Shown piece after piece: positions 1 to 64,000 of a DNA stretch of 64,000 bases. The number at the start of each line of letters is the position of its first letter. Positions within the stretch are counted from its first letter, which is position 1. The notes under the pieces are model-generated. The model worked only from the letters and a program-made list of their open reading frames with translations. It ran no database searches and had not been told where the DNA came from. The translations under genes were made by a program, and so were the position numbers. The stretch comes from Brevundimonas pondensis (lineage in GTDB: Bacteria > Pseudomonadota > Alphaproteobacteria > Caulobacterales > Caulobacteraceae), in assembly GCF_017487345.1 (NCBI RefSeq), contig NZ_CP062006.1, forward strand, positions 248,001 to 312,000, written 5' to 3'.

Positions 1-1
1 T

Positions 2-226
2 AAGGCTCCGGTTCACCGGATGATCCATGCGCTCAAGGATCGTGGCGTCATCGCGATGTCCCCGGATAAGGCGCGGACAATCACTGTGCGCGACGAACAT
101 GCAGAAGCGATCCCGTTCGACCTGATGGCTGAAGCTGTCGCGGACCTCATTGCGCGGGGAAGGCGTGTATATCCGGCTCAAATCCGCAAGGTGCTGGTGC
201 AGACCTACGCTGGGGCCGCGCAATGA
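2..226 (+). CDS. LexA-like winged-helix DNA-binding protein, 5' partial
   Basis: The frame is open to the first base, so the start lies outside the window. The visible 74 residues begin APVHRMIHALKDRGVI and continue with ARTITV. This matches the recognition-helix and wing region of the LexA N-terminal domain, where family members read like GVHRLI..LEERG followed by ARALEV. The C-terminal part has no LexA peptidase motif, so it is not a full LexA. A phage regulator that binds operator DNA is likely. The downstream small gene overlaps its stop by four bases (ATGA). An internal ATG at 20 is probably not the start, because the helix-turn-helix would be cut. Confidence 0.6.
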   Translation, partial: KAPVHRMIHALKDRGVIAMSPDKARTITVRDEHAEAIPFDLMAEAVADLIARGRRVYPAQIRKVLVQTYAGAAQ

Positions 227-378
227 TCGCCTGCGCCCTCGCCCGCCTCCACAGCGCAGTCCTATTCCTGTCGGGCAAGGACAGTCTCCTGCGTGGGCAG
301 AATCCGACCGCCATCGTTCCGCCGATTGTTCATCCCGCCGCCGACAACGTCGTGACGTTCAAGGGGCGGGGCAAGTGA
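223..378 (+). CDS. Small phage protein of unknown function (51 aa)
   Basis: A 51-residue frame starts at an ATG that overlaps the previous stop (ATGA) and ends overlapping the next GTG start (GTGA). This tight coupling is the main reason to call it. The N-terminal 20 residues are moderately hydrophobic (ALARLHSAVLFL), but no motif is recognised. It might be a short membrane-associated or accessory peptide of the early operon. Confidence 0.45.
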   Translation: MIACALARLHSAVLFLSGKDSLLRGQNPTAIVPPIVHPAADNVVTFKGRGK

Positions 379-605
379 AGCGCCTCCCCGACATGTTCGG
401 CTTCCGCAAAGCCCGCGCGGCCCTGCGTCTTCATGAGGCCAATCGCGCGTTCATCAAAGCTCGCGCTGACCGCCTTCGCGCCGAGATCCGCCGGGACACT
501 CGCGCCATGCACGCAACGGGTACCGCGCTTCGCAAGGCCCGCACCGAACAGGTCGCGGCTGAGCTGGCCTACGCCGCCGTCACCTCCAAACCCCTTCACG
601 CCTGA
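375..605 (+). CDS. Small basic phage protein, predicted helical (76 aa)
   Basis: It starts at a GTG overlapping the preceding TGA. The product is rich in Arg, Ala and Lys and looks alpha-helical throughout, with charged heptad-like spacing (residues about 15-65). No family is recognised. It lies between two small early genes, directly before the GapR homologue. A DNA-binding or chaperone-like role would fit but is only a guess. Confidence 0.5.
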   Translation: MKRLPDMFGFRKARAALRLHEANRAFIKARADRLRAEIRRDTRAMHATGTALRKARTEQVAAELAYAAVTSKPLHA

Positions 606-618
606 ACCGAGAGAACCC

Positions 619-891
619 ATGACTGATACCGAATTCGACCCTGCCTCCGACGTTCTGACAGCAGCAGCACAGGGGCGCCTGCGCTCCATCATCGAACGGC
701 TGGAGCGGCTGGAGGAGGACAAAGACGCCATCCTCATCGACATGAAGGAGGTCTTCGCCGAGGCCAAGGGCGATGGCTACGACGTCAAAGTCCTCCGCAA
801 GGTGCTGCGCCTGCGCAAGCAGGACCGCGCCAAGCGTCAGGAAGAGGAGGCTATCCTCGACCTCTACCTCGTCGCCCTGGGTGAGGTCTGA
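619..891 (+). CDS. gapR: GapR-family (DUF2312) nucleoid-associated protein
   Basis: The 90-residue product closely follows the DUF2312/GapR pattern. It has an N-terminal AAQGRLRSIIERLERLE helix, a central DMKEVFAEAKGDGYDVKVLRKV segment and the C-terminal block RLRKQDRAKRQEEEAILDLY. In Caulobacter, GapR binds AT-rich, overtwisted DNA ahead of forks and transcribing polymerase and stimulates topoisomerases. Here it is a phage early gene directly before ssb. It may handle supercoiling during phage replication or act on host chromosome organisation. Start ATG at 619 follows GAGAGAACCC. The length matches the chromosomal protein, so it appears complete. Confidence 0.9.
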   Translation: MTDTEFDPASDVLTAAAQGRLRSIIERLERLEEDKDAILIDMKEVFAEAKGDGYDVKVLRKVLRLRKQDRAKRQEEEAILDLYLVALGEV

Positions 892-893
892 TC

Positions 894-1367
894 ATGGCCG
901 GCTCCGTCAACAAGGTCATCCTCGTCGGCAATCTGGGCCGCGACCCGGAAATCCGCACGCTGAACAGCGGCGACCGTGTCGCCAACCTGCGCATCGCCAC
1001 CTCCGAAAGCTGGCGCGACAAGGCGTCGGGCGAGCGCAAGGAAAAGACCGAATGGCACGCGGTCGTCGTGTTCAACGAGCACATCGTCAAGACCTGCGAG
1101 AACTACCTCAAGAAGGGCTCGACCATCTACGTCGAGGGATCGCTCCAGACCCGCAAATACACAGACGCTCAGGGCGTCGAGAAATATTCGACTGAGATCG
1201 TCCTGCAGAAGTTCAACGGCGTCCTGACCATGCTTGGCGGCAAGCCGCAGGGTGAGGGCGAGCGCAGCCAGGTCGATGATTATTCGTCCGGCTTCTCCTC
1301 GGGTGGCGCCAACAAGCCGTCAGGTCCGCGCGAAAGCTACGACCTGAACGACTCAATTCCATTTTGA
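894..1367 (+). CDS. ssb: Single-stranded DNA-binding protein
   Basis: A 157-residue SSB. The N-terminal OB fold (about residues 1-110) starts SVNKVILVGNLGRDPE and includes the usual WHAVVVF and GSTIYVEGSLQTRKY blocks. A short Gly/Ser-rich linker (about 118-145) follows, then the acidic tip DLNDSIPF, which in bacterial SSBs binds partner proteins. It coats single-stranded DNA during phage replication and recombination. It starts two bases after the gapR stop, so the two genes are probably co-transcribed. The intact acidic tip suggests it can recruit host replication and repair proteins. Confidence 0.95.
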   Translation: MAGSVNKVILVGNLGRDPEIRTLNSGDRVANLRIATSESWRDKASGERKEKTEWHAVVVFNEHIVKTCENYLKKGSTIYVEGSLQTRKYTDAQGVEKYSTEIVLQKFNGVLTMLGGKPQGEGERSQVDDYSSGFSSGGANKPSGPRESYDLNDSIPF

Positions 1368-1381
1368 GGGCGCGGGCCGTC

Positions 1382-1825
1382 ATGTCGAAGCAATGCAGCC
1401 AGTGCTCCCAGACCAAGACTCTGGACGAGTTCTACAAGCAGCCTGAATCCCGAGGTAGCGGCCATATCTCCAAGTGCAGGGTTTGCACGACGGCCAACGT
1501 CAGGGCGCATCGCCGCTTAAATGATAGCGTCCGGGAATACGACCGCCGCCGTGGATCGCGCCAGACCATTGAGAAGGCCCGCGAGTGGCGCGAGGCTCAC
1601 CCGGACGCTTACCGGGCGCATAACGCCGTCAACAACGCGGTGCGCGACGGGCGTCTAACCAAAGAGCCATGCCTGTTCTGCGGCGAGGCCAAGGTTCACG
1701 GCCATCACCAGGACTACAGCAAGCCTCTCGACGTGATCTGGCTTTGCCCGCGCTGCCATCACCGCCTTCACGCGAACTTCCCCGAAACTGCCGCCCATGA
1801 GCCCGAACATCGGAGGGCCGCATGA
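1382..1825 (+). CDS. HNH-type endonuclease with N-terminal zinc ribbon
   Basis: The 147-residue product has an N-terminal Cys motif (CSQCSQTKT, then CRVC) typical of a small zinc ribbon. A basic linker follows. The C-terminal HNH-like module reads CLFCGE, then HGHHQDYSKPLDVIWLCPRCHHRLH, with two CxxC pairs and clustered His residues for metal and catalysis. Such proteins nick or cut DNA and are common as free-standing phage homing or packaging nucleases. A TTG at 1364 overlapping the ssb stop is a possible alternative start. I prefer ATG 1382 because a GAGGG lies upstream. Confidence 0.8.
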   Translation: MSKQCSQCSQTKTLDEFYKQPESRGSGHISKCRVCTTANVRAHRRLNDSVREYDRRRGSRQTIEKAREWREAHPDAYRAHNAVNNAVRDGRLTKEPCLFCGEAKVHGHHQDYSKPLDVIWLCPRCHHRLHANFPETAAHEPEHRRAA

Positions 1826-1974
1826 TCGTCAACGTCCTGACCTGCACCCTTCGCCGGGATGATCAGTATCTGATCACCTACAAGGTCGGCGGCGCTGTCC
1901 AGTCGGCCCTGTCCGCTACGCCGATCAAGGCCGGGACCGACGTTCGCATCCGGGACGGCCGGGTGGTCGCATGA
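1822..1974 (+). CDS. Small phage protein of unknown function (50 aa)
   Basis: A 50-residue frame with ATGA overlaps at both ends, linking the HNH and RusA genes. GGAGGG lies just before the start. The sequence looks like a small beta-rich fold (MIVNVLTCTL, LITYKVGG, VRIRDGRVVA). No family recognised. Coupling and a good ribosome binding site support it as real. Confidence 0.55.
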   Translation: MIVNVLTCTLRRDDQYLITYKVGGAVQSALSATPIKAGTDVRIRDGRVVA

Positions 1975-2339
1975 TCACCGTCATCCTTCCCTACCCGCCC
2001 TCTGCCAACCGCCTTTGGCGCAACGGCAAGGGCGCCACCTACAAGAGCGCCGAATACGTCGCGTGGCTGGCCGAGGCCCAGGCGGCAATCCCCATGCAGG
2101 CCAGAGGTCAGATCAGAGGCCCTCACTCGGTCTTGATCGAGGTGGACCGGCCCAGCCGCGCCCTCCGCGACATCGACAACCGCGCCAAGCCGATCATGGA
2201 TTCCCTCAAGGACCAGAAGTACCTCAAGGGCGTGATCCGCGACGACAGCGATACCGTTCAGATCACCATCCGCTGGACCGGCGCCGAGCCTGTGAAGCCC
2301 GCCCGCGTCCGCGTGACCGTCACCCCGGAGAAAATGTAA
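1971..2339 (+). CDS. rusA: RusA-family Holliday junction resolvase
   Basis: The 122-residue product begins ITVILPYPPSANRLWR, the usual RusA opening. It carries the catalytic acidic pattern: RDIDNRAKPIMDSL in the middle (about residues 64-78) and GVIRDDSDTV (about 85-95). RusA enzymes are dimeric and resolve four-way junctions, clearing branched replication or recombination intermediates before packaging. The length agrees with the family. It is embedded in the early operon by ATGA and TAATG overlaps with its neighbours. Confidence 0.9.
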   Translation: MITVILPYPPSANRLWRNGKGATYKSAEYVAWLAEAQAAIPMQARGQIRGPHSVLIEVDRPSRALRDIDNRAKPIMDSLKDQKYLKGVIRDDSDTVQITIRWTGAEPVKPARVRVTVTPEKM

Positions 2340-2503
2340 TGGCCGACGCCGGTCTATACGCCACCGCGCGAAAGGGTCCGGTCACGCTGACCGAGATCCA
2401 GAAAATCCGTCAGCGGTTCCCGCGCGCCGGGGTGCAGTTCATCGCCACCCAACTCGGCCGCAGCATGGAAGACGTGCGCCTCCTGATCGGTGAAGGCCAA
2501 TGA
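2339..2503 (+). CDS. Small helix-turn-helix-like phage protein (54 aa)
   Basis: The ATG overlaps the rusA stop (TAATG) and the stop overlaps the next start (ATGA). After a short N-terminus, residues 16-54 (LTEIQKIRQRFPRAGVQFIA then LGRSMEDVRLLI) look like a compact three-helix DNA-binding fold. No named family is recognised; the DNA-binding idea is inference. Confidence 0.5.
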   Translation: MADAGLYATARKGPVTLTEIQKIRQRFPRAGVQFIATQLGRSMEDVRLLIGEGQ

Positions 2504-2904
2504 GGATCGCCGGTCGTGTCGTCACCGACTACGTAGCGCAGCATTACGGGCTGACGTTCACGCAGATCATCAGCGAGAACCGCCGTTGGCAGATCGCCCG
2601 CCCCAGGCAAGTGGCGATGTACGTCATGCGCGAGGTCTGCCCGCACCTGAGCTACCCCGCCATCGGCCGGCTGCTCGGCGGACGGGACCACACCACCATC
2701 CTGCACGGCGTCCAGCGCATAGAGGCGCTGATGGTCACGGATGGCGATCTGCTGGATAGCGTGCTGTCGATCATGCGCCACTTCCGTAGCTGCGGCGCGG
2801 CGCCCGACATGATGCTTGAGGTCCGCATCGACGCGGCGAGCAAGTATCTGAACGCTCTCATCGCAGAGCGTAACGCCGCCTTTGAACGCGCGCTGGCGGC
2901 CTGA
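2500..2904 (+). CDS. Stand-alone DnaA domain IV-like protein
   Basis: Residues about 25-75 match the DnaA C-terminal (domain IV) helix-turn-helix. They read ARPRQVAMYVMREV, then LSYPAIGRLLGGRDHTTILH and VQRIE, including the GGRDHTT signature that contacts DnaA boxes. The AAA+ domain of DnaA is absent: the whole protein is only 134 residues. The C-terminal half (about 85-134) is helical and unrecognised. Such a protein could bind DnaA boxes at a phage or host origin, either to recruit replication factors or to compete with host DnaA. It lies directly upstream of the putative replication protein, in the same operon. Confidence 0.85.
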   Translation: MRIAGRVVTDYVAQHYGLTFTQIISENRRWQIARPRQVAMYVMREVCPHLSYPAIGRLLGGRDHTTILHGVQRIEALMVTDGDLLDSVLSIMRHFRSCGAAPDMMLEVRIDAASKYLNALIAERNAAFERALAA

Positions 2905-2905
2905 G

Positions 2906-3565
2906 ATGAGCATCGCTGTCCTCATCCGCCGCATGGCTGAAGCAGGCGCCACGCCTGAAGCCATCGCCATTGCTGTCGAGGCCATTGAGGCTGTCGAGTG
3001 CAGGGTCGAGGCGGGCCGGACGGCTGCGCGTGAGCGGAAGCGCCGCCAACGCGCCCAAGAGCGTGACGGTCACGGGACAGTCACGGGACAAGGCGTGGAC
3101 AGTCACGCCAACCCTCTCCCCTCCCTTCTTCCCCCAGACCCCCAACAACCCACCCCCACACCCGGAGATATATCTACCCCCGCGCGTAAGGGGCCGGATT
3201 TGACCGCAGGGTTTGCGGTGTTCTGGTCGGCCTATCCCCGCAAGAAATCCAAGGAAGCTGCGGTCAAGGCCTTCGCCAAGGCCATGCGGCGGATCACCGA
3301 GGACGACCCGTTGGCCGTGATCATCGCCGGGATCGAACGCGCCCTGCCCGGCTGGGACGACCCCCAGTTCATCCCCTACCCCGCCTCCTGGCTCAACGAC
3401 GCCGGGTGGGAAGACGAAGCCCCTCAACCCCGACAAATCACGCCGCAGAGGCCCCGAAATGAACGCCCTGACCGTTACGCCGAACAGCAAGACAATCTCG
3501 ACGCCGCTTGGGCCGGATCTGAGCGGGCCTCTGAAATCCTGGCTGGTCGCAGAGCGTTCGGATAG
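2906..3565 (+). CDS. Phage replication / helicase-loader-like protein
   Basis: A 219-residue protein with three parts. The helical, basic N-terminus (residues 1-55) contains RERKRRQRAQER. A Pro/Thr-rich linker (about 70-95) follows. The C-terminal module (about 100-165) reads FAVFWSAYPRKKSKEAA, then FIPYPASWLNDAGWED. That C-terminal pattern is common in phage replication-initiation or helicase-loading proteins of the lambda O/DnaT-like type. It sits next to the DnaA domain IV protein. Its last 107 bases overlap the next gene in another frame. Function is inferred from pattern and context. Confidence 0.6.
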   Translation: MSIAVLIRRMAEAGATPEAIAIAVEAIEAVECRVEAGRTAARERKRRQRAQERDGHGTVTGQGVDSHANPLPSLLPPDPQQPTPTPGDISTPARKGPDLTAGFAVFWSAYPRKKSKEAAVKAFAKAMRRITEDDPLAVIIAGIERALPGWDDPQFIPYPASWLNDAGWEDEAPQPRQITPQRPRNERPDRYAEQQDNLDAAWAGSERASEILAGRRAFG

Positions 3566-4145
3566 CGTCGCCATCGAGACGATCCGGCGGTCGCCAGTCC
3601 TGCATGACGAGGCCCGCCAAGCCCTTCCGGCGCTGAGGGACGCGGCCCTGACCCCGGCGACCGAGGCTCAAATCCGCCAGACCATCGGCACGCGCTTCGC
3701 CCTGTTCCCGCAGCCCAAGCGCGACGACGGGCAATGGGCGGCGTGGTGGGCCGATTACTACGACGCCCTGCGCGGCCTGACGCCCTACGCGGTTGAGGCG
3801 GGCATGGCGGCATGGGTGCGGTCGCCTGACGCCGAGTTCATGGCCAAGCCCGGCAAGCTGCGCGAGCTGGCGATGACAGTGCCGAATGAGAACGTCTGGG
3901 CCAGGGCGCACATGCGCGCCACGACGGCGACGCGGACGTTCCCGGAGGAGGTCCAGCCCGAGCCCAAGTCTGCGGATCGCCCGACCCAAGAACAGATGAA
4001 GGCGCTGATGGCAGACTTCCACCAGAAGATGGCCGGCAAGGAAATCCGGGACATCCGACCCAAGCGGCGCCCCAGCCCCCAGGCGCGTGTGGACGAAACC
4101 GGCATCAGCGCCGAGGCCCGCGCATTGATGGCGAGGCAGGGATGA
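3459..4145 (+). CDS. Phage protein of unknown function, possible replication partner
   Basis: A 228-residue product read in a different frame from the end of the previous gene, giving an unusually long 107-base overlap. The start ATG follows GCAGAGGCCCCGAA. The central part (about 80-135) contains WAAWWADYYDALRGL and GKLRELAM. The C-terminus is basic and probably disordered. No family is named with confidence. Position right after the helicase-loader-like gene suggests a replication accessory role. A later start is possible, but no clear ribosome binding site was seen for one. Confidence 0.55.
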   Translation: MNALTVTPNSKTISTPLGPDLSGPLKSWLVAERSDSVAIETIRRSPVLHDEARQALPALRDAALTPATEAQIRQTIGTRFALFPQPKRDDGQWAAWWADYYDALRGLTPYAVEAGMAAWVRSPDAEFMAKPGKLRELAMTVPNENVWARAHMRATTATRTFPEEVQPEPKSADRPTQEQMKALMADFHQKMAGKEIRDIRPKRRPSPQARVDETGISAEARALMARQG

Positions 4146-4594
4146 TGAAGACCACCAATTTCGACTTCATCGCTGCTGCCGCGCCCCTCAACCGAACGGC
4201 GTCAATAGTTCGCGACGGCACCGGCGACACATACGATGGGCGCGTTCCTTCCTGGCACGCGCACTGGAAGGCCCCGCCTTTGCCAGAGGGCGTATTCAAC
4301 CGTCAGTCCGGCGGACAAGACCTATCCGGCCACGAGTTTGGTCAGGGAATGCGGGTCATCCGCTATCACCGACGACACAAGAAAACCGGGGCTCAATGGC
4401 TCGTCCGGTGTGCATGTGGAGATTACGAACTTCGCTCTACGAAAGCCATACGCGCGGCGAAAGACACGCATGTCTGCCAATCCTGCGACTGGTTCCAGCA
4501 CGTGAAGTGGGTTGCTGAGAACGAGAGACGGGGCCGCACGGTCGCGGCGGCTGACGCCGCCATTTTGGACAGCCTTGCGGAGGCCGCCAGATGA
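4142..4594 (+). CDS. Putative zinc-ribbon phage protein
   Basis: A 150-residue product. Residues about 92-122 hold two Cys pairs (CAC, then CQSC) separated by about 24 residues, typical of a small zinc ribbon. The preceding part (VIRYHRRHKKTGAQWLVRC) is basic. The start overlaps the previous stop (ATGATGA; either ATG is possible). No specific family recognised; nucleic-acid binding is likely but inferred. Confidence 0.55.
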   Translation: MMKTTNFDFIAAAAPLNRTASIVRDGTGDTYDGRVPSWHAHWKAPPLPEGVFNRQSGGQDLSGHEFGQGMRVIRYHRRHKKTGAQWLVRCACGDYELRSTKAIRAAKDTHVCQSCDWFQHVKWVAENERRGRTVAAADAAILDSLAEAAR

Positions 4595-4794
4595 CCCGCG
4601 AGGACCTGATCGACGCCCGCGCCCTGATCATCGCCGGCCACCTGAAGACCTACCGGGATCAGGTGGAGGCCGAGCCGATCATGTCGGAGGCCAAGGCCGC
4701 AACACACGCCTATCGCCATGCTCGCAAGCTGGCCACGGCGATCACAGACGACGATGCGCGGATTGCCCGCGTAGCCAAGGGGGCAGCAGCGTGA
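4591..4794 (+). CDS. Small phage protein of unknown function (67 aa)
   Basis: Coupled by ATGA to the preceding gene and by GTGA to the following one. The product is helical and Ala-rich with mixed charge, and has no recognised motif. Confidence 0.5.
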   Translation: MTREDLIDARALIIAGHLKTYRDQVEAEPIMSEAKAATHAYRHARKLATAITDDDARIARVAKGAAA

Positions 4795-5081
4795 CGGACT
4801 GGCGAACAGAGCCCGCGACCGGCCTTGAGGCTGCGATTGCTGAGTTCAAGGCGGCGCTTCCGGGTTGGTGGTTTTCGGTCTGCGAGTGTCAGGTGTCGTG
4901 CGACGCCTCATGCGCCCCGACGACAGATAGCCCTGATATCGACCTGATCCAGAGGGCGGGCGATCCGTTCGACTGCGGGTTCCACGCTGATCTACTCCAG
5001 CCGTCCAGCATGGCCGAAGCCCTGCGGGACGTGATGGCCCAAGCACTGAAAGCCAAGGGGGCAGCACATGGCCAAGCGTAA
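4791..5081 (+). CDS. Cys-rich phage protein of unknown function (96 aa)
   Basis: GTG start overlapping the previous stop. Residues about 25-65 contain five Cys (CECQVSC, then CAP and a later CGFH) around the phrase LPGWWFSVC, suggesting a small metal-binding fold. No family recognised. It overlaps the next gene by 14 bases. Confidence 0.5.
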   Translation: MTDWRTEPATGLEAAIAEFKAALPGWWFSVCECQVSCDASCAPTTDSPDIDLIQRAGDPFDCGFHADLLQPSSMAEALRDVMAQALKAKGAAHGQA

Positions 5082-5643
5082 ACCGCACAACCCCGCCGAG
5101 GACATGCGCCTGAGGCTTGAGCAGGCCGCCGCGCGGGCCGAACGGGACCGACTGAAGGGGCAGGGCATTGACGCCCTGGTGGTGGCCGAGTGGGACGAGA
5201 ACAAGGTCAAGCACTGGGTGGCCAAGGGAAATCGCAAGGACGTCTTCCGCGTCCTGCTGGATCGCCGGGCCATCGACCAGAACGCCTTCGACGCCATCCG
5301 CCGCTATGAGGAGGCGCTGGACACATCCATGGGTCATAACAGCCCCGAGCGGCGCCCTGACTATATCCGCGCCAGCTCGGACGGAGCGCCCGGACAGAAC
5401 ATTAGCCAAGCCATGATCCTCGCCTCACACCGCGCCCGCTGGGTCAGGGATCGCCTTTCGGCCACGGACATGAGGTTGCTGGACACCCTTCGCATGAATG
5501 CTCCGGCCCATTGGCGCCAGATCGTCCAGATGGTGACGGGCGAGGTCAACGACGATGCTCACGCCCCCCGCGTCAGGGCGATGGCCGAGAACGTCCGCGA
5601 CGCTATGGCCTCATTCGACAGATTGTCGAAGAAGGCAGCTTGA
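5068..5643 (+). CDS. Last early-region protein, candidate late regulator
   Basis: A 191-residue protein. The N-terminus is basic and helical. The C-terminal half (about 120-190) carries LSATDMRLLDTLRMNAPAHW, then VTGEVNDDAHAPRVRAMAEN. This resembles domains of unknown function seen in alphaproteobacterial and phage regulators (DUF6456-like; uncertain). It is the last gene before the terminator and gap that precede packaging, the position occupied by Q-type antiterminators or late activators in many phages. The regulatory role is therefore inferred from position, not from a recognised motif. Confidence 0.5.
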   Translation: MAKRKPHNPAEDMRLRLEQAAARAERDRLKGQGIDALVVAEWDENKVKHWVAKGNRKDVFRVLLDRRAIDQNAFDAIRRYEEALDTSMGHNSPERRPDYIRASSDGAPGQNISQAMILASHRARWVRDRLSATDMRLLDTLRMNAPAHWRQIVQMVTGEVNDDAHAPRVRAMAENVRDAMASFDRLSKKAA

Positions 5644-5696
5644 CCGCCCGGGCGAACCATGGGACAAAACGCCAAGGTCGCGAAGCGCGTCCGAGG

Positions 5697-5722
5697 AAAG
5701 GCTCTGCTTCGGCGGGGCCTTT
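5697..5722 (+). terminator. Rho-independent terminator ending early operon
   Basis: Stem AAAGGCTCTGC, loop TTCG, stem GCGGGGCCTTT, with G-T wobbles, 53 bases after the stop of the last early gene. The T tract is short and within the stem. It probably ends early transcription and could be the target of a late antiterminator. Confidence 0.75.
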
Positions 5723-5816
5723 CTGATTCCGGCCACGGTTCCTCGCGGAGCCAGTCGGCTGTCCAAGTCCCTCGCTTACCTGAGGGCCGCCCGACTTGAT
5801 CACCGGGCGCAGTAGC

Positions 5817-5859
5817 GGCGACAGACATAGGGTCGGGGGTTCCTGGCCGGTCTGTCGCC
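5817..5859. other. Long hairpin / possible structured RNA or packaging-site element
   Basis: A perfect 10-base inverted repeat (GGCGACAGAC at 5,817-5,826 and GTCTGTCGCC at 5,850-5,859) encloses an inner GGTC/GGCC pairing. The following run of C residues could instead pair with the G run inside the loop, giving two competing folds. There is no T tract, so it is not a simple terminator. Confidence 0.5.
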
Positions 5860-6112
5860 AGCCCCCTTCGCCCTAGCGGCAACACCATCGCCACGACGCA
5901 CCGGACACACATCACCGCCCTCTAGCGCATAGCCGGACAGCGTGTGGCGACACCCCACAACCCCGCGCCGTTCCTTCCCTGGTCTGGCCAGAGTGCGCAG
6001 CAGGGCAAACACGACGGACCTTACAGCGAAAAGCAACCGGGGCGCGGGTGGTGAGAGCCACGTGATAGCCGGGAAGGCCGTAACACTCGACTACCTCAGG
6101 AGGGCCTGACCC

Positions 6113-6424
6113 ATGCGGATCACCGTCCTTCGTCGCGGCGGCCTGTCGGTCTATGGCGGCAGCTTCGACACACGTAAGAGCGCAGCCATCGCGGATGTCG
6201 CCATGACCCAAGCGGTTGAGGTGGTTTTCCCCGATGAGATCCAGGCCGTCACCGTATCGAGCGACGGCGCCTCAGCAACCACCCCTACAGTCTCAGGCAA
6301 GAAGGCCAGCTTCACCCTATCGGGCAGCGGCGCCGTCAGCCTGATCGCCACCATGGGCGACGAACGACCGGCCGTTCGGATCGAAACGCCGAGACAAGGC
6401 GGCAATGACTATGGGACGGCCTAG
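6113..6424 (+). CDS. Phage protein of unknown function (103 aa)
   Basis: First gene of the late operon, with CAGGAGGGCCTGACCC before the ATG. The product looks all-beta (MRITVLRRGGLSVYGGSF, then FTLSGSGAVSLIATMG) and could be a small decoration- or Ig-like fold. It overlaps the terminase small-subunit gene by 20 bases. No family recognised. Confidence 0.55.
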   Translation: MRITVLRRGGLSVYGGSFDTRKSAAIADVAMTQAVEVVFPDEIQAVTVSSDGASATTPTVSGKKASFTLSGSGAVSLIATMGDERPAVRIETPRQGGNDYGTA

Positions 6425-6854
6425 CGACTTCACCCCCGAGATCGCCAACGAGATTTGCGAGCGACTGTCCAAGGGCGAAAGCCTGCGGTCGATCACCGGA
6501 GCCCAGCGCGACGACTTCATGCCCTCTGAGACCACGGTGCGCCGGTGGCTAGCTGGGGATGAGGATTGGAACGAACAGTTTCGGCGGCAATACGCACACG
6601 CGAGAGAGGCCCAGGCCGATCACTACGCGGAAGAGATCATCGACATCGCGGACGGCGTGGATCAGTGGCGACCGACTGATGCGGATATGGCTTCGGCCGT
6701 TGTCCGTGACCCGCAGCGGGACCGCCTCCGCATCGACGCTCGTAAGTGGGTCGCGTCGAAGCTGGCGCCGAAGAAGTATGGCGAGAAGGTCGCTCTGACA
6801 GGCGGCAGCGAGGATGATGCCCCGCTTCAGGTCATCATCAACAAGCCCGCGTGA
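6405..6854 (+). CDS. terS: Terminase small subunit (Sf6 gp1-like)
   Basis: The 149-residue product opens with GRPSDFTPEIANEICERLSKGESL, the helix-turn-helix start typical of small terminase subunits of the Sf6-like group. The rest is helical, including ARKWVASKLAPKKYGEKV near the end. It recognises the phage packaging site as an oligomeric ring and hands DNA to the large subunit encoded directly downstream (GTGA overlap). ATG 6,405 and ATG 6,411 are both possible starts. Confidence 0.85.
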   Translation: MTMGRPSDFTPEIANEICERLSKGESLRSITGAQRDDFMPSETTVRRWLAGDEDWNEQFRRQYAHAREAQADHYAEEIIDIADGVDQWRPTDADMASAVVRDPQRDRLRIDARKWVASKLAPKKYGEKVALTGGSEDDAPLQVIINKPA

Positions 6855-8170
6855 AGATCGAGCTTCCGCACCTATGGACCCCCCGGTCCTATCAAGAGCC
6901 GCTGTGGCGCTATATGCACGGGGGCGGGAAGCGGGCGGTTGCCATCTGGCCTCGCCGCCACGGCAAGGATGATCTGGCGCTTCACTACACCGCCTGCGCA
7001 GCCCATGAGCGCGTCGGGGTCTATTGGCATCTCCTGCCGCAACAGAACCAAGCCCGGAAGGCGATCTGGGACGCGGTGAACCCGCACACCGGTCGCCGGC
7101 GCATTGATGACGCCTTTCCCCATGAGCTGAGGGAGACGACCCGAGAGCAGGACATGCTTATCCGGTTCAAGACCGGAAGCACTTGGCAGGTGATCGGGTC
7201 AGACAACTACGACGCCCTTGTGGGGACGCCGCCCATTGGGGTTGTGTTCTCGGAGTGGGCGCTGAGCAACCCGCAGGCATGGTCGCTGATCCGCCCGATC
7301 CTTCTGGAAAACGGCGGGTGGGCCATGTTCATCACCACGCCACGCGGACGCAACCACGCGCACCGCATGTTCCAGATGGCCGAACAGTCGGATGACTGGT
7401 TCGCGGAGCGCCTGACCTCGGACACGACGGGCGTGTTCACGCCGGAAGCCTTGGCGACTGAGAAAGCGGAACTGATCTCGGAGCGCGGCGAAGGGGATGG
7501 CGAGGCCATCTTCGAGCAGGAATACATGACCTCATGGTCAGCGGCCCTGCCGGGGGCCTACTACGCCAAGCTGGTCGATAAGGCTGAGACCGAGGGACGG
7601 ATCGGGTTTGTCCCCTACAATCCCCAGAAGCAGGTTCACACGGCCTGGGACTTGGGCCGCAACGACGCCACTGTGATCTGGTTCGCGCAGGACAACGGCG
7701 CCGGCTGGGATCTGGTGGACTACTACGCCAACACCAGCGTCGGCATCGATCACTACGTCAAGGTCGTTCAGGACAAGGGCTACATCTACGGGGAGCACCT
7801 TCTCCCCCACGACGCCGAGAACGAGCAGCTCGTCAGCACGACGGGCTCCATCGAAGACACGGTCAAGAGCCTGGGCCTGACCAACGTCCGTGTCGTGCCC
7901 CGCACCAAGTCGGTGGCGAACGACATCAACGAGGTCCGCCAAATCATCCCGGTCTGCCGGTTTGACAAGGACAAGTGCGAAAAGGGCCTGGACGCGCTGC
8001 GGTCGTATCGCCGCGTCTGGGACGAGAAGCTGAAGGCCTATCGCGACACGCCGCTGCATGACTGGGCGAGCGATCCTGCCGACGCTTTCCGCACCCTCGC
8101 AATCGGCAAGCCGCGCGACAAGGGCGCTGTTCACGCCCCCATCCGCCGCAACATTCGAGGTATCTCATGA
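6851..8170 (+). CDS. terL: Terminase large subunit
   Basis: The 439-residue packaging motor has an N-terminal ATPase with Walker A PRRHGKDD (34-41). The Walker B region GVVFSEWA (130-137) keeps the catalytic Glu and has Ser where many terminases have Asp. A coupling-type segment ITTPRGRNH follows (about 172-180). The C-terminal RNase H-like nuclease begins at TAWDLGRNDATV (about 253-264) and ends near DWASDPADAFR. It cuts the concatemer and pumps DNA through the portal encoded next. GTG start overlaps the terS stop. It appears complete. Confidence 0.95.
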   Translation: MKIELPHLWTPRSYQEPLWRYMHGGGKRAVAIWPRRHGKDDLALHYTACAAHERVGVYWHLLPQQNQARKAIWDAVNPHTGRRRIDDAFPHELRETTREQDMLIRFKTGSTWQVIGSDNYDALVGTPPIGVVFSEWALSNPQAWSLIRPILLENGGWAMFITTPRGRNHAHRMFQMAEQSDDWFAERLTSDTTGVFTPEALATEKAELISERGEGDGEAIFEQEYMTSWSAALPGAYYAKLVDKAETEGRIGFVPYNPQKQVHTAWDLGRNDATVIWFAQDNGAGWDLVDYYANTSVGIDHYVKVVQDKGYIYGEHLLPHDAENEQLVSTTGSIEDTVKSLGLTNVRVVPRTKSVANDINEVRQIIPVCRFDKDKCEKGLDALRSYRRVWDEKLKAYRDTPLHDWASDPADAFRTLAIGKPRDKGAVHAPIRRNIRGIS

Positions 8171-8192
8171 GCGCTAACGGATCGCGGCCCTG

Positions 8193-10292
8193 ATGACCGA
8201 CCGCATGGATGATTCGCAGCTTCAGAGCATCGTCGCGGCCGAGATCGCTGACGCCGTGTCGTTCATTGATGACGACATTGGCCCGCAGCGCGTCAGGGCG
8301 GTGGATTACTACTTCGGGCGTCCGTTCGGGGACGAAGAGCCCGGCCGGTCGCAGATTGTCTCGCGTGACGTGCACGACATGATTTCGGCGGCCATGCCGA
8401 GCCTGATGCGCATCTTCTTCGGCCCGGAGAATGTGGTCGAGTTCGAGCCCTACGGCCCCGAAGATGTGGACGAGGCTGAACAGAAGACCGACTACGTCAA
8501 CTACATCGTCACCACGGACAACGACGGCTTCGAAATCTTCTACGCGGTGCTGAAGAATGCGCTGCGGGAGAAGGTGGGGATTACCAAGACCTGGTGGGAC
8601 AACTCCGAGGAGGTCTGCACCCGCAGCTATACGGGGCTGGATGAAGACGGCCTGACGCTGCTGTTGGAAGATCTGAACAAGGCCCGCAAGGCCGAGTTGG
8701 TCGAGTCCTCGGAGGATGAGGCCGGGTTGTCGGTCCGGATCAAGCTGACCCGTCCGGTGGACAAGGTCTGCATCGAAGCGATCCCGCCCGAAGAGTTCCT
8801 GATCTCCCGCGACGCCCGGTCGCTGGACGAAGCGGCCTTTAAGGCGCACCGCACCACCAAGACTGTCTCTGACCTGATCGCTCTCGGCTATGATCGGGAA
8901 GACATCGAAGCCGGGGCGTCGGATGATCTGGACTGGAACGAAGAGCGCCAGGCCCGCAACCCGGCCCTGAATGGCTTGGACGACGCCATTGACCCGACGA
9001 TGCGTCAGGTTCTCTACGTCGAAGCCTATGTGCGGGCTGACTACGACGGCGACGGCATCGCGGAGCTGATGAAGGTCTGCACTGTCGGGCCGGGCTACAA
9101 GGTCATCCACAAGGAGCCGGCGGACGATCACCCGTTCGCGGACTTCCACGTCGATCCCGAGCCGCACACCTTCTTCGGGGAGTCGCTGGCCGATAAGACC
9201 ATGGACGTGCAGGAGAGCAAGTCTCGCCTGTTGCGCGCCGGGTTCGACGGACTGGCGCAGAGCCTGTTCCCGCGCACCGTGGTTGGTCGCAACGGCAACA
9301 TGGAGGACGCGCTCAACACCGAGGTGGGGGCGGTCCTGCGGGCTGATGGGGATGCCTCGTCGGCCTATTTCTTCCAGGCGGCGCCGAACACGGCTCAGCA
9401 TGCCTTCCCCTTCCTGACCTACATGGACGAGCTGCGGGAGAACCGCACCGGCATGTCGAAGGTCTCGATGGGATTGGACGCGGAGGCGCTTCAGAACACC
9501 ACGGCCACGGCGGCCGAGGGCAACTTCACCCGCTCGCAGGAGCGTATCGAACTGATGGCGCGCATCCTGGCGTCGGGCATGCGCAAGCTGTTCCGCCGGG
9601 TCGCGGTGCTGGTCACGGAGAACCAGCGCGCCGAACGCATGGTGAAGCTGCGTAACAAGTGGGTTCCGATGGACCCGCGCGCGTGGCGCTCCGACATGAA
9701 CGTGATCTGCAACGTCGGTCTGGGGGGCGGGTCGCCGGAACAGAAGATCAGCGTCCTTTCGATGATCGCCGGCAAGCAGGAAGCCATCATGCTCCAGACC
9801 GGGCCGGACAATCCACTGGTCACGGTGAAGCAGTATCATACGACCCTGTCGAAGCTGGTCCAGGAGGCGGGCTTCAAGAACCCCGACGCCTTCTTCACCG
9901 ATCCTGAATCGGACGAGGTTAAGCAGCGCATGGCGGCGAAGGCGCAAGAGCCGCCCCCGCCCGATCCGAAGGTGGTTGAGGCCGAACAGCGCCTGCAACT
10001 GGAGGCGCAGAAGGCCGAAGCCCAGATGCAGTTTCAGGTGCAGAAGGCGGCCGCCGATCTGCAAATCGCCCGCGAGAAAATGGCCATGGACATCGAGGCC
10101 CAGCGCGAGAAGCAGCGGCTCGAAGCCGAGTTCCGCCGTGAGCAGGCCGTCGCCGAGCTTCAACTGAAGCGGGACGAGATGGCCATGGAGTTCGAGTTGA
10201 AGCGCCAGGCCAACGAACTGAACGCGCAAGCCAAGGTCGCGGCAGCGTCCACCACGGTCAACGGACCGGAGCAGGGGGGTGAGCCCGGATGA
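8193..10292 (+). CDS. Portal protein
   Basis: A 699-residue portal of the P22-like type. The N-terminal two thirds carries typical pieces such as SQIVSRDVHDMISAAMPSLM and the TGMSKVSMGLDAEALQNTTA segment (about residues 415-440). The last about 130 residues are a long charged coiled coil, rich in Gln, Glu, Lys and Ala, comparable to the helical barrel extension of P22 gp1. Twelve copies form the DNA channel at one head vertex and bind the terminase, scaffold and adaptor. Position between terL and the scaffold and coat genes agrees. Confidence 0.93.
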   Translation: MTDRMDDSQLQSIVAAEIADAVSFIDDDIGPQRVRAVDYYFGRPFGDEEPGRSQIVSRDVHDMISAAMPSLMRIFFGPENVVEFEPYGPEDVDEAEQKTDYVNYIVTTDNDGFEIFYAVLKNALREKVGITKTWWDNSEEVCTRSYTGLDEDGLTLLLEDLNKARKAELVESSEDEAGLSVRIKLTRPVDKVCIEAIPPEEFLISRDARSLDEAAFKAHRTTKTVSDLIALGYDREDIEAGASDDLDWNEERQARNPALNGLDDAIDPTMRQVLYVEAYVRADYDGDGIAELMKVCTVGPGYKVIHKEPADDHPFADFHVDPEPHTFFGESLADKTMDVQESKSRLLRAGFDGLAQSLFPRTVVGRNGNMEDALNTEVGAVLRADGDASSAYFFQAAPNTAQHAFPFLTYMDELRENRTGMSKVSMGLDAEALQNTTATAAEGNFTRSQERIELMARILASGMRKLFRRVAVLVTENQRAERMVKLRNKWVPMDPRAWRSDMNVICNVGLGGGSPEQKISVLSMIAGKQEAIMLQTGPDNPLVTVKQYHTTLSKLVQEAGFKNPDAFFTDPESDEVKQRMAAKAQEPPPPDPKVVEAEQRLQLEAQKAEAQMQFQVQKAAADLQIAREKMAMDIEAQREKQRLEAEFRREQAVAELQLKRDEMAMEFELKRQANELNAQAKVAAASTTVNGPEQGGEPG

Positions 10293-10615
10293 TCCGCGCC
10301 TTCCTGCGTCGCCTGATCCTGCGTTGGCTCCCCGTCTCGGTCCTGGCTGAACTGCCCGAAGACCGGGTGCAACAGGCCCTCATGCGGGGCCGCCGGTCCG
10401 CCACGCTGCTTGCCGACGAGACCCTGTCCGAAGCCTTTGCCGAGATCGAAGCCAAGCTGTCAGCCGAGTGGCGGGACAGCGCCTCGCTCTCTCAAGATAA
10501 GCGCGAAGTCCTGTTCCATCAGGTGGCCGCGCTCCAGTCCATCCGAGCCCAGCTTAAGCGCTGGTCGGAGGACGCTGTCTATCTCGCCGACCGGATCGAA
10601 AAAGCCGGTCGGTAA
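10289..10615 (+). CDS. Phage head-region protein of unknown function (108 aa)
   Basis: ATG overlaps the portal stop. The product is helical, with a basic N-terminus (RRLILRWLP) and a central EIEAKLSAEWRDSA segment. Small genes between portal and scaffold are common in this phage type; no function is assigned. Confidence 0.55.
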   Translation: MIRAFLRRLILRWLPVSVLAELPEDRVQQALMRGRRSATLLADETLSEAFAEIEAKLSAEWRDSASLSQDKREVLFHQVAALQSIRAQLKRWSEDAVYLADRIEKAGR

Positions 10616-10656
10616 CAGCGGTCACGGCGCAGCCAACCGCGCAACCCCGAGAAAAC

Positions 10657-11634
10657 ATGACTGACACCAGCACCTCGCAAGAGACTGGCATCACGGAGGC
10701 GCAAGCCGCCGAACGTCTGCTGTCCCACTACCAGTCGGAAGACCACGGACCACAGGACGAGACGGGGGCCGATGAGCCCCAGCCCGAGGAAGAGGACGCC
10801 GAGGCCACAGAGGCTGAAGCCGACGACCCCGAAGGCGAACCTGACGCAGACCCCGAAGAGACCCCGGAGGGCGAACAGGACACCAGCCAAACCTTCAAAG
10901 TGAAAGTTGACGGCGAGGAACTGGACGTGCCGCTGGATGAGCTTCTGAAGGGCTACTCCCGCGAACAGGTATTCACCCGCCGGATGCAGGCGCTGGCAGA
11001 GGACAAGAAGTCCACTGATGCCGAGCGCCAAACCCTGGCGGAAACGCGCACCCAATATTCGAGCCGTCTGGAGGCTCTGAACGAGGTTCTGAAAGCCAGC
11101 GAGCCGAGGGTTGATCAAAGCCTTCGGCAGTCCAACCCCGCCGAATGGTCAGCTCAGATGCTTCAGCATCGTGAATGGGCCGAACAGGCGCGGGTGGTCG
11201 AGGCGGAACAGTCGCGATTGAGCGAGGAAACCGCCCACGAAGAGGCCAATGCCCGTGCGGACTACGTCAAACAGGAGGGCGAACTGCTTTTGGCAGCACT
11301 CCCCGAATGGAAAGACGCCGCCGTCGCCAAGGCTGAACAAACCGCGCTGGTGGAATATGGCCGGTCCATCGGACTAAGCCAGGACGAGATCGACAACATC
11401 GCGGATCACCGCGTCGTCGTTGCTCTCCGCAAAGCCATGCTGTTCGACCAACTGAAGGCCAAGGCTCCCGACACGCGGGCCAAGGTCGATCAGGTCAAGA
11501 CGGCACGGCCGGGACCGAAGACACCACCCTCCAGGGCCACCGAGACAAAAGCCGCGCGTGATCGTCTCGCGGCGGAAGGCAGCACTGACGCAGCCGCCCG
11601 CCTGATCCTCATGAAACAATCACGGAGGGCCTGA
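10657..11634 (+). CDS. Scaffolding protein
   Basis: The 325-residue product has a strongly acidic, disordered first quarter (about 25-85, rich in Glu, Asp and Pro). A short ordered piece FKVKVDGEELDVPLDELLKGYSREQ (about 86-110) is typical of scaffold proteins of P22-like phages. Long helical coiled-coil regions follow, then a basic C-terminus suited to coat binding. It would guide procapsid assembly and leave before or during packaging. It is placed directly before the coat gene, with its TGA overlapping the coat ATG. Confidence 0.85.
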   Translation: MTDTSTSQETGITEAQAAERLLSHYQSEDHGPQDETGADEPQPEEEDAEATEAEADDPEGEPDADPEETPEGEQDTSQTFKVKVDGEELDVPLDELLKGYSREQVFTRRMQALAEDKKSTDAERQTLAETRTQYSSRLEALNEVLKASEPRVDQSLRQSNPAEWSAQMLQHREWAEQARVVEAEQSRLSEETAHEEANARADYVKQEGELLLAALPEWKDAAVAKAEQTALVEYGRSIGLSQDEIDNIADHRVVVALRKAMLFDQLKAKAPDTRAKVDQVKTARPGPKTPPSRATETKAARDRLAAEGSTDAAARLILMKQSRRA

Positions 11635-12605
11635 TGGCCGCCCCTACGAACACCTTTACCCGCTATGATGCGGTCGGTGTCCGCGAAGACCTCTCGGACA
11701 TCATCTACGATATCAGCCCGGTCGAAGTGCCGCTGCTGACCAACATCGGCAAGAAGAAGGCCAAGCAGACCTTCTTCGAGTGGCAGACCGACGCCCTCGC
11801 CGCCGCCGTCACCACCAATGCGGTGATCGAAGGCGACGACACGGCGGCTATCGCCGTTTCGCCCACCACGCGCGTCGGCAACTACACCCAGATCTCCAAG
11901 AAGGCCTTCACCATCTCGGGCACTCTGGAGGCCACCGACCGTGCCGGTCGCGCCGAGGAAGCCGCTTACCAGAAGGCCAAGCGCCTGAAGGAGCTGAAGC
12001 GGGACATGGAGGCCACCCTGACTTCCTCGCAGGTCGCGGTGGCCGGCGACAACAGCACGGCCCGCAAGACCGCCGCGCTGGACCCTTGGCTGAAGACCAA
12101 CCGCAACAACGGCAACGGCGGCACTGGTGACTATGCCTACACCGCCACGCCGATCACGGCCCGCACCGCCGCCACCACGGCGAACATTCGCACCTTCAGC
12201 GAGACGATCCTGAAGGACATCATCAAGCAGCAATGGTCGTCCGGTGGGCAGACCAAGATGCTGATGGTGGGGCCGTTCAACAAGTCGGTCGTGTCCGGCT
12301 TCGCGGGCATTGCGGCTCAGCGCCACAACGTCAGCGGCGCCCAGCAAGGCACCATCATTGGCGCGGCTGATGTCTATGTTTCGGACTTCGGCAACGTCAG
12401 CGTGGTTCCCAACCGGTTCATGCCGGAAGACCGGGCCTACCTGATCGACCCGGAATACCTGTCGCTGGCCACCCTGCGTCCGGTGTTCTCCGAGAAGCTG
12501 GCCAAGACCGGCGACTCCGAGAAGTTCCACCTGCTGACCGAATACGGCCTGCAAGTGGACAACGAGAAGGCCCACGCCGTCGCGCGTGACCTTGCCGCCG
12601 CCTAA
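11634..12605 (+). CDS. Major capsid (coat) protein, SU10/DUF5309-like
   Basis: The 323-residue product opens with NTFTRYDAVGVREDLSDIIY and SPVEVPLLTNIGKKKAKQT. It carries the KAFTISGTLEATDRAGRAEE block, all typical of the DUF5309/SU10-like HK97-fold coat family. The C-terminal region PEYLSLATLRPVFSEKLAKTGD also fits. It is followed at once by a strong terminator, as expected for the most highly expressed virion gene. Confidence 0.9.
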   Translation: MAAPTNTFTRYDAVGVREDLSDIIYDISPVEVPLLTNIGKKKAKQTFFEWQTDALAAAVTTNAVIEGDDTAAIAVSPTTRVGNYTQISKKAFTISGTLEATDRAGRAEEAAYQKAKRLKELKRDMEATLTSSQVAVAGDNSTARKTAALDPWLKTNRNNGNGGTGDYAYTATPITARTAATTANIRTFSETILKDIIKQQWSSGGQTKMLMVGPFNKSVVSGFAGIAAQRHNVSGAQQGTIIGAADVYVSDFGNVSVVPNRFMPEDRAYLIDPEYLSLATLRPVFSEKLAKTGDSEKFHLLTEYGLQVDNEKAHAVARDLAAA

Positions 12606-12627
12606 CCGGGCCGCAGCCTGAAACTGG

Positions 12628-12658
12628 AAGGGGTCGGTCTTCGGATCGGCCCCTTTTT
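12628..12658 (+). terminator. Terminator after coat gene
   Basis: Stem AAGGGGTCGGTC, loop TTCG, stem GATCGGCCCCTT followed by TTT, starting 23 bases after the coat stop. It probably sets a drop in expression between the coat gene and the downstream tail genes. Confidence 0.85.
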
Positions 12659-12672
12659 CATGGGGGGGGCGC

Positions 12673-13020
12673 ATGGCCCGACGATTGCTCGACTACGACC
12701 CCCTGCTGGGGATCACCGAGTTCATTCACTACGACGCCCAGACCGGCGCCACCTTCATCGAAACGGTGGAAGACGAAACGGCTCTGGTCGAGGCCAACAA
12801 GGCCGAATTCAACAGCCACGTCACCAAAGGCTGGGGAAACGGCGAAGAGCTGGACCCCAAGAACCGCGTGCTGCGCCTGAGCGCCACGAAGGTCGCGGAC
12901 CTGACGCGTCGGGGCGTCCTTCAAGACCCGGTCAAGCTGATGGCGTGGGCCGATACCGATGAGGCGATCCCGTATCGGACGCGCCCCGGAAAGCTCAAGG
13001 GAACGGGGAGAATGGTATGA
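12673..13020 (+). CDS. Phage structural-region protein of unknown function (115 aa)
   Basis: Contains LLGITEFIHYDAQTGATFIE near the N-terminus and a basic C-terminus (RTRPGKLKGTGRM). Its stop overlaps the glycosyltransferase start (ATGA). Proteins of this shape occur after the coat gene in related phages, but no role is known to me. Confidence 0.55.
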   Translation: MARRLLDYDPLLGITEFIHYDAQTGATFIETVEDETALVEANKAEFNSHVTKGWGNGEELDPKNRVLRLSATKVADLTRRGVLQDPVKLMAWADTDEAIPYRTRPGKLKGTGRMV

Positions 13021-13682
13021 CCGTCAAGGTTATGGTCGGCATTCCGGCTCGTGACACGGTGATGACCGGCTTCGCGCATTCGCTTGCCGTGATGATGGGC
13101 GCTTCGGCCTGTGTTCCCGATTTGGAACTGCGGCTGGTCACGCAGTCCGGCACCCTGATCTGCGACCAACGCTCCAAGCTGGCGCAATCCTGCCTGGACG
13201 AGGGCTGCGACTGGCTGATGATGCTGGACAGCGACATGCGCTTTCCGGCGGACACGCTGCTGCGCCTGCTTAAGCACAATGAGCCCATCGTCACCGCCAA
13301 CTATTCCACCCGGCGATCGCCGTCCGAACCGGTGGCCTTCCGGTCGCTGAAGACCTGCGAGAAGCTCTACACCGAAGCCGAAAGCGAGGGGCTGGAAGAG
13401 TGCGCCGCCAACGGCATGGGCGTGTCGCTGATCCACCGCTCGGTGTTCGAGGCGATGGAAAAGCCGTGGTTCTACATCCCCTACATCCCAGCCTCTGACG
13501 GGCATTGGGGCGAAGATGTCTGGTTCTGCAATCAGGCGCGCAAGGCCGGGTTCGCCACGCTGGTTGATCACGACCTGTCCCGGTCGGTGAAGCACATCGG
13601 CCTGCGGGAATACGACTACATCGACGCCCTCGCCGTGAAGGACGAGGTGGTCGCGAAGTGGAGGTCCGAGCATGTCGCTTGA
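13017..13682 (+). CDS. GT-A fold glycosyltransferase-like protein in virion operon
   Basis: The 221-residue product starts KVMVGIPARDTVMTGF. It has the nucleotide-sugar metal motif DSDM (71-74) in the phrase LMMLDSDMRFP, an acceptor-side NGMGVSLIHRSVF (about 135-148) and a late GEDVWFC block with acidic residues. This is the GT-A/GT2-like layout without membrane segments. It may modify a virion protein, phage DNA or the host surface. It is coupled to the 115-aa gene and to the adaptor gene by 4- and 11-base overlaps, so it is expressed with structural genes. Confidence 0.75.
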   Translation: MTVKVMVGIPARDTVMTGFAHSLAVMMGASACVPDLELRLVTQSGTLICDQRSKLAQSCLDEGCDWLMMLDSDMRFPADTLLRLLKHNEPIVTANYSTRRSPSEPVAFRSLKTCEKLYTEAESEGLEECAANGMGVSLIHRSVFEAMEKPWFYIPYIPASDGHWGEDVWFCNQARKAGFATLVDHDLSRSVKHIGLREYDYIDALAVKDEVVAKWRSEHVA

Positions 13683-14274
13683 GACCTATTCCGACCTTTG
13701 CGAAGCCATTGCGGGCTGGCTGAACCGCTCGGACCTGACGGCGCGCGTCCCCGACTTCATCCGTCTGGCTGAAGCCCAGATGAACCGGCAACTGGACTGC
13801 CGGCAGATGGTCCAGACCATGCAGATTTCGATTTCCGGCGAGGACTACTGGCTTCCTAACGACTTCGCCGGAGTGAAGTCCCTGCGGTTGGACGGAACGC
13901 CCTCGACCGCCCCGGAATACGTGCTGCCGGAAGCCTTGGATGACGCGTTCGCCGCGCCGGGCCGTCCGTGCCGCTACACGATCACCGACCGGATCGTCTT
14001 CGACCCCGTTCCCGATGGGGTCCATGCGGGCCGCCTTCGATACCGCAAGCGCCTGTGCCCGCTGTCCGCGACGAACCGGTGCAACTGGCTCCTTAAGCAG
14101 CACCCCGACGCCTACCTCTACGGCGCCCTCGTTCAGGCCGCGCCGTATCTCGAAGACGACGACCGCGTGGGCGTGTGGGGCGGCTTCTTCAACGCCGCCA
14201 TCGACCAGATCAACGCAGACGACAAGCGACAGGCCTTCCCAGGAACGGTCAATGCGCGTGGGAGGCCCCTGTGA
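13672..14274 (+). CDS. Head-to-tail adaptor protein
   Basis: The 200-residue product begins LETYSDLCEAIAGWLNRSDL, then IRLAEAQMNRQLDCRQM. This is the usual opening of phage adaptor proteins that dock under the portal in short-tailed phages (P22 gp4-like role). The C-terminal part LLKQHPDAYLYGALVQAAPYL is also typical. It ends with a GTGA overlap to the next gene. Confidence 0.75.
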   Translation: MSLETYSDLCEAIAGWLNRSDLTARVPDFIRLAEAQMNRQLDCRQMVQTMQISISGEDYWLPNDFAGVKSLRLDGTPSTAPEYVLPEALDDAFAAPGRPCRYTITDRIVFDPVPDGVHAGRLRYRKRLCPLSATNRCNWLLKQHPDAYLYGALVQAAPYLEDDDRVGVWGGFFNAAIDQINADDKRQAFPGTVNARGRPL

Positions 14275-14834
14275 CCGTCACGATCACCTATACCGGCGCC
14301 ACCCCGACGATTGATGCCGATGAGGACACCTGGGGCGCTGAACTGAACACGGACGCTCTGGCTCCGATCAAGGCCGATCTGGACGCTTTGGCGGTTCAGG
14401 GCAACGCGACCGAGACTGTGGCCGGGGCGGCCCTCCCCAAGGCGGGCGGGACGATGACCGGCGAGATCAAGCTGGGCGACACCGGCCCGACCTCCACGGA
14501 CTCGGCAGGCTTTCGCGCCGCTCCGGTGATCGACTTTGACGCCGACAAGACGCTGATCCTGACCGATGCAGGCAAAACGCTACGCCTGACCGGCGCGACG
14601 GCGCGGACCCTGATCATCCCCCCAGTGGGCTCGGTCGGCTTCCCGGTCGGGACCGTGATCGTCCTGCGCAACTCAGGCTCAGCCGCTCTGACTGTGGCGC
14701 GCGGATCGGGCGTTGTCCTGACCCTGGCGGGCTCTGCGACCAACAAGAACTGCGCTGTCGCAACTCGCGGTCAGGCCACACTGCTCCATGAGGCAACCAA
14801 TAACTGGGTGTTGTCGGGGGTTGGCGTCTCTTGA
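14271..14834 (+). CDS. Virion protein, possible short tail fibre/adapter (187 aa)
   Basis: Start GTG at 14,271 overlaps the adaptor stop. The N-terminus (TITYTGATPTIDADEDTWGAELN) and the KAGGTMTGEIKLGD segment (about 60-75) are typical of phage tail-fibre proteins. The rest is predicted beta-rich. It may form a minor fibre or appendage. TTGA overlap with the next gene. Confidence 0.6.
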   Translation: MTVTITYTGATPTIDADEDTWGAELNTDALAPIKADLDALAVQGNATETVAGAALPKAGGTMTGEIKLGDTGPTSTDSAGFRAAPVIDFDADKTLILTDAGKTLRLTGATARTLIIPPVGSVGFPVGTVIVLRNSGSAALTVARGSGVVLTLAGSATNKNCAVATRGQATLLHEATNNWVLSGVGVS

Positions 14835-15163
14835 GCGGGGCGCTGTGCGTGATGCTGGGCGCTGGGGAGATGGTCGCAACCGCGAGCCCTAACAGCGTTT
14901 ATGGTTCGGGCTTCGCGGGTCCCATTTCGACCGAAGCGACGACGGTTACGGTCGGCGGCGGCGTCGGCCCATTCACTTATGCGTGGGCGCGGACTTCCGG
15001 CGCAGGCGGCGCGGCCAATGTGCCGAATGGCTCGACAACGCAGTTCACTGCCAGCATGGGTTCTGGCCAAACGCTCGCGTCGGTATTTGCCTGCGTCGTT
15101 ACAGACACCGCCACCGGAAAGTCGGTCCAGGTCAGCGTTGACGCCGCATGGGACGCTTTCTGA
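14831..15163 (+). CDS. Ig-like virion protein (110 aa)
   Basis: Translation starts at a TTG overlapping the previous stop. The product is a single beta-sandwich-like domain with VTVGGGVGPFTYAWARTSGA and a FACVVTDTATGKSVQVSV strand pair. This matches Ig/PKD-like repeats found on phage surfaces, where they bind carbohydrates weakly. A displayed decoration or tail protein is likely. Confidence 0.55.
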   Translation: MSGALCVMLGAGEMVATASPNSVYGSGFAGPISTEATTVTVGGGVGPFTYAWARTSGAGGAANVPNGSTTQFTASMGSGQTLASVFACVVTDTATGKSVQVSVDAAWDAF

Positions 15164-15164
15164 C

Positions 15165-16655
15165 ATGCTGATCCCGCTTGATCTTCCCCCCGGTGTCTAC
15201 CGAAACGGCACCGAGAACCAGTCTGCGGGGCGCTACTATGACGCCGACCTGTGGCGCTGGTTCGAGGACACAAAGCGCCCCGTAGGCGGCTGGCGCAAGA
15301 AGTCGTCAGACCCGGTTACCGGCAAGGCGCGAGCGATCCTGACCTGGGTCGATAACACCAATCAGGCATGGGCGGCTGTCGGCACCCATGAAGGCCTGTT
15401 CGTCTTCACGCGGGGGGGGGTTCTCCACGACATTACCCCTGTCGATTTCGTCGCAGGTAGGCAGGACGCCACGACCGGCGGCGGCTATGGCCGGGGAAAG
15501 TACGGTCAAGGTCGGTACGGCACTCCGCGCCCCGACAACACCAACGTCATTCCGGCCTCGGTCTGGACGCTGGACACCTTCGGGGAGGTGCTGACCGCCT
15601 GCTTCGGCGGGGTGATCTACGAATGGGACTTGAACGTCGCCAACCCGGCCACGCCGCTGGCGGACGGGTCGGTTGATCCTCTGGACGCCGCCCCCTCGGC
15701 TGAGGCGATCTTCACCACGGAAGAGGGCGCGGTTGCGGCCCTCGGGGCGGCTGGCGATCCGCGCAAGGTCGAGTGGGCGGATCCTGAGAACCGGCACATG
15801 TGGAAGGCTGCCGGGACCAATCTGGCGGGCGGGTTCCGGGTTCAGTCGTCGGGCCGATTGATGTGCGGCAAGCGGATCAGCGGTGGGGCGATCCTGCACA
15901 CGAACGTTGACTGCCACCTGATGCAATACAACGTCGGCAACCCCGACATCTACGACGTGCGCCGGCTGGCTTCGGGCTGTGGCATCATCTCCAAGCAGGC
16001 CGCCGCTGTCGTGGACTCTCGCGACTACTGGATGGCGCCGAACGGCTTCTGGGTCTTCAACGGATCGGTCGATCCGCTGCCGTGCGATGTCGGGGATTTC
16101 GTGTTCTCGAACATCAACCGGGGTCAGGTCTCCAAGATCCATGCCGTTCACAACAGCCAGTTCGGTGAAATCTGGTGGTTCTACCCTTCGGCGGGGTCGA
16201 TGGAGAACGACCGCTACGTCCTGTTCAACTACCGCGAGGGACACTGGAACATCGGCGCCCTAGCCCGTCTATCCGGCACGGATCGTGGCGTGTTCAGCTA
16301 CCCCCTGATGGTCGATCCGGACGGCTATCTCTACGAGCATGAGGTCGGGCAAAGCCGGGACGGGCGCAAGCCCTATGCAGTGTCAGGGCCGGTCGAGTTG
16401 ACCAACGGCGAGCGGGTCATGTCGGTTTACGGCATCATCCCTGACGAAAAGACCCTTGGCGACGTGGAAGCGTCGTTCGTCACGGCGGACTGGACCATGA
16501 GCCCGGAATACGACCAGGGGCCGTTCATCCTGTCCGCCAAGACGGATTGCAGGTTCTCGGCGCGGCGGGTGGCGGTGAAGCTGGAGGCCAAGCCTGACCG
16601 GGACTTCCGGGTGGGTATGTTCCGGTTCGAGGCCAAGGCGGGAGGCAAGCGATGA
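15165..16655 (+). CDS. Tail-tip/nozzle-like structural protein (P22 gp10-like role)
   Basis: The 496-residue product starts MLIPLDLPPGVYRNGTENQS. It has many aromatic, beta-strand-rich repeats (GRWYDADLWRWF-like pieces, FWVFNGSVDPL, EIWWFYPSAGS) that suggest a beta-propeller-like fold. P22-like phages carry a gene of this size and position for the tail nozzle (gp10, DNA stabilisation). I assign it by position, size and fold impression, not by a clear signature. Start ATG 15,165 directly follows the previous stop. Confidence 0.6.
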   Translation: MLIPLDLPPGVYRNGTENQSAGRYYDADLWRWFEDTKRPVGGWRKKSSDPVTGKARAILTWVDNTNQAWAAVGTHEGLFVFTRGGVLHDITPVDFVAGRQDATTGGGYGRGKYGQGRYGTPRPDNTNVIPASVWTLDTFGEVLTACFGGVIYEWDLNVANPATPLADGSVDPLDAAPSAEAIFTTEEGAVAALGAAGDPRKVEWADPENRHMWKAAGTNLAGGFRVQSSGRLMCGKRISGGAILHTNVDCHLMQYNVGNPDIYDVRRLASGCGIISKQAAAVVDSRDYWMAPNGFWVFNGSVDPLPCDVGDFVFSNINRGQVSKIHAVHNSQFGEIWWFYPSAGSMENDRYVLFNYREGHWNIGALARLSGTDRGVFSYPLMVDPDGYLYEHEVGQSRDGRKPYAVSGPVELTNGERVMSVYGIIPDEKTLGDVEASFVTADWTMSPEYDQGPFILSAKTDCRFSARRVAVKLEAKPDRDFRVGMFRFEAKAGGKR

Positions 16656-16861
16656 TCCTCCCCAAGGCCGGGCCGAAATACGACGCCAGCAACGAAAGCC
16701 GAACCCGCGACCTGATCGTCCAGTGGTTCAACAAACTGGTCCGCAAGGGCGATACGGTGCGTTTCGGGCGGAACGAGTGCTTGATTCAGTCGCCGGACGG
16801 GTCGTGGTGGGCGGTGAAGGTCGATGACACCGGCGCCTTGTCCACCGAGGCGCGGTCCTGA
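16652..16861 (+). CDS. Small phage protein of unknown function (69 aa)
   Basis: ATGA overlap at the start and one-base overlap with the next ATG. Contains RTRDLIVQWFNKLVRKGD and a beta-hairpin-like C-terminus (WWAVKVDDTGAL). No family recognised. Confidence 0.55.
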   Translation: MILPKAGPKYDASNESRTRDLIVQWFNKLVRKGDTVRFGRNECLIQSPDGSWWAVKVDDTGALSTEARS

Positions 16862-17196
16862 TGGAGCATTGCCGGGCGTGGATCGAAAGCGCGGGATGCG
16901 ACTGGACCTTTGAAGAGATCAGGCAAGGCGTCGAGCGGGGCTGTTTCTTCCTGTTCGAGCACCCCGAGGGCTGCATGGTCGCGGAGTTCATCGTCTCGCC
17001 CCGGCACAAGGTGATGCACGTCTTCATCGCCGGGGGATCGTTGGGGGCCATGCGGGCCTTGCTTCCCCAGGTCGAAGCCTTCGGGCGCAAACATGGATGC
17101 GACAGCGGCGGCGCCACGGGGCGCAAGGGCTGGGCACGGCTTCTCAGACAATACGGCTATCGACCGGCCTCCCCGGCGGTCGAAAAGGAGCTTTAG
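16861..17196 (+). CDS. GNAT-like phage protein (T7 gp13-type)
   Basis: The 111-residue product has the order seen in small phage GNAT-like proteins: FFLFEHPEGCMVAEFIV, then HVFIAGGSLGAMRALLPQVEAFGRKHG, ending with GRKGWARLLRQYGYRP. The last phrase is a hallmark of this group, to which T7 internal virion protein gp13 is related. It is placed just before the ejection-protein genes, so an assembly or internal-virion role is likely. Acetyltransferase activity is not shown. Confidence 0.65.
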   Translation: MEHCRAWIESAGCDWTFEEIRQGVERGCFFLFEHPEGCMVAEFIVSPRHKVMHVFIAGGSLGAMRALLPQVEAFGRKHGCDSGGATGRKGWARLLRQYGYRPASPAVEKEL

Positions 17197-17199
17197 AGC

Positions 17200-17778
17200 A
17201 TGGCGCTTTCCCTCGGTGGCAGCAAGAACAAGTCCAAGTCGTCGAGCAACCAACAGTTCGACCAGAACCAGACCACGAGCCTGTCGCCGCGCGCCTACGG
17301 GCTGTTGACGGACCGGATCGGGGAGATGGGCGGCCGGGAATACGCCGCGCTCGATCCCGACGCCTACAAGGCCTATGAAGACCCCTATCAGCAGGAGGTC
17401 ATTGACGCGACGACGGCGGACATCAACGCCTCGCGCGATCTGGCCATGAACGATCAGCGCAAGGCCATGCTGGCGCGGGGGGCTCTGGGCTCGTCGGATC
17501 GCCGGGGTGTGGCTGAGGCTGAAACGCGCGGACAATACGACCGGACGCTGGCCACCACGCTCGCCGGCCTTCGCTCGCGTGGCTATTCGCAGGCGCAGGG
17601 TATCGCACAGGGCGAGAACAGCAACAAGAACACGTTCCAAGCGCAGACCGACGCCATGATCAACCAACTCATGGCCCTGTTGGCGAACGAGACGACCACC
17701 AAATCGTCGGGCACCTCGTCGGGCACCCAGAAGGGCACCCAGACCGGCATGAACTTCGGCTTCAGCTACGGGAAGTAA
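17200..17778 (+). CDS. Putative ejection/internal virion protein 1 (192 aa)
   Basis: The product is Gln, Ser and Ala rich, with a low-complexity N-terminus and a central helical segment (ARGALGSSDRRGVAEAETRG, about 90-110). It ends in a Ser/Thr/Gly tail (about 165-192). Three genes of rising size (192, 418, 915 aa) at this position match the three ejection proteins of P22-like phages (gp7, gp20, gp16), which enter the host envelope with the DNA. The assignment is by order, not by motif. Confidence 0.55.
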   Translation: MALSLGGSKNKSKSSSNQQFDQNQTTSLSPRAYGLLTDRIGEMGGREYAALDPDAYKAYEDPYQQEVIDATTADINASRDLAMNDQRKAMLARGALGSSDRRGVAEAETRGQYDRTLATTLAGLRSRGYSQAQGIAQGENSNKNTFQAQTDAMINQLMALLANETTTKSSGTSSGTQKGTQTGMNFGFSYGK

Positions 17779-17784
17779 GACACG

Positions 17785-19041
17785 ATGCGCGGTCTTCTAA
17801 GCTCTCAGCTGCACCGGGGGACGGGCCTGCTGAGCATGGATCTGAACCAACCAGATTATGAGGCGCTGATGCGTGGCGTCGATCAGGCGGTGGCGGCCCG
17901 TCCGCAGGCCCCGTCGCAGCCCAAACGGGACCGCGTGAGCGGGTGGCGGGTGCTGGACCGGGTGCTGGGTGGCGAGACCATCACGGGCGGTCTGGACGCG
18001 GAGCGCGCTCGGCTGGAAGCGGAAGCCATGAAGCCGCAGCGTCTGGCCATGCAGCAAGAGGCACTGTCTGCGATCACCAACCCCCGCGAACGCGCCCTGT
18101 TCCTCGGCATCGGCGGCGAAGAGTGGCGCAAGAACGTGGGCGAGCAATTCGCGCCCCGATCGACCGCTGCTGGCGGTCGGACGGACATTCTCGGCACGGG
18201 GCAGTCGGTGGCCGCGCCGTCATTCTCCACGGTCAACGACGACATTTTCCGCAATGATCCGTTGACCGGTCAATCGACGGTCAACGCGACGGCGGCGCCT
18301 GCCTACTCGGACGTGACGGCCCGCTTCAACGCCGAAAACCCCGTGCTGGCGGCGAACTCGACCTGGGTGGGGCCTGATGGCCAGCCGCGCGCTACGGGCT
18401 TCATCGCCCCGGAGGTCACGAACACGCCGCAGGGCGGGACGACCAACGTCATCGATCCCCGCACGGGACAGGTCATCAACTCGGTTCAGGGCAACCCGGA
18501 AGTCCGGGCGCTCCCTGACGCCATCCGTCGCGACAACGAAAAGAACCAAGCGGCCATTGATGACCGGCAGGCGGTAATCGATCGCGTGGACAATGCAATC
18601 GGCCTGCTTCAGAACGATGTAGTCAACCTTGACCCGCTGTCGCGCGCGTCCGCTTGGGTTCGCAACGCCACCGGGCAAAGTTCTCCCCAGTCGCGCGCCT
18701 TGGCAGAGGTACGCCGCACGGTCGAAAGCCTGCGGAACAGCATCCTGAATGACGCAACCGGGCCGCAAACGGACGGGGACTCCCTGCGAGCCCTGAACCA
18801 AATCATCGACGGCTGGGGGGATGAAAATGTCGTCCTCGACGGTCTCCAGGCCTACCGCAACATTCAGCAGCGAAAGACTGAATCGCAGCGCCGGATCATG
18901 GCCCAGCGTGAGGCTCAGTATAGCGGCGGAGGGCAGGCCGGCGGTCAACCCGTCCGCGTCCAGACGCAGGCGCAGTATCAGGCGCTCCCCAGCGGCTCCA
19001 CCTACATCGCCCCTGACGGCTCCACCCGGAGGAAGCCTTGA
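17785..19041 (+). CDS. Putative ejection/internal virion protein 2 (418 aa)
   Basis: An Ala/Gln/Arg-rich, mostly helical or disordered protein with a proline-glutamine N-terminus and a coiled-coil stretch near 250-300 (DDRQAVIDRVDNAIGLL). No enzyme motif seen. It lies between a smaller and a larger putative ejection gene and overlaps the next start (TTGA). Role inferred from order. Confidence 0.55.
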   Translation: MRGLLSSQLHRGTGLLSMDLNQPDYEALMRGVDQAVAARPQAPSQPKRDRVSGWRVLDRVLGGETITGGLDAERARLEAEAMKPQRLAMQQEALSAITNPRERALFLGIGGEEWRKNVGEQFAPRSTAAGGRTDILGTGQSVAAPSFSTVNDDIFRNDPLTGQSTVNATAAPAYSDVTARFNAENPVLAANSTWVGPDGQPRATGFIAPEVTNTPQGGTTNVIDPRTGQVINSVQGNPEVRALPDAIRRDNEKNQAAIDDRQAVIDRVDNAIGLLQNDVVNLDPLSRASAWVRNATGQSSPQSRALAEVRRTVESLRNSILNDATGPQTDGDSLRALNQIIDGWGDENVVLDGLQAYRNIQQRKTESQRRIMAQREAQYSGGGQAGGQPVRVQTQAQYQALPSGSTYIAPDGSTRRKP

Positions 19042-21785
19042 CCGATCAATGGTGGACCTCTGACCCCGTCGTCACCCCGGCGCCGCAAGCCGCCCCGGCC
19101 CGGCCCCAGCCCGCCCGGCAGCAGCAGCGTCAGCCCGCGCCCCAAATCCGCTTCGCTGACGCCCGCGACGCCCTTGCGCGCACCCTCATCGGGGAGGCTG
19201 GCAATCAGGGTGATGAGGGCATGCTGGCGGTAGGCGGCGTGGTGATGAACCGCGCCCGGAGCCGTGGGCTCACTCCCGAACAAGTCGTGCTTGAGCGCAA
19301 CCAGTTTGAGCCGTGGGGCAACCCTGAAACGTCCCGGCGACTGCTGTCCATCTCGCCGGACTCTCCAGAGTATCGCCGGGCCGCCGCGCTGGCGGATCGG
19401 GTGCTTCAGGGGGAAGATGTGACCGGCGGGGCGTCGCACTTCTACGCCCCCAAGGCTCAGGCCGCTTTGGGGCGCCCGAAACCGGCATGGGACAACGGGA
19501 CGGGCCGCGCGATTGGCGATCACCTGTTCTTCAGTCTGGACGGCGAGCCTCAAGGTGACGTGCAGATGACCGGCAACGCCCCGCCGCAAGATGCGTGGTG
19601 GGCGGCTGACCCGGTTGCGACCGAGGTGGTTGACACCTTCCCGCAGGAGCAAACCGGGCAGGGTCTGGGATCGTCCCGAGAGACGGCCATTGACCTGGCC
19701 AACCTCCGCTATGAGGACGAGGTTGCGGCTCTGAAGCAGGGCGCGTGGGTCCGCAACGGCGCGGAGGTCTATCAGCTTCCCGGAGACGCTTTCAGCGACC
19801 GTGCGCGGGGGTCTGACGAGCCGGTCAGCGGCAATCTGTATATCCGCCGGCCGAACCTTGAGGATCAGGTCGGGGCCTTCACCATGGCCGCCGCTGAGCA
19901 AATCCCTTTCCTTGACGAAGCGGCGATTGCGACGACCGGCGCCCTAACAGGTGATGGCTATGCGGCGACGCGAGAGTCCTACGACCTAAACCGCGATCTG
20001 CTGAACCAGACCAACCGTGACGCGCGCAATGCGGGCGGGATTGCGGGCTTCGCCTCGACCCTGCTGCTGCCGGGCGCTGCCGCCTCGGGAAAATATGTGG
20101 CGCAAGGTGTCGGGCGGGTGGATCAGGCTCGCCGGGCGGCTCAAGTCGGCCTTGGCGGCGGGGCGCTGTTCGGGGCGGCGAATACGGACGGCGACGTGCA
20201 GGATCGCGCTCAGGCCGGCGCTGTCGGTGGCCTCATCGGCGCGGCTGCGGGGCCATTGGCGAACGAGCTTGTTGGGGCGGTTCCTGGCCTGCTGCGCCGC
20301 ACGGCTTCCGGCGCATCCGAGGCGACTTCGCGGGTCTCGCGCGGCCTTGGGGTCCAGCCGCCCGAAAAGCCGGTCACGCCCCAAGCCACCGACGCGGCCA
20401 TGGATTATGTCAAGGGGCTGCTGAGCCAGTCCGGCCGTGACATCGCCGCCGATCCTGTGGCCGCGCTCGGCAAGCCGATCACCGCCGCCGAAGCCATGGG
20501 CCGCACCGGCATCAACCAGATGACCGCCCTGTCGCGTCGCTCTGGCCAAGCCGGGGATATGGCGCTGGACGTGCTGGGGTCGCGTGCCGTCGAACAGCCG
20601 GGCCGTGTCCTGGATGACCTTGCGGCGGCCTCAGGCCTTCAGCCTGGCGCGGCGGAAGACGCGATCTCGACCATCGCCCGTCAGAGTCGAGAGACCGCCC
20701 GCCCGCTGTATGAGGTCGCTTATCAGGCACAGAACGTGGATAGCCCGGTCTTGCGCGACCTGATGTCCCGCCCGTCTGTCCGCGCCGCCATGAATAAGGC
20801 GGTCAAGATCGCTCAGGACGAAGGGCGCAACCCCGACGAACTGGGCATGGTCACGCGCGCCGTGGGCGTGGATGACGCGGGCCTGCCCATTCTGGAAGTG
20901 ACCGAGGTCCGAGCCCCGTCGATGCAGACGTGGGACTACGTGAAGCGCGGCATGGATGACGTGCTGGAGGGCTATCGCGACTCCACGTCGGGGAAAATGA
21001 ACCTGGACACTGGGGGGCGGGCGGCGGAAGCCAACCGGCAGGCCCTGCGCGCCGAACTGACCAATACCGACCAACCGTGGGGGGCGGCCTACAAGGCGGC
21101 TCTGGAGGCTGGTGGGGACGCTCCCCGTGTCGAGGCCGCTTTCCGTGAAGGCCCGAGCCTGTTTTCCTCGCGCGTCAATGAGCGGACCTTCCGCCAGCGC
21201 GTTGAGGGCATGAACGAGACCCAACGCAACGCCACCCTCGCCGGGGTGGTGGATGACCTGTTCAACAAGGCGCGCACCGGGCGGGTGAATATCCGCCAGC
21301 TTCGCACCCCGGCGGTTCGCGAAAAGCTGGCGCTTCTGATGGGACCGGAGGCCACGGACGGCTTCCTGACCAAGCTGGCGGCTGAAGCGGACATGGCGCG
21401 CTCAGGCGGTCGTATGGCCCCCGGCACCAACTCGACCACGGCCGAAGCTCTGGAAGCCATGCGCGAGCAGGACCGGGGCGTCGGATGGATCGGCGACTTC
21501 GCGGACAAGATGGACAACGGCAAGGGGCCGATTGGCGCCGCCATCGAGACCGGGACCGAAGCGATCCTGTCGCCGCTCGCCGGGTTTGTGCGCGGGTTCC
21601 AGTCCCCGGCCTCTCAGCCCGTGCGGGATGAAATCGCGCGCCTACTGCTGATGGACCCCAACAACCTTGCGGGCCTTCTGGCCTCGCGCGCGGCTCCGCG
21701 CCGTCCTGTCACTCCGGCGGCGGCGGCGGGTGGACTGCTGTCAGTCCCGGTCGCTCAGTCCAGCGGCCTGCTGTCCCAGCGGTAG
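19038..21785 (+). CDS. SleB-type cell-wall hydrolase fused to large ejection protein
   Basis: A 915-residue protein starting at a TTG, with GGAGGA five bases upstream. After a Pro/Gln-rich leader (1-38), residues about 43-167 are a SleB/CwlJ hydrolase domain: ARTLIGEAGNQGDEG with the conserved Glu (E53), VMNRARSRG, NQFEPW, and SHFYAP. The remaining about 740 residues are helical. A Gly/Ala-rich hydrophobic region (about 335-435) could insert in membranes. The layout parallels T7 gp16, where a transglycosylase heads a giant internal protein. It likely cuts peptidoglycan locally during DNA entry, distinct from the lysis endolysin at 25,642. Confidence 0.8.
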   Translation: MTDQWWTSDPVVTPAPQAAPARPQPARQQQRQPAPQIRFADARDALARTLIGEAGNQGDEGMLAVGGVVMNRARSRGLTPEQVVLERNQFEPWGNPETSRRLLSISPDSPEYRRAAALADRVLQGEDVTGGASHFYAPKAQAALGRPKPAWDNGTGRAIGDHLFFSLDGEPQGDVQMTGNAPPQDAWWAADPVATEVVDTFPQEQTGQGLGSSRETAIDLANLRYEDEVAALKQGAWVRNGAEVYQLPGDAFSDRARGSDEPVSGNLYIRRPNLEDQVGAFTMAAAEQIPFLDEAAIATTGALTGDGYAATRESYDLNRDLLNQTNRDARNAGGIAGFASTLLLPGAAASGKYVAQGVGRVDQARRAAQVGLGGGALFGAANTDGDVQDRAQAGAVGGLIGAAAGPLANELVGAVPGLLRRTASGASEATSRVSRGLGVQPPEKPVTPQATDAAMDYVKGLLSQSGRDIAADPVAALGKPITAAEAMGRTGINQMTALSRRSGQAGDMALDVLGSRAVEQPGRVLDDLAAASGLQPGAAEDAISTIARQSRETARPLYEVAYQAQNVDSPVLRDLMSRPSVRAAMNKAVKIAQDEGRNPDELGMVTRAVGVDDAGLPILEVTEVRAPSMQTWDYVKRGMDDVLEGYRDSTSGKMNLDTGGRAAEANRQALRAELTNTDQPWGAAYKAALEAGGDAPRVEAAFREGPSLFSSRVNERTFRQRVEGMNETQRNATLAGVVDDLFNKARTGRVNIRQLRTPAVREKLALLMGPEATDGFLTKLAAEADMARSGGRMAPGTNSTTAEALEAMREQDRGVGWIGDFADKMDNGKGPIGAAIETGTEAILSPLAGFVRGFQSPASQPVRDEIARLLLMDPNNLAGLLASRAAPRRPVTPAAAAGGLLSVPVAQSSGLLSQR

Positions 21786-21992
21786 GCCTTTCATCAGATC
21801 CTTCACGGATCGGCGCGAGCGGGTGACATAGCCTAGCTCGCGCTCCAACTCACGAACGCGGGCCTTCGCCTTCTCCTCCGCTGCGATGCACTGAAGGTTG
21901 AAGATGGCGCAGGCCCCGACCGCGATCCAGGCCATCTGCTCTGGCCAAATCTTCATGGCGACCAACGTCGCGACGAGCAAAACAAACCGCAT
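21741..21992 (-). CDS. Small membrane protein on opposite strand (83 aa)
   Basis: The product has an N-terminal hydrophobic segment (FVLLVATLVAMKIW, then WIAVGACAIFNL; residues about 3-35) followed by a charged coiled coil (AEEKAKARVRELERELG) and a basic tail. Its 3' end overlaps the converging ejection gene by 45 bases. TTAGGATCGCCGG precedes the ATG. It could be a lysogenic-conversion gene (moron) or a regulator of entry; no family recognised. Confidence 0.5.
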   Translation of the reverse strand: MRFVLLVATLVAMKIWPEQMAWIAVGACAIFNLQCIAAEEKAKARVRELERELGYVTRSRRSVKDLMKGLPLGQQAAGLSDRD

Positions 21993-22028
21993 CCGGCGAT
22001 CCTAACACGGTTCGCCCATCCCCTCCAC

Positions 22029-22052
22029 AGGCTCGCTTCGGCGGGCCTTTTT
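22029..22052 (+). terminator. Terminator before tailspike genes
   Basis: Stem AGGCTCGC, loop TTCG, stem GCGGGCCT followed by TTTTT. It ends the ejection-gene transcript and separates it from the tailspike transcript. Confidence 0.85.
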
Positions 22053-22065
22053 CATGCGAGGCTCC

Positions 22066-22422
22066 ATGAGCTGCAACGACGGCTTTGAACACGTTCGCAC
22101 GTCCACCTTTGAGGCGGAATACGTCGATGAGACAGGGCAACTGTCCTTCGATAACTGCGCCGCCAGCTTCCGGATCGCGGCGCAGGAGGGTGACGCGCCG
22201 CTCCTGACGATCACGCAAAGCGCCACTGCGAACGGGTCTGCCACCCTCTGCGAAGGTCAGGTCATCGTCGTGAAAATCACGGTCGAGGACTTGGACACGC
22301 TGCCCCTCGCGACGCCTCCGGCTGATCCGTGGGTCGGCTGGTTCGAAGCGGACTTCACTCAAATCGACGGCACCGTGACCAGTCTGGATCGCGGCCCTTT
22401 CATTCTTCAGCGGGGTATCTGA
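22066..22422 (+). CDS. Phage protein upstream of tailspike (118 aa)
   Basis: ATG 22,066 is chosen because GCGAGGCTCC gives a ribosome binding site; an ATG at 22,054 lies in the terminator tail. The product is beta-rich with three Cys and an acidic middle, including DPWVGWFEADFTQIDGTV. A tailspike adaptor or chaperone, or a small head protein, are options. No family recognised. Confidence 0.55.
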   Translation: MSCNDGFEHVRTSTFEAEYVDETGQLSFDNCAASFRIAAQEGDAPLLTITQSATANGSATLCEGQVIVVKITVEDLDTLPLATPPADPWVGWFEADFTQIDGTVTSLDRGPFILQRGI

Positions 22423-22423
22423 C

Positions 22424-24694
22424 ATGCGCCACGTCTCGATCTACCCCAACGGCCAGAAGCGTGTGCTGCTGGTCCAGTCCGGAACCCTCGGGCTTGCCCT
22501 CAAGCAGATGGCGGACACGTCTGCGAACGCAGCGGCGGCGCAACAGGCGGCTCAGGACGCCAGCAACTACGCTCAGCAGGCCGAACAGGCGAAAAACGAC
22601 ACGATCACCGGCCTGAACGCCAGGGCGAGCAAGGATGGGTCGGACATCACCTCAGCGGCCGATTGGCGCGACGCCCTTGAGCTTGGCGACGCGGCGCTGA
22701 AGGACACCGGCACGGCGGCGGGAACGCTGGCGGCGGGTGACGACAGCCGGATCGTGGGCGCGGCGCAGAAGTCGTCGAACCTGAGCGACCTGGCTGACGC
22801 GGACGCGGCGGTCGCGAACCTAGGGCTGGCGTCTCGCGTCTATCTGAGCCCGCTGATCTTTGGCGCGGCCGGGGACGGCACATCCAACGACACGACCGCG
22901 TGGCTGGCGGTGATCGCCGCCGCCAAATCGACGGGCCTGCCTATCGACGGCGGGAACAAGCTGTATGGCGTGAACTTCGGCTTCTTCAACGGTGTGCTGC
23001 CGGGGCTGGGGGCGAATTTCACCATCCGCAACGCGCGGTTCAAGGACCTGAACCCCAACCAGACGACCGGAACGTCGCGGACCCTTCAGTTCTCGGGGGC
23101 CGGGGCCAGCTCTACAGACTGGATCGCGCTGGATAACGTCAAGATCGACCGCAACGGCGGATCGTCCGATACGGCGCTACACTATAACGTCGGCGTAGAG
23201 ATCAGCCATGTGGGCTGGGCGCGCGTCAGAGGGCTGGAGGCGTTCGGCAACAACGCGGGCGAGCTGATCCGGTTCGAGAAAGTCGGCCTTGTCACGGGCG
23301 ATGTGTATGCCCACGACGGCTTCTACGTCCACACGACACAGACAAATGATACAGTTGAGGGCGTGGTGCTGAGCGAAGTCGACACCGCGTTCCTGAACGT
23401 CAAGATCGCCCGCATTGGCAGAACAGATCGCACCACCGTCCAAAGGGATCGCTACTCGCGCGGCCTGACGCTGGATCGCTGTAGAAATGGCGTGATCAAT
23501 GTCGATATTAGTCAGGTCGATCAGGGCGTGGATTATTCCGGCATCGGCTCCTCACGCGTCAAGACGGCTGGCCACGTTCGCCATTGCTTCACCAACGGCG
23601 TCAAGCTGGCCCACGGGCACTTCGTAGACAACATCGCCAACCTGAATATCGAGCATTGCGGCCGCTGGCCGGTTCTGATCGGCGGCCCCAACGATAGCGA
23701 GGGCTCGCCGTATCAGCAGATGATCCGGGTGTCTGGCCTGGCGATCTCGGAAGCGGGGTCGAACGGATATTACAGCGGCCTCGGCAGCACTGTCGCGGGC
23801 GTCTGTCTGGACCGAAACAGCGCCGATTCCTTGCGCGCCTCGTTCCCCAAAAACGTGGTCGTCGAAGGCAACACGATTGTATCCTATGTGGGTTCGGTCG
23901 TCGTTACGCGCTCCGGCGGCAATCTGGTGATGGCAGACGGATCGTTCCCCGTCTCGACCGGAAAGCCTGTGACCTTCACCACGACCGGCACCCTGCCGAC
24001 GGGTCTGACGCCGGGAACGACCTATTGGCTATCCTCTGACGGAAGCCTGACCGTCCGCGTCGCCACGTCCTACATCAACGCGCTGGACGGCGTGTTCCTG
24101 ACCCTTTCGGGCGGCTCGGGAACGCACACCATGACCGGCAAGTCGTTCATGGACTATCGTGGTTACGCCACGCATGGTTCGGTCAAGGACACGGCCGCGC
24201 CCAACATCTTCCGCAATAACCTGGGTGGCGGCGCGACGGTGGCGGACAGTTTCGGGTTCACATCGGATCGGCCGTTTGCCGTCATCACCACGAATAACTT
24301 CGTCACCATTCCCAGCACGACCGAGACGACCGTTATCTTGAACGGCGTCGGTAAGACGGACGCCGACGCGATGTATAACCCATCAACCGGCGTCTTCACC
24401 ATTCAGCGGGCGGGCCTCTACGAACTCGGATTTGTCCAGTCCTGGGAAGACGGGGTGGCGGCGAGCAACGTCGGCTATCGCGCCGGCGGCGTGCGCGTGA
24501 ACGGTGCTTATGTCGGTGAGCGCGCATGGATGCAGGCCTCCCCCGACGCCTCTCAAGAAACTGTCATGAGTCGCACCGTGCAGGCCGTTCTCAACGTCGG
24601 CGACACGGTAGATTTCCGCGCCTACCAGAACGGCGGCACCTTACGTCTGAAGGCCGCTACCCGCCTCTGGGTTACTTGCTTGCAGGCGTCTTGA
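22424..24694 (+). CDS. Tailspike protein with pectate-lyase-like beta-helix
   Basis: A 756-residue protein. Residues 1-60 contain an Ala-rich helical stretch (NAAAAQQAAQDASNYAQQAEQ) that resembles trimerising stalks. Around residue 140 the phrase FGAAGDGTSNDTTAWLAVIAAA is the classic start of a pectate-lyase-superfamily beta-helix, as in many tailspikes. The beta-helix runs to about 500. The last 150 residues look like a TNF/C1q-like jelly-roll tip (LYELGFVQSWEDG, then YVGERAWMQASPD, ending LRLKAATRLWV). It likely binds and cuts the host surface polysaccharide. It begins one base after the upstream gene ends. Confidence 0.85.
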   Translation: MRHVSIYPNGQKRVLLVQSGTLGLALKQMADTSANAAAAQQAAQDASNYAQQAEQAKNDTITGLNARASKDGSDITSAADWRDALELGDAALKDTGTAAGTLAAGDDSRIVGAAQKSSNLSDLADADAAVANLGLASRVYLSPLIFGAAGDGTSNDTTAWLAVIAAAKSTGLPIDGGNKLYGVNFGFFNGVLPGLGANFTIRNARFKDLNPNQTTGTSRTLQFSGAGASSTDWIALDNVKIDRNGGSSDTALHYNVGVEISHVGWARVRGLEAFGNNAGELIRFEKVGLVTGDVYAHDGFYVHTTQTNDTVEGVVLSEVDTAFLNVKIARIGRTDRTTVQRDRYSRGLTLDRCRNGVINVDISQVDQGVDYSGIGSSRVKTAGHVRHCFTNGVKLAHGHFVDNIANLNIEHCGRWPVLIGGPNDSEGSPYQQMIRVSGLAISEAGSNGYYSGLGSTVAGVCLDRNSADSLRASFPKNVVVEGNTIVSYVGSVVVTRSGGNLVMADGSFPVSTGKPVTFTTTGTLPTGLTPGTTYWLSSDGSLTVRVATSYINALDGVFLTLSGGSGTHTMTGKSFMDYRGYATHGSVKDTAAPNIFRNNLGGGATVADSFGFTSDRPFAVITTNNFVTIPSTTETTVILNGVGKTDADAMYNPSTGVFTIQRAGLYELGFVQSWEDGVAASNVGYRAGGVRVNGAYVGERAWMQASPDASQETVMSRTVQAVLNVGDTVDFRAYQNGGTLRLKAATRLWVTCLQAS

Positions 24695-24763
24695 CGACAG
24701 AGGATAACTGGAAGGGGCACGGAAGAGTCCCCGTTCCGTAAGCCACCCTAACCGAACTGCCAC

Positions 24764-24786
24764 AGGCCCCGGTCGGGGCCTTTTTC
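24764..24786 (+). terminator. Terminator after tailspike gene
   Basis: Stem AGGCCCCG and CGGGGCCT around a GT turn, followed by TTTTCTTT. It separates the tailspike from the lysis cassette. Confidence 0.87.
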
Positions 24787-24810
24787 TTTGCCTGAAAGGC
24801 CCTTGATGCA

Positions 24811-25053
24811 ATGACCGACCGCCAGACCGTGGCTGGAGCCTACGCCAAGATCGACAGCCACGAACGAGAATGCACCCTACGCTATGAGGCGCTGAACAAC
24901 TCCATCCGCGACCTGAAGGACGGGATGAAGTGGGTGATCCGGCTGGCGATCGGGATCATGCTGTCGCTGATCGGCTGGCTGGCGGTCCAGCTTTGGGACG
25001 CCAACAACGCCCGGATCGACCAGGCGGCGAGCCATGCGGAGGGCGAGCGATGA
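24811..25053 (+). CDS. XhlA/holin-accessory-like membrane protein (80 aa)
   Basis: The N-terminal 40 residues are charged and helical (RDLKDGMKWVIR). One transmembrane helix follows (about 44-64, RLAIGIMLSLIGWLAVQLW), then a short polar tail. This is the XhlA-like layout of a membrane-anchored lysis helper. It overlaps the next gene by ATGA and stands at the head of the lysis cassette. Confidence 0.65.
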   Translation: MTDRQTVAGAYAKIDSHERECTLRYEALNNSIRDLKDGMKWVIRLAIGIMLSLIGWLAVQLWDANNARIDQAASHAEGER

Positions 25054-25304
25054 CCGATCCGCAAGACCCGCTGCCCGAGGCGTCGTGGACCTTCCGCCGC
25101 TGGTTCACCTACGCCGTCACCCTGATCGCCCTGATCCTGATCGGATGGATCGTCGCCAAGCTGACCGATGGCGTTCATCTGGCTGGCGTGGCCTACGGGC
25201 TGATCGGTCTGGTGGCCCTGTTCGCCACCTACTACCTGATCGCGCCGTCAGCAGAGCATGTGGTCAAGCTGCTGCGTCTGGCGAGCCTGTTGAAGAGGCC
25301 GTGA
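25050..25304 (+). CDS. Putative holin (84 aa, two membrane segments)
   Basis: Two hydrophobic helices (about 20-40, FTYAVTLIALILIGWIV, and about 48-68, VAYGLIGLVALFATYYLIA) lie between charged ends, as in small holins. It would form the inner-membrane lesion that sets lysis time and releases or activates the endolysin. Context (XhlA-like protein before, endolysin and spanins after) is the main support. Confidence 0.7.
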   Translation: MTDPQDPLPEASWTFRRWFTYAVTLIALILIGWIVAKLTDGVHLAGVAYGLIGLVALFATYYLIAPSAEHVVKLLRLASLLKRP

Positions 25305-25307
25305 GGA

Positions 25308-25607
25308 TCAGACGGCGCAGTAGTGGCCGTCACCCTTCATGTTCATGACGCGATAAACGTCTGCGATGTCATGACACCCGTGCGGGCCATCGTAGTAGCT
25401 GTCATCACCGATGTTGTCCCAAATCTCACGCAAGGTCGGAACATCGAAGGCCATGAGGGCGTCGATCCGCTCTTTGTGGCGGCGTTCCCATTCCAAGTCC
25501 TGAACCGTGGTCTGCCCCGCTAGCACGCGGATCACGTCGTCCAGAGACACTGTGACCATCGGTCCAACCGAAGCCCGTTTGGGCTCGAACTTCACGACGT
25601 TTTCCAT
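25308..25607 (-). CDS. Opposite-strand gene inside lysis cassette (99 aa)
   Basis: The product is a soluble, acidic, well-mixed sequence (TVSLDDVIRVLAG, WERRHKERIDALM, ending HDIADVYRVMNMKGDGHYC) with no membrane segment, and it looks like a real protein. ATG 25,607 is preceded by TAGGG; a TTG six bases further upstream is an alternative. It ends four bases after the holin stop, so it fills the gap between holin and endolysin on the other strand. It may be a moron or may modulate lysis. No family recognised. Confidence 0.6.
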   Translation of the reverse strand: MENVVKFEPKRASVGPMVTVSLDDVIRVLAGQTTVQDLEWERRHKERIDALMAFDVPTLREIWDNIGDDSYYDGPHGCHDIADVYRVMNMKGDGHYCAV

Positions 25608-25641
25608 CCCCAAACCCTACCACAACTGACCGGAGGCCAAC

Positions 25642-26025
25642 ATGGCTTTTCGTTTGTCGTCGCGCTCTCTGGCGCGGCTCGAAGGCGTTCACCCCGATCT
25701 GATCCGGGTGGTGAAGCGGGCCATCGAACTGACCCCGGTGGATTTCGGCATCACCGAGGGCCTGCGGACCAAGGAGCGCCAGCGTCAGCTTGTCGCTCAG
25801 GGCGCCAGCCGCACCATGAACAGCCGCCACCTGACCGGCCATGCCGTGGACGTGGTGGCCTACATCGGCTCGGAGGTCCGCTGGGATTGGCCTCTATATC
25901 CCCGCATCGCCAAGGCGTTCCGGCAGGCGGCGGCCGAACTGAAGGTTCCCATCGAGTGGGGCGGCGACTGGCCGAAGCTGCGCGACGGCCCGCACTTCGA
26001 ACTGAGTCGGAAGGCCTATCCGTGA
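25642..26025 (+). CDS. Endolysin, M15 L-alanyl-D-glutamate peptidase type
   Basis: The 127-residue product has the M15/VanY-like zinc motif: SRHLTGHAVDVVAY (about 78-91) supplies His and Asp. The C-terminal GPHFEL (about 117-122) supplies the second His, next to the general acid/base region. The N-terminus FRLSSRSLARLEGVHPDL is typical of T5-type phage peptidases. It cuts peptidoglycan cross-bridges during lysis. No signal peptide is seen, so it needs the holin. CGGAGG precedes the ATG, and the next gene overlaps its stop (GTGA). Confidence 0.9.
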   Translation: MAFRLSSRSLARLEGVHPDLIRVVKRAIELTPVDFGITEGLRTKERQRQLVAQGASRTMNSRHLTGHAVDVVAYIGSEVRWDWPLYPRIAKAFRQAAAELKVPIEWGGDWPKLRDGPHFELSRKAYP

Positions 26026-26402
26026 GCCGCCGCCTCATCCTCTGGATCGTCGGGTGCCTCGCCGTCGTCGTCGCTTTGATCCTGCTGGCGAACGCATGGA
26101 ACGGGCTGTGGTCCTTTCTGCCGTGGTCTGCCGAAAGCAGCCTTGAGCGCGCTGAAACGGCCCGCGACGTGGCTCAGGACGACGCTACGGCCCGATCCAT
26201 CGAGAGCGAAGGGCAGGCCGACCAGATTCAGCGCATCGAGACGGTGCATCGACAGATCGTGACCGTCCAGAACGCCACCCAAGACGCCATCACCCAAGCC
26301 CGGAGCGCCCCTGATGCGAACGATCCCCTGGAGCCTGGCCGCGCTGTCCGTTTGCAGTCTTCTGACCGGATGCTCTGTGGCTATGCGCCCGACCTATGCT
26401 GA
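26022..26402 (+). CDS. i-spanin (Rz-like)
   Basis: A 126-residue product starting at GTG. It has one N-terminal membrane helix (about 5-25, LILWIVGCLAVVVALILLANA), then a long periplasmic helical region (about 40-95) with charged heptads. This is the usual inner-membrane spanin layout. It follows the endolysin directly and contains the start of the o-spanin gene in another frame. Together they join inner and outer membranes at the last step of lysis. Confidence 0.82.
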   Translation: MSRRLILWIVGCLAVVVALILLANAWNGLWSFLPWSAESSLERAETARDVAQDDATARSIESEGQADQIQRIETVHRQIVTVQNATQDAITQARSAPDANDPLEPGRAVRLQSSDRMLCGYAPDLC

Positions 26403-26616
26403 CCCGCCGCGCCTGACGCTGCCGGCGCTCGCTGAGACGCCCTGTCGTCTCGCCGTCATGCCCGACAACCCGACACAAGCCGATCTGGAAGCCGTCTACA
26501 TCACGCGCGGCGCCGGGATCGTGACCTGCAACGCCGCCCGGCAACTGGCGGTGGACACCCTCAAGGCTGAACGGTCGCTGATTGATCAGTGGCTGGCCCA
26601 GCGCCCCAAAAGATAG
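26314..26616 (+). CDS. o-spanin lipoprotein (Rz1-like)
   Basis: A 100-residue product with a lipoprotein signal: MRTIPWSLAALSVCSLLTGC, where Cys20 follows the lipobox LLTG. The mature part is Pro-rich and ends in a helix (LKAERSLIDQWLA). It begins 89 bases inside the i-spanin gene in a different frame, the classic Rz/Rz1 arrangement. Confidence 0.85.
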   Translation: MRTIPWSLAALSVCSLLTGCSVAMRPTYADPPRLTLPALAETPCRLAVMPDNPTQADLEAVYITRGAGIVTCNAARQLAVDTLKAERSLIDQWLAQRPKR

Positions 26617-26623
26617 AGGCACC

Positions 26624-26867
26624 ATGGCCCAGACCTTGCGCGACTACGCCACGCCGCTTCAGGCCACCTATCTCGACGCCGTGGAGGCTCACGGATCGCA
26701 GCGCGCTGCGGAACGGGCTCTGGGTCTGGCCAACGACACCATCGGCAGGCGGCTATGTGTCCGAGCGGCAGGCCAGCGCGACGACATACAGCGACAGGAC
26801 GGGGCGGGTTTTCGAAACCGTCGTCACGCCGGAAATGCTGACAGACGATTTCCGCACCGCAGCCTGA
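26624..26867 (+). pseudogene. Remnant of last phage gene, N-terminal helix-turn-helix fused to an out-of-frame tail
   Basis: ATG 26,624 opens a good protein start (MAQTLRDYATPLQATYLDAV, then GSQRAAERALGLANDTIG). This is the helix-turn-helix head found on larger phage proteins, often attached to a metallophosphoesterase domain. After residue about 43 that frame becomes Arg-rich nonsense running into the tRNA. Another frame then reads sensibly to a stop at 26,867 (GGYVSERQASATTYSDRTG, then VVTPEMLTDDFRTAA). A deletion or frameshift near 26,740-26,750 best explains this. Either part could also stem from recombination with a different phage. Confidence 0.6.
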
Positions 26868-27000
26868 TTCGCCTTCGTAGAACAAAACAAGCACGTACTG
26901 TGCCGCATGTGTGCCGCAGCGTTCGCGTTTTGTGTCGGGACATGGCGGAATCACGCGCCTCGCCAGATCGGAGCGTCCCCGGAAAACCCCGGAAAAGCCT
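26868..27000. other. Non-coding phage end next to tRNA, candidate att region
   Basis: Contains the short direct repeat TGTGCCGCA/TGTGTGCCGCA (about 26,899-26,919), which could be an arm-type recombinase site, and the repeat GGAAAACCCC/GGAAAAGCC next to the tRNA. No gene seen. The core att site is presumably within the tRNA 3' half; its copy lies left of the window. Confidence 0.4.
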
Positions 27001-27085
27001 TGGTGCGGGTGGCCGGGCTCGAACCGGCACTCCTCTCGGAACAGGATTTTGAATCCAGCGCGTCTACCAATTCCACCACACCCGC
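27001..27085 (-). tRNA. tRNA-Leu (anticodon CAA)
   Basis: The minus strand folds as a class II tRNA. Acceptor GCGGGTG pairs with CACCCGC, followed by ACCA with the CCA encoded. The D region is TGGTAGAC, the anticodon loop TTCAAAA gives anticodon CAA, a variable arm follows, and the T arm is GGTTCGAGCC. The anticodon stem (CTGGA/TCCTG) has one T-T mismatch. Its 3' end faces the prophage, so phage integration probably rebuilt the 3' part of this gene. Confidence 0.95.
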
Positions 27086-27148
27086 ACAGGTCTGGGAGGC
27101 GGCGCAATCTAGCGGCGGAAACCGCCGGGTCAATCGCCGCCGTGACCT

Positions 27149-27958
27149 TTAGTTAGAACGCAGACGTCGTCCTGTCGTCGTTTCCTCTTCCATGCGGAAG
27201 TTGGTCCGGAAGGCGATCATGCGCGTAGCCAGTTCGCCGCCCTGCCGGTTGCGCACACGAGCGTCGCGGGTCGAGTCCAGAAGCGCCTTGCCGAAGCCGC
27301 CGTCCATCGGGTGTTCGCTTTCGATCATGCAGTCGCGCAGTCGCCCGTCCGCCTGGCTGAGGCACGTCACCGTGGCGAAACCGCGCGTATAGGTGCGCCC
27401 CGATGGGTAGGCCGGCCGCGGTTGCCGGGCCCACTCGATCTCCGGCGGAAGACCGTCTTCGGGCAGGGCCGAGCGCTCCGCGTCGCGCGGATCGACCAAC
27501 GGACGTCCGCAGGCCTGCAGGGTTTCGTCGATGGCGGCGCCCGAGGCCGGAAGATCTATGACATAGCGCAGGTTGCGGCCGTTCTCGGCGCCGCCGGGCA
27601 CGACGATCTGCATTCTGCCTCCCTTGCGCAGGTTGCGCGCCAGGGGGCTGGGATAGTCGCTGATGGCGACTTCGCGGTTCTCGCCCACGTTCCAGCGTTG
27701 TTCATCCGCCTCTTCGTCCCCGAAGGCGATCTTCAGCGTCCGGATTTCGCCGGTTGCGGGCGGCAAGCCGTTGATGAGCACCTGGAAGGAGTTGTTTAGA
27801 CAACGCGTCCCGATGGCCAGCCCATTGTCGAAAGCGGTGAAGGCGACGGTCAGCTTCCTGTCCGGATCGCGAGTGACATCCCAGTCGGCGACCGTGTCCT
27901 GGGCCAGGGCGGGCAAGGCGACGGCCAATGTGGCGCTGAGAATCAGGACGGACTTCAT
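27149..27958 (-). CDS. Exported protein with TonB-C-like domain
   Basis: A 269-residue product with a signal peptide (KSVLILSATLAVALPALAQ, residues 2-20). The C-terminal part (about 195-255) reads RGFATVTCLSQADGRLRDCM, then GFGKALLDSTRDARVR, like the TonB C-terminal-like domain found in periplasmic proteins. The middle part (about 25-190) is beta-rich with conserved Cys. ATG 27,958 overlaps the upstream gene's stop (ATGA), so the two are co-transcribed. Function unknown. Confidence 0.7.
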   Translation of the reverse strand: MKSVLILSATLAVALPALAQDTVADWDVTRDPDRKLTVAFTAFDNGLAIGTRCLNNSFQVLINGLPPATGEIRTLKIAFGDEEADEQRWNVGENREVAISDYPSPLARNLRKGGRMQIVVPGGAENGRNLRYVIDLPASGAAIDETLQACGRPLVDPRDAERSALPEDGLPPEIEWARQPRPAYPSGRTYTRGFATVTCLSQADGRLRDCMIESEHPMDGGFGKALLDSTRDARVRNRQGGELATRMIAFRTNFRMEEETTTGRRLRSN

Positions 27959-28476
27959 GCCGCGACCTCCATGTGATTGTCGGCGCCACCGGTCAGGATG
28001 CGACGGGCGCGGATGTAGAGCTCGACGCGTTGCGCCACGATCATGCCGATGGCGAACAGCATGAAGGCGTCGGTGACGACCACGGCGTCCAGATGCCAGG
28101 CGGCGGCGTTGGCCTCCATCACCTCGCGCAGGCCCGCGCGCGCCGCGACCAGGCCGATGATCAGGATCAGCCCCAGCGGCGAGGCCTGGGCCTTCAGCGA
28201 GCCGTCCGGCTCTTTCTCGATAGTGATGGTCCTGCCGCGTTGCCAACCGGCGACGCCGCCCAGGGTCAGGGCGGCCACGAAGGCGATCCAGGCGAAGGGC
28301 CCGAAGTGCGGATGCTGGGTATTGGCCCACAGGCCAAAGCCGATCGCCGTTGTGACCAGCAGGGGCATGACCCACAGCAGGTGCGGTCGAAGCGTCCGTT
28401 TGCGCCGGTTGCGCAGCAGGATGATGATCAGGGCCACGCCGATGCCGATCAGCGGGCCCATGGTTTGCGGCGACAT
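27955..28476 (-). CDS. Inner-membrane protein (CcdC/DUF1453-like)
   Basis: The 173-residue product has about five membrane helices (about 7-21, 34-52, 62-78, 100-115, 128-148). A soluble loop TITIEKEPDGSLKAQ and an RRNRKRT-type basic loop are also present. The layout resembles DUF1453/CcdC-like membrane proteins; the role in those families is not settled. It is the first gene of a two-gene minus-strand unit with the exported TonB-C-like protein. Confidence 0.65.
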   Translation of the reverse strand: MSPQTMGPLIGIGVALIIILLRNRRKRTLRPHLLWVMPLLVTTAIGFGLWANTQHPHFGPFAWIAFVAALTLGGVAGWQRGRTITIEKEPDGSLKAQASPLGLILIIGLVAARAGLREVMEANAAAWHLDAVVVTDAFMLFAIGMIVAQRVELYIRARRILTGGADNHMEVAA

Positions 28477-28539
28477 AACGGAATTCCCCCTCCGAGCGCC
28501 GTCAGCCTAGCTTGGCGAACGGCGCTCGAAAAGCGGAGA

Positions 28540-29547
28540 TCAGGCGGGCGCGACCGTTTGTTCGATGGCGCCGAAGATCGTGTGGTGCTTGTCGTCCAGC
28601 ATCTCGATGCGGACCGTGTCGCCGTGCTTGAGGAAGGGCGTCTTGGCTTCGCCGGTCAGGATGGTCTCGACCGTGCGGACCTCTGCGATGCAGGAATAGC
28701 CCAGACCGCCCTCGGCCACCGGCTTGCCCGGACCGCCGTCGGCGTCCTTGTTCGACACCGTGCCCGAGCCGATGATCGAGCCGGCGATCAAGGCGCGGGT
28801 CTTGGCCAGATGGGCGATCAGCACGCCGAAGTCGAAGGTCATGTCCACGCCCGCGTCGGCCTGACCGAAGTCCTTGCCGTTCAACTGCACCGACAGGGCG
28901 CCGGACAGCTTGCCGTCCTTCCAGCGATCGCCCAGCGCGTCCGGCGTGACGAAGACCGGCGACAGGGCGCTGGCGGGCTTGGACTGGACGAAGCCGAAGC
29001 CCTTGGCCAGTTCGCCGGGGATCAGGTTGCGCAGGCTGACGTCGTTGACCAGACCGACCAGACGGATAGAGGCCAGGGCCTCATCGCGGCTGGCGCCCAG
29101 GGGCACGTCGCCGGTCACGACCACGATCTCGGCCTCCAGGTCGCAGCCCCAGGCCTCGTCCTTCAGCGGGATGGCGTCGCGCGGACCCATGAAGTGGTCC
29201 GAACCGCCCTGATACATCAGCGGGTCGGTCCAGAAGGTTGCCGGCATCTCGGCGTTGCGGGCTTTGCGGACCAGTTCGACGTGGTTCACATAGGCCGAGC
29301 CGTCGGCCCACTGATAGGCGCGGGGCAGGGGGGCGGCGGCGTCGCGCTCATGGAAGCGGCCGCGCGGCACGGCTTCATGCTCCAGGCTTTCGGCGAGGGC
29401 GCGCAGCAGGGGCTCGCAGCGGTCCCAGTCATCCAGCGCCGCCTGCAGCGTCGGGGCGATCAGGAAGGCGTCCGTGAACCAGTTCAGGTCGTTGGAGACG
29501 ACGACGAGGCGGCCGTCACGGCCGTGCTTGAGCGAGGCGAGTTTCAT
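28540..29547 (-). CDS. fah: Fumarylacetoacetate hydrolase family protein (fumarylacetoacetase)
   Basis: The 335-residue product has an N-terminal region typical of bacterial fumarylacetoacetases (MKLASLKHGRDGRLVVVS). The FAH catalytic domain contains the metal-binding acid cluster DLEAEIVVVTGD (about 136-147), NDVSLRNLIPGELAKGFGF, a KPASALSP segment and GSGTVSNKD. The enzyme cleaves fumarylacetoacetate to fumarate and acetoacetate, the last step of tyrosine breakdown. HPPD from the same pathway is encoded 2.5 kb away on the same strand, which supports this role over other FAH-family activities. Homogentisate dioxygenase is not in the window. Confidence 0.85.
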   Translation of the reverse strand: MKLASLKHGRDGRLVVVSNDLNWFTDAFLIAPTLQAALDDWDRCEPLLRALAESLEHEAVPRGRFHERDAAAPLPRAYQWADGSAYVNHVELVRKARNAEMPATFWTDPLMYQGGSDHFMGPRDAIPLKDEAWGCDLEAEIVVVTGDVPLGASRDEALASIRLVGLVNDVSLRNLIPGELAKGFGFVQSKPASALSPVFVTPDALGDRWKDGKLSGALSVQLNGKDFGQADAGVDMTFDFGVLIAHLAKTRALIAGSIIGSGTVSNKDADGGPGKPVAEGGLGYSCIAEVRTVETILTGEAKTPFLKHGDTVRIEMLDDKHHTIFGAIEQTVAPA

Positions 29548-29614
29548 AGGGCGAAGCTAATCCGGGGCGAGACGGTTGGGAAGCGGCGACGACGACCGAA
29601 AAGCCGCAGTTCGA

Positions 29615-29905
29615 TCAACTATTTGGGGGTGAGATCACGGCGCGGGCCTCGGCCCCCGTGCGCAGGGCCGGATCGCGCACCTCGACCTCGACGGCGATGG
29701 CGCCCGCGGGCTCGTGCGCCCACAGATAGCGACGCTCGATCTCGACCGCCCGGCCGGACGGGGCCATGCCGTCATAGGTGTCGCCCCAAGGCGTGACGGC
29801 CTTCATCTCGACCCACAGCAGGCCGCAGGCAGCGTCCAGTTCTTCAATCGCCATTTCTGACAGTTCGTCGGCGTGCGGAGCGGGGATGTTCGGGGTCACA
29901 GCCAT
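29615..29905 (-). CDS. Hypothetical protein (96 aa)
   Basis: A small soluble protein with an acidic N-terminal helix (HADELSEMAIEELDAACGLL) and a beta-rich C-terminal part (AIAVEVEVRDPALR). It overlaps the upstream membrane methyltransferase-like gene by ten bases, so it is likely in the same transcript. No family recognised. Confidence 0.6.
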   Translation of the reverse strand: MAVTPNIPAPHADELSEMAIEELDAACGLLWVEMKAVTPWGDTYDGMAPSGRAVEIERRYLWAHEPAGAIAVEVEVRDPALRTGAEARAVISPPNS

Positions 29906-30366
29906 CGGCGGACCTTTCCTTTGTAGGCTTGGTATTCAGCGCCGAATTTCGCCGTCAGATAGCGTTCTTCACGAGCGATGACGAAGCGATCGACGACGAT
30001 CAGGCAGGGGATCAGCAGAGCGACCGCAATCGGACTGTCCATGGCGATGGCCAGACCCAGGTAGGTGATGGCGAAGCCCAGATAGATCGGGTTGCGGCTG
30101 AACCTGTAGAGGCCCTCTGTGGCCAGAGCCGTCGTCGGCTTCCACGGTTCGGGCGGGGTGCCCAGACGGCGGAAATAGCCCGCCGCCGCCCCGTCCAGCA
30201 GCAGGCCGCCGAGAATCAGCGTCAGGGCGACCCCGCGCCGCACCTCGACCGCCAGCCCCAGGGACGGCTCATGAGTCCAGACGCCCAGCCCCCATCCGGC
30301 GGCGAGGAAGCCGAAATAGATCAGCGGCGGCGGCAGCAGGACGCCGGGGGTGTCGGGCTTGCTCAT
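29896..30366 (-). CDS. Isoprenylcysteine carboxyl methyltransferase-family membrane protein
   Basis: The 156-residue product has about four membrane helices. Its C-terminal part carries the ICMT/PEMT signature: GLYRFSRNPIYLGF (about 86-99), then EERYLTAKFGAEYQAYKGKVRRWL at the end. Family members methylate isoprenylcysteine or phospholipids, but many bacterial copies have unknown substrates. It is in a tight minus-strand run with a cupin and an isoaspartyl peptidase (4-base overlaps), suggesting co-transcription. Confidence 0.8.
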   Translation of the reverse strand: MSKPDTPGVLLPPPLIYFGFLAAGWGLGVWTHEPSLGLAVEVRRGVALTLILGGLLLDGAAAGYFRRLGTPPEPWKPTTALATEGLYRFSRNPIYLGFAITYLGLAIAMDSPIAVALLIPCLIVVDRFVIAREERYLTAKFGAEYQAYKGKVRRWL

Positions 30367-30731
30367 ATCGTCTGGCCGGAAGGTGCGGTGAAGTCCGAGG
30401 TCGGGGCGTCGCCGGTGTTGATGACTTCGGAAGGCTCGAAGATCATCACCTCGGCCTCCTCGTCGGCGGCGGTGCGGTGTTCGACGCCGCGCGGCACGAC
30501 GATGAATTGGCCGGGTTCCAGAGTCTCAACACGGTCGCGGAACTCGACACGGAACCGGCCCTTCCAGACCAGGAACATCTCCTCGGCCTCGGCGTGACTG
30601 TGCCAGGGAAAGACCCCCTGCATCTTGACCAGCCGCACGTCCTGACCGTTCAGCTGCGCCGCAACGCGCGGCCGCCAGTGGTCGGAAAAGCCGCCGAACT
30701 TCTGCGCCAGATCGACGACGTCGCCGGTCAT
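30363..30731 (-). CDS. Cupin-domain protein (122 aa)
   Basis: A single cupin beta-barrel. Motif 1 is PWHSHAEAEEMFLVWKGRF (about 42-60) with His and Glu ligands, and motif 2 is LEPGQFIVVPRGVEHRT (about 70-86). The metal site appears complete. Substrate unknown; small cupins of this kind are often isomerases, dioxygenases or sensors. ATGA overlaps on both sides place it between the isoaspartyl peptidase and methyltransferase-like genes. Confidence 0.8.
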   Translation of the reverse strand: MTGDVVDLAQKFGGFSDHWRPRVAAQLNGQDVRLVKMQGVFPWHSHAEAEEMFLVWKGRFRVEFRDRVETLEPGQFIVVPRGVEHRTAADEEAEVMIFEPSEVINTGDAPTSDFTAPSGQTI

Positions 30732-31807
30732 CGCGAGGCTTCCTCGTCGGCGTAGATGGCGACGCGCGACGCGCGGCCCGAACCGGCTTCGCCGCGATAC
30801 ATGCCCGAGGTGTTCATCGAGAAGGCGACCGCCCCGTCCTTGCCCATGACGATGACGCCGCCCTCGCCGCCGATGGCGCCGACCTCGGCGATTTCGGCGT
30901 CGGCGGCGGGTTTGACCGCCACGCCCTCCGCCGTGCGGTGGCAGATGTCGCGGGCGACTGTAGCGCGGATGAAATACTCGCCCGATCCGGTGGCTGAGAC
31001 GGCGCAGCCGTCGGCGTTGGAGGCGTAGGTGCCCGCGCCGATCACCGGCACGTCGCCGACCCGACCCCACTGCTTGGCCGTCATGCCGCCGGTCGAGGTG
31101 GCGGCGGCCAGACGGCCCTGACTGTCCAGAGCCACGGCGCCGACCGTGCCGAACTTGCGCTCGTCCAGCGGGGCTTCGTTGAGGGAGGCCAGCGGGACCG
31201 GCCGGGCCAGGGTCGATGGTTCCGGCGGGGCGCCTGCCGGGCGAGCGGGCAGGGGCAGGCCCTTGTCGCGCAGGGCCTTCAGCAGGGCCTGCCAGCGGCT
31301 CTCGGTGAAGAAGAAGCTCGGCTCGACCTGTTCCAGACCGACCGAGGCGGCGAAGCTTTCGGCGCCTTCGCCGATCAGCATGACGTGGGGCGATCGCTCC
31401 ATCACCGCGCGCGCCGCCGCGATCGGGTGACGGGTGCGGGTCAGGCCGGCCACGGCGCCCGCGTTCAGGTCGGCGCCGTTCATCACGGCGGCGTCCAGTT
31501 CATTCTTGCCAGCGGCGGTGAAGACGGCCCCGCGTCCGGCGTTGAACAAGGGGTTGTCCTCCATGGTCTCGACCGCGGCCTGAACCGCGTCCAGCGCCGA
31601 GCCGCCCCGGGCCAGCACCGCCGACCCGGCGTCCAGCGCGGCTTGAAGCCCGGCGCGATAGGCCGCATCGCGTTCGGGGCTCAGACTGGCCCGCTCGATG
31701 ACGCCCGCCCCGCCGTGGATGGCCAGAGACCAGGTCGGCGCCTCCTGCGCGAGCGCGGGCGACGCCAGCAGGGTCAAGGCGGCTGCGGCGGTCAGGACGG
31801 ATTTCAT
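30728..31807 (-). CDS. iaaA: Isoaspartyl peptidase / plant-type L-asparaginase, exported
   Basis: The 359-residue precursor has a signal peptide (1-20, ending ALA). The Ntn-hydrolase body starts SLAIHGGAGVI. The autocleavage site is KFGTVGAVALD, with Thr221 becoming the nucleophile. GDVPVIGAGTYA and SATGSGEYFIR complete the active site. It removes isoaspartyl residues from peptides or hydrolyses asparagine, probably in the periplasm. Length and motifs match the family. Confidence 0.9.
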   Translation of the reverse strand: MKSVLTAAAALTLLASPALAQEAPTWSLAIHGGAGVIERASLSPERDAAYRAGLQAALDAGSAVLARGGSALDAVQAAVETMEDNPLFNAGRGAVFTAAGKNELDAAVMNGADLNAGAVAGLTRTRHPIAAARAVMERSPHVMLIGEGAESFAASVGLEQVEPSFFFTESRWQALLKALRDKGLPLPARPAGAPPEPSTLARPVPLASLNEAPLDERKFGTVGAVALDSQGRLAAATSTGGMTAKQWGRVGDVPVIGAGTYASNADGCAVSATGSGEYFIRATVARDICHRTAEGVAVKPAADAEIAEVGAIGGEGGVIVMGKDGAVAFSMNTSGMYRGEAGSGRASRVAIYADEEASR

Positions 31808-31835
31808 CGGCGGTTTCCCCGGTTGACGACGCCCC

Positions 31836-32021
31836 TCAGCGTCGGTGGTGCAGTCGTTTCCAGACGCGGTAGCCCAGAATGGGGGCGAAGCCGCAGACCA
31901 GCGCCGCCAGCAGCACCATCCAGAAGCCTCCCCCCAGCCAGTATTCCCCGGCCAGCGCCCCGGCCCCGGCCGCGACAAGCGGGCCGAGCCAGGGCAGCCA
32001 GTGCGGCGGCCGCATCTTCAT
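31836..32021 (-). CDS. Small membrane protein (61 aa)
   Basis: Two membrane helices (about 9-25 and 31-50) with a basic tail (KRLHHRR). It starts exactly one base after the HPPD stop and lies before the isoaspartyl peptidase gene. No family recognised. Confidence 0.6.
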   Translation of the reverse strand: MKMRPPHWLPWLGPLVAAGAGALAGEYWLGGGFWMVLLAALVCGFAPILGYRVWKRLHHRR

Positions 32022-33107
32022 TCAGGCGTCGACCTTGATGACGCCGCGACGGATCTGGTCCAACTCGATCGAGTCGAACAGGGCCTGGAAGTTGCCGTTG
32101 CCGAAGCCTTCGTTGCCCTTGCGCTGGATGATCTCGAAGAAGATCGGGCCGAAGGTGTCCTGGGTGAAGATCTGCAGCAGCAGGCCTTCTTCGTCCGAGC
32201 CGTCGATCAGGATGCGGTTCTTGCGCATCCGCTCCACGTCCTCGCCGTGACCCGGCAGACGCTTGTCGATCAGTTCGAAATAGGTCTCGATCGTGTCCTG
32301 GAAGTCCACGCCGCGGGCCTTCATGGCCTCGACCGTCTCGTAGATGTTCTCGGTGGTCAGGGCGATGTGCTGGATGCCCTCGCCGTTGTAGCGACGCAGG
32401 AACTCCTCGATCTGCGAGTTGTCGTCCTGGCTCTCGTTCAGCGGGATGCGGATGGCGCGGTCGGGCGCGATCATGGCCTGCGAGAACAGGCCGGTCGCCT
32501 TGCCCTTGATGTCGAAATACTTCTGCTCTTCGAAGTTGAACACCGAACCATAGAAGCCCGACCAGGTGCGCATCTCGCCGCGACGCACGTTGTGGGTCAG
32601 GTGGTCCAGGATCTCCAGACCCATGGAGTTCTTGCGCTCGGCCTCTTCCCAGCCTTCGATCTCATCCCAGGCCTCATACAGCGAGCCGGTCTCGCCGTAC
32701 TGGTCGATGACATAGAGCAGCGAACCGCCGATGCCCTGCAGGATGTAGGGGTAATCGTTCCCCAGAGCGCCGCCGTGGACGCCTTCGGCGGCGCGGGCGC
32801 CGCGCGCCAGAGCGCCCTCATAGGCGGCCTTGGCGTCGGCGACGCGGAAGGCCATGCCGTTGGCCGAGGGGCCGTGGTCCCTGGCGAAGTCCGCCGCCTG
32901 ACCCTTGGGGCTGCGGTTGACCAGCATGGTGATGTCGCCTTGCTTCAGACGCACCGCGGCCGTGGTCGGGTTCACATGGGTCGGGGTGAAGCCCATCAGC
33001 TCCAGTCGGGCGATCATGGCCTCGGGCTCGGGGCCGGTGAATTCGACGAATTCGAAACCGTCCACGCCCAGCGGGTTTTCCTGGTCGAGTTTGGCGGCGT
33101 CAATCAT
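32022..33107 (-). CDS. hppD: 4-Hydroxyphenylpyruvate dioxygenase
   Basis: The 361-residue product has two vicinal-oxygen-chelate halves. In the catalytic half the iron ligands are in LDHLTHNV (about 165-172), GIQHIALTTENI (about 245-256) and near PIFFEIIQRKGNEGFGNGNF (about 325-344), which also forms the C-terminal gate. It converts 4-hydroxyphenylpyruvate to homogentisate in tyrosine breakdown. ATG 33,107 has GAGGAG upstream. The fumarylacetoacetase gene downstream belongs to the same pathway. Confidence 0.95.
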   Translation of the reverse strand: MIDAAKLDQENPLGVDGFEFVEFTGPEPEAMIARLELMGFTPTHVNPTTAAVRLKQGDITMLVNRSPKGQAADFARDHGPSANGMAFRVADAKAAYEGALARGARAAEGVHGGALGNDYPYILQGIGGSLLYVIDQYGETGSLYEAWDEIEGWEEAERKNSMGLEILDHLTHNVRRGEMRTWSGFYGSVFNFEEQKYFDIKGKATGLFSQAMIAPDRAIRIPLNESQDDNSQIEEFLRRYNGEGIQHIALTTENIYETVEAMKARGVDFQDTIETYFELIDKRLPGHGEDVERMRKNRILIDGSDEEGLLLQIFTQDTFGPIFFEIIQRKGNEGFGNGNFQALFDSIELDQIRRGVIKVDA

Positions 33108-33312
33108 GGCGCGTCTCCTCATACTGCCTTTTTAGGGCGACCCATTCTTCGGTCCGGGGCGCCGATTGGGGCGGAACCTAATGGGCGGCCCCGGTCGGGC
33201 GCAAGGCGGAGCTGCGTCGAAACAGGACACGTTGCGGTGTCGCAGTCGATGATCGGCGGATGCGCGCGGGCGTCCAGCCTGCTAGAGCCGCAGGCTCAAC
33301 CGGGACGCCTGT

Positions 33313-33894
33313 ATGCTTCGCAAGCTCTATGACTGGGTCTTTTCTCTGGCCCGCCACCGTCACGCGACCCGGTCGCTGGCCGTGGTCTCCTTCGCGGAAA
33401 GCTCCTTCTTCCCCATTCCGCCCGACGTCATGCTGGCGCCCATGGTGCTGGCCAAACCGGAGCGCGCCTACTTTTACGCCACGGTCTGCACCGTGGCCTC
33501 GGTGCTGGGCGGCCTGCTGGGCTACGCTATCGGCTATTTCCTAGAGCCGGTCGGCATGTGGATGCTGTCGGTGCTGGGCAAGGCCGATACGTTCGAGGCG
33601 TCCAAGGCCCTGTTCCAGCAGCACGGGGCCTGGGTCATCCTGATCAAGGGCCTGACGCCGATTCCGTTCAAGCTGATCACCATCGCCTCGGGCATCTTCC
33701 AGTTCAACCTGGCCCTGTTCGTCGCCCTGTGCGTCGTCACCCGCGGCGCCCGCTTCTTCCTGGTGGCCTTTGTGCTGAAACGCTGGGGTGAGCCCATGCT
33801 GGCCGTGATCGAGAAAAGGCTGGCCCTTTTCACTGTGCTTTTCCTGGTTCTGCTGGTCGGCGCCGTCTTTGCGGTCAAGCTGATCGGACACTGA
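33313..33894 (+). CDS. YqaA/DedA-like membrane protein (SNARE-associated family)
   Basis: The 193-residue product has the DedA/YqaA core: FAESSFFPIPPDVMLAP (about 27-43) with re-entrant-loop prolines, GLLGYAIGYFLEPVG, then LIKGLTPIPFKLITIASG (about 110-127) and an Arg in TRGARFFL. Related proteins move lipids or undecaprenyl phosphate across the inner membrane. The exact substrate is unknown. It is followed by dsbB on the same strand after 36 bases. Confidence 0.85.
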   Translation: MLRKLYDWVFSLARHRHATRSLAVVSFAESSFFPIPPDVMLAPMVLAKPERAYFYATVCTVASVLGGLLGYAIGYFLEPVGMWMLSVLGKADTFEASKALFQQHGAWVILIKGLTPIPFKLITIASGIFQFNLALFVALCVVTRGARFFLVAFVLKRWGEPMLAVIEKRLALFTVLFLVLLVGAVFAVKLIGH

Positions 33895-33930
33895 TCGACG
33901 CGGGCTTCGGCTGAGGCTAAGAAAGGCGTC

Positions 33931-34470
33931 ATGACGCGCCTGTATCAACGACTGACCCGCTGGTGGACCGCCTTTGCGCTGGCGGCCTCCCTGGCCATGC
34001 TGGGCGCGGCCCACGCCTTCGAGCGGTTCGCGGGCCTGCCGCCCTGCAACCTCTGCCTCAAGCAGCGCGAGGTCTACTGGGCCGCCGTGGCCATCGCCGG
34101 GGCCGCCACCTTCTGGGCCGTGTTCAGCCGCGCCAGTCGCGGGACGCCGCGCATCGCCTCCTTCCTGCTGGCCGCCGTCTTCTTCACCGGGGCGATCACG
34201 GCGGGCTATCACGCGGGCGGCGAGCTGCACTGGTGGGCTTTGCCGGCGACCTGTTCGGGCGGTGATCCGCTGGCATTCAATCTCGACGGGTTGAGCGCTC
34301 TGGCCGACGGCACTGCCGAGATGAAGCCCATCGTCGGCTGCGGCGACGTCCCATGGAGCCTGTTCGGGATCTCCATGGCGGGCTGGAACTTCCTGATCTC
34401 CCTGGCGCTGGCTGTCTTCAGCCTGCTGGCGGCGAAACGTCCCAAGGACGCGCGCGCCCCGAGGGCGTAA
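33931..34470 (+). CDS. dsbB: Disulfide bond formation protein B
   Basis: A 179-residue, four-helix membrane protein. The first periplasmic pair is in PPCNLCLKQRE (Cys39, Cys42). The second pair is Cys108 (ATCSG) and Cys137 (VGCGDVPW). The body matches DsbB, which reoxidises DsbA and passes electrons to quinone. The quinone link is notable because the next gene, coq7, makes ubiquinone. Confidence 0.9.
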   Translation: MTRLYQRLTRWWTAFALAASLAMLGAAHAFERFAGLPPCNLCLKQREVYWAAVAIAGAATFWAVFSRASRGTPRIASFLLAAVFFTGAITAGYHAGGELHWWALPATCSGGDPLAFNLDGLSALADGTAEMKPIVGCGDVPWSLFGISMAGWNFLISLALAVFSLLAAKRPKDARAPRA

Positions 34471-34480
34471 AGAGGCGATC

Positions 34481-35071
34481 ATGACCCAGGCATCCGACAC
34501 CGTCGCCGCCGCTCGCCGCATTCCCCTGCCGCGCCCCGGCGTGGGCCAGACCCGCGCCCGCATGGCCGAGATGCTGCGCGTCGACCACGCAGGCGAGTTC
34601 GCCGCCGTCCACATCTACCGCGCCCAACGCGCCGTGCTGGAAGGCCGCAAGGGCAAGGCCGCCATCGCCGCCGACCTGACCGAAATGGAAGGTCATGAGG
34701 CCGTCCACCTGGCCCGCTTCGAGGCCCTGCTGACCGAGAACCGCGTCCGCCCCACGGCCATGATCCCGCTGTGGAAGCTGGCCGCCACGGCGCTCGGCGC
34801 CGGCACCGCCCTCATCAACGAGAAGGCCGCCCACGCCTGCACCGAGGCGGTCGAGAGCGTCATCGAGAAGCACTACGCCGACCAGATCGAGGAGGTCCGC
34901 GAGCGCGACCCCGAACTGGCTGCTGAATTGACCAAGTTCCGCGAAGAAGAACTGGCCCACCACGATCACGCCATCGAGCATGGCAGCCGTGAAGCCCCGG
35001 CCTACCGCCTGCTAAGCAGCGTCATCAAGGTCGGCTGCAAGGCCGCCATCAAGATCAGCGAACGGATCTGA
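34481..35071 (+). CDS. coq7: Demethoxyubiquinone hydroxylase (Coq7)
   Basis: The 196-residue product has the ferritin-like di-iron pattern: RVDHAGEFAAVHIY (Glu39), DLTEMEGHEAVHL (about 67-79), VIEKHYADQIEE and FREEELAHHDHAIEHG (about 150-165). It hydroxylates demethoxyubiquinone late in ubiquinone synthesis at the membrane. It follows dsbB by ten bases. Confidence 0.92.
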   Translation: MTQASDTVAAARRIPLPRPGVGQTRARMAEMLRVDHAGEFAAVHIYRAQRAVLEGRKGKAAIAADLTEMEGHEAVHLARFEALLTENRVRPTAMIPLWKLAATALGAGTALINEKAAHACTEAVESVIEKHYADQIEEVRERDPELAAELTKFREEELAHHDHAIEHGSREAPAYRLLSSVIKVGCKAAIKISERI

Positions 35072-35077
35072 CTTCTT

Positions 35078-35246
35078 CCTTCTCCCCTTGAGGGAGAAGG
35101 TGTCATGCGGAGCATGACGGATGAGGGGTGATGACGGCGCCTTCGATAGTCAGGCTCGACGTCAGCACTGCTTGTTTCCAGACGCCTCGCCGACACCCCT
35201 CATCCGAGCGCCTTCGGCGCCCACCTTCTCCCTCAAGGGGAGAAGG
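35078..35246. repeat. Mirror pair of intergenic palindromic repeats
   Basis: A 25-base sequence beginning CCTTCTCCCCTTGAGGGAGA (35,078-35,102) is present as its exact reverse complement at 35,222-35,246. Inside, CGGATGAGGGGTG (35,118-35,130) is mirrored by CACCCCTCATCCG (35,194-35,206). Each half also has its own small palindrome (GTCATGC/GCATGAC and GCGCC/GGCGC). So two copies of one dispersed element face each other between converging genes and may act as a two-way terminator. Similar palindromes are widespread in alphaproteobacterial intergenic regions. Confidence 0.9.
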
Positions 35247-35247
35247 A

Positions 35248-36219
35248 TCATCGGATGTCAAACGCCAGCATCATGGTCCGTTGCACGGCGTTGAAGTTGT
35301 CGTCGGACAGGATGTAGAGCCGCGTCCGGTCGCCACGTCGCTCGGCCGCGATCCCCTCGAAATTATCCGTCGTGCCGGGCAGTTTCAGCTCGACCAGCAC
35401 CGGCCCCAGGGTTCCGTCCTGGGCCATGCGTCGCACCCGCGCCCGCACGTCGATCGGCGCGCGATAGGAGCGCTGCACCACGAACCAGCCGCCCGCCGGA
35501 TCGCGGTCCATGCCGGTGATGCGGTAGTCGGCGTCGGTCAGCGGCCTCTCGGGCGGCGGCGTCACGACGGCGCAACGCACGGCCGAGCAGTTCCACACCC
35601 CGCCGGATTCCCCGGCCACGCGCCATCCGTCGCCCGACGCCGCCAGCCCCTCCATCCCGTCGTTTTCGGTAAACGGGAAGTCCGGCCGCCGCACAGCCTC
35701 GGGCGCCCGCAGCGCCGCCAGCGGGCCGTAGTTCCAGATGCGGTGGTCGCGCTCAAAGCTGACCAGCAGGTCGCCGCCGGCGGTGATCGCCAGCCCCTCG
35801 GCGTCGCCCTCCATCTTCTGGCTGATCGGCGCGCCGTCGGTCAGGGTCAGGCGACGCACGCTCAAGCCTTCCAGCCCGATCAGCCGCCCGCGCGCATCCA
35901 GCGCCAGCCGCCCGCGCGCCAGATCGCCGACGTCGGACACGCTGATGAAGCCCCCGTCGCCGGTCAGCTTCAGGTCCGACAGGCTATGCAGCGGCGAATC
36001 CATGCCGGCCAGCACCGTCACGCCCCCGGCGTAACGCACGCCCTTGCCCAGCACCGCCGCCCCCGGCATGCCCAGACCCACCGTGCGGGTCGAGGCGCTG
36101 ACCGGGCTCCAGCCGTCCGCCTCGGACGTCGGCGTCCACGGCTGCGAGGTGACGACCGCGCTGGCGCAGGCCGCCAGCGTCAGCGCGGCCAGGGCCGCGA
36201 CATAGACCCGCCGGTTCAC
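35248..36219 (-). CDS. Phytase-like esterase-family lipoprotein
   Basis: The 323-residue precursor starts at GTG and has a lipobox (ALTLAAC, Cys19 region). The mature part is a beta-propeller-like domain with [32 protein letters not shown] and [13 protein letters not shown]. This is the repeated D/E-G-(M/L)-(A/E)-G-L pattern of the esterase-like-activity-of-phytase family. It is probably anchored in the outer or inner membrane facing the periplasm. Its start overlaps the cobT stop (GTGA). Confidence 0.8.
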
Positions 36220-38087
36220 GCTGCGCGCTTCTTCGCCGACCGCGCCACGGTCTTGGGCTTGGCGTCGAACAGTTCGGCCAGCTTCTCGGTCATGACCCCG
36301 GCCAGCTGCTCGACATCGACGATGGTGACCGCGCGGCGGTACCAGCGGGTCACGTCGTGGCCGATGCCGATGGCGATCAGCTCGACCGGCGACTTCGTCT
36401 CGATCTGCTCGATCACCTGACGCAGGTGCTTGTCCAGATAGAGAGCCGCATTGGCGGATTGCGTCGAGTCGTCGACCGGCGAGCCGTCCGAAATCACCAT
36501 CAGGATCTGGCGCGACTCGGTGCGGCCCAGCAGTCGTTCGTGCGCCCAGGTCAGGGCCTCGCCGTCGATGTTTTCCTTCAGCAGGCCCTCGCGCATCATC
36601 AGGCCCAGGTTCTTCTTGGCCCGGCGCCACGGCGCGTCCGCTGACTTGTAGATGATGTGGCGCAGGTCGTTCAGGCGGCCCGGATTGGCGGGCTTGCCGG
36701 CGCTGATCCAGGCCTCGCGCGACTGGCCGCCCTTCCAGGCGCGGGTGGTGAAGCCCAGGATCTCGACCTTGACCCCGCACCGCTCCAGCGTCCGCGCCAG
36801 AATGTCGGCGCAGACCGCCGCCACCATGATCGGCCGCCCGCGCATCGAGCCCGAGTTGTCGATCAGCAGGGTCACGACCGTGTCCCGGAACGGGCTCTCG
36901 CTCTCCATCTTGAACGACAGGGGGCTGGTCGGATCGGTGATGACGCGGGTCAGGCGCGCGGTGTCCAGCACGCCTTCTTCCAGGTCAAAGGCCCAGCTGC
37001 GGTTCTGCTGCGCCATCAGGCGGCGCTGCAGTTTGTTGGCCAGACGCGACACCACGCTCGACAGGGTGGCCAGCTGGGCGTCCAGCAAGGACCGCAGCCG
37101 GTCCAGCTCCATCGGATCGCACAGCTCCTCGGCCCCGATCGTCTCGTCATAGGCGGTGGTGAAGGCGTGGTAGGCGTTGACGGCGCGTCCGTCGTCGGTG
37201 CTGTCCTGACGATTGGGCAGGGCGCCTTCGTTCAGTTCGGGGCCATCGTCGCTGGCCTCGCCGTCGGGATCGGCCGGGGCGCCGTCGGGGCGGGTCTGGC
37301 GCTCGTCCTCGGCGGACTGGTCGTCGGCCGTGCCTTCCAGCGACTGGCCGCCTTCGCCGCCGTCCTCTTCTTCCTGTTCGTCCTCGTCGGGCGTATCCTG
37401 CTGCGACTGGTCGGGCTCGTCCTCGCCCTGCTCGTCGTTGGCGTCCTCGGCCTGACCGTCGCCGGGATCGAGGTCCAGCGCCCGCAGCACGTCCTTCAGC
37501 CTGGCGGCAAAGGCCGTCTGGTCGTCGGCCACGGCGGCCAGGGCGTCCAGTTCGGCCCCCGCCTTCAGCTCCAGATTGGACCGGACCAGGTCCAGCATGG
37601 TCTTCAGCCCGTCGGTCGCGGGCTCGCCCGTCAGGCGTTCGCGCACCAGCAGGGCGGCGGCCTCGGCCACCGGCACCCGTTCAGCCTCGGCCCTGAGGGC
37701 GCCCGACTTCTCCAATCGGGTCAGCAGCGCCGCGTTCATATTGTCGCGCACGCCCTTCAACGCGCGCGCGCCCACGGCCTCGACCCGCGCCTGTTCGACC
37801 GCGTCGAAGACCTCGGCCGCCGTCTGATCAATCGGGCGCAGCCGGGCGTTCAGCCCCTCGTCGTGATTGGCCAGCCGCAGCGCCAGCCGGTCCGCCTGAC
37901 CGCGCAGGGCGGCGCTCTCGGGCGCGCCCGGGTCGCGCGGCGGATGCGGCAGGGTCAGGACCCCGTTCGACAGCCGCGGCCCGTCCGAGCCGAAATGCAC
38001 CTCCAACTCGGCCTGCTCGGCCAGAGCGCGCGCGGCATTGGCTAATGCGCGTTTGAAGGTCTCGGCGGGGGTCTCTGCGGCGGCCAT
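36216..38087 (-). CDS. cobT: Aerobic cobaltochelatase subunit CobT
   Basis: The 623-residue product has an N-terminal helical domain. An acidic, Gln/Glu/Asp-rich middle follows (about 205-290). The C-terminal von Willebrand A domain carries the metal site [11 protein letters not shown] (about 410-420) and [12 protein letters not shown]. CobT works with CobS and CobN to insert cobalt into hydrogenobyrinate diamide. ATG 38,087 is chosen over one 18 bases upstream because the family starts near [13 protein letters not shown]. CobS, usually adjacent, is not in this window. Confidence 0.92.
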
Positions 38088-38135
38088 GGGCCACACATAG
38101 ACCATGCCGCGCGGGGGGGAAGGGGGCGGGCGCTC

Positions 38136-38879
38136 TTACTTGGGTCTGACCCGCACCCGCATGGCCCCGCCCGCCCCGGCCTCGACGTCGAACCGGCCCG
38201 TGGCGCGGATCAGCTCGGACAGCTTGGCGTGGCCATAGGTGCGCTGGTCGAAGTCGGGATAGGCGTTCCTCAGCCGGTTGCCGATGCCGCCGATATTGAC
38301 CCAGCCGTCACCGTCCTCGTCCATGTCAGCGATGGCGGCGGCGATCAGGCGCACGGCGTCCGACGGCTTCTTCTCGGCGACCGGGGCGGGGGCGGCTTCG
38401 TCGTTGTCGCCGCCGCCGCCCCGCCCGGTCAGGTTCTCGGTGTAGATGAAGCGGGTGCAGGCCTGACGGAAGCTCTCGGGCGTCTTGCGCTCGCCAAAGC
38501 CGTAGACCGGCACGCCCTGCTCGCGGATGCGCGCCGCCAGCCGGGTGAAGTCGCTGTCCGAGGACACCAGGCAGAAGCCGTCGAAACGCCCCGAGTGCAA
38601 TAGGTCCATGGCGTCGATGACCAGGGCGATGTCGCCCGAGTTCTTGCCCTTGGTGTTCTGGAAATTCTGCTGCCACTGGATGGCCCAGCGGGGCAGGACT
38701 TCGATCCAGGACCTCAGCGCCGGGCTGGCCGCGTCGCCATAGATGCGTCTCGCGCTGGCCTCGCCCAGGGTGGCGATTTCGGTGAACAGGGCTTCCGCGA
38801 TCCGGGCCGAGGCGTTCTCGCCGTCGATCAGCACGGCCAGACGCGGCGCGCGAGCGGCGGTGGGCAGGTCGGTCGGCAT
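38136..38879 (-). CDS. NYN-domain nuclease with LOTUS/OST-HTH domain
   Basis: The 247-residue product has an N-terminal NYN (PIN-like) domain (about 12-155): AVLIDGENASARI, DIALVIDAMDLLHSG and FCLVSSDSDFTRLA provide the acidic metal-binding residues. A Gly/Asp-rich linker and a C-terminal OST-HTH/LOTUS domain follow (about 172-247; GDGWVNIGGIGNRLRN, KLSELIRATGRFDVE). Such proteins are RNA-binding or RNA-cleaving. The target is unknown. Confidence 0.88.
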   Translation of the reverse strand: MPTDLPTAARAPRLAVLIDGENASARIAEALFTEIATLGEASARRIYGDAASPALRSWIEVLPRWAIQWQQNFQNTKGKNSGDIALVIDAMDLLHSGRFDGFCLVSSDSDFTRLAARIREQGVPVYGFGERKTPESFRQACTRFIYTENLTGRGGGGDNDEAAPAPVAEKKPSDAVRLIAAAIADMDEDGDGWVNIGGIGNRLRNAYPDFDQRTYGHAKLSELIRATGRFDVEAGAGGAMRVRVRPK

Positions 38880-38967
38880 GGGCGAAGCCTTCTCTGTTTA
38901 CACGCCGCCAGCCTCGACCCGCAGGCGGGCGCGGTCAACCGCCGACGCGCGTGCTACAGGACGCCTC

Positions 38968-39405
38968 ATGACCCAAGCTTCCCAAGCCCCCATGCGCCGC
39001 CTGATCGACCTGCCCGGCGTCGATGATCTGGAACTGAAGGCGCTGATGAAGCCGCGCTACGCCGATCCCGACGCTCGCGACGAGTTCCCCGAGATCGACG
39101 CCCTGACCGCCGACCTGTTCGGCCTGACCGGCGACGAAGCCGAGGCCGTTGAACGGCCTGTAGATTGGGATGACATCCACCGTCTGTCCGGCGTGGATCT
39201 GGCCGAGGCTTTCGAGGCCCTGGGCTGGGACGTGACCGACAAGCGTCGCAAGCCGCTGCGTCTGTTGCCCCACTACGCCCTGCCTCTGGCGCTGGCCATT
39301 CGCGGCGTGGCCGGCGAGCTGCCCTTTGTGGCCGAGCCTGATCACCCCACGACCGACTGGGGCGCCGGCCTGGCCGCCGAGGCGGCGCGCTTCAGAAAAC
39401 GATAG
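38968..39405 (+). CDS. Conserved hypothetical protein (145 aa)
   Basis: A soluble acidic protein with PGVDDLELKALMKPRYADPD, an acidic helix DLFGLTGDEAEAVERP, and DVTDKRRKPLRLLPHYALPL. No family recognised. It has its own strong terminator just downstream and is divergent from the NYN-LOTUS gene, so the 88-base gap holds both promoters. Confidence 0.65.
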   Translation: MTQASQAPMRRLIDLPGVDDLELKALMKPRYADPDARDEFPEIDALTADLFGLTGDEAEAVERPVDWDDIHRLSGVDLAEAFEALGWDVTDKRRKPLRLLPHYALPLALAIRGVAGELPFVAEPDHPTTDWGAGLAAEAARFRKR

Positions 39406-39414
39406 CGCAACGAA

Positions 39415-39444
39415 AAAGGCCGGCGGGTCGCCCCGCCGGCCTTT
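39415..39444 (+). terminator. Strong terminator between converging genes
   Basis: A 13-base perfect stem AAAGGCCGGCGGG / CCCGCCGGCCTTT around TCGC, flanked by A and T runs, so it can work in both directions for the hypothetical gene and for the M16 peptidase gene ending at 39,467. Confidence 0.92.
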
Positions 39445-39466
39445 CCGTTTTCTCGATCGACTGGCC

Positions 39467-42325
39467 CTACTGGGCCGTCGTCGGGGCCGGGGCCGAGCGC
39501 ACCTCGACCGGCAGGCCGAGCGCGTCCAGCTGAGGCTTGACCACCGAGGCGTCGCCGACCACCACCCAGACGAACTTGGCCGGATCGATGGCGGCGCGGG
39601 CGGCGGCGTCCATCTGTTGGGCCGTCAGGGCGTTGATGCGGCCGGCCAGGGCTTCCTGATAGCCGTCAGGGCGGCCGTACAGGGCGTTGGAGCGCAGGGC
39701 GCCCAGCACCTGGGCCGAGGTTTCATAGCTGCCCGACAGGCCGCGCGTGTCGCCCAGAACCGTGCGGTCGCGCTCGGCCTTGGTGACGCCGTCGGCGCCG
39801 AGGAAGCGCTCGTACTGACCGATCAGGGCGGCGATCGATTCGCCTGTGCGGTTGGCCTGGACCGGGGCGTTGACGATGTAGGGCGAGCGGTTCTGCATCG
39901 TGCTGACATTGCCGCGCACGCCATAGGACCAGCCCTTGGTCTCACGCAGGTCGGCGTTGATCCGCGACAGGAAGTCGGCGCCCAGAACCGTGTTGGCCGT
40001 GGTCAGGGTCAGCAGGTCGTCCGTGCCCGACACCGGCAGAACCTGACCGCCGTAGATCAGCGACTGCGGCGACTGCGGGCGGTCGATCAGGACGATGCGG
40101 GCCGAGGTCTGGGGCAGGGCGGCGTTGAACGACTTGGCGCCCTTGGCGGTCGTCGGCGCGCGCCAGTCGCCGAAGGCGGCTTCCAGCTGCGGCTTCAGTT
40201 CGGCCAGCGGCAGATCCGAGACAACGAACAGCTTGGCGTTGTCGGGACGGATCCAGCGGGCGTGTTCCGCCGCGAGGTCGGCGCGCGTCAGACCGCGGAT
40301 CACCGCCTCGTCGCCCGAACCGCTGAACGAACGGCCGTAGGGGTGTCCTTCGCCATAGATCAGCGGCGGCAGGGCGCGAGCAGCGATGGCGGCCGGCTGT
40401 GTCTTTTCATTGGCCAGGCCGGCCAGGCGCTGGGCGCGCAGACGCTCGACCTCGGCCGGGGCGAAGGCGGGGTTGCGCACCATGTCCGACAGCAGGGTCA
40501 GCGACGGCTGCAGGTTGGTGGTCACGGTCGACAGGCTGGCCGAGGTGCGGTCCATCGACGAACCGACCGAAACGCTGGCGCCCAGACGCTCCTGGGCTTC
40601 GGCCAGGGCCTTGGAATCGCGTGTCGTCGTGCCTTCCTGCATGACGTTCAGCATCAGGGTGTGCGCGCCCAGGCGATCGGCGCTATCGGCAGCGACGCCA
40701 GCGTCGAACTCCAGCGCCACGCGCGTCACGGGCACCGTGGTCGAACGGGCGTAGACCACCTCGATCCCGTTCGACAGGGCGGCGCGCTCCACGGCGGGGA
40801 AGTCGACGTTGGACACCTGGCCGATGGCCGGGGTCGCCTCGCGGGCCACGCGCTGGATCGGCGCCGCCGGCGCCGGGGTCGCGCCCGACGGGGCGGCGGC
40901 GGCCTCGACATAGGCCTCGCGCTCGCCCGGCACGACGATCTGGCTGTAGACGGGGCGGCTCAGCCACTTCTTCATCGCGGCCTGGACCTGGGCCGGAGTC
41001 ACGGCGGCATAGGCCGCCAGCTCCTTCTTGTAGAAGTCGGGATCGCCCGAATACAGTTGCCCTTCGGCCAGGACCGAGGCCTTGCCGTTGGCCATTTCCA
41101 GACCCTGGATGCGGCGCGAGGCGAACTGGGTCACCACGCGGTCGATCTCGTCCTGGGTCGGGCCGTTGGCGATCAGGTCGGCCAGGACGGCGTCCATGCG
41201 GCGGGCCACGGCGTCGGCGTCGGCGCCCGGCTTCACCATGGCCGAATAGCTGAACATGCTGACGCGCTGGAAGGCCTGGTTGCCGGCCGAGACGCTGGAG
41301 GCGATCTGCTCGTCGCGCACCAGCACATTGTCCAGACGCGAACTCGCCAGCCCGCCCAGCACCGATGCGCCGACGCTCAGCGGCACCGAGTCCGGGTCAT
41401 TCAGACCTGGCGTCGCCCAGGTGCGGCTGATGCGGGTCTGGGCGACGCGGTCATGCAGCACCTGCTCGACCGGGGCGGCCAGGGTCGGGATCGGCGCTTG
41501 CAGCGGGGTATGCACCGGGCCGCGGGCGATGCCGCCGAAGTAGCGTTGGCTCAGTTCGCGGGCCTTGGCCTCGTCGATGTCGCCCGACAGGACCAGGATG
41601 GCGTTGTTGGGGCCGTAGTTCTGGCGGAACCAGTCGCGCACCGTCTCCATGCTGGCGGCGTCCAGATCGGCCATCGAACCGATGGTCGAGTGGCGATAGG
41701 GATGGCCCTCGGGGAACAGGGCTTCCAGCGTGGCGTAGTAGGTCAGGCCGTAGGGCTGGTTGTCGCCCTGGCGCTTCTCGTTCTGGACGACGCCGCGTTG
41801 CAGATCCAGCACCTCCTGGCTGACCTGGCCCAGCAGATAGCCCATGCGGTCGGATTCCAGATACAGGGTGTAGTCCAGCGCCGGGGTCGGCACCGTCTGG
41901 AAGTAGTTGGTGCGGTCGAACCAGGTCGTGCCGTTCAGGCCCGTGGCCCCCGCCGCGTTCATCGTCTGGATGTGGCTGGACGGCGAGTTTTCCGACCCGC
42001 CGAACATCAGGTGCTCGAACAGGTGCGCGAAACCGGTCGAACCCTTGGGCTCGTCCTTGGAGCCGACATTATACCAGACCGACACCGCCACCACGGGCGC
42101 CTTGCGGTCCTCGTGGACCAGGACGGTCAGGCCGTTATCCAGCTGGAAGCGCTTCCACGGAATGTCGACGCGGGCGACCAGCTCCGACACCGGCGCTCCG
42201 CGCAGCGGCGTGGCCGACGGCGCGGTCACGGCGGTCGCGACGGCGGGCGTCGAGGTGTGGGCCAGAACGGGCGAAGCGACAGCCACAAGGGCGGCCAGGG
42301 CTACGGAAGAGGCGGCAAGGCGCAT
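39467..42325 (-). CDS. Periplasmic M16-family zinc peptidase, double-length
   Basis: A 952-residue precursor with a signal peptide (1-22, ending VLA). Two M16 units are present. The first has the inverted zinc motif HLFEH (101-105) plus the distal Glu183 in NEKRQ, so it is catalytic. The second (from about 480) has no HxxEH where expected (LGAHTLMLNVMQEG) and is the usual inactive partner. Family members degrade small peptides or remove signal or proprotein pieces in the periplasm. It lies downstream of lepA on the same strand, 250 bases away. Confidence 0.92.
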   Translation of the reverse strand: MRLAASSVALAALVAVASPVLAHTSTPAVATAVTAPSATPLRGAPVSELVARVDIPWKRFQLDNGLTVLVHEDRKAPVVAVSVWYNVGSKDEPKGSTGFAHLFEHLMFGGSENSPSSHIQTMNAAGATGLNGTTWFDRTNYFQTVPTPALDYTLYLESDRMGYLLGQVSQEVLDLQRGVVQNEKRQGDNQPYGLTYYATLEALFPEGHPYRHSTIGSMADLDAASMETVRDWFRQNYGPNNAILVLSGDIDEAKARELSQRYFGGIARGPVHTPLQAPIPTLAAPVEQVLHDRVAQTRISRTWATPGLNDPDSVPLSVGASVLGGLASSRLDNVLVRDEQIASSVSAGNQAFQRVSMFSYSAMVKPGADADAVARRMDAVLADLIANGPTQDEIDRVVTQFASRRIQGLEMANGKASVLAEGQLYSGDPDFYKKELAAYAAVTPAQVQAAMKKWLSRPVYSQIVVPGEREAYVEAAAAPSGATPAPAAPIQRVAREATPAIGQVSNVDFPAVERAALSNGIEVVYARSTTVPVTRVALEFDAGVAADSADRLGAHTLMLNVMQEGTTTRDSKALAEAQERLGASVSVGSSMDRTSASLSTVTTNLQPSLTLLSDMVRNPAFAPAEVERLRAQRLAGLANEKTQPAAIAARALPPLIYGEGHPYGRSFSGSGDEAVIRGLTRADLAAEHARWIRPDNAKLFVVSDLPLAELKPQLEAAFGDWRAPTTAKGAKSFNAALPQTSARIVLIDRPQSPQSLIYGGQVLPVSGTDDLLTLTTANTVLGADFLSRINADLRETKGWSYGVRGNVSTMQNRSPYIVNAPVQANRTGESIAALIGQYERFLGADGVTKAERDRTVLGDTRGLSGSYETSAQVLGALRSNALYGRPDGYQEALAGRINALTAQQMDAAARAAIDPAKFVWVVVGDASVVKPQLDALGLPVEVRSAPAPTTAQ

Positions 42326-42543
42326 GGATTTCAGTCCCCAACAATGATGTTGGGCCGAACCTTAGCCGCGCATCTTCGAACGGCAACGCGACACATTGCT
42401 ATATGAACGATTGTTCATGTTCAGGGCGCCGCCTTCAACGCCTCCAGCGCCTCGCGCATCGGCCACCGCCTGCGCCTCGAAGGGCTACGCCTTTCAGCGT
42501 GCTCAGGGAGTAGGCGAGGTTCAAGCCGCAATTGCGACGGGGA

Positions 42544-42569
42544 GGGCGCAGCGTTCGCTAGCTGCGCCC
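42544..42569 (-). terminator. Hairpin downstream of lepA
   Basis: Perfect 9-base stem GGGCGCAGC/GCTGCGCCC with an eight-base loop, seven bases after the lepA stop on the minus strand. There is no T tract, so it may be a weak terminator or an mRNA 3' stabiliser. The rest of 42,326-42,575 shows no gene. Confidence 0.5.
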
Positions 42570-42575
42570 AAGCCC

Positions 42576-44384
<1,809 letters not shown>

Positions 44385-44755
44385 GGTCCGCGCGCTTAGC
44401 ATCCGCCGGGCCGGAAGGCTACGGGAACGGCGTGTGGCGTGCGCGCTCGCCGTCGGCGTGAAAGCGGCGCGCCTGGCGGGTTCGTGTTTCAGGCGAAGAA
44501 GGCGGAAGTTTCGCGACAGAAATCTCTATTATCTTATCTTTTGATTTTGTTCGAAAGTTTTAGTTACCGAAAGGTTAAACCTGTCGGAACTGTTCGACGA
44601 AAGCTGACGTTGGCGCTCTGGAGCTAAGGCTGGGAGTGGGCCGCTATGAACCGTTGTGAATACAGCGAGAATTGCAAATTCGGGCTGGTGGAATCTTGTG
44701 CGAATATTGAATCGCCCGCCAACGCATGTGTTAATTGCGAGGCGGCGGCCTAGTC
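44385..44755. promoter_or_regulatory. 371-base divergent intergenic region with AT-rich core
   Basis: No gene supported. The segment 44,512-44,590 is clearly AT-rich (runs such as TATTATCTTATCTTTTGATTTTG) in an otherwise GC-rich area, as expected for promoters of lepA (minus) and the polysaccharide genes (plus). A short string CGAAAGCTGACG (about 44,597-44,608) recurs upstream of the amyloid-like gene (about 50,869), which may be chance. Confidence 0.5.
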
Positions 44756-45868
44756 ATGGGCGACACCATTCTCATCACGGGCGGCGCGGGTTTTGTCGGT
44801 CGCCATGTCGCCAGGACCTTGCTGGATCGCGGTCACCGGGTGCGGGCCCTGGACGGGCTGATCGCGCAGGTTCACCCGCGCGGCGAGCGGCCCGCCGATC
44901 TGGACCCTGAAGTTGAACTGCTGGAAGGCGATATTCGCGACGCGGCTGCTGTGCGCCGTGCGCTCGCGGGCGTCGACAAGGTGGTTCACCTGGCGGCTGA
45001 AGTCGGGGTGGGCCAGAGCATGTATGCGGTTGATCGCTACACCTCGGTCAATGACTACGGTACGGCGGTGCTGTTCCAGCAGCTGATCGATCAGCCGGTT
45101 CGCCGCGTCGTCGTGGCCTCCTCCATGAGCATCTACGGAGAAGGTCTGTACCGTACGGTTGACGGTGAACTGAGGCAGGATGTCGTGCGCGGACGGCGTA
45201 ATGCGGATGGCTCGTGGGACCCGCTCGATGCGAGCGGGCGACCCATGATCCCGGCGCCGACGCCCGAGACCAAGGCGCCGACGCTGAAGAGCGTTTATGC
45301 GATCAACAAATACGTGCAGGAACTGCTGACCCTGACCCTGACCGCCCAGTACGGGATGGAGGGCGTGGCGCTGCGGTTGTGGAACATCTACGGTCCCGGC
45401 CAGGCGCTCTCCAACCCCTATACGGGGGTTCTGGCCATCTTCGCCTCACGGATCGCCAACGGCCATCCGCCGATGGTGTTCGAGGACGGGCGTCAGAGGC
45501 GGGATTTCGTCCATGTTGCTGACGTGGCTCGTGCTTTCGCCTTGGCTCTGGAAGAGCCGATGGCGACAGGCGAGGCGTTCAACATCGGCTCTGGCGAGGA
45601 TCGTTCGGTCGAACAGGTGGCGCGCCTTCAGGCCGCCTCCATGGGGCGTTCCGATCTGGAGCCTCTCATCACCCAGCAGGCGCGGGCGGGCGACATACGT
45701 CACAATATTCCGGACCTGACCAAGGCGCGAACCCTTCTGGGCTATGCGCCGCAACAGGATTTCAGCGACGGCCTGGCTGAATTGGCCGAGTGGGTGGCCA
45801 GTCAGGAGAGCGAAGACCGTGTGGTCGAGGCGCGGAATGAACTGGAGATGCGGGGGCTGGTCCTGTGA
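44756..45868 (+). CDS. NAD-dependent epimerase, dTDP-L-rhamnose 4-epimerase-like
   Basis: A 370-residue extended SDR enzyme. It has a nucleotide-binding GGAGFVGRHV (about 8-17), catalytic Ser region ASSMSIYG (about 122-129) and YAINKY (about 181-186) for the Tyr/Lys pair. A WDPLDASGRPMIPAPTPE insert lies before the active site. That insert, with PxPTxE, is typical of dTDP-L-rhamnose 4-epimerases, although the usual two-Cys motif is not present. It makes a nucleotide sugar for surface polysaccharide. A TTG 21 bases upstream is an alternative start. Confidence 0.8.
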   Translation: MGDTILITGGAGFVGRHVARTLLDRGHRVRALDGLIAQVHPRGERPADLDPEVELLEGDIRDAAAVRRALAGVDKVVHLAAEVGVGQSMYAVDRYTSVNDYGTAVLFQQLIDQPVRRVVVASSMSIYGEGLYRTVDGELRQDVVRGRRNADGSWDPLDASGRPMIPAPTPETKAPTLKSVYAINKYVQELLTLTLTAQYGMEGVALRLWNIYGPGQALSNPYTGVLAIFASRIANGHPPMVFEDGRQRRDFVHVADVARAFALALEEPMATGEAFNIGSGEDRSVEQVARLQAASMGRSDLEPLITQQARAGDIRHNIPDLTKARTLLGYAPQQDFSDGLAELAEWVASQESEDRVVEARNELEMRGLVL

Positions 45869-45930
45869 CCCGGGCTCCTGAAGGCGCCGCGGGTCGCGAT
45901 GCGCGCAATCGTGGAGGACACGAAGAGGCC

Positions 45931-46944
45931 ATGACGTCCAGAATCCGAAATCAGAGCGTGCTCGTCGCCGGCGGCGCGGGCTTTCTGGGCTCGCATTTGT
46001 GCGACCGTCTTCTGGCGGAAGGCGCACGTGTGCTGTGCATCGACAACCTGCTTACCGGCAGTCTGGACAATCTGGAGCGCGCCTTCAGCCACCCCCGGTT
46101 CGAGTTCATTCTGGCGGATGTGGTGAAGCCGTTGCCGGGACGGATCACGCGGCGGCGTTTCGACCGCATCTACAACCTGGCCTGTGCGGCTTCACCGCCG
46201 CTGTATCAGGCCGATCCGGAACACACGTTGCTGACCAGCGTCCTGGGCACCAAGCACCTGCTTGACCTGTCCGAGGCCAAGGCGGCGCGTTTCCTGCTGA
46301 CCTCGACCAGCGAAATCTACGGCGACCCCCATGTTCACCCTCAGCCCGAAACCTATTGGGGGAATGTCAACTCGACCGGGCCGCGCGCCTGTTACGACGA
46401 GGGCAAGCGGTGCGCCGAGACCCTGAGCTTCGATTTCGACCGTGCGGGCAGGGGCGAGGTCCGGGTGGCGCGCATCTTCAACACCTATGGTCCGCGTCTG
46501 TCGGCCGAGGATGGGCGGGTGGTGTCCAATCTCGTCAGCCAGGCCCTGGCGGGCGCCGACATTACTGTTTTCGGCGACGGCAGCCAGACCCGGTCGTTCT
46601 GCTATGTGGCCGACCTGGTCGGCGGCCTCATGGCGCTGATGGAGCATGACGGGCCTCAGCCCGGTCCGATCAATCTGGGCAATCCCACTGAACTGACCGT
46701 CCGCGAACTGGTCGAGGTGGTGTTGGAACTGACGGGCTCTTCGTCCGAAGTGACGCATGCTCCGCTGCCGACGGATGATCCCCGGCGGCGTCGCCCGGAC
46801 ATTTCCAAGGCGGCCACAGTGCTGGATTGGCGTCCCTCGACGTCTTTGACGCAGGGGCTGAACGCGACGATCGACTGGTTTGACCAACAGGCGCGTGCGC
46901 GCAAGGTCGCCTCGGCCGCAGACGGCGTCGCCCTGTCCGCGTGA
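45931..46944 (+). CDS. UDP-glucuronate decarboxylase (UDP-xylose synthase)-like
   Basis: A 337-residue extended SDR with GGAGFLGSHL (14-23), ACAASPPLYQADP, TSTSEIYGDP, then the strongly diagnostic YWGNVN followed by GPRACYDEGKRCAETL. That is the UXS pattern, with Tyr/Lys in YDEGK. The RIFNTYGPR block also fits. It would make UDP-xylose from UDP-glucuronate. ATG 45,931 has AGAGG upstream; a GTG at 45,865 overlapping the previous stop would add 22 residues. It is co-transcribed with the epimerase. Confidence 0.87.
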   Translation: MTSRIRNQSVLVAGGAGFLGSHLCDRLLAEGARVLCIDNLLTGSLDNLERAFSHPRFEFILADVVKPLPGRITRRRFDRIYNLACAASPPLYQADPEHTLLTSVLGTKHLLDLSEAKAARFLLTSTSEIYGDPHVHPQPETYWGNVNSTGPRACYDEGKRCAETLSFDFDRAGRGEVRVARIFNTYGPRLSAEDGRVVSNLVSQALAGADITVFGDGSQTRSFCYVADLVGGLMALMEHDGPQPGPINLGNPTELTVRELVEVVLELTGSSSEVTHAPLPTDDPRRRRPDISKAATVLDWRPSTSLTQGLNATIDWFDQQARARKVASAADGVALSA

Positions 46945-47007
46945 TTTCTGATTTCGTGAAGGCAGAACCGGCGGCGCCGTGTGGAAGCGCCGCCGGAATC
47001 CGGTCGT

Positions 47008-47718
47008 CTAGAAGCTGCGGCTCAGGCCGATAGCCAGATAGGGCTCGGTGTCGCCATCGCCGACACGTCCCCCGACAGAGACGCGAACCTCGGTTCCAGC
47101 CGTGGGTTCGAAGGCGATCACCGCGCCCAGGGCCTGACGATCATAGGTGGGGTCGCCTTCGAGTATGGCCTCGGCGCCCAGACGCGGCCCGCCCGGCCGC
47201 ATTTGGCGCGTGACCTCGCCGCGAACATAGTAGTCCTCGATATCGACGCCATAGGAAGCGAAGCCGACCGTGCGCCAGGCCCCCGCGTAGCGAGCGCCGT
47301 CGACGGACAGCAGGGCGTCCCACTGCTGTCCCTGGCGCGGGTTCTGCGGATCGTCCCGGGACAGGTCGGTGTCCGAATAGCGCGCGCCCACGCCCAGATT
47401 CAGATAGCCCCACTCGCCCGATCGTCTGTGCACCAGCGACAGCTCCAGATTGACGAAGTCCGCGTCGAAATCGGAGCCGCCGCGCCGGTAATCATAGCTG
47501 CCGGCGGAGGCGATGGGACGCACGGCCCACCCCTGATCCGGGTGCGCGCCGGGAAGGGGGACCAGGGCGCCAAGGTAGCCGAATTGATCGTTTGCGACGA
47601 AGCCGCCGCCGAAGATCGCAGGCCGGTCCTGGGCCATGGCCGGGCTGAACAGGCCGCAAGCGACGAGAGTCGCGGCGAGCAAGAGCGCGGGTCGGCTGTG
47701 TCGCAAGGCGATAGGCAT
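47008..47718 (-). CDS. bcsS: Cellulose-biosynthesis BcsS-like outer-membrane protein
   Basis: The 236-residue precursor has a signal peptide (about 1-30, ending AMAQ). The mature part is beta-barrel-like with IFGGGFVANDQFGYLGALVPLPGA and QGWAVRPIASAG, typical of the BcsS family found with bacterial cellulose or related polysaccharide genes. It ends in Phe (GLSRSF), as outer-membrane barrels do. GGAGG precedes the ATG. It lies on the opposite strand between the sugar-nucleotide genes and the xylanase gene. Confidence 0.75.
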   Translation of the reverse strand: MPIALRHSRPALLLAATLVACGLFSPAMAQDRPAIFGGGFVANDQFGYLGALVPLPGAHPDQGWAVRPIASAGSYDYRRGGSDFDADFVNLELSLVHRRSGEWGYLNLGVGARYSDTDLSRDDPQNPRQGQQWDALLSVDGARYAGAWRTVGFASYGVDIEDYYVRGEVTRQMRPGGPRLGAEAILEGDPTYDRQALGAVIAFEPTAGTEVRVSVGGRVGDGDTEPYLAIGLSRSF

Positions 47719-47924
47719 CGAACCTGTATCCTCCCTCAAGGGGCCCGCTCGCCAGTCGGCGACCGTCCCGAACGTTCCACCAGATGCCACAGTTCCGCCC
47801 TATCAATTGACATGAAATGAACAGGGGGGCCTGATTTCAGAGCGTCGTCGTGATGAGCCGTGCACGGCTCGTTAAGCCTGATCGGGCAGGCTGACCCCCA
47901 CATCACCGACGACGGACCGGTTTG

Positions 47925-49070
47925 ATGCGTATTTCTTCGACGCGCCGAGGCTTTCTCGGCGGCGTAATCATTGCGCCTGCTCTGATGGGCTTTTCGAATT
48001 CCACCGATGCGGAGGGCGGCATGGGCGCCGTCGATCGTCGCGGCCCGTCGCGAGGAGCCGCCCGCGACGGGCGCTACCTGGGCGCGGCGGTGCGAATCGA
48101 CCAGATCGAGGCCGAGCCCCGTCTGGCGGAGGCGGTGCTGCGCGATTGCGCCTCGCTGACGCCGGAAATCGACATGAAGTGGGATGCGCTGCAGCCTGGA
48201 CCGGGCGAATGGCGCACCGGACCGGCCGACGGATTGGTCGCCTTTGCACGTCAGCATGGCCTGGCCGTGCGCGGCCACACCCTGTTGTGGGATCAAAGCA
48301 CCCCGGCCTGGGTCCGAGCGCGGCTGGAGCGCGACCCTGGCGACTGGAGCCTTGTCGCCGACTATTTCAAGACGGTGCTCGGGCGTTACGGCGCCTTCGT
48401 CGACGAATGGGACGTGGTCAACGAACCCATCGATACCGGCGTGCGCGACAATTTGCGCGCGACCGTCTTCCGCAAGGCCTATGGTCCCGACTATGTCGCG
48501 CGGGCCCTGCATGAGGCTAGGGCCCATGCGCCTCATGCGCGGTTGGTCGTCAACGACTACGGGTTCGACTACGACAATCCGGTCGAGAATGCGCGCCGCG
48601 CAGCCTTCCTGCGTCTGCTTGAAGATCTCAAGGCCAGGGGCGCGCCCTTGGACGGTGTCGGCGTTCAGGCGCATCTGGATCTCGGCAAGGGACCGCTGAA
48701 GCGCGAACTGCTGGCCCCCTTCTTCAGTCGCATCGCCGATCTGGGGCTGGGCATCGCCATCACCGAGCTGGACGTCAAGGAACACGATCTTCGCGGCGAT
48801 GTGGCGGAGCGCGACCGTCAGGTCGCGGATCACGTCCAGGCCTATCTCGACATCGCTCTGGAGCAGGCATCGGTGACCGGGGTGACCACATGGGGTCTCA
48901 GCGACCGCCACTCCTGGCTGCAGAAGAAGCCCGTCCGGCCGACGGCCAGTCCGGCGGGTCTGAACCGCGGCCTGCCCTATGACGGCGCCCTGACGCCGAA
49001 GCCGGTCTACTGGACCATCCAGCAGGCCATGCTCGACGCCAAGGCGTCGCCGATGCTCACGAACCGCTGA
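47925..49070 (+). CDS. Endo-1,4-beta-xylanase, GH10 family
   Basis: A 381-residue precursor with a Tat-type start (SSTRRGFLGG). The GH10 barrel carries the acid/base Glu168 in WDVVNEPID, the nucleophile Glu282 in AITELDVKEHD, and RGHTLLWDQSTPAW, all diagnostic. It cleaves beta-1,4-xylan. Its place beside a UDP-xylose-synthase-like gene and a GT2 synthase suggests it may trim a self-made xylose-containing polysaccharide, not only plant xylan. Its end overlaps the converging GT2 gene by 14 bases. Confidence 0.92.
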   Translation: MRISSTRRGFLGGVIIAPALMGFSNSTDAEGGMGAVDRRGPSRGAARDGRYLGAAVRIDQIEAEPRLAEAVLRDCASLTPEIDMKWDALQPGPGEWRTGPADGLVAFARQHGLAVRGHTLLWDQSTPAWVRARLERDPGDWSLVADYFKTVLGRYGAFVDEWDVVNEPIDTGVRDNLRATVFRKAYGPDYVARALHEARAHAPHARLVVNDYGFDYDNPVENARRAAFLRLLEDLKARGAPLDGVGVQAHLDLGKGPLKRELLAPFFSRIADLGLGIAITELDVKEHDLRGDVAERDRQVADHVQAYLDIALEQASVTGVTTWGLSDRHSWLQKKPVRPTASPAGLNRGLPYDGALTPKPVYWTIQQAMLDAKASPMLTNR

Positions 49071-50496
49071 CAATGGACGCCTGACCGCGACGTTCTGAGC
49101 GGATCAGCGCCTCGTTCGCATTGATCTTCTCGGTGCGCTCCCAGACCAGGCCGCCGTCGCGCATGAACATCCAGAAGCCGAGCCACAGCGGGATCAGCCA
49201 CACCACCCACCAGATCATGAGGAACAGGGGGTTGACCTTCAGCATGTAGATCAGCCGGTCGGAGGTCTTGTCCAGGACCAGGGCTGTGCGCTTCCAGGTG
49301 CTGACGTAGAGCCCGATCAGGGTCAGGATCAGAAGTGTGACGTTGATCAGGGACAGCCAGAACAGCCAGGCCGGAATGGCGGCGTTGTGGAAGCCGAGCG
49401 TCAGCGCCCAGACCCCGGTGGGGAAGCCGAGCGCATTCACCCACAAGGAGGCGCAAGGCAGGAAGTTGGTCCAGGCTTTCATTTTCTGAACGGGCGTGAA
49501 GTCCAGTTCGTCCAGCGGCCGTCCCAGGCTCTGGAAGAAGCCGCAAACCCAACGTTTGCGTTGGGTGATCCCTCGACCGAAGGTCAGAGGCGTTTCCTCG
49601 ATCAACGGCTCCTCGATCACGCCCAGGCGTTTGCCGGCCGCCCAGAAGCGCATCCCCACCTCGGGGTCCTCGATCGCCAGCCAGGGATGGAAGCCGCCCA
49701 GGGCCTGCAGGTCCGAGGCGCGGAAGAAGACGCCCTTGCCCAGCACCCAGTAGGGATGTTTCCCGTCTGCGCTCAGATGGCGATACTTGCGGCCGTCCCA
49801 GGCCATATGGTCGAAGGCGTGCCAGCTGGCGGCCAGGCTCGCGTTGAGATTGCCCGCGACGTTTTCCGCCTGGAGCACGTCGTACTTCAGCATGCCGGCG
49901 GCACCTGCCCGGAAATGATCCGGCGGCGGGCAGCTGTCGGCGTCGATGTAGTCGATCAGGAAGTCCTCGCCCTGGGGCGTTTCGTCGAGCACCCTGTACA
50001 GGGCGTAGATCAACTGGCGGGTCTTTTTGGGCGGCAGGTCGCGGTTCTGCGCATGTGGTCCCCGCCGCCACCAGTAGGCTCGGGGATTCTGGTCCCAGGC
50101 TTTCCACACGACATCCCATGTGGCGTCGCTGGTCGGCGGCACCTCCATGATGCTCAGGAAGCCGAATTCGGATCTCAGCCGTTCCAGGCTGGCGATGGTC
50201 TCGCGGTCGTCGGCGTTCGGAATCGCCACCACGCGCCAGCGGTCTTTCGGATAGTCCATGCGGGCCAGGGCCGTGAAGGTGGTCCGCATCGTCTCCTCCA
50301 GTTCGTGAAGGACCGGATAGAACATCAGGATCGGCGGCGAGGCTTCATCAGGCGGCGCTGTCGTCGCGCTCACCAGATTCACTGGGCGCGAGAACAGATA
50401 GAAGTCGACCAGGAAGGTCAGGGCGTAGAGAATTTGCGCGATGGCGAAGAGTATTAGCCAGACATTCTGGCCGGATGTCAGATCAATGGCGTTCAC
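49057..50496 (-). CDS. Membrane family 2 glycosyltransferase (polysaccharide synthase-like)
   Basis: A 479-residue protein. One N-terminal membrane helix (about 8-35) is followed by a cytosolic GT-A domain with DADDRET, DYIDADSCPPPDH (DxD-type), IEDPEVGMRF (ED acid) and GITQRKRWVCGF (Q-x-x-R-W binding). At least three more helices lie at the C-terminus (about 330-440). This is the processive or semi-processive GT2 layout of exopolysaccharide synthases. GTG 50,496 is chosen because GGAGGGGA lies just upstream; an ATG at 50,544 has no such site. Confidence 0.85.
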   Translation of the reverse strand: MNAIDLTSGQNVWLILFAIAQILYALTFLVDFYLFSRPVNLVSATTAPPDEASPPILMFYPVLHELEETMRTTFTALARMDYPKDRWRVVAIPNADDRETIASLERLRSEFGFLSIMEVPPTSDATWDVVWKAWDQNPRAYWWRRGPHAQNRDLPPKKTRQLIYALYRVLDETPQGEDFLIDYIDADSCPPPDHFRAGAAGMLKYDVLQAENVAGNLNASLAASWHAFDHMAWDGRKYRHLSADGKHPYWVLGKGVFFRASDLQALGGFHPWLAIEDPEVGMRFWAAGKRLGVIEEPLIEETPLTFGRGITQRKRWVCGFFQSLGRPLDELDFTPVQKMKAWTNFLPCASLWVNALGFPTGVWALTLGFHNAAIPAWLFWLSLINVTLLILTLIGLYVSTWKRTALVLDKTSDRLIYMLKVNPLFLMIWWVVWLIPLWLGFWMFMRDGGLVWERTEKINANEALIRSERRGQASIVSGS

Positions 50497-50959
50497 CTGG
50501 AAACTCCCCTCCAGACTGCCGGCGCCGGTTGGCGTCAAACACATGACAATGGGTCAGGGCCCCCCAGCGGGGCGATCACCGACTGCGCAACGCGTTCAAG
50601 GGCGCGAAGATGCATCAGCTGCTTCGCTTTGTACTTTTTGTGTCGATGAGTGAGAGCAAATCTGGTGATTATTGCGCCAGTCGTGGTGGCGATTATTGTT
50701 TTTTATGGCTCACGTTTACGTTATTGTGGCCAAAAATGGATGTTTTAAATCTCTAATTGATAACTCAATTCATTCAATTTTGAAGATTTCAAAGTCAATG
50801 AAAAGATCAAATGTTAAATTGAGACCGATTACCGTCTGAATTTTGGCGATTTTCCGCGCGCTTTTAGGTCGAAAGCTGACGGGAACATGTCGGCCTCGCT
50901 CTGATTGGAGGGTGCGGAGGCCGAGGGGCCTTCCTTAAATCAGCTTCGGAGGGTTCATC
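50497..50959. promoter_or_regulatory. 463-base regulatory gap with AT-rich block
   Basis: No gene supported. Bases about 50,640-50,830 are very AT-rich for this genome (TTTAAATCTCTAATTGATAA, AATTCATTCAATTTTG) and sit between the divergent GT2 synthase and the amyloid-like operon. This is a likely control region for both matrix modules. GGAGG lies before the GTG at 50,960. Confidence 0.55.
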
Positions 50960-51703
50960 GTGACCACTAAACTCATGACTTCGGCTTTTGCGCTGTCAGC
51001 AGCTCTGGCGTTCGGCGCTCTGCCGGCCACCGCCGCCCTGGCGGGTCCGGAAGTGAACAGTTCGACTGTTCAGAATTCCAATCTCCAGGACAATTCCACC
51101 GATGTGGACGTGGGGCTTGCGGATTCGCTGAACAACAATTCGACCAACGACTCCAACAACGACAATTCGACCGACCTTGATGTGGGCGTGTCGGATTCGT
51201 TCAATGACAGCTCGAATTCGAACAATGACAACTCCGCGGACCTCGATGTCGGCGTGACGGACTCGTTCAACGACAACTCGCAGGCGGACTCGAACAACGA
51301 CAACTCGACCAACCTGTCGGTGGCGGATTCGTTCAACGACAACTCCCAGACCGATTCGAACAACGACAACTCGACCAATCTGGATGTCGCCGTGGCGGAT
51401 TCGTTCAACGACAACTCGATGAATGATTCGAACAACGATAATTCTGATCACTCGACGACCAATATTCGGGTCGCCCTGTCGCTTCAGGACCTGAACGCCA
51501 GCGTCAGCGGCTTCAGCTTCAACGTCGGCGGCGAGGACGACGGCGGATCGCTGGACACCGGTGATATCAGCAACTCCGGCGGCGCCTTCGCCGGCTTCGC
51601 GGGTATCCAGACCGTGACCTACAACACGGGCTTCGCATCCAATAATCAGGCTGCGACGGCGATCAGCGCCAACGCCAACGTCACCTTCGGCAACGGCGGC
51701 TGA
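50960..51703 (+). CDS. Secreted Asn/Asp/Ser repeat protein, candidate amyloid subunit
   Basis: The 247-residue precursor starts at GTG with GGAGG eight bases before. The signal peptide spans residues 1-28 (ending ALA). Residues 44-159 are five tandem repeats of 24, 22, 24, 22 and 24 residues with consensus DNST-LDV-VADSFNDNS--DSNN. A Gly-rich region and a C-terminal module follow: GGAFAGFAGIQTVTY, then NTGFASNNQAATAISANANV. There is no Cys, no transmembrane anchor and very low complexity. This is the profile of Fap/curli-like fibre subunits (FapB/FapC role). The protein is acidic and Asn-rich, unlike Ca-binding RTX repeats. Role inferred from composition and neighbours. Confidence 0.75.
   Translation: MTTKLMTSAFALSAALAFGALPATAALAGPEVNSSTVQNSNLQDNSTDVDVGLADSLNNNSTNDSNNDNSTDLDVGVSDSFNDSSNSNNDNSADLDVGVTDSFNDNSQADSNNDNSTNLSVADSFNDNSQTDSNNDNSTNLDVAVADSFNDNSMNDSNNDNSDHSTTNIRVALSLQDLNASVSGFSFNVGGEDDGGSLDTGDISNSGGAFAGFAGIQTVTYNTGFASNNQAATAISANANVTFGNGG
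51089..51436 (+). repeat. Five coding tandem repeats (66 or 72 bases)
   Basis: Unit lengths in order are 72, 66, 72, 66 and 72 bases (residues 44-159 of the secreted repeat protein). Sequence such as TTCAACGACAACTC recurs almost unchanged. Length alternates because units 2 and 4 each lack two codons, at different places. Confidence 0.9.
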
Positions 51704-51714
51704 AAGCAACAATG

Positions 51715-51752
51715 AACCGGCCAGGCGGATCGTCTGGCCGGTTTTCTTTTTC
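51715..51752 (+). terminator. Terminator/attenuator inside the amyloid-like operon
   Basis: Perfect 10-base stem AACCGGCCAG / CTGGCCGGTT with a nine-base loop, then TTCTTTTT, 12 bases after the repeat-protein stop and before the next gene's GAGGAGGG. Partial read-through would give more fibre subunit than export machinery. Confidence 0.9.
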
Positions 51753-51772
51753 GCTTTCGAGGAGGGTGACCC

Positions 51773-52204
51773 ATGTTTCGCATTCTGAGCGGCGTCTTGC
51801 CGGGTGCGCTGGTCTTCATGATCGCCGCCGGGGCCGCAGCCCAGGTCGTTCCGCAGATCGAGGCTCCCGATCCGGTTCTGCCGGCGCCTGTCTTGCCAGA
51901 CGCAGTCTCGACGGCTGTGGCGTCTCCAGCGTCGGCGGTGTCGGCCTCTCAGGCCTTGAGCCTTGAGGAGCTGCAGGAAGAAAGCGGTCGGCAGGGCATT
52001 CAGATCTACGCCGGCGCCAACCAGAACCTGTCGGCGGTCAACTCGGGCAACAGCATTCACGCCGATCAGGTCGGCTCGGGCAATATCACGCTCAGCGAGG
52101 GGGCGTTCGCGGGCTTCTCCGGCATCGGCAATTTTGTCGTCAACAGCGGCCACAACAATAATCTGCAAGGCTCGCTCAGCATCATTCTCGTGACGCCGCA
52201 ATGA
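51773..52204 (+). CDS. Small secreted protein, candidate minor fibre or nucleator component
   Basis: The 143-residue precursor has a signal peptide (1-24, ending AAAQ). A Pro/Ala/Val-rich linker follows (about 25-65). The C-terminal module (about 78-143) reads LSAVNSGNSIHADQVGSGNI, then GAFAGFSGIGNFVVNSGHNN and LQGSLSIILV. The GAFAGF-GI phrase and NSG-NN-Q spacing match the C-terminus of the large repeat protein upstream, so the two share a domain. That domain resembles the G-x-N...Q style repeats of Fap fibre proteins. Strong GAGGAGGG site. Its stop overlaps the peptidase start (ATGA). Confidence 0.7.
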   Translation: MFRILSGVLPGALVFMIAAGAAAQVVPQIEAPDPVLPAPVLPDAVSTAVASPASAVSASQALSLEELQEESGRQGIQIYAGANQNLSAVNSGNSIHADQVGSGNITLSEGAFAGFSGIGNFVVNSGHNNNLQGSLSIILVTPQ

Positions 52205-52914
52205 CTGGCCGTTTCCTTGGCGTCGGAGCGACGGTCCTGCTGGCGGTCGTCTGTGGCGCCCCGGCGGCGGCCCAGGTCAGCTTCAGCCAGGGCGGCGGCA
52301 CCTATTCGCTCCAGGTCGTCAGCTATCGCGACATCCCCTTTCGGACGGTGGTGCGCCAGGAATATGATTACAGCTGCGGCTCTGCCGCCCTAGCGACCTT
52401 GCTGCGCTATCACTACGGCCGTGACGTCGCCGAACACGAAGTCTTTCTCTCCATGTACGAGAACGGCGACCGTCAGGCGATCGAGAGGGTCGGTTTCTCC
52501 CTGCTGGACATGAAGCGCTATCTGGACAGCCACGGCTTCCAGGCCGACGGCTTTCGCATGACGCTGGCGGCGCTCGAGGAGGCGCACGCTCCGGCCATCG
52601 TCGTCATCAACCTGAATGGCTATCGGCATTTTGTGGTGGTGAAGGGGCTGGCCGCCGATCGTGTTCTGGTCGGGGACCCGGCCCTGGGGCTGAAAACCTA
52701 CAGTCGCGAGGAATTCGTCGGGATGTGGAACGGCATCGCCTTCCTGATCCGCGATTCCGCCGATCGCTTCAACGCCGTCGATGAGTGGCGGCCTTTCGCT
52801 AGGGCGCCGATGGATCGCGCCCTGCCCACGGATTCACTGGCCGAACTGACCCGGGAGCTGCCGCCGCTCTATCAGATCACAACGACCTTCTCGCTGGATC
52901 CCTACCTGCGGTGA
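52201..52914 (+). CDS. Sec-exported C39 family peptidase (FapD-like)
   Basis: The 237-residue precursor has a signal peptide (1-25, ending AAAQ). The C39 papain-like domain has QEYDYSCGSAALATLL (catalytic Cys59), GYRHFVVVKGL (His143) and VGDPALG (Asp159). Unlike bacteriocin exporters it has no membrane or ATPase domain, so it works in the periplasm, as FapD does in Fap amyloid systems. C39 enzymes usually cut after Gly-Gly. The next gene encodes a product with just such a motif. ATGA overlap upstream and TGATG overlap downstream show translational coupling. Confidence 0.87.
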   Translation: MTGRFLGVGATVLLAVVCGAPAAAQVSFSQGGGTYSLQVVSYRDIPFRTVVRQEYDYSCGSAALATLLRYHYGRDVAEHEVFLSMYENGDRQAIERVGFSLLDMKRYLDSHGFQADGFRMTLAALEEAHAPAIVVINLNGYRHFVVVKGLAADRVLVGDPALGLKTYSREEFVGMWNGIAFLIRDSADRFNAVDEWRPFARAPMDRALPTDSLAELTRELPPLYQITTTFSLDPYLR

Positions 52915-53651
52915 TGAAAATGTTCCGAGTTCGAGTTCTGTCCTGGGGAGTCTGCGCGGCGGCCTTGCTGGCGGCCCAGTCCGCCCTGGCGCAGGCCGCT
53001 TCTTCTCATACCGGCGCGACCGCCGAGCCGGAGTTCGCTCAGACAGGTCTGGCGGACTTCGGGTTTGAGGACGCTCTGGCGGCTGCGTCCGCGGCTTCGC
53101 CAGAGGCCGCGCGCCTTGCCTCCGTTGAGTTGTGGACGCCCGTACCCGACGGGGCCACGCCGCTCAGCGACGATGAGCTGGCCGATATGCGGGGGGGCTA
53201 TATGACGGCGGGCGGCGTGACCTTCGATTTCGGCGCCGTGGTCCGCACCTATGTCGGCGGGGCCCTGGCGATGGAAACGCGCCTGACCTGGACCCCGACC
53301 GGGCCTGTCACCGAACAGGTGAGTGGCGGTTTGCCGGGCTGGATTCCTCTTGCGGACGGGGGCGCCATCCAGGCGGGCGGGTTGAATCTGACGGGCCTGT
53401 CGCCGGGCTCGACGGGCATGATCCTGACCGACGCCGACGGCACGACCGCCCTGATTCACAATGTGCTCAACGGTCATCTGCAGAACATGGTGTTCAACGC
53501 CGCCGACAATCGCGACATTCGCCAAGACATGCAGCTGATGCTGACCCTGCCGAACTTCGAAGCAATGCAGCGCGATTACAGCATCGCGCGTCTGGGGTCC
53601 CAGATTTCCCAGGATATCGACTGGGGCAATATTATGGGATTTGCGCACTGA
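52914..53651 (+). CDS. Secreted protein with internal double-glycine leader motif, candidate C39 substrate
   Basis: The 245-residue precursor has a Sec signal (1-27, ending ALAQ). A 56-residue Ala-rich propeptide region follows, then PLSDDELADMRGG (83-95). That matches the double-glycine leader consensus (LS-x-x-EL-x-x-x-x-GG) used by C39 peptidases. After Gly95 the sequence is all-beta: YMTAGGVTFDFGAVVRTYVG, TRLTWTPTGPV, IHNVLNGHLQNMVFNAADN, and DIRQDMQLML. There is no transmembrane segment. It follows the peptidase gene directly. It may be a matured fibre cap, chaperone or FapE-like component. The motif is seen; the processing is inferred. Confidence 0.72.
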   Translation: MKMFRVRVLSWGVCAAALLAAQSALAQAASSHTGATAEPEFAQTGLADFGFEDALAAASAASPEAARLASVELWTPVPDGATPLSDDELADMRGGYMTAGGVTFDFGAVVRTYVGGALAMETRLTWTPTGPVTEQVSGGLPGWIPLADGGAIQAGGLNLTGLSPGSTGMILTDADGTTALIHNVLNGHLQNMVFNAADNRDIRQDMQLMLTLPNFEAMQRDYSIARLGSQISQDIDWGNIMGFAH

Positions 53652-53732
53652 AAGGAGCTCGGCGGAACGGATGAGCGCCGGCTTCGTTTTACCATTCGTT
53701 AAGGAAGCATTTGGGCCCGGGGAGGGGTGAGG

Positions 53733-54584
53733 ATGCAGATGGGCGTTCCCTACGCCGGCTATTCTGAAGCCGCGCGTCAATCCATACGCGCCGAGCGTCT
53801 GGCGCGCCCGCCTTTGCGGCGCCCTCAGCGCCCTCCCGCCGATGTCGCGGCCCTGAAGGTCCTGAGCGCCGTCGCCCCGTTGAGCGAGGACGAACGGGCC
53901 CTGGTCCGCAAGCTGTGTCTGTACCGTGAATCCATTCCCGCCGGCGCCGAGTTCGCGCGCGAGGGCGAGGCCGCTCCAGCTCGCCTGATCGTTAGCGGTT
54001 GGGCTTGCCGGCAGCAGTCCTTGCCTGACGGGCGGCGTCAGATTTTCGGTTTCCTGATGGCCGGCGACGCCATCGGTCTGGGGCTGCGGCCGCGTCCCCT
54101 GGACGAGGTCTCGACCGTGGCGGTCACGCGGGTCGAGTGTGTGGACGCCTTGATGCTGCGTGAGATTTTGGCGGTCCAGGACGGACGCCATGCCGGTTTG
54201 CGCAACGCCCTTGCCGCCGCGCGTCGCTATGAGGAGGCCTGCCTGCTGGACCATGTGGTTCGTCTGGGGCGGCAGTCGGCGCATGAGCGTACGGCGCATT
54301 TCCTGCTGGAGTGGCGCCAGCGATGCCGTGTCGCCGGTCTGGCGGATGCCGAGCGCTTTCCCATGCCCCTGACGCAGGAAGTGCTGTCCGACGCCCTGGG
54401 CCTGAGCATCGTTCACCTGAACCGGACGCTCCAGCACATGAAGCGTGAGCGTCTGATCGAAATGAAACGAGGCTGGGTCGAGATTCTCGACGCCTACAGG
54501 CTGAAGTTCATCTGTGACTACCAATCGCGCTGGCCGACGGTCGGCGGCGATGGTTCATCGGTGTCATTGGTCCGGGAGTTCTAG
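53733..54584 (+). CDS. Crp/Fnr-family transcription regulator
   Basis: A 283-residue product. An unusual basic N-terminal extension (about 1-40, with ARPPLRRPQRPP) is followed by a cyclic-nucleotide-binding fold (about 45-150: GAEFAREGEAAPARLIVSGW, GRRQIFGFLMAGDAIG). The C-terminal Crp-type winged helix carries LTQEVLSDALGLSIVHLNRTLQHM (about 220-243). The Fnr iron-sulfur Cys cluster is absent and the cAMP phosphate-binding motif is not clear, so the ligand is unknown. ATG 53,733 has GGAGGGGTGAGG upstream. Placed between amyloid-like genes, it likely controls them. Confidence 0.85.
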   Translation: MQMGVPYAGYSEAARQSIRAERLARPPLRRPQRPPADVAALKVLSAVAPLSEDERALVRKLCLYRESIPAGAEFAREGEAAPARLIVSGWACRQQSLPDGRRQIFGFLMAGDAIGLGLRPRPLDEVSTVAVTRVECVDALMLREILAVQDGRHAGLRNALAAARRYEEACLLDHVVRLGRQSAHERTAHFLLEWRQRCRVAGLADAERFPMPLTQEVLSDALGLSIVHLNRTLQHMKRERLIEMKRGWVEILDAYRLKFICDYQSRWPTVGGDGSSVSLVREF

Positions 54585-54655
54585 TTCACCATCAAATGGC
54601 AATGCGCGTGGTCGCGCGGCGTGATTGGCTGACGAATATTGAATGGGAGGCTGAC

Positions 54656-55963
54656 GTGTATTTTCGTAAGGCCGTTCATCTTCTGGGGGTGTCGTCGCTC
54701 GCCATCGTCATGGTCTGCGCCTCGGAGGGCGCGGCGCGCGCCCAGGAGGAAGACCCCTCTGCTCGCCTGGCCCGGCTCGAAGCTCTAGTGGCCGAACAGA
54801 GCCGGCGTCTGAGTGAACAGGAAGCCATGCTGGCGCGTCAGGCTGAACTCCTGGAGGCGCAATCCCGACGCATCGACGAGCGCTGGCGCGTCGATAACCG
54901 CTATAGTGAAGTCGCGTCTGTTCCACCGGGGGCTACCTTGCTGGGGCCGGCGGGCCTGGAAGCATGGCGCGCGGGTCAGGATACGACGGGTCAGAATCCG
55001 GATGGACGCTCGCCGATTCAGCCGCCGCCGCCGCCCTCGTTGAACGAGCGGCGCCTGCAACTTGCCGCTGTGCCTGAAGAGGTCGCGGTGTTGAGCCCGA
55101 AAGGCCGGCTCACCTTCGACGTTTCGGCGGAATACACGCGTTCCTCGGCCAATCGCCTGGTGTTCCGCGGCGTCGAGATCGTGCCCGGCTTGCAGATCGG
55201 GGTCATCGAAGCCAGCGAGGCGGACCGCGACACCTTCGGCGCCACGATTGCAGGGCGTTACGGCATAACCGATCGCATCGAGGTGGATGCGCGCATTCCC
55301 TATCTGAAGCGCAATGACACCATCACCACCGTCCAGCAGCGCGACGAGGCCGTGACCCGGACCATCGACCTCAAGGGCGACGGCATCGGCGATGTCGAGG
55401 CGGGCATCCGCTATCAGATCAACGGGGGCGAAAAGGGACGTCCTGTGTTCGTCGCTGGCCTGCGCGTGAAGAGCGACACCGGCGAAGGGCCGTTCGATAT
55501 CCCGCGTGATGAGTTCGGCGTGGCCAGCCGTCTGGCGACCGGTTCGGGCTTCTGGGGGATCGAGCCCAGTCTCAGCATGCTGTTCCCCAGTGATCCGGCA
55601 GTCATCTTCGCCAACATCAGTTACTTCGCCCACCTGCCCAGGGATATCGACAAGAGGGAAGGCGACATTCTGATCGGACGGGTCGATCCCGGCGATTCCA
55701 TCGGCCTGGGCATAGGCTTCGCTTTCGCGCTCAATCAGCGCTTCTCCTATTCATTGGGCTACAAGCACAACTACATTCGCCCGACGAGCACGGAGTTGAA
55801 CAACATCACCGAGAAGTCTGACGATCTTCAGATCGGCGCCCTGACCTTCGGCATGTCCTATCGCATTACGGACAGGTTCTCCCTGAACGGTAATTTCGAA
55901 TTCGGCGTGACCGAGGACGCCCCCGATATGCGTTTCGTGCTGCGCGTGCCGGTGGTCTTCTAG
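54656..55963 (+). CDS. FapF-like outer-membrane protein: coiled coil plus beta-barrel
   Basis: The 435-residue precursor starts at GTG with GGGAGG five bases upstream. It has a signal peptide (1-30, ending ARAQ). A coiled coil spans about 35-78 (ARLEALVAEQSRRLSEQEAM, then RQAELLEAQSRRID). A Pro-rich linker (PPPPP at 123-127) follows, then a beta-barrel (about 150-435) with regular alternating strands, ending RVPVVF with a C-terminal Phe. This is the layout of FapF, the trimeric outer-membrane channel that secretes Fap amyloid subunits. An upstream ATG at 54,599 would spoil the signal peptide. Confidence 0.78.
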   Translation: MYFRKAVHLLGVSSLAIVMVCASEGAARAQEEDPSARLARLEALVAEQSRRLSEQEAMLARQAELLEAQSRRIDERWRVDNRYSEVASVPPGATLLGPAGLEAWRAGQDTTGQNPDGRSPIQPPPPPSLNERRLQLAAVPEEVAVLSPKGRLTFDVSAEYTRSSANRLVFRGVEIVPGLQIGVIEASEADRDTFGATIAGRYGITDRIEVDARIPYLKRNDTITTVQQRDEAVTRTIDLKGDGIGDVEAGIRYQINGGEKGRPVFVAGLRVKSDTGEGPFDIPRDEFGVASRLATGSGFWGIEPSLSMLFPSDPAVIFANISYFAHLPRDIDKREGDILIGRVDPGDSIGLGIGFAFALNQRFSYSLGYKHNYIRPTSTELNNITEKSDDLQIGALTFGMSYRITDRFSLNGNFEFGVTEDAPDMRFVLRVPVVF

Positions 55964-55988
55964 GGCGAAGGCTATCTGACCTGCGCGC

Positions 55989-57332
55989 CTACCGGCGGAA
56001 GTCTCCGGGTTTGAGGTTGTGGCGCTTCAACTTGTCATAGAAGGTCTTTCTCGGAATCTTCAGGTGCAGAAGCGCCTCGGCGATATCGCCGCCGAACGTC
56101 TCCAGGGTGTCGTGAAGAATGCGGCGTTCAAACTGGGATACACGTTCGGACAGCCCGCTGTCGGGTTCGCCGTGCGGACCTTCGCCTAAGGCTTCGAGAC
56201 CCAGAGCGAAGCGTTGGGCGAAATGAGACAACTCCCGGATGTTGCCGGGCCATGGTGCTTCCAGCAGGTGTGACCGCACGGCGTCGGTAATCGGCGGCGT
56301 GACTCCATCAGCCCGAACCTGGGCGCGGGCCAGAAGGCAAGCGAACAGCAGGGGGACGTCCTCGCGGCGCTCCCTCAAGGGGGGCATGCGAAGCCTGACC
56401 GCGTTCAGCCGGTAGTAGAGGTCCTCGCGCACCCGACCGTCGGCCACGGCTTCGCCGAGGTCGCCGGTCGACGAGGCCAGGACGCGCAGGTCCACGGCGC
56501 GAGGCGTGTCGGCGCCGATGGGGTGGATTTCCCGCTCTTCAAGGACGCGCAGCATCTTGACCTGGACCGACAGGGGCATGCTGTCGACGGCGTCCAGAAA
56601 CAATGTGCCGTTGTGCGCCCGCTCCACATGGCCGACGCGACGACGCATGGCGCCGGCGAATGCGCCCAGTTCATGACCGAACAGTTCGCTTTCGATCAGA
56701 CCCTCGGGCAGGGCCCCGCAGTTGACGGCGACGAAGGGCTGGGGACGGCGTCGTCCGCTGTAATGCAGGGCGCGGGCGACGGCCTCCTTTCCAGCGCCCG
56801 TTTCACCTTCGATCAGGACGTCCATGCGGGCGTCGGCGATCTGGGCGATGGTGGCGCGAAGTGCGCGGATCGCCCGGCTTTCGCCCAACAGCGGCAGTTC
56901 CAGTCCCGCCTCGGACGACAGGGCGGCCAGGCGACGGTTGTCGAGAACCAGGGCCCGCTTCTCCAGCGCTCGCTTCAGGCTTTCGTGCAGACGTTCGAAA
57001 GCAAAGGGCTTGGCCACGAAGTCATAGGCGCCCGCGCTCATGGCGGCCACGGCTTCAGCGATGTCGCCGTGGCCGGTGATAAGGATCACGGGCAAGGCGG
57101 AATCGAGTGTCTGGAGTCGTGTCAGCAGTTGCCTTCCGTCCATGCCGGGCATCCGAAGGGCGGACACGACGACGCCGGGAAAGTCGGCGTCGATCTCTGC
57201 CAGGGCGGGGTTGGCGGAATGAAAGGTGCGAACGGACAGGCCTGCGAGTTCCAGCCGTTCGGCCAGGGCGGCGCGGAAGTCGTCGTCGTCTTCAATGAGG
57301 GCGACGGCGTCGAGGCGCGGAAAGTCCATCAT
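55989..57332 (-). CDS. DctD-like sigma54 regulator with lost key residues
   Basis: A 447-residue NtrC-family protein: receiver (about 8-120), AAA+ (about 148-370) and Fis-type helix-turn-helix (about 405-445, GGDIAEALLHLKIPRKTFYDKL). Three usual residues are changed. The phospho-acceptor Asp is Ala58 (VVVSALRMPGMDG). The sigma54-contact GAFTGA is GAFAGA (223-228). The Walker B DE is DA (LFLDAVDS, Ala248). Walker A GETGAGKE (176-183) and the receiver Lys108 (AKPF) remain. It may work without phosphorylation or ATP hydrolysis, as a repressor or titrator. It overlaps the kinase gene by ATGA. Confidence 0.85.
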   Translation of the reverse strand: MMDFPRLDAVALIEDDDDFRAALAERLELAGLSVRTFHSANPALAEIDADFPGVVVSALRMPGMDGRQLLTRLQTLDSALPVILITGHGDIAEAVAAMSAGAYDFVAKPFAFERLHESLKRALEKRALVLDNRRLAALSSEAGLELPLLGESRAIRALRATIAQIADARMDVLIEGETGAGKEAVARALHYSGRRRPQPFVAVNCGALPEGLIESELFGHELGAFAGAMRRRVGHVERAHNGTLFLDAVDSMPLSVQVKMLRVLEEREIHPIGADTPRAVDLRVLASSTGDLGEAVADGRVREDLYYRLNAVRLRMPPLRERREDVPLLFACLLARAQVRADGVTPPITDAVRSHLLEAPWPGNIRELSHFAQRFALGLEALGEGPHGEPDSGLSERVSQFERRILHDTLETFGGDIAEALLHLKIPRKTFYDKLKRHNLKPGDFRR

Positions 57333-59167
57333 GCGCTCCTCAGGGTCATGACGAAGACGGCGCCGTTTTCGGCCGGACGCAGGTCCAGTTCGCCGTTGAA
57401 GGCGGCGACGATGTCGCGACTGATGATCAGGCCCAGACCCAGGCCGGTCGTCTTGCTGGTGACGAAGGGCGTGAACAACTGCTCGCGGATCTCAGGGGAC
57501 ACGCCCGGCCCATTGTCGGCGACGATCAGCTCCACCTGGTCGCCGTCCTGTCTGGCGGACAGGGTGATGACAGGGCTGGACGCGCCCTCCAGTGCTTCCA
57601 GCGCGTTCTGGATCAGGTTGACGATGACCTGCTCCAGACGAAATCGGTCCGCCATGACGACGACGTCCTGATCCTTGTTTCGGATCAGCCGGACCCCGGC
57701 CTGACGCAGGCGGCCGCCGAGCAACAGCAAGGCGCCGTCGATGGCCTCGTTTACAGAGACCGCCGCCAGACCGGGCTCGCTCTTGCGGGAAAACGCACGG
57801 AGCTCCCGGGTGATGGCGCCGATGCGCGCCGTCAGGTCGCCGATGCGGGTCAGGGCGCGCGCAGCCCTGGCGGCCTGGTCCCGTTCGAGATAGGCGGCGG
57901 CGGTCTCCGCCTGGGTCCGGATGGCGGCGACGGGTTGGTTGATCTCGTGCGCCACGCCGGCGGCGATCTGGCCCAGGGCCGCCAACTTGCCGGCCTGCAC
58001 CAGTTCGTCGCGCAGAGCCTCGCGGCTGGCCTCGGCGCGCATGCGTTCCTCTATCTGGCGGTTCAGGGCCGCGTTGGCCTCGCTGAGGGCGCGGGTTCGT
58101 TCGACGATGCGTTGTTCCAGATCATGGCGAGCGGTCTCGGCGGCGCGGTGACGCGCGGCGGTTTGCTGACGGCGGCGTAGCAGGACGGCCAGGACGCCGA
58201 AAACCAGGGTGATGATCAGGGCGGCGATGACGCGCGCGTTGGCGACCGCCGTCTCGATCGCCCCGCGCGTGGGCGTCAACAGGTGCAGGGTCCACCCCGG
58301 CGTCGCGGTTTTCGCCGAGGCATGCATCCAGGGACGTGGCGCATCATCGACCGTCGCCTCGACGATCTGCGATCGCCCGTCGGCGGGCGTGCGGAAGTTC
58401 AAGGGCGTCAGGGCGCCGTGGCCCAGGGTCTGATCGGCCAGGGTCAGTCTGCGGCTCGCGGCGTCCATCGGACGCAAGGTGCGAAAACGCCAGGCGGGGA
58501 CGCTGGTGATCAGGATCACGCCGCCGGGATCGGCGACGTAGGCGGGTTCTCCTGAAGATCGCCATTCGGCTTCCAGGGCGTCGAACTCGACCTTGACCAC
58601 GACAACGCCGAGAGCGCGCCCGTCGGGGGCGACGACGCGTCGCGCCAGGAACAGCCCTGGCTTTCCGCTGACCGTGCCCAGGGCGAAGAATTCGGCCGCT
58701 CCGTCGCGCATGGCCTTGATGAAGTAGGGGCGGAAGCCATAGTCGGCGCCGAGGAAGCTGATGTGCCGACGCCAGTTGCTGGCCGCCCGCGTCACGCCGT
58801 CTGCGGCTATGACATAGATGGCCGAGGCGCGGGTCTGATCGGCCAGGGCCTCGAGCCTCTGGTTCAGCGCCGTCGCATCTGTGCTGTCGGGCTCTTGCAG
58901 AAGACGCGCGACATCGGCGTCCGTGGCCATGGCGGGCGGCAGGGAACGGTATTTCTCCAGCTCGCTGCGAAGGACTGCGGCATGAAGCGCGGCGGCGTTT
59001 TCCGACTGTCGTGCGAGCACGGTTTCGGAGTCGCGACGTGCGGTTTCGCCGGCGGCATAGGCGCCGACGAGGCTTGTGACCAGCCAGGCCGCGGCCAGCA
59101 CCGCCAGGGCGCGTCGATTGCCTGTTCGTGGCGCGGCGTCGATTGAAGGCGGGGGTGGGCGGGTCAT
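57329..59167 (-). CDS. dctB: DctB-like sensor histidine kinase
   Basis: The 612-residue product has a first membrane helix (about 20-40) and a periplasmic double-Cache/PDC sensor (about 45-290; RASAIYVIAADGVTRAASNW, DYGFRPYF, GKPGLFLARRV). A second helix (about 310-330) is followed by a coiled coil. The kinase core is GQIAAGVAHEINQPVAAI with the H-box His, NLIQNALEAL, DNGPGV and FVTSKTTGLGLGL. All kinase motifs are intact. DctB kinases sense C4-dicarboxylates and drive dctA through DctD; dctA is divergent next door. ATG 59,167 lacks a clear ribosome site; the frame opens further upstream. Confidence 0.88.
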   Translation of the reverse strand: MTRPPPPSIDAAPRTGNRRALAVLAAAWLVTSLVGAYAAGETARRDSETVLARQSENAAALHAAVLRSELEKYRSLPPAMATDADVARLLQEPDSTDATALNQRLEALADQTRASAIYVIAADGVTRAASNWRRHISFLGADYGFRPYFIKAMRDGAAEFFALGTVSGKPGLFLARRVVAPDGRALGVVVVKVEFDALEAEWRSSGEPAYVADPGGVILITSVPAWRFRTLRPMDAASRRLTLADQTLGHGALTPLNFRTPADGRSQIVEATVDDAPRPWMHASAKTATPGWTLHLLTPTRGAIETAVANARVIAALIITLVFGVLAVLLRRRQQTAARHRAAETARHDLEQRIVERTRALSEANAALNRQIEERMRAEASREALRDELVQAGKLAALGQIAAGVAHEINQPVAAIRTQAETAAAYLERDQAARAARALTRIGDLTARIGAITRELRAFSRKSEPGLAAVSVNEAIDGALLLLGGRLRQAGVRLIRNKDQDVVVMADRFRLEQVIVNLIQNALEALEGASSPVITLSARQDGDQVELIVADNGPGVSPEIREQLFTPFVTSKTTGLGLGLIISRDIVAAFNGELDLRPAENGAVFVMTLRSA

Positions 59168-59401
59168 GATTGTTTGTGCGGTATTTCGCACAGATGGGCC
59201 ATATTTTTGAGCGATTTCATGCACAAAAACTGCGCCAGCGTGCCGGAGTTGAATATTTTTCCTATTAAATTCAATTAATTCAATAGAATTTTGGCTCTTG
59301 TTGGCGGCGCGCGGTGACTGACGCAGACTGAGGCGCAAGCGTGACGAAGAGCACGCCGAGGAAACCGCGAGCGCCTTGGCTCGCCGTCAGGAGCGACCTT
59401 C
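59168..59401. promoter_or_regulatory. Divergent dctB-dctA control region
   Basis: 234 bases with an AT-rich core (about 59,245-59,290) that contains TTCAAT-TAA-TTCAAT as a short direct repeat, a possible regulator site. I looked for a sigma54 -24/-12 promoter (GG, ten bases, GC) and did not find a convincing one on the dctA side. No gene seen. Confidence 0.5.
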
Positions 59402-60757
59402 TTGATCCCCAACGCATCAGAGACGGCGACGGTCGTACGCCGCCCCTTCTATCGGCATCTCTATTTCCAGGTGCTGGTCGCCATCGTTCTCGGCGGGGCC
59501 ATCGGTCACTTCTGGCCAACCTTTGGCGAGAGTCTGAAACCCCTGGGCGACGCCTTCATCAAGCTGGTGAAGATGGTCATCGCGCCCGTGATCTTCCTGA
59601 CCATCGTCACGGGCATCGCCGGGATGCGCGACATCGGCCGGGTCGGTCGGGTGGCGGCCAAGGCGTTCGGCTATTTCCTCGTCTTCTCGACACTGGCCCT
59701 GATCGTCGGCCTGATCGTGGCCAACATCGTCCAGCCCGGACGTGGTCTGAACATCGACCCCGCCAGCCTGGATGCCGGTGCGGTGTCTCAGTACGCCCAG
59801 GCCGCGCATGAGAGCACCATCGTCGGCTTCCTGACCGGCATCATTCCCGACACGGTCGTCAGCGCCTTCTCGACCGGCAACATCCTGCAGGTCCTGTTCG
59901 TCTCGATCCTGTTCGGCATCGCCCTGGCCATGATCGGCGATCTGGGCAAGCCGGTAATGACCTTCCTGGAATCGGTCAGCGCAGCCTTCTTCAAGCTGGT
60001 CGCCATCCTGATGAAGGCCGCGCCCATCGGCGCCTTCGGGGCCTTCGCCTTCACCATCGGCGCCTATGGCATCGCCTCGGTCGCCAACCTGTTCGCCCTG
60101 ATCGCCACCTTCTATCTGACGGCCGCCATCTTTGTGGTCGGGGTTCTGGGGCTGGTGGCGGTCGCCAACGGTTTCAACATCCTGAAGCTGATCCGTTACC
60201 TGAAGGAAGAGCTGCTGCTGGTGCTGGGCACCTCCAGTTCCGAAGCGGCTTTGCCTAGCCTGATCTCCAAGATGGAGCGGGCAGGGGCGTCCAAGTCGGT
60301 CGTCGGCCTCGTTGTGCCCACCGGCTATTCCTTCAATCTGGACGGCACCAATATCTACATGACGATGGCGGCCCTGTTCATCGCCCAGGCGCTGAACATC
60401 GACCTCAGCCTGCAAGACCAGATCCTGTTGCTGCTGGTGGCCATGCTGTCGTCCAAGGGCGCAGCCGGGATCACCGGCGCGGGCTTCATCACCCTGGCGG
60501 CCACCTTGTCAGTCGTCCCCACTGTGCCGGTGGCGGGCATGGCCCTCATCCTCGGTATCGACCGCTTCATGAGCGAGTGCCGCGCCCTGACCAACTTCAT
60601 CGGCAATGCGGTGGCCACGATCGTCGTCGCCCGGTGGGAAGGCGAGCTGGATCGCGACGCGCTCAAGGCGGCTCTGGACGGCGGGCCCCAACCCTTGGCC
60701 GCCGCGCCTGACCCGGCGGCGGGACCGGGGGACGATCTGGTCCTGGCTGACGACTGA
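59402..60757 (+). CDS. dctA: C4-dicarboxylate transporter DctA
   Basis: A 451-residue DAACS-family sodium or proton symporter. [20 protein letters not shown] (about 56-75) is followed by re-entrant-loop motifs [13 protein letters not shown] (about 277-289, serine-rich), [19 protein letters not shown] (about 305-323), [14 protein letters not shown] and [17 protein letters not shown] (about 379-395). It takes up succinate, fumarate and malate. Translation appears to start at TTG 59,402 (AGGAG upstream). Regulated, by analogy, through the adjacent two-component genes, though the regulator looks altered. Confidence 0.95.
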
Positions 60758-60815
60758 CACACTGAAAATTTCAAGAACGCGACCGTCGGCAACAGGCGGC
60801 GCAAGGGAGCGGAAA

Positions 60816-63800
60816 ATGAAAATGAAATCCAAGATCGTCCTGATGGCGAGCACGGCATCGGCCGTCCTGTTCGCCGGCGCCGCCCTGGCCCAGGAAGCGC
60901 CCGCCGTCGGCGGCGGCGAGCAGGCGTCTCAGGTTGAAGACGTGGTCGTGGTCGGCACCAATATCCGCGGCGCCCGGACCACCGCCGCCCTGCCTGTGGT
61001 GGTCGCCGACCGCGAACAGATCGAGGCGACCGGCGCCACGACCGGGGATGAACTTCTGCGCACCATTCCGCAGATGGGCGACGTCCTGTTCGACTCCGCC
61101 AATAATCCGCAGACTTCGAATTCCGCGCGGGGCGACGTGAACTCGGTCAATCTGCGCTCGCTTGGCGTGGGCAACACCCTGGTGCTGCTGAACGGGCGTC
61201 GCCTGGTCCAGCACCCGACCAGCCAGGGCACCTCGGACACCGGCACTGTGCCGGTGTTGAGCTATAACTCCAACGCCATCCCGGTGTCAGGGCTGGAGCG
61301 GCTGGAGGTGCTGCTGGACGGTGCGGCGGCCATCTATGGCGCCGACGCCGTGGCAGGCGTGGTCAACACCGTCCTGCGCGACAATATCGACGGTCTGACG
61401 GTCAGCGCCCGATACGGCGGCGCCGAAGGCACGCAGATGCGCGACACCGAGCTGAATCTGTTCACCGGCAAGAATTTCGACCGCGGCAACGTCTCGCTGT
61501 TCGCCAACTACGCCCAGCGGACGGCCCTGTGGGCGTCGGACCAGGATTTCACCCGCTCGGACGATATTCGTCCGCTGTTCGCCGACTACGCGGATTTCGC
61601 CAACGTCCAGTCCCTGGACGGTCGTTCGTCGCACACGCCCTGGGCCCGTCTGTCGGTCGGGTCGCGCGCGGTGATCCGCTCCAACGGGACCGCCGTGACC
61701 AACACGGCGGGGGCTTTCCGCTTCCAGCCGACCGGCTTCGGCTGCGGCGTCAGCGTTGGAAACGACATCTGCATCGCCAGCGGCAACCACAACTTCAACA
61801 CCACCAACCGTGAGATGCGCTACGACACCCGTCACGAGACGACGGTGCGGCCTTCGGTCGAACGGCTGAACCTCTTCCTGACCGGTCGCTATGACCTGAC
61901 CGACACCGTCGAGGCCTTTGGCGAGATCGGCTACTACAGCGCGCACAGTCGCGCGGTGCAGCCGCCGGTGGTCAACCTGAACCAGATATGGATCCCGGCC
62001 AGCAACTATTACAATCCGTTCGGCCCCGTGACCTTCGCGGACGGTTCGGCCAACCCCAACCGGCTGCCGGGCCTGACCGGCATTCCGACAGCCGGTCTGC
62101 CGGTGCTGATGACCAATTACCGCTTTGTCGACACCGGCTTCCAGGTGGTGAAGGTCGACAACTATCAGGCGCGCGTCCTGGGCGGCCTGCGCGGCGAATG
62201 GCGCGGCTTCGACTGGGAAACGGCTCTGGTCTATTCGGAGGCCGAAGCCGAGGACGTTTCGCCCAACATCAACATGACGGCGCTGCAGAAGCAGTTGGCC
62301 CTGTCCACGCCCGACGCCTACAACCCCTTCAGCGGCGGCTGTGTCGCCACCACCAGCTATGGCGATTGCTCACCCAGCTCACGAGCGGCGATCGACGCCA
62401 TCGTCTTCGACATGCGCCGTCTGTCGCGCACGACCCTGACCATGGCGGACTTCAAGCTGTCGCGCGGCGATCTGTTCAGCCTGCCGGCCGGACCAGCAGG
62501 CATGGCCGTCGGCATCGAGGCGCGTCGTGAGACCCAGAAGGATGATCGCGACGCCAATGTGGACGGGACCTTCACCTTCACCGACATGGTGACCGGCGAA
62601 ACCAATCTGTCGAACGTCTCGGCGGTCAGCCCCAACCCCGACACCCGGGGCAGCCGGGAGGTCTTTTCGACCTATATCGAGTTCGCCCTGCCTCTGGTCT
62701 CGCCCGAGATGAATATTCCTCTGATCTATCAGCTGGATATGCAGCTGGCAGGTCGTTACGAGCACTATTCGGACTTCGGTTCGGTTGCCAAGCCCAAGGT
62801 GGCGGTGGCCTGGGACGTCGTGCCGGGCGTTCGCGTCCGGGGCTCCTATTCCGAAGGTTTCCGCGCGCCCAACCTGGAACAGACCAACGCCACGCAATAT
62901 TCGCGTCTGGCCAGCGGCGTGGACTATGTCCGTTGCGAAGCCGACCTGCGTGCAGGGCGCATCGCCAGCTTCTCGGCCTGCGCCCAGAACACCTCAGGCG
63001 CGTCGCTGCTGGTCGCGGGCAACCCGGATCTGGAGCCGGAAGAGAGCACCAACAGCTCCTATGGTCTGGTGTTGCAGCCGTCCTTCATTCCCGATCGCTT
63101 CGGAATCTTTACCTTCACCGTCGATCGCTGGCGCATCGAGCAGGAGAAGATCGTCGGTCTTCTGGGCGCCCAGACGGCTCTGGCGCTGGATTATCTGAAT
63201 CGCGTCGAGGGCGGTTCCAACCCGCTGGTGAACCGTCGCGCCGCCACGCCCGAGGACATCCTGCTGTTCGAAGGCACGGGCCTGACGCCGGTGGGCGAAG
63301 TGGTCTCGATCAATGACCGCTTCATCAACCTGCAGCCGCAGACGGTCAGCGGTCTGGATCTGGGGATGAACTGGTCGCTGCGACGCACGCGCTTCGGCAC
63401 CTTCATGGTCAACCTGAACGCCAGCAAGCTGGATGAATTCGCCCGCGATCCCGGCGACATCGTCAACGCCCTGTACGCCGCCCGCGCCGCCGGCACGATC
63501 AACGCCGGAACCACCCTGCCGGAAACGGCCCAACTGGTGGGCCAGAACGGTCGACCGGAATGGCGGGTCAACGCCAGCCTGACCTGGCGCAAGGGTCCGT
63601 TCCACGCCGGCGTGTCCAGCCAGTATATCAGCGACTTCGACCAGCCTGGCCTGCTGGGCGCCTCCAACGAAGCCTGGGTGGTCGACTCGCGTCAGACGAT
63701 CAACGCCTATGTGGACTATGAATTCCCCGCCGAGACCCGGTTGCGTCTTGGCGTGCGCGACCTGACGGATCAGGGGCCGCCGCTGGCTGACGGCGGCTAT

Positions 63801-63863
63801 CGGGGGGCGGTGCACAGCCCCTGGGGGCGCTACTTGTACGTCAACGCCAGCAAGTCGTTCTGA
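60816..63863 (+). CDS. TonB-dependent receptor (large, 1,015 aa)
   Basis: The precursor has a signal peptide (1-26, ending ALAQ). A TonB box-like segment VEDVVVVGTNIRG (about 41-53) follows. The plug domain (about 55-175) has LPVVVADREQIEATGATTGDELLRT and LRSLGVGNTLVLLNGRRL. The 22-strand barrel ends GRYLYVNASKSF. Inside, VRGSYSEGFRAPNLEQ is the usual barrel signature. The substrate is unknown. It lies 58 bases after dctA on the same strand, so it may import a C4-dicarboxylate-containing compound, for example a metal-organic acid complex, across the outer membrane. GGAGCGGAAA precedes the ATG. Confidence 0.93.
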   Translation: MKMKSKIVLMASTASAVLFAGAALAQEAPAVGGGEQASQVEDVVVVGTNIRGARTTAALPVVVADREQIEATGATTGDELLRTIPQMGDVLFDSANNPQTSNSARGDVNSVNLRSLGVGNTLVLLNGRRLVQHPTSQGTSDTGTVPVLSYNSNAIPVSGLERLEVLLDGAAAIYGADAVAGVVNTVLRDNIDGLTVSARYGGAEGTQMRDTELNLFTGKNFDRGNVSLFANYAQRTALWASDQDFTRSDDIRPLFADYADFANVQSLDGRSSHTPWARLSVGSRAVIRSNGTAVTNTAGAFRFQPTGFGCGVSVGNDICIASGNHNFNTTNREMRYDTRHETTVRPSVERLNLFLTGRYDLTDTVEAFGEIGYYSAHSRAVQPPVVNLNQIWIPASNYYNPFGPVTFADGSANPNRLPGLTGIPTAGLPVLMTNYRFVDTGFQVVKVDNYQARVLGGLRGEWRGFDWETALVYSEAEAEDVSPNINMTALQKQLALSTPDAYNPFSGGCVATTSYGDCSPSSRAAIDAIVFDMRRLSRTTLTMADFKLSRGDLFSLPAGPAGMAVGIEARRETQKDDRDANVDGTFTFTDMVTGETNLSNVSAVSPNPDTRGSREVFSTYIEFALPLVSPEMNIPLIYQLDMQLAGRYEHYSDFGSVAKPKVAVAWDVVPGVRVRGSYSEGFRAPNLEQTNATQYSRLASGVDYVRCEADLRAGRIASFSACAQNTSGASLLVAGNPDLEPEESTNSSYGLVLQPSFIPDRFGIFTFTVDRWRIEQEKIVGLLGAQTALALDYLNRVEGGSNPLVNRRAATPEDILLFEGTGLTPVGEVVSINDRFINLQPQTVSGLDLGMNWSLRRTRFGTFMVNLNASKLDEFARDPGDIVNALYAARAAGTINAGTTLPETAQLVGQNGRPEWRVNASLTWRKGPFHAGVSSQYISDFDQPGLLGASNEAWVVDSRQTINAYVDYEFPAETRLRLGVRDLTDQGPPLADGGYRGAVHSPWGRYLYVNASKSF

Positions 63864-63880
63864 TCGGGGGGGGCGAAGGA

Positions 63881-64000
63881 ATGCGCATGTTCAGGCTCGC
63901 AGCGAGCAGCCTCGCTTTGACCCTTTGCGGCGCAGCTTTCGCCGCCGCGCAGGATGCGCCGACGGTTTCATCCCCGTCGGCGCCCGCCTCGGCCGTCTGT
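63881..64000 (+). CDS. Exported protein, 3' partial
   Basis: Only 40 residues are visible: a signal peptide (MRMFRLAASSLALTLCGAAF, then AAAQ) and the start of a Ser/Pro/Ala-rich mature part. It starts 17 bases after the receptor gene, with GAAGGA close upstream, so it is likely in the same operon. Function cannot be told from this fragment. Confidence 0.7.
   Translation, partial: MRMFRLAASSLALTLCGAAFAAAQDAPTVSSPSAPASAVC

Follow-up and report, generated by a model that had tools for sequence, protein, structure and literature searches.

A Fap-like outer-membrane export locus of Brevundimonas pondensis with a double-glycine leader in the FapE-position protein

The window analyzed here, a stretch of 64,000 nucleotides from the B. 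pondensis genome (contig NZ_CP062006.1, positions 248,001 to 312,000), harbors six consecutive plus-strand ORFs at positions 50960-55963, in which a preliminary description had recognized the parts of a Pseudomonas fap operon. The presence and position of all six genes were confirmed, and they are listed below with the other features of the locus (signal peptides were assessed by eye).

50755..50793, no strand assigned: two tandem palindromes, AATTGATAACTCAATT and TTTGAAGATTTCAAA, upstream of ORF1, candidate regulator sites
50960..51703, plus strand: ORF1 (S1), presumed major secreted subunit with N/S/D-rich repeats and a conserved C-terminal motif, without a double-glycine leader
51714..51744, plus strand: GC-rich hairpin of 14 bp with a T-rich tail, directly 3' of the ORF1 stop
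51773..52204, plus strand: ORF2 (S2), presumed minor subunit with the C-terminal motif common to ORF1
51956..51991, plus strand: C39-type leader of ORF2, LSLEELQEESGR, in which Gly72 (position -2) is invariant in 18 aligned homologues
52201..52914, plus strand: ORF3 (D), Sec-exported, FapD-like C39 peptidase
52911..53651, plus strand: ORF4 (E), FapE-position secreted protein
53163..53198, plus strand: double-glycine leader of ORF4, LSDDELADMRGG, with a predicted cut after Gly96
53727..54584, plus strand: ORF5 (R), Crp/Fnr-family regulator
54596..55963, plus strand: ORF6 (F), FapF-like outer-membrane exporter

The product of ORF3 scored 84 bits against the Pfam Peptidase_C39 model (cut-off, 22), and its residues Q53, C59, H143 and D159 align with the C39 protease 6mpz. 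Against the NCBIfam model of FapD (NF058616) it reached 159.4 bits (E 7.8e-47), short of the cut-off of 330 bits; on these scores ORF3 is a clear FapD homologue, as had been claimed, and not an equivalog. The FapF layout described for ORF6 was likewise recovered, with an N-terminus that, judged from its sequence, is coiled-coil-like and, at the C-terminus, a barrel that over residues 162-455 matches the solved FapF structure (E 1.9e-34). Judged by its match to the FapF model NF058560 (148.6 bits, E 2.3e-43; cut-off, 700 bits), ORF6 is a clear FapF homologue lying far below the family cut-off, and it probably starts at GTG 54656, because its likeness to the L030 protein begins there. The inserted Crp/Fnr regulator was found in ORF5 (HTH_Crp_2, 57 bits; cut-off, 27), and since no palindrome of the kind seen upstream of ORF1 was found upstream of S1 in L030, the two palindromes are kept here as putative regulator sites. 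No ORF is left for FapA in the locus, and none of the six ORFs gave a FapA-named match in a library that may hold no FapA model.

ORF1 (247 aa) is the secreted low-complexity repeat subunit of the preliminary description, with N, S and D making up 64% of residues 31-170 in an imperfect repeat (autocorrelation of 0.41 at lag 22 and 0.38 at lag 24); its structure model was uninformative (pLDDT 39), and the GG/GA/GS leader pattern occurred in none of its 40 database homologues. ORF2 (143 aa) is the second small secreted protein, and the motif that it was said to share with ORF1 is confirmed by the homology of the two C-terminal families (hhalign E 3e-10). The earlier statement that these sequences are quite unlike the known Fap repeats proved nearly right: the three imperfect repeats of FapB and FapC were absent from both families, which end in a single motif weakly resembling one Fap repeat (hhalign E 0.004; none of 200 column shuffles scored as high). 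Both proteins are secreted subunits of a non-Fap kind. The hairpin between them (z -4.2 versus mononucleotide shuffles) had been missed earlier, as had the double-glycine leaders; folding of 9 further loci gave strong hairpins in 8, the remaining one having been wrongly cut.

ORF4, described before as a further secreted protein, is indeed secreted and probably starts at ATG 52914, because the database entry for this protein is 245 aa long. It matched no family over cut-off in Pfam and NCBIfam profile searches, and comparison of its predicted fold found no match. Downstream of its signal peptide stands the double-glycine leader, whose residues (Leu-12, Glu-8, Leu-7, Met-4, Gly-2, Gly-1) match the C39 recognition pattern, the ComA consensus, quoted in PMC6363468, with the Leu-12 X3 Glu-8 Leu-7 and Gly-Gly positions of double-glycine substrates exact. 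In an alignment of 35 homologues only R94, G95, G96 and G177 are invariant, and RGG lies past residue 15 in 37 of 38 database homologues, the remaining one starting late and also having RGG. In the structure model a signal helix (8-30) and a leader helix (87-93) are followed by a loop of low confidence (95-98), and a domain modeled with confidence begins near residue 106. The leader of ORF2 is a looser version, in which positions -1 and -4 are occupied by Arg and Glu.

ORF4 itself gave no match at E<=1 to the FapE model NF058559 (cut-off, 250 bits), and its family relatives L144 and L093 weakly matched model positions 1-52 and 6-57 (E 1.2e-4 and 0.0023). The ORF4 family and FapE aligned over the leader plus 28 residues at hhalign E 2e-11, in windows fixed at the RG motif, a choice that favors a match; without the leader the relation was marginal (E 0.002 over 15 columns), and the two did not align beyond about 28 residues. 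Through its relatives ORF4 is FapE-like at the N-terminus. Canonical FapE bears the same leader, ending RGR or RGK.

Linked or split versions of the locus recur in Caulobacterales and other Proteobacteria, and this recurrence in relatives shows that the gene arrangement is not due to chance. A contig of Brevundimonas bullata HAMBI_262 (L216) also has the operon. Among Caulobacterales genomes the exporter was present in 22 of 22 with a free-standing C39 gene, compared with 29 of 249 overall. The leader profile was positive in 48 of 65 other C39 loci, the other 17 having no operon ORF over its threshold, and leaders were enriched beside FapD-type genes (58/219 operon ORFs versus 5/367 controls).

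The locus shares with the Pseudomonas functional amyloid system Fap (fapABCDEF), by which sticky surface fibers are built, a periplasmic C39 peptidase, a barrel of the FapF type that has a coiled coil at its N-terminus, and signal peptides on the subunits; in both, the protein at the FapE position bears the same leader, equally spaced. It differs in that its subunits lack the three Fap repeats, its leader ends in the canonical GG instead of the GR or GK of Fap, the small subunit also carries a leader, a regulator is inserted, and F is divergent or unlinked in relatives. The preliminary reading therefore stands in part: because the C39 and barrel proteins are FapD and FapF homologues and the neighborhood is conserved in relatives, it survives the neighborhood survey it had proposed, but the locus is not a canonical fap operon, given the missed cut-offs, the lack of three-repeat FapB and FapC, and a mature ORF4 that is not detectably FapE. 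We conclude that it is a Fap-like outer-membrane export system, the extracellular amyloid of the preliminary reading being a putative product. Similar relations link it to the putative Fil pilus of NCBIfam (FilA/FilB/FilC), ORF3 being related to FilB (E 3e-37, 128.7 bits; cut-off, 475) and ORF6 to FilC (E 1e-21, 77.3 bits; cut-off, 630); ORF1, ORF2 and ORF4 gave no match to FilA at E<=1, and in L159 the FilA/DUF6160 protein carries a motif of similar spacing that ends GQ. The peptidase-containing ABC exporters of double-glycine peptides (ComA, LahT) share the C39 family, the catalytic residues and the leader pattern, whereas their peptidase is part of the transporter on the cytosolic side and ORF3 is free-standing with a signal peptide.

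Beyond these homologies, leaders and linkages, we infer a route that we consider rather probable: export of an extracellular fiber in which the leader of ORF4, and probably that of ORF2, is cut by ORF3, with exit through ORF6. ORF1, ORF2 and ORF4 would cross the inner membrane via Sec, as their signal peptides suggest. In the periplasm ORF3 would bind the helical ORF4 leader (LSDDELADM), by prediction in a hydrophobic groove like that seen with LahT150, and cut after RGG, before Tyr97, freeing a folded beta-rich domain, and would probably cut ORF2 likewise at its looser leader, whereas the abundant repeat subunit ORF1, having no leader, would stay uncut. The subunits would leave through ORF6, which by analogy with FapF may be a trimeric channel gated by its coiled coil and plug; ORF2 may nucleate or cap the fiber, and ORF4 may initiate or anchor a surface fiber built mainly of ORF1. 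The hairpin could keep the ORF1 message in excess, and ORF5 could couple expression to a Crp/Fnr signal. In the available text of PMC5557850, FapC secretion requires the FapD cysteine and complete N-terminal processing was seen in FapE only. About 70 N-terminal FapE residues went unseen there, whereas cleavage after residue 40 (our count, FapE of L131) would account for fewer, which speaks against the model. So do the FapF linker as another proposed target, the 17 loci with no leader over threshold, the looser leader of ORF2, the end of the ORF4-FapE alignment after about 28 residues, and the lack of a FapE-model or fold match for ORF4.

We regard as unlikely that the locus is a strongly diverged canonical Fap operon, with ORF1 as FapC, ORF2 as FapB, ORF3 and ORF4 as FapD and FapE, ORF6 as FapF, and FapA lost. 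The FapD and FapF relations, the FapE-like N-terminus and the single weak repeat would agree with it, as would the absence of fapA from 6 of 16 genera (PMC3792158), but three-repeat subunits are almost invariable according to the available text of PMC12822426, the ORF2 family has a leader while FapB is reported as unprocessed in that of PMC5557850, and in genome G606 a set of the present kind (L153) occurs in addition to a Fap-like one (L136, FapD score 284 bits). A chance linkage of the C39 gene to the barrel gene is next to impossible: in genus g17 the barrel gene does not adjoin the C39 gene, but its genomes G117, G182, G222 and G231 still have both, all 14 loci recovered by searching with C39 alone had a barrel-profile match, in some cases as weak as E 1e-5, within about 2.5 kb, and the complete co-occurrence in Caulobacterales already contradicts it.

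Other readings concern what the leader and the channel do. The leader may be a docking tag alone, ORF3 acting as a chaperone of ORF4 and ORF2 or cutting the ORF6 linker; PMC5557850, as available, describes C39-like domains that lack catalytic activity and chaperone the substrates of type I secretion, and it proposes the FapF linker as a cleavage target. This seems improbable, since the catalytic residues of ORF3 are intact, every homologue in the ORF4 alignment has the exact Gly-Gly, and Fap needs the FapD cysteine. Export of effectors or peptides with no fiber would resemble the nap island of Neisseria gonorrhoeae, where the available text of PMC11798529 ties GG-motif peptides to a C39 peptidase and a FapF-like channel, and in L096-L099 small GG-motif proteins adjoin D and F. 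We think this very doubtful: the Nap peptides are described there as small, cationic and tied to autolysis, with no large repeat subunit, whereas ORF1 is a large repeat protein whose terminal motif is common to the ORF2 family, as expected of the subunits of one polymer.

The tag on ORF4 suggests what the protein-cutting enzyme of the locus cuts. Proteolysis by FapD is essential for Fap secretion. The FapD target was left open in PMC6173800 and in the available text of PMC5557850, according to which canonical C39 sequences are missing from the Fap proteins; the available text of PMC12822426, a review from 2025, has FapD thought to process FapE and FapF and no more. Here a canonical site lies at the FapE position and, read back, the same site occurs in canonical FapE, giving one exact residue at which FapD cleavage can be tested. 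Export loci of Alphaproteobacteria are also exposed that surveys based on FapB/C repeats, such as those in the available text of PMC12822426, would be expected to miss. Our proposal is that enzymes of the FapD type cleave Sec-exported proteins at this leader, before or during FapF export. With evenly balanced confidence, we suggest that FapD-type periplasmic C39 peptidases may serve a general route from Sec through a periplasmic cut at a double-glycine-type leader to a FapF-type exit, with branches in Fap (GR/GK), Fil (GQ), perhaps a Helicobacter type (GE) and the present fiber, with non-Fap subunits and an ancestral-looking GG, in which the leader would be the long-missing recognition site of FapD and perhaps a channel-opening signal.

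The preliminary description had placed six consecutive plus-strand genes at 50960..55963, and this placement was borne out: ORF1 (repeat subunit, S1), ORF2 (small subunit, S2), ORF3 (C39 peptidase, D), ORF4 (secreted protein in the FapE position, E), ORF5 (Crp/Fnr regulator, R) and ORF6 (barrel exporter, F). The window spans positions 248001-312000 of its contig, and its closest relatives with a name belong to Brevundimonas. The FapD counterpart and FapF-type barrel of the preliminary description were likewise recovered. ORF3 scores 84 bits as a C39 peptidase (cut-off 22), its Gln53, Cys59, His143 and Asp159 align with the double-glycine protease 6mpz, and its best NCBIfam name is FapD (E 7.8e-47), followed by FilB of the putative pilus system Fil. 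For ORF6, found in one copy in the single-contig 3.55-Mb genome, the best name is FapF (E 2.3e-43), followed by FilC, and residues 162-455 match the solved FapF barrel (E 1.9e-34). The two PTG motifs of FapF, described as non-essential in the passages of PMC5557850 drawn on here, are DTG and ATG in ORF6. Domain-family and NCBIfam searches returned no family above cut-off for ORF1, ORF2 or ORF4. A canonical Fap identity was rejected on the scores of the FapD match (159 bits; cut-off 330) and the FapF match (149 bits; cut-off 700). ORF3 and ORF6 are true relatives of FapD/FilB and FapF/FilC, outside the equivalog range of each. The locus is firmly assigned as a Fap-like machine, and its putative product is plausibly an amyloid.

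The gene-neighbourhood survey proposed in the preliminary description upheld the pairing of peptidase and barrel. Across the order (249 genomes), 29 genomes carry the barrel (E<=1e-5) and 24 the peptidase (E<=1e-10); because the C39 match in G116 and G221 is confined to frames of 826-872 aa, the size of ABC exporters, a free-standing C39 gene is counted in 22 genomes, all of which (22/22) fall within the 29 barrel genomes. The ORF4 profile matches 18 of the 249, 15 of them among those 22, the others being G132, G137 and G187. The barrel occurs without C39 in G058, G107, G112, G132 (a 46-residue fragment), G137 (at a contig end), G228 and G233 (on a 4-kb contig). All 28 other barrel loci of the order were compared together with their surroundings, and in 16 of them D lay in the same stretch as the barrel. 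Complete S1-S2-D-E sets adjoin F in L030, L031 and L038, and in genus g17 they are separate from F (L209, L211 and L212; the ORF4 call of L212 is cut-down, and the L210 stretch ends before S1 and S2). A search with C39 only, among named genomes, gave a barrel-profile match adjoining D in 14 of 14 loci, from Brevundimonas, Marinobacter, Halomonas, Oceanobacter, Haliea, Desulfonema, Desulfosarcina, Helicobacter and kin, and Arcobacter.

Several other arrangements were seen. L213 (G187) and L215 (G132) hold an ORF4-like stretch with internal stops and an S1-like fragment continuing into a C39-like tail, decayed remnants which suggest that the system was lost in genus g17. In L033-L037, a FapF-like gene (48-52% identical) has no C39 nearby and adjoins genes that we take to resemble CoA-transferase subunits; the C39 set of G117, G182 and G222 is located away from this gene, and none was found in G107 and G112. 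The minimal sets L096-L099, in which a C39 gene and a FapF-like gene accompany a single small protein bearing a GG-type motif, are reminiscent of the layout of the nap island of Neisseria gonorrhoeae, as outlined in part of PMC11798529. G606 carries a duplicated Fap-like set (L136) and, elsewhere in the genome, a set of the kind found in the window (L153).

RNA folding marked one feature within the operon:

51714-51744, strong GC-rich hairpin directly 3' of ORF1

Nine other loci were folded from those available, and the gap after S1 folds strongly in L030, L031, L038, L211, L212, L093, L165 and L144 (z -3.4 to -5.3, mononucleotide shuffles), the L209 segment having lain inside S1 (z -0.7). A hairpin thus follows the major-subunit gene in all nine correctly cut loci, the window included; since the sequences differ yet all fold strongly, the structure seems to be kept. 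Such a hairpin would leave the ORF1 message in excess. In the four linked sets of the window's family (the window, L030, L031 and, by a weak match of 33 bits, L038), the gene immediately upstream of F is Crp/Fnr-like, and six Crp/Fnr-like domains were found in the window's genome. Upstream of ORF1, an AT-rich stretch at 50755-50793 holds two tandem palindromes, for which L030 has no counterpart.

Downstream of its signal peptide ORF4 reads LSDDELADMRGG, followed across the cut predicted after Gly96 by YMTAGG, which gives Leu-12, Glu-8, Leu-7, Met-4, Gly-2 and Gly-1. The C39 consensus, in the sections of PMC6363468 consulted, is Leu(-12)-X3-Glu(-8)-Leu(-7) and then Gly-Gly/Ala/Ser, with residues -4, -7 and -12 packing in a groove. 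R94, G95, G96 and G177 are the sole invariant columns among 35 aligned ORF4 homologues. RGG lies past residue 15 in 37 of 38 database homologues, the remaining one, which has RGG too, starting late; position -7 in those 37 is Leu (36) or Met (1), and position -8 Glu (29) or Asp (8). In the structure model of ORF4 (35 sequences, pLDDT 76, pTM 0.51), residues 87-93 form a helix and residues 95-98 are modelled with poor confidence, whereas residues 106-245 make up a confidently modelled, beta-rich domain that includes a long C-terminal helix; the predicted cut therefore falls near the domain edge. In ORF2 the leader is LSLEELQEESGR, followed by QGIQI, with Gly at -2 invariant in 18 aligned sequences; homologues from the window's group have SGR/SGW here, and those from g17 and some others SGG or AGG. 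Among ORF2 homologues the GG/GA/GS pattern occurs in 16 of 39 and a looser form in 35 of 39, some of these matches lying elsewhere in the protein. ORF1 homologues fit the strict pattern in 0 of 40 cases and the loose one in 20 of 40, so the loose pattern is permissive.

FapD-type genes were found in 23 of 289 genomes of the class and 39 of 398 of the phylum (eight above the FapD cut-off; 0 of 14 control genomes). Six of the eight loci above cut-off were examined. In L131 the ORF downstream of D is FapE (NCBIfam, 351 bits; cut-off 250), and its leader, IELKDAEMAELRGR before YVMPG, has Leu-12, Glu-8, Met-7, Leu-4, Gly-2 and Arg-1; the other five loci carry LKDQELATLRGR (L130), LKDSEMAELRGR (L132), LKDQELAQLRGK (L133, L134) and VPEHELAEMRGR (L135). 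Over the leader plus 28 residues, in segments anchored on the RG motif, which favours a match, the ORF4 family aligns with FapE at E 2e-11 (hhalign; none of 200 column shuffles scored as high). With the leader removed, 15 columns align at E 0.002, a score slightly exceeding the best of 200 shuffles. In a comparison that involves no anchoring, L144's ORF4-like protein matches the FapE model over its first 52 positions (E 1.2e-4). Beyond the N-terminal part, hhalign gave no alignment between ORF4 and FapE.

The order, class and phylum sets comprised 84 stretches, with a usable D in 69. The class set covered 19 of 26 places (omitting the window's own, two of G506, and those of G281, G409, G478 and G533). 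The phylum set consisted of 36 regions that take in 38 of 48 places, omitting seven (G747, G839, G881, G805, G613, G687, G661) and three already covered by other sets (G000, G392, G490). From 31 distinct leaders of ORF4 homologues we derived a 15-column profile and applied it to the operon neighbours at 65 loci outside the window's clade, with the threshold placed at the 99th percentile of the control and shuffle scores. Matches above it were present in 48 of the 65 loci, and in 58 of 219 operon ORFs versus 5 of 367 distant ORFs from those loci (Fisher 9e-22, with non-independence among related loci). No operon ORF passed in 17 of the 65 loci; several of these show a looser motif (L097-L099, L160-L162). 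The literal ComA pattern was found in 13 of 230 operon ORFs versus 0 of 367 distant ones. By eye, small secreted proteins with LSDAEMSETKGE or similar were seen in the Campylobacterota-type loci L223, L226 and L228, and no such motif in L224, L225 and L227. A FilA/DUF6160-type protein of L159 (family-tested) has a like-spaced motif near its N-terminus, ending GQ, as do, by motif only, the N-terminal regions of secreted ORFs in L160-L162 and L221.

Published accounts of Fap, in the portions available, place it in Gamma-, Beta- and Deltaproteobacteria, with 6 of 16 genera lacking fapA (PMC3792158), three repeats almost invariable (PMC12822426) and fapD-fapF pairs in five additional phyla (PMC6173800). 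FapC secretion requires the catalytic cysteine of FapD, whose target is called unclear, the Fap proteins being said to be without canonical C39 sequences; complete N-terminal processing was reported in FapE alone, its first ~70 residues unseen, and the candidates discussed are cleavage within the FapF linker and the GG and GA motifs of FapE (excerpts of PMC5557850). The FapD substrate is elsewhere called undetermined (part of PMC6173800), or FapD is thought to process FapE and FapF (part of PMC12822426). Among the top matches in the open-licence literature, supplementary files aside, we found neither a FapD site at this double-glycine-type leader nor a description of the S1-S2-D-E kind of locus. 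From the sequences compared here, ORF3 is likely to process ORF4 at its double-glycine leader.
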